6,036 nt of DNA from a bacterium (lineage in GTDB: Bacteria > UBA9089 > CG2-30-40-21 > SBAY01). The DNA lies in assembly GCA_040757115.1 (NCBI GenBank), contig JBFLYA010000224.1, forward strand, positions 1 to 6,036, in the 5' to 3' direction. Positions within the stretch are counted from its first letter, which is position 1. Each line of letters begins with the position of its first letter. Position numbers and translations under genes: made by a program. Below, one piece after another: positions 1 through 6,036 of the stretch. The notes under the pieces were generated by a model that was not told the DNA's origin, did not search any database, and was given only the letters and a program-made list of their open reading frames with translations.

Positions 1-116
1 GTCATAAAAGTCAAGTTTCTTTTTGTTCACAATCAAAGATTTCATAAACTCTCCCATGAGGAGAGAAATATTATTAAATATTAATTATAAATTAATTAAT
101 AACTATATTAAACATA
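1..116. other. AT-rich non-coding leader upstream of the first cassette-like unit
   Basis: No coding sequence is supported here. A short hairpin (CTCTCC at 49-54 with GGAGAG at 60-65, 5-nt loop) is followed by about 50 bp that is almost pure A/T (66-120). TATATT at 104-109 could serve as a -10 element, but no convincing -35 lies 17 bp upstream. Because the unit that follows is bounded like a gene cassette, this tract could be the promoter or attI-proximal side of an array, but no integrase gene or recognisable attI is present. The promoter reading is inference only. Confidence 0.3.
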
Positions 117-136
117 TTATACGAGGGAGGTAGACC

Positions 137-331
137 ATGAGCAAGAATTTCGATGCGTATATAACACTCGATAAAACAGGTTTGGAGAACAAGTATGTGA
201 TCATTGTAAATGGCGAAGTGGTGGCAAAGGGCGAGAATATTGAGGAAATGCTTGAGAGAGTGCGGCAAGAATATCCTCATGAAAAACCCTTTGTGGCAAA
301 GGTGCCTGAGGAAAGGATGTTGGTACTATGA
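137..331 (+). CDS. DUF5678 domain-containing small protein
   Basis: A 64-residue protein resembling the DUF5678 family: an aromatic/lysine segment, then YVIIVNGEVVAKGENIEEML, then a short helix and a final strand (FVAKVP). This is the usual compact beta-beta-alpha-beta pattern, and the protein is about full length for the family. No signal peptide or membrane segment is visible. The ATG at 137 is supported by a strong GGGAGGT (125-131) six bases upstream. The stop overlaps the next start in an ATGA (328-331), so translation is probably coupled to the retropepsin gene. DUF5678 genes are often found directly before retropepsin-like protease genes, which suggests a joint role. No biochemical function is known to me. 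An antitoxin-like or adaptor role would be speculation. Confidence 0.8.
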   Translation: MSKNFDAYITLDKTGLENKYVIIVNGEVVAKGENIEEMLERVRQEYPHEKPFVAKVPEERMLVL

Positions 332-726
332 TACGTCAAAGGTTTAGAGAAGAAAAAAGTAGTTTAGGAATTGTTCTTCGCCCTGTAGCAGAGGTGATTT
401 TGGAAAGGGATAGCTTTGCCGTGGAGACACCAATGTATGTAGATTCAGGTGCTGATGTTTCAATGATACCATTTCGTTTTGGCAGAGCACTTGGGTTTAA
501 GCAAGAAAAGGAAGATACCATTCAAGAAATTAAAGGTGTTTCAGGGGCAGGAGTTCCCTATATTCTCAAGGAGGTTACTTTGGTGTTGAATAGCAGAAGG
601 TTGAAAATAAGGATAGCATGGGTATTATTAGAAGAAGTGCCGATGCTTATGGGAAGAATGGACATATTTGATAAATTTCGGGTGGTCTTTGATGAAAGAA
701 ATGCGTGGATTGATTTTGAGGAATGA
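328..726 (+). CDS. Retropepsin-like aspartic protease
   Basis: A 132-residue soluble protein with retroviral-type aspartyl protease features. The catalytic triplet D39-S40-G41 sits in YVDSGADVSMIP, a glycine-containing flap-like segment (GVSGAG) follows at mid-protein, and the C-terminal LMGRMD (107-112) leads to a final strand, matching the usual psi-loop region. As in retropepsins, a single catalytic Asp per chain implies an active homodimer. It is about the length of stand-alone prokaryotic members. No signal peptide is visible, so cytoplasmic action is likely. The start overlaps the DUF5678 stop by 4 bp, with a purine-rich GAGGAAAGGA upstream (308-317). It ends with TGA, and the first structured repeat begins about 13 bp later. 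The substrate is unknown. Confidence 0.82.
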   Translation: MIRQRFREEKSSLGIVLRPVAEVILERDSFAVETPMYVDSGADVSMIPFRFGRALGFKQEKEDTIQEIKGVSGAGVPYILKEVTLVLNSRRLKIRIAWVLLEEVPMLMGRMDIFDKFRVVFDERNAWIDFEE

Positions 727-738
727 CGGCGGAACAGC

Positions 739-1047
739 GTATAACAGAGCGTATCTGGTTTCGTGCCTTCGGCACTCCGCCCAAATTCCTCGCTTCGCTC
801 GGAACTTCAGATACGCTCAGCCGATAACCAAAATGTCGCTTCGCTCCATTTTGGTTATTGGGGTGCGGATGAGCGAAACGCTTCAGCAGATGTAATTCGA
901 GGGAAATTTTTGAAAAAAGGAAGTTGCTCTGCGTCACTTCGGCTATCAGCGGCGGCGGGGAACCCATGAAGTGGGTCGCGCTTTGGGGTCGGGGCTGAAG
1001 TCAAAATGTCCCTTCGGGGCACTTCGCTCATCCGCATCCCGATAGGC
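739..1047 (+). repeat. Composite attC-like structured repeat, copy 1 (about 300 bp)
   Basis: A non-coding element closely similar to copy 2 at 1828-2117. Left box GTATAAC (739-745) and right box GATAGGC (1041-1047) occupy attC R'' and R' positions. Between them lie three stems. A: GAGCGTATCTG (747-757) with CAGATACGCTC (808-818), perfect, enclosing GTGCC-ttc-GGCAC. B: GATAACCAAAATG (823-835) with CATTTTGGTTATT (847-859). C: 860-877 with 1023-1040, 17 of 18 bp, continued inward by GCTTCAGC (880-887) with GCTGAAG (994-1000). It carries about 20-30 bp in stem C (around 950-990) that copy 2 lacks, including ACCC/GGGT. The R' box differs by one base from canonical GTTAGGC. The outer boxes do not complement each other; each complements the far end of the adjoining gene unit. 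Confidence 0.65.
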
Positions 1048-1110
1048 GACATGCACTTAGAGGATATATCATAACAGTTAAATCCGATGAGAGATATGGG
1101 TGAAACTACA

Positions 1111-1428
1111 ATGAAGCAGATTAATAACATCATCAGGGAGTTTAAAGTGAAAATTGAAAAACTCTATGGCAAAAGATTAAAGAATCTCCTCCTCTATGGT
1201 TCATGGGCGAGGGCAGAGGCTACAGATGATTCCGATATTGACCTAGCTGTGGTTTTCGATGGTGAGATTACACCAGGAAACGAAATAGATAGGATGATAG
1301 ATATCATCATGGAGATAAATCTAAAATATGGTGTTCTAATATCAGTCTATCCTGTATCTGAAAGGGATTATTTTGCTTTGAAAAGTCCATTACTTATGAA
1401 CATTCGAAGGGAAGGAGTGCCTGCATGA
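1111..1428 (+). CDS. MNT-type nucleotidyltransferase (MntA-like antitoxin)
   Basis: A 105-residue minimal nucleotidyltransferase. The signature GSWARAEATDDSDIDL (about residues 30-45) contains the Gly-Ser motif and the metal-binding Asp pair D42 and D44, with the flanking helix and strand of the pol-beta fold. In MNT/HEPN modules of the MntA-HepT type, this enzyme adds AMP groups to the HEPN toxin and so neutralises it. Its stop overlaps the HEPN start (ATGA, 1425-1428), the standard operon arrangement. The ATG at 1111 is chosen because GGGTGA lies about 7-8 bases upstream. The alternative in-frame ATG at 1087 adds eight residues and has no ribosome-binding site. Length and catalytic residues look intact. 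Cytoplasmic. Confidence 0.85.
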   Translation: MKQINNIIREFKVKIEKLYGKRLKNLLLYGSWARAEATDDSDIDLAVVFDGEITPGNEIDRMIDIIMEINLKYGVLISVYPVSERDYFALKSPLLMNIRREGVPA

Positions 1429-1811
1429 AAGAAGTAGCATCCCTCATAGAGAGACCAAAGAAATATCTTAAGAGTTCTAAGATGCTTATTGACGAGGGGG
1501 ATTATGAATCATCGGTATCCAGAGCATACTATGCGATGTTTTTCTCGGCTGAGGCTATACTTCTCACGAAGAATTTATCATTTTCATCTCACGGGGGCGT
1601 GATATCTGCTTTCGGAGAATACTTCGTCAAAACTAATATTTTTCCGAGAGAGATGGGCAGAGCAATTAACAGAGCATTTGAGAAAAGGCAGTTAGGGGAT
1701 TACGAGTAGACCTTTGTAATATCCAAGGAAGAAGCAGAGGAAATCCTTGAGAATAGCACACATTTCATAGAAAAGATAATCCAATATTTAAAAGAGGGTA
1801 AGTTCCTATGA
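1425..1811 (+). pseudogene. HEPN domain protein (HepT-like toxin) with an in-frame TAG
   Basis: The HEPN partner of the upstream MNT gene. The segment before the TAG (94 residues) has the family core: SRAYYAMFFSAEAILL (about 32-47), a Ser-His-Gly-Gly segment near 54-58, and RQLGDYE (88-94). An amber TAG then occurs at 1707-1709. The same frame continues for 33 codons to TGA at 1809-1811, encoding TFVISKEEAEEILENSTHFI and a final helix. That is exactly the fourth-helix ending expected for HEPN proteins (R..GDY...is.eeA...i...Fi..i..yl). The gene was therefore 128 residues long and is interrupted at codon 95. Either it is freshly broken, giving a toxin without its last helix, or the TAG is read through. 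Everything else in the frame is undamaged. A classical Rx4-6H active motif was not assigned with confidence. Confidence 0.75.
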
Positions 1812-1827
1812 AGCACATGTGCACGTC

Positions 1828-2117
1828 GCCTAACAGAGCGTATCTGGCTTCGTGCCTTTGGCACTCCGCCCAAATCCTGCTTCGCAAGACTTCAGAGACG
1901 CTCGGAGCGATAGCCAAAATGACGCAGAGCTCGAACCCCTTTGGGGTTCGCATTTTGGTTATCGGGATGCGGATGAGCGAAAGGCTTCAGCAGATATAGC
2001 TCAAGGGGAATTTTTGAAAAAGGGAAGTTGCTCTGCGTCACTTCGGCTATCAGCGGATGAACGGCTGAAGCCAAAATGCCCCTTTGGGGCACTTCGCTCA
2101 TACGCATCCCGTTATAT
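1828..2117 (+). repeat. Composite attC-like structured repeat, copy 2 (about 290 bp)
   Basis: The second copy, in direct orientation to the one at 739-1047. Outer boxes are GCCTAAC (1828-1834, canonical R'') and GTTATAT (2111-2117, R'-like, GTT present). The same three stems are kept. A: GAGCGTATCTG (1836-1846) with CAGAGACGCTC (1893-1903), one mismatch. B: GATAGCCAAAATG (1909-1921) with CATTTTGGTTATC (1951-1963), lengthened by a nested CGAACCCC/GGGGTTCG (1932-1950) that copy 1 lacks. C: 1964-1981 with 2093-2110, 17 of 18 bp. In stem B, the base differences from copy 1 leave Watson-Crick or G.T pairs, while the loop sequences differ freely. That suggests selection on the fold. Short open frames inside are not credible genes. 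Confidence 0.65.
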
Positions 2118-3016
2118 GAAATTGTTAGCCATCAAAAACAGGAGAAAATACGATGGAAGAAATAGAATTTGCATTTGCAGATTCTGTTGAAGTAGAAGCA
2201 ATCGGAAGGTTGTTAAAGCGATGTGGCTTGCCTTACGAGGATATTGCCAATCACCTTCATCACTTCATGGTGGCAAAGACGGGTAATGATTTGATTGGAG
2301 TAATTGGACTTGAAGTGTACGAGAAGGTTGGGTTGCTGCGTTCCCTTGCCATAACAGACGATTATCGGGGCAGGGGTATTGCAAAAGCAGTCTACACAAG
2401 GATATTGGCGTATGCCCATTTACAAGGGATTGAAAGCCTCTACCTGCTGACGACCACAGCGGAAGGCTTTTTCTCAAAGATGGGCTTTACCAAAGTGGAA
2501 AGGAACAACATTCCTGAATCTATTCAAGCCACAAAGGAATTTCAGAACTTTTGTCCTTCCACTGCTGTCTGCATGACCAAGGGAATTGAAAAAGACGCCC
2601 GATATTATCCAAAAGAGGTTCTACGTCTTCAACCCGATGTTCTAGGAGCAAGAATGTGGGGCATTGCGCTGGAAAAGACAATGTTCACATACTTTGAGGT
2701 GGAGTCAAACTGTCGGTTTGAGATACACGCTCATGAAAGTGAGCAAATCACGATGGTTCTTGAGGGGGAACTGTTTTTTGAGGTAGAGGGAAGGATTGTC
2801 GGCGTTAAGAAAGGGGAGGTCATAGCAATTCCTTCAGCCCTTCCCCATGCGGTATTTACGCGGGAGCAATTCGTAAAAGCGGTTGATGCCTGGTCCCCTG
2901 TAATGGAAAAGTACAAAAAATAACGATGACTGGCAACTTCACATAACACGGTGTTTGTGGAAATCTACGCTTTCCCAAATCCCACCAAAGGCGAGACTTC
3001 ACAAACACCGAGAACG
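2112..3016 (+). mobile_element. Cassette-like unit 3: GNAT-cupin gene + compact attC-like site
   Basis: This is the best-formed cassette in the window. It begins after the G of GTTATAT (2111). The first 18 bases counted from that G are complementary at 14 positions to CTGGCAACTTCACATAAC (2930-2947), the left end of the closing attC-like site, and all four differences are transitions. It holds a single promoterless-looking gene with its own ribosome-binding site 42 bp from the boundary and a 3' site of normal attC size. The total length, 905 bp, is ordinary for a one-gene cassette. Confidence 0.65.
2153..2923 (+). CDS. ArsN2-like GNAT acetyltransferase fused to a cupin domain
   Basis: A 256-residue two-domain protein. 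Residues about 1-145 form a GNAT N-acetyltransferase with the acetyl-CoA loop YRGRGIAKA, preceded by LLRSLAI. LYLLTTTAEGFFSKMGF and CPSTAVCM resemble the arsenic-resistance acetyltransferase subgroup ArsN2. Residues about 150-256 form a single cupin: RFEIHAHESEQITMVLEGEL carries the metal-binding His-x-His and Glu, and GEVIAIPSALPHAVF carries the second motif with its His. The usual ArsN2 protein ends near the junction, so this is a fusion. The likely role is acetyl-CoA-dependent modification of a small toxic compound, with the cupin binding a ligand or metal. The substrate is not deducible. AGGAG (2140-2144) is well placed for the ATG at 2153. No signal peptide. Stop is TAA. Confidence 0.8.
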   Translation: MEEIEFAFADSVEVEAIGRLLKRCGLPYEDIANHLHHFMVAKTGNDLIGVIGLEVYEKVGLLRSLAITDDYRGRGIAKAVYTRILAYAHLQGIESLYLLTTTAEGFFSKMGFTKVERNNIPESIQATKEFQNFCPSTAVCMTKGIEKDARYYPKEVLRLQPDVLGARMWGIALEKTMFTYFEVESNCRFEIHAHESEQITMVLEGELFFEVEGRIVGVKKGEVIAIPSALPHAVFTREQFVKAVDAWSPVMEKYKK

Positions 3017-3022
3017 TTATCT
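2941..3022 (+). repeat. attC-like recombination site (compact, 82 bp)
   Basis: The architecture is that of an integron attC. R''-like ACATAAC (2941-2947) is followed by a 1-nt spacer and L''-like CGGTGTTTGTG (2949-2959). On the other side, CACAAACACCG (3000-3010, perfect 11-bp partner) is followed by the spacer AGAAC and R'-like GTTATCT (3016-3022). The stem continues imperfectly (AAATCTACGC-TTT against AAAGGCGAGACTT), leaving a small apical loop with unpaired bases, as attC sites have. GTTATCT departs from GTTRRRY at one position. A plain terminator is less likely, since no T-run follows and conserved boxes flank the stem. Confidence 0.65.
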
Positions 3023-3099
3023 GCAATGCCGTGGTCCTAAAGATTTAGAAAGATAATACCAATTTCTCAAATAAAGAATTGATAAAGTAACCCTTTGAG

Positions 3100-3105
3100 A
3101 GGAGG
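3100..3105 (+). promoter_or_regulatory. Shine-Dalgarno site that fixes the SIR2 start at GTG 3115
   Basis: AGGAGG lies nine bases before GTG 3115. This is the only good ribosome-binding site near the N-terminus of the SIR2 frame. It argues that translation began upstream of the in-frame TAG (3178) and not at the TTG at 3226, which has no ribosome-binding site and would begin inside the Rossmann strand. Confidence 0.6.
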
Positions 3106-3114
3106 ATAAAAAAA

Positions 3115-4263
3115 GTGTTGCTTACTCACAGAGGAAAGATAATAGCAGAAGAGGAAAAAATTGCAGAAACATTAAGCTAGATTTGTGAGCATATTAAGAG
3201 TGAACATAGAAAGGGTAAAATCCCTTTGTTTATAATTGGCTCAGGGATATCAAGCTCTTTAAAAGATTCTTCTGGCAAACATCTTGGCAAAGGTATTCCT
3301 GATATAATACGAATGATAGAAAAACTTAAAGAGATATCATCTAATTATTCTTTACCAGAAGACCTTAATCAACTTTTTAAAACATGGGAAAGTTCAGAGG
3401 AAAGGAAGAGAGATAGGAGTATCGTTTCAAGAATTCTTATGTATTTTAAAGAGCCATCCTTGGAGGAATTGCGAAAGATTTGGAGCGAATTTATAGAGTG
3501 GTTACTCTATAAGTGTGTTGATGAAGAAAAAAATATAGGTATGATAGAAGCTAAACCTTCTATTGCCCATGAAAAGATTGCTGAGATGTATAAAAAGGCT
3601 GAGGATGGTGGAACTAATGCTATTTGCCTGACAATAAACTTTGATAGCCTTCTATACAAAGCTCTGAGTGCAAAATTTGATGAATTTGATGAAAAAGGAA
3701 AGATTAAGAAGAAAAATGCCTACACATACTTTGAGCCTGAAGGATGCGAAGAGTTTTTCAAAAGAATGGAACACCATAGTGCTGTGGCCGAAATCCAAGC
3801 AAGAGAGAATGTCTTTTGGGCGAAATGTAAATCCTCTCTTTGCAACTTGAGAAACAAATCAATTCCTCTTTTAATTTCTGTAAAATACGGCCTTGGGGGT
3901 GCCCCTACCAAATGTGAATGTGGAGGATCGAGGGATATATTAATCGCTTTCCCTGGGACATACGAAAAAGATAGAATAATGCAAGAGATGCTTGCTAAGA
4001 TTTGGAGATACCTTGCCTATAGAATAAGTTGTGTGATTACAATTGGGTTAAGTGGAGCATGGGATCCAGTTCTCATAGCATTTCTCTCGGATCTCCTTGG
4101 AGAAAGAGGAATTCCCTTGATTGATGTCAACAAAAAACCAGAAGATTCATGCTTAGTAAAAGAGATTGTTGAAACTGGGGTTTTTGATGCAGTAAGCATC
4201 ACACAACCTGCTGACAATTTTATGGAGGACTTTGTAAAGAAATATGGGAGTTATGATCTGTGA
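3115..4263 (+). pseudogene. SIR2-family (sirtuin-like) defence protein, interrupted by TAG and by a MITE
   Basis: The frame from GTG 3115 encodes an N-terminal helix, a TAG at 3178-3180 (codon 22), then IPLFIIGSGIS (NAD-binding Gly-Ser-Gly at 42-44), TINFDSLLYKAL (catalytic-type Asn175, Asp177), and a zinc-ribbon-like set Cys238, Cys243, Cys267, Cys269 followed by a FPG-type strand. C-terminal strands CVITIGLSGAWDP and IPLIDVNKKPE complete the fold. The position expected for the sirtuin catalytic His (in ELHG) reads Glu-Ile-Gln-Ala, with Gln228. SIR2 proteins paired with HerA are NAD+-depleting anti-phage effectors. The TGA at 4261 belongs to the inserted repeat, so the true C-terminus is lost: the frame ends three residues into the insertion boundary. 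The gene is damaged at least twice and probably does not work unless the TAG is read through. Confidence 0.75.
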
Positions 4264-4481
4264 TTCAGACAGTAGACTATAGACATCAGACTTCAGACTA
4301 AAACGGGCAGAAATTGCACAAGAATGAAGGCTTGGGAGAGCTACCTATACTTCTGTAGGTAAGGCTTAGGGAAAAATTCAGGGGGTGAGGTTTTGAGGAA
4401 GGCTTCTCGAATGCCACTAATTTCCTGCATAAATAGAGTCTATAGTCTTGTGTCTGATGTCCAGTGTCTGAATCACAGATC
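4255..4481. mobile_element. MITE-like insertion between the SIR2 and HerA coding parts
   Basis: Perfect 17-bp terminal inverted repeats, GATCTGTGATTCAGACA (4255-4271) and its complement (4465-4481). The complementarity runs on imperfectly inward (ACATCAGAC, CTATAGAC) and a small hairpin TACCTA/TAGGTA lies near the centre. GATC at both edges could be a 4-bp target duplication, which would make the element 219 bp (4259-4477), or simply part of the repeat. There is no open reading frame, so movement would need a transposase supplied elsewhere. It supplies the TGA that ends the SIR2 frame. Excising it with one GATC joins SIR2 in frame to the sequence that leads into HerA. Confidence 0.7.
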
Positions 4482-4749
4482 TTGATAATCCAGAGGTTAT
4501 GAATTATATCTCGAAGGATGACAAGGAGATAACTTCATTTAATTTATATATGTTTACAGATACACCAATTTCTCTTGTCAATAAAGATGGTGTCAAGAAA
4601 GCAAATTTCCCTTTGCCTCCAGGAGAAATGTATATTTTACTACAGAAGATAATGTTAAAAGAGCATTAGAGCTTGGAGAAGGTGATATAAGAATCGGAAC
4701 TCTTGATAAATCTTCTAATCCAGAGGTTAGAATTACACCTGATAGGCTT
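4481..4749 (+). repeat. Imperfect local direct repeat in the HerA N-terminal region
   Basis: CTTGATAATCCAGAGGTTAT followed by GAATTA (4481-4506) recurs at about 4701-4734 as CTTGATAA, a 9-nt insert, then TCCAGAGGTTA and GAATTA. Weaker similarity continues for another 10-15 bp. The shared 13-mer AATCCAGAGGTTA encodes NPEV in both places (LDNPEV and LDKSSNPEV). The copies lie about 220 bp apart, which suggests a small duplication near the SIR2/HerA junction. Confidence 0.5.
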
Positions 4750-5733
4750 TTTCAGCCTCATATTTCAGTTTTAGGTAGAACAGGGTCTGGCAAATCTTAT
4801 TTTGTTAAAGGATTGTCGAGGCATATTAAAGATAGAAATATTATCATTTTTTCACCCACTGATGAATACAATGAAGTTGGCAAGAAATATGGAATACAAG
4901 TACTTTCAAAACAAGATATTCTTTTGCCTTTAAAACCAGACTTTATGGGGTCAATTTATAATTTAACCCTTCAGGAAGAGATGCTATTGAAAAAATTCAT
5001 GACAAAAGTTTCTCTCAAAGAAAAAATTTTTAGTGGAGAAATAGCAAACCAACTAAAAGATTGGGTTGCTCAGGGTTCTATTGTCTCTAATAAAAAAGGA
5101 AAAACAAAACAGATAAATCTTTTTGCATCAGAAGAGATATTATCTGAAGAATGGGAAGAGATTAAAATCCCTAATTATGTGAATACTACCTTACATAAAT
5201 TACAGTCAAAACCCCTTTATTTTTCTAACAAACCTATGAAGGTTCTTGAGAACTCTCTGATTTTAGATATGAGTGAAATAGAACAGGAAGTTCAAGAAAT
5301 TATTATTCGTTATACACTACATAATATTCTTGAGAAATATCGAAGTAAAAAGGAAGGAGTTGCTCGGCCAAAACTTCTTGTAGTAATAGAGGAGGTGCAT
5401 AACTTTGCTCCGACTATCCAAACGACTTTTTGCAAGGATAAAATAATACAAATAGCCAGGGAAGGAAGGAAGTTAGGAATAAACCTATGTCTTTTAAGTC
5501 AACGACCTCGTCATTTTGACCAGACTGTTCTTTCTCAATGTAGTAATCTATTCCTTTTTCATATTCCCCATCCTGATGATGTCAATCATGTCTTTAGTGT
5601 TTCTCCTTTTTACAGTGGAAACTATGTTGAATTAGTTCAGAGACTTGATGTAGGAAAATGTTTAATAGTGGGGAATGTCTTTAGGTATCCCATTGTATGT
5701 TCGGTTAGCTTTGAAAACACAATGAATGTTTGA
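4482..5733 (+). pseudogene. HerA-like hexameric ATPase/translocase, frameshifted near its N-terminus
   Basis: FtsK/HerA-type P-loop ATPase. The first part is read in frame from 4484 (first ATG 4499) to about 4627 and ends in ANFPLPPGE. One missing A in the run 4626-4628 shifts the frame, and from 4627 the protein continues NVYFTTEDNV, IGTLDKSSNPEV, Walker A GRTGSGKS (4774-4797), Walker B LLVVIEEVHNF (about 5374-5406), the arginine-finger-like REGRKLG and SQRPRHFDQTVLSQ, and a normal HerA C-terminus. Beyond the shift the 3' part is uninterrupted. In SIR2-HerA anti-phage systems, HerA forms a hexamer that assembles with SIR2. The region before the P-loop is shorter than a usual HAS-barrel. The downstream piece could restart at TTG 4813, but that would lose Walker A, so an active product is unlikely. 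Confidence 0.78.
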
Positions 5734-5771
5734 AAACTACCTCATATCTAATGGCTAAATGAGTAGTTTCA
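5731..5771 (+). terminator. Stem-loop at the end of the HerA gene, possible terminator
   Basis: TGAAAACTACCTCAT (5731-5745), which includes the HerA stop codon, pairs with ATGAGTAGTTTCA (5759-5771) apart from two bulged bases, around a 13-nt loop. The sequence after the stem is T-rich (CTTGTTTTGTT) but has no clean T-run and starts about 10 bases late. It is a weak intrinsic terminator or a 3' stabilising hairpin. It lacks R'/R''-like boxes, so it is not the missing attC of the SIR2/HerA unit. The stretch from 5772 to 5857 shows nothing recognisable. Confidence 0.35.
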
Positions 5772-5857
5772 AGTTTGAGTCTTGTTTTGTTAAATCATTT
5801 TTGCTATCAACCTAAGAGAATTAAAAAGGTAGATTATGCGAATACTTGCAAAATTAA

Positions 5858-6036
5858 AAAGAAACCTGTCCTGGTAATGCTGACAAGGCTATAACTGTTG
5901 GAGCGAGTAAGGATGAAAAGATAGCTAATTACAGCAGTAGAGGGTTTGTATTTCAAGAAAAGCCGGATTTGCTAGCCCCGGGTTCTCTTTCTATTGGCAA
6001 ATTTAAGGTTATGGGAACTTCTATCTCCACACCAAT
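5858..6036 (+). pseudogene. Subtilase (S8 serine peptidase), 3' part only, runs off the window
   Basis: The frame read from 5858 gives PGNADKAITVGASKDEKIAN, YSSRG, KPDLLAPGS and GTSISTP. These are the conserved segments around the catalytic Ser of S8 peptidases (codon at 6020-6022), in the right order and spacing. The frame opens after a TAA (5855-5857) with no start codon or ribosome-binding site. The Asp and His motifs and the oxyanion Asn that should precede it are absent from the upstream sequence in any frame I checked. It is therefore a 5'-truncated remnant, or an intact 3' part separated from its beginning by a deletion or insertion. The rest lies beyond the window. A full-length member would normally be a secreted or cell-surface protease. 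Confidence 0.7.

Follow-up and report, generated by a model that had tools for sequence, protein, structure and literature searches.

A cassette array with gene-less mini-cassettes and its probable recombinase, an IntI relative without the I2 domain

The 6,036-bp stretch of DNA analysed here (the window) is the whole of contig C224, from a 4.3-Mb bacterial genome in 462 contigs. Its genes all run in one direction, that of the attC sites between them, as the original prediction had stated. Are these units integron cassettes, how should their long intergenic sites be understood, and on which recombinase do they depend? The integron cassette array is genuine, and the window probably represents its middle part; its recombinase would most likely be a close relative of IntI devoid of the I2 domain. 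This is the explanation that best fits the data as a whole, and the anatomy of the units, the pairing of their ends, the number of copies, the exact boundaries, the empty sites and the changes of neighbours between cassettes are all directly visible in the sequences.

Cassettes of the window and their ends

The attC sites were searched for with a covariance model (R1) trained on 28 sites, whose alignment shows an R''-L''-L'-R' layout with compensatory changes at 13 of 17 stem pairs. R1 matches amount to 29 attC sites in the source genome, and some attC are present in 15 of the phylum's 19 genomes. The window itself holds three ordinary attC sites and the attC of a mini-cassette; an Rfam search of it gave no real match. 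Its features are as follows (a slash within a motif marks a junction):

1-126, + strand: dispersed leader repeat, with copies 98-100% identical preceding other genes on C173, C325, C71 and C177
137-726, + strand: cargo of cassette 1, a DUF5678 protein (137-331) and an aspartyl protease-like protein (328-726; match below the Pfam cut-off)
739-829, + strand: ordinary attC of cassette 1, with R'' GTATAAC at 739-745, L''/L' stem GAGCGTATCTG/CAGATACGCTC and R' from G823; R1 E 2.7e-14 (site in the training set)
824-1041, + strand: gene-less mini-cassette A, starting ATAACCAAAATG (G/AT, not G/TT), with its own R'' GGCTATC at 941-947 and an attC up to G1041
1042-1909, + strand: cassette 2, an MNT nucleotidyltransferase (1087-1428) and a HEPN protein (1425-1709, in-frame TAG at 1707); own ends 15/22 paired
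1828-1915, + strand: ordinary attC of cassette 2, with R'' GCCTAAC at 1828-1834 and R' from G1909; R1 E 7.5e-13 (training-set site)
1910-2111, + strand: gene-less mini-cassette B, starting ATAGCCAAAATGACGCAGAGC, with its own R'' GGCTATC at 2045-2051; own ends 20/22 paired
2045-2117, + strand: attC of mini-cassette B, GGCTATC-A-GCGGATGA ... TCATACGC-ATCCC-G/TT; R1 E 4e-5 (outside the training set); folded
2112-3016, + strand: cassette 3, a GNAT acetyltransferase-cupin fusion (2153-2923); own ends 17/22 paired
2941-3022, + strand: ordinary attC of cassette 3, 82 bp, without mini-cassette, junction G3016/TT; R1 E 9.4e-11 (training-set site)
3017-6036, + strand: start of a further cassette (TTATCTGCAATGCC), with its attC outside the window and a cargo including a HerA-type ATPase (4657-5733)

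Three pairs of matching ends had been proposed, and two of them stand, well above what chance would give. The start at 1041 matches the R'' side at 1834 in 15 of 22 in-register positions (1041-1056 with 1819-1834), and the start at 2111 matches that at 2947 in 17 of 22 (2111-2128 with 2930-2947); both values are unequalled elsewhere in the window. The GCCTAAC box of the former site is located at 1828-1834, as proposed. The third pair, 117-123 with 738-744, is at chance level, its 10 of 22 matches being equalled at 130 of the ~6,000 window positions. We therefore rejected position 117 as a cassette junction: positions 1-126 are a repeat heading unrelated genes on other contigs, and the pair amounts to a 7-mer only. 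The leader repeat hides the real left end of cassette 1.

The end-matching rule of the original prediction was then assessed in bulk on 22 gene cassettes from the source genome, one congener and one other genome. Their starts were located from the right ends and their R'' boxes from the L''/L' stem, so that complementarity played no part in the choice. Own ends match at a mean of 13.9/20 positions, versus 9.8/20 for mismatched pairs. Beyond the 7-nt R box (positions 8-20), the values are 7.8/13 and 4.9/13, respectively (permutation p<5e-5, with none of 20,000 permutations reaching the observed value). One start in this set (G001 C62, 602) is one base off, which can only weaken the result. The pairing extends to approximately position 18, with an almost constant mismatch at position 11. 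Thus, each gene cassette carries an R'' complementary to its own first ~18 nt.

Cassettes were also found to have moved. The same cassette occurs with exact ends and changed neighbours at C65:8064-8643 and C338:1-580 (93% identity; array-strand coordinates), and the cassette at C338:574 recurs in genomes G001 and G002, again with exact ends and different neighbours. The objection that the original prediction had itself raised, namely that the units might never move separately in related genomes, thus does not apply. Taken together, the 22-cassette test, the covarying attC stem, the R1 matches and the cassettes with changed neighbours support its central proposal of integron cassettes with matching own ends.

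The probable recombinase and its attachment site

The window codes for no integrase, as had been noted, and an attI next to an integrase gene is found outside of it in the same genome, on C154 and C55. On C154, the C-terminal half of a tyrosine recombinase, truncated at the N-terminus and encoded in the cassette direction, precedes an attI-like sequence of 90 bp with inverted repeats. The latter ends in GGATATAAACAA/GTT and lies directly ahead of the first cassette. The attI is also kept on C55 and G001 C62, where it is preceded only by sequence resembling the end of the recombinase gene; on C55, no more than the last codons remain. This attI sequence is common to C154, C55, G001 C62 and G019, and a similar one is present on a Chryseobacterium plasmid. 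Genome G019, which belongs to another phylum, has the same type of recombinase, attI and attC sites, and G011 has the same type of recombinase and attC sites. In G001, G011 and G019, the gene for this recombinase is either disrupted or incomplete.

In the alignment, all these recombinases are devoid of the insert of ~35-42 residues (I2) of IntI, and most of them end in SPLD or a variant thereof, like IntI. An IntI with the I2 domain was thus not found beside an array, as also indicated by the lack of strong attC on the IntI contigs. In a tree built with the insert columns omitted, IntI proteins form one clade (100/99), as do Xer proteins (100/100), and the I2-less recombinases group with IntI against Xer (100/100). 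Support for the I2-less recombinases as one clade, versus a stem group, is 60/85.

An attC lies within 2 kb of all five I2-less array-type genes in these metagenome-assembled genomes, and none was found beside 22 XerC/D loci and 8 IntI loci of the phylum. This test was not blind, since arrays had already been recognised on three of the five contigs. A protein search alone nevertheless ranks C154, G001 C171 and G011 C31 first, and in G011 and G019 it was the protein match that came first, the attC sites being noticed only afterwards. Two other close I2-less homologues, on G007 C184 (where an IS91-type transposase comes next) and on G013 C329, have no attC on their contigs; hence, the link to an array does not extend to all members of the wider family.

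The same layout exists outside the lineage. Plasmids of Rufibacter tibetensis, Pontibacter kalidii and Chryseobacterium sp. carry a homologue followed by small co-directional genes separated by attC sites, with paired cassette ends (R'' anchors in the Bacteroidota arrays were placed by eye) and an intact succession of recombinase, attI and cassettes. Similarly, an IMG/VR contig harbours a recombinase, an attI (TTAAAACAAA/GTT, compared with AAACAAA/GTT in attI1) and then cassettes. On a phage-classed contig, the attC sites are on the strand opposite to its recombinase, and no array was seen with the homologue of a Flagellimonas plasmid. The only match to the attI pattern in a viral-contig collection falls inside a phage structural gene and was discarded as a chance occurrence.

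From this layout, we infer that an I2-less recombinase probably runs these arrays. As the C154 copy is truncated, the arrays of the source genome may by now have lost activity or depend on an enzyme supplied in trans. It is also conceivable that a canonical IntI encoded elsewhere in the genome serves the array in trans, the I2-less recombinase at attI being a bystander or cargo. It is accepted that attC clusters lacking IntI can be acted upon in trans (PMC9668308), and the source genome has an intact canonical IntI on C39 (460 aa, above the IntI cut-off) and broken pieces of others on six more contigs (C30, C63, C118, C114, C324 and C116). However, R1 detected no strong attC on any of these contigs (the single weak match, on C39, has an E value of 0.006), which led us to reject them as array heads, and the eight IntI loci mentioned above likewise have none beside them. 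In addition, the Rufibacter, Pontibacter and Chryseobacterium plasmid records, with an I2-less gene and an array, contain no canonical IntI, and attI directly follows the I2-less gene in several lineages. We therefore regard service by IntI as unlikely, and the I2-less recombinase as the better candidate.

A gene-less mini-cassette

The sites at 738-1041 and 1828-2111, 280-300 bp in length, each consist of a complete attC of ~75-90 bp at the left, followed by a second element. The same attC types are joined straight to the G/TT of the next cassette at C84:11631, G002 C391:3985 and G019 C29:5482, and another type, that at position 3016 of the window, is also joined directly to the next cassette.

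The second element has 15 copies in the source genome, each inserted at G/TT directly behind an attC, and the attC types ahead of them differ widely. Further copies are present in G001 and G008. It is made of a body of ~130 bp and its own attC, holds no gene, begins with G/ATAACC or G/ATAGCC and finishes with ...CATCCCG/TT. Its core, GAT/ATC in place of GTT/AAC, represents a paired, compensated change. In copy B, the start GATAGCCAAAATGACGCAGAGC pairs with GCTCTGCGTCACTTCGGCTATC at 20 of 22 positions, and the 67-bp attC that follows was found by R1 without training on it. An element that pairs its own ends and has a model-found attC is a gene-less cassette, and this identification is solid. 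We had initially taken GGTTATC, near the start, as its R'', and replaced it with GGCTATC further in, which results in the usual attC layout and, in copy B, improves the pairing of the element's ends. The R'' has been lost by internal deletion in some copies (C150, C84 near 9390, G001 C62 and G008). The mini-cassette pattern is absent from the genome-contig and viral-contig collections scanned, and no mini-cassette was found in the plasmids and phages searched.

Could the second element rather be a transposable element of the MITE kind, with attC as its target? Both insertion sequences and group II introns with this target are known, and the many copies without a gene, some of them lacking R'', would fit such an element. 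Nevertheless, neither terminal inverted repeats nor target duplications were seen in the source-genome copies, the insertion point is always G/TT, the ends pair in the manner of a cassette, and the element has an attC of its own. Moreover, the Chryseobacterium plasmid has its own, unrelated gene-less cassette of the same plan in three copies, one of them directly at attI. A transposable element thus appears quite improbable, and we retain the mini-cassette.

The original prediction of one oversized attC per 280-300 bp region is the least tenable reading: a gene cassette and a mini-cassette could be excised jointly, and cassettes common to relatives keep the mini-cassette behind them (C84/G001 C171 and C338/G001 C62), but a single indivisible site had to be rejected, as the left ~80 bp suffice for a complete attC, one that is also found without the remainder, and the mini-cassette, with its own R'' and attC, is nearly unchanged behind quite different attC types.

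We propose the following scenario. Gene cassettes were inserted at G/TT, each bringing an R'' complementary to the ~18 nt at its own start. A gene-less mini-cassette was likewise inserted at G/TT, behind the attC of two of the three gene cassettes, and has multiplied through the arrays of the source genome and its relatives. These arrays would most likely belong to an I2-less tyrosine recombinase oriented like the cassettes, their probable insertion site being an attI with inverted repeats that ends in ATATAAACAA/GTT. The mini-cassettes show that a gene-less attC unit can multiply by itself, which bears on the origin of cassettes.

Links with resistance genes and comparison with known systems

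Resistance genes are found in similar settings. In Klebsiella pneumoniae JM45, blaVEB-3 lies behind an N-terminally truncated I2-less member of the family, joined exactly at G/TTAGCGG. In a class 1 integron, the blaVEB-1 cassette is cut at that same base, as is a blaVEB cassette on an Aliarcobacter plasmid, behind another attI-like sequence with inverted repeats. The tet(X3) gene also begins at GTT after such a recombinase and repeat. As R1 gave no significant attC match on the tet(X3) plasmid, its status as a cassette is a lead only.

Our literature search, which covered mainly freely accessible papers, returned no account of attC arrays with I2-less recombinases. To identify IntI, IntegronFinder relies on a profile of the domain specific to this integrase (PMC9668308), and therefore I2-less systems would be listed as CALINs. 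We lean, by a narrow margin, towards the existence of a widespread second kind of integron. It would be run by I2-less closest relatives, or a stem group, of IntI, use ordinary attC sites, share cassettes with class 1 integrons (blaVEB) and be a possible source of tet(X), and it would explain part of the CALINs, because the finders require the I2 profile. If so, some 'integrase-less' arrays would become complete integrons. The I2 helix is held to have enabled integron integrases to use single-stranded attC, and the lack of intermediate forms has been pointed out as a hindrance to the study of this step (PMC7790495). I2-less relatives with intact attI-attC arrays would, in that case, make it testable.

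Several known systems resemble the one described here. ORF-less gene cassettes, such as those of the oral metagenome (PMC6557892), are likewise cassettes without a gene, whereas here a single non-coding cassette with a GAT/ATC core recurs 15 times, in similar form, behind various gene cassettes. The XerA/XerD-like recombinases, including the TnpF/XerD encoded before tet(X3), are of the same family, with 57% identity to the C154 piece and an SPLD-type C-terminus, but they are annotated as Xer, TnpF or integrase, with no mention of attC arrays in the literature searched. In class 1 integrons, attI1 ends in a sequence close to that of the attI found here, and blaVEB is joined at the identical base in both systems. 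In contrast, IntI1 contains the I2 domain and its transcription leads away from the array, while the recombinase described here reads towards it. Finally, sedentary chromosomal integrons and CALINs share with our arrays the attC architecture, the G/TT junctions, the own-end pairing, the single orientation and a cargo of toxin-antitoxin-like pairs, acetyltransferases and small proteins of unknown function. Our arrays differ in that no IntI with the additional domain is found near them, the adjacent recombinases being devoid of it, and in that the outer pairing reaches ~18 nt with a near-constant mismatch at position 11.

Resistance genes behind recombinases lacking the I2 domain

The blaVEB cassette shows an identical G|TT joint in three settings (L185 7001-7900; L190 4940-5060; L191 2940-3060), namely a class 1 integron, K. 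pneumoniae JM45, where an I2-less recombinase lies in front, and Aliarcobacter, where an inverted-repeat attI-like sequence lies in front. On the outside sequence L180 (6470-7930), an I2-less recombinase is followed by an inverted repeat and then by tet(X3), which begins at GTTATGTGCC. This gene may be a former cassette, a candidate for which an attC was not confirmed on L180.

Another I2-less recombinase is found on L179, an IMG/VR contig of 122 kb with ~10 attC-like sites, and is encoded on the strand opposite to them. In the source genome of the window, the gene of a canonical IntI is present in multiple broken copies (contigs C30, C63, C118, C114, C324 and C116), several of which have similar flanks; no attC sites were found near these copies.

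Leader repeat and cargo genes of the window

Positions 1-126 form a leader that occurs, at 98-100% identity, on at least five contigs, several of which it terminates. Different genes follow on those contigs, with their start codons immediately 3' of the leader (junction TATTATACGAGG). In the MNT/HEPN pair, an in-frame TAG (1707-1709) cuts short the HEPN protein; past this codon the frame stays open. The region 3226-5733 codes for a protein weakly matching PADLOC PDC-S65 and for a HerA-type ATPase, parted by an insert at ~4263-4495 (first bases GATTCAGACA, last bases TGTCTGAATC). They are possibly a SIR2/HerA-like defence pair carried by the unclosed cassette; Pfam gives no confirmation of the SIR2 identity.

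Mini-cassettes elsewhere

A Chryseobacterium plasmid (L181) bears a gene-less mini-cassette of its own, the three copies sharing 90-98% identity:

7883-8091, mini-cassette copy
9978-10186, mini-cassette copy
12359-12567, mini-cassette copy

Its sequence is unrelated to that of the window mini-cassette.
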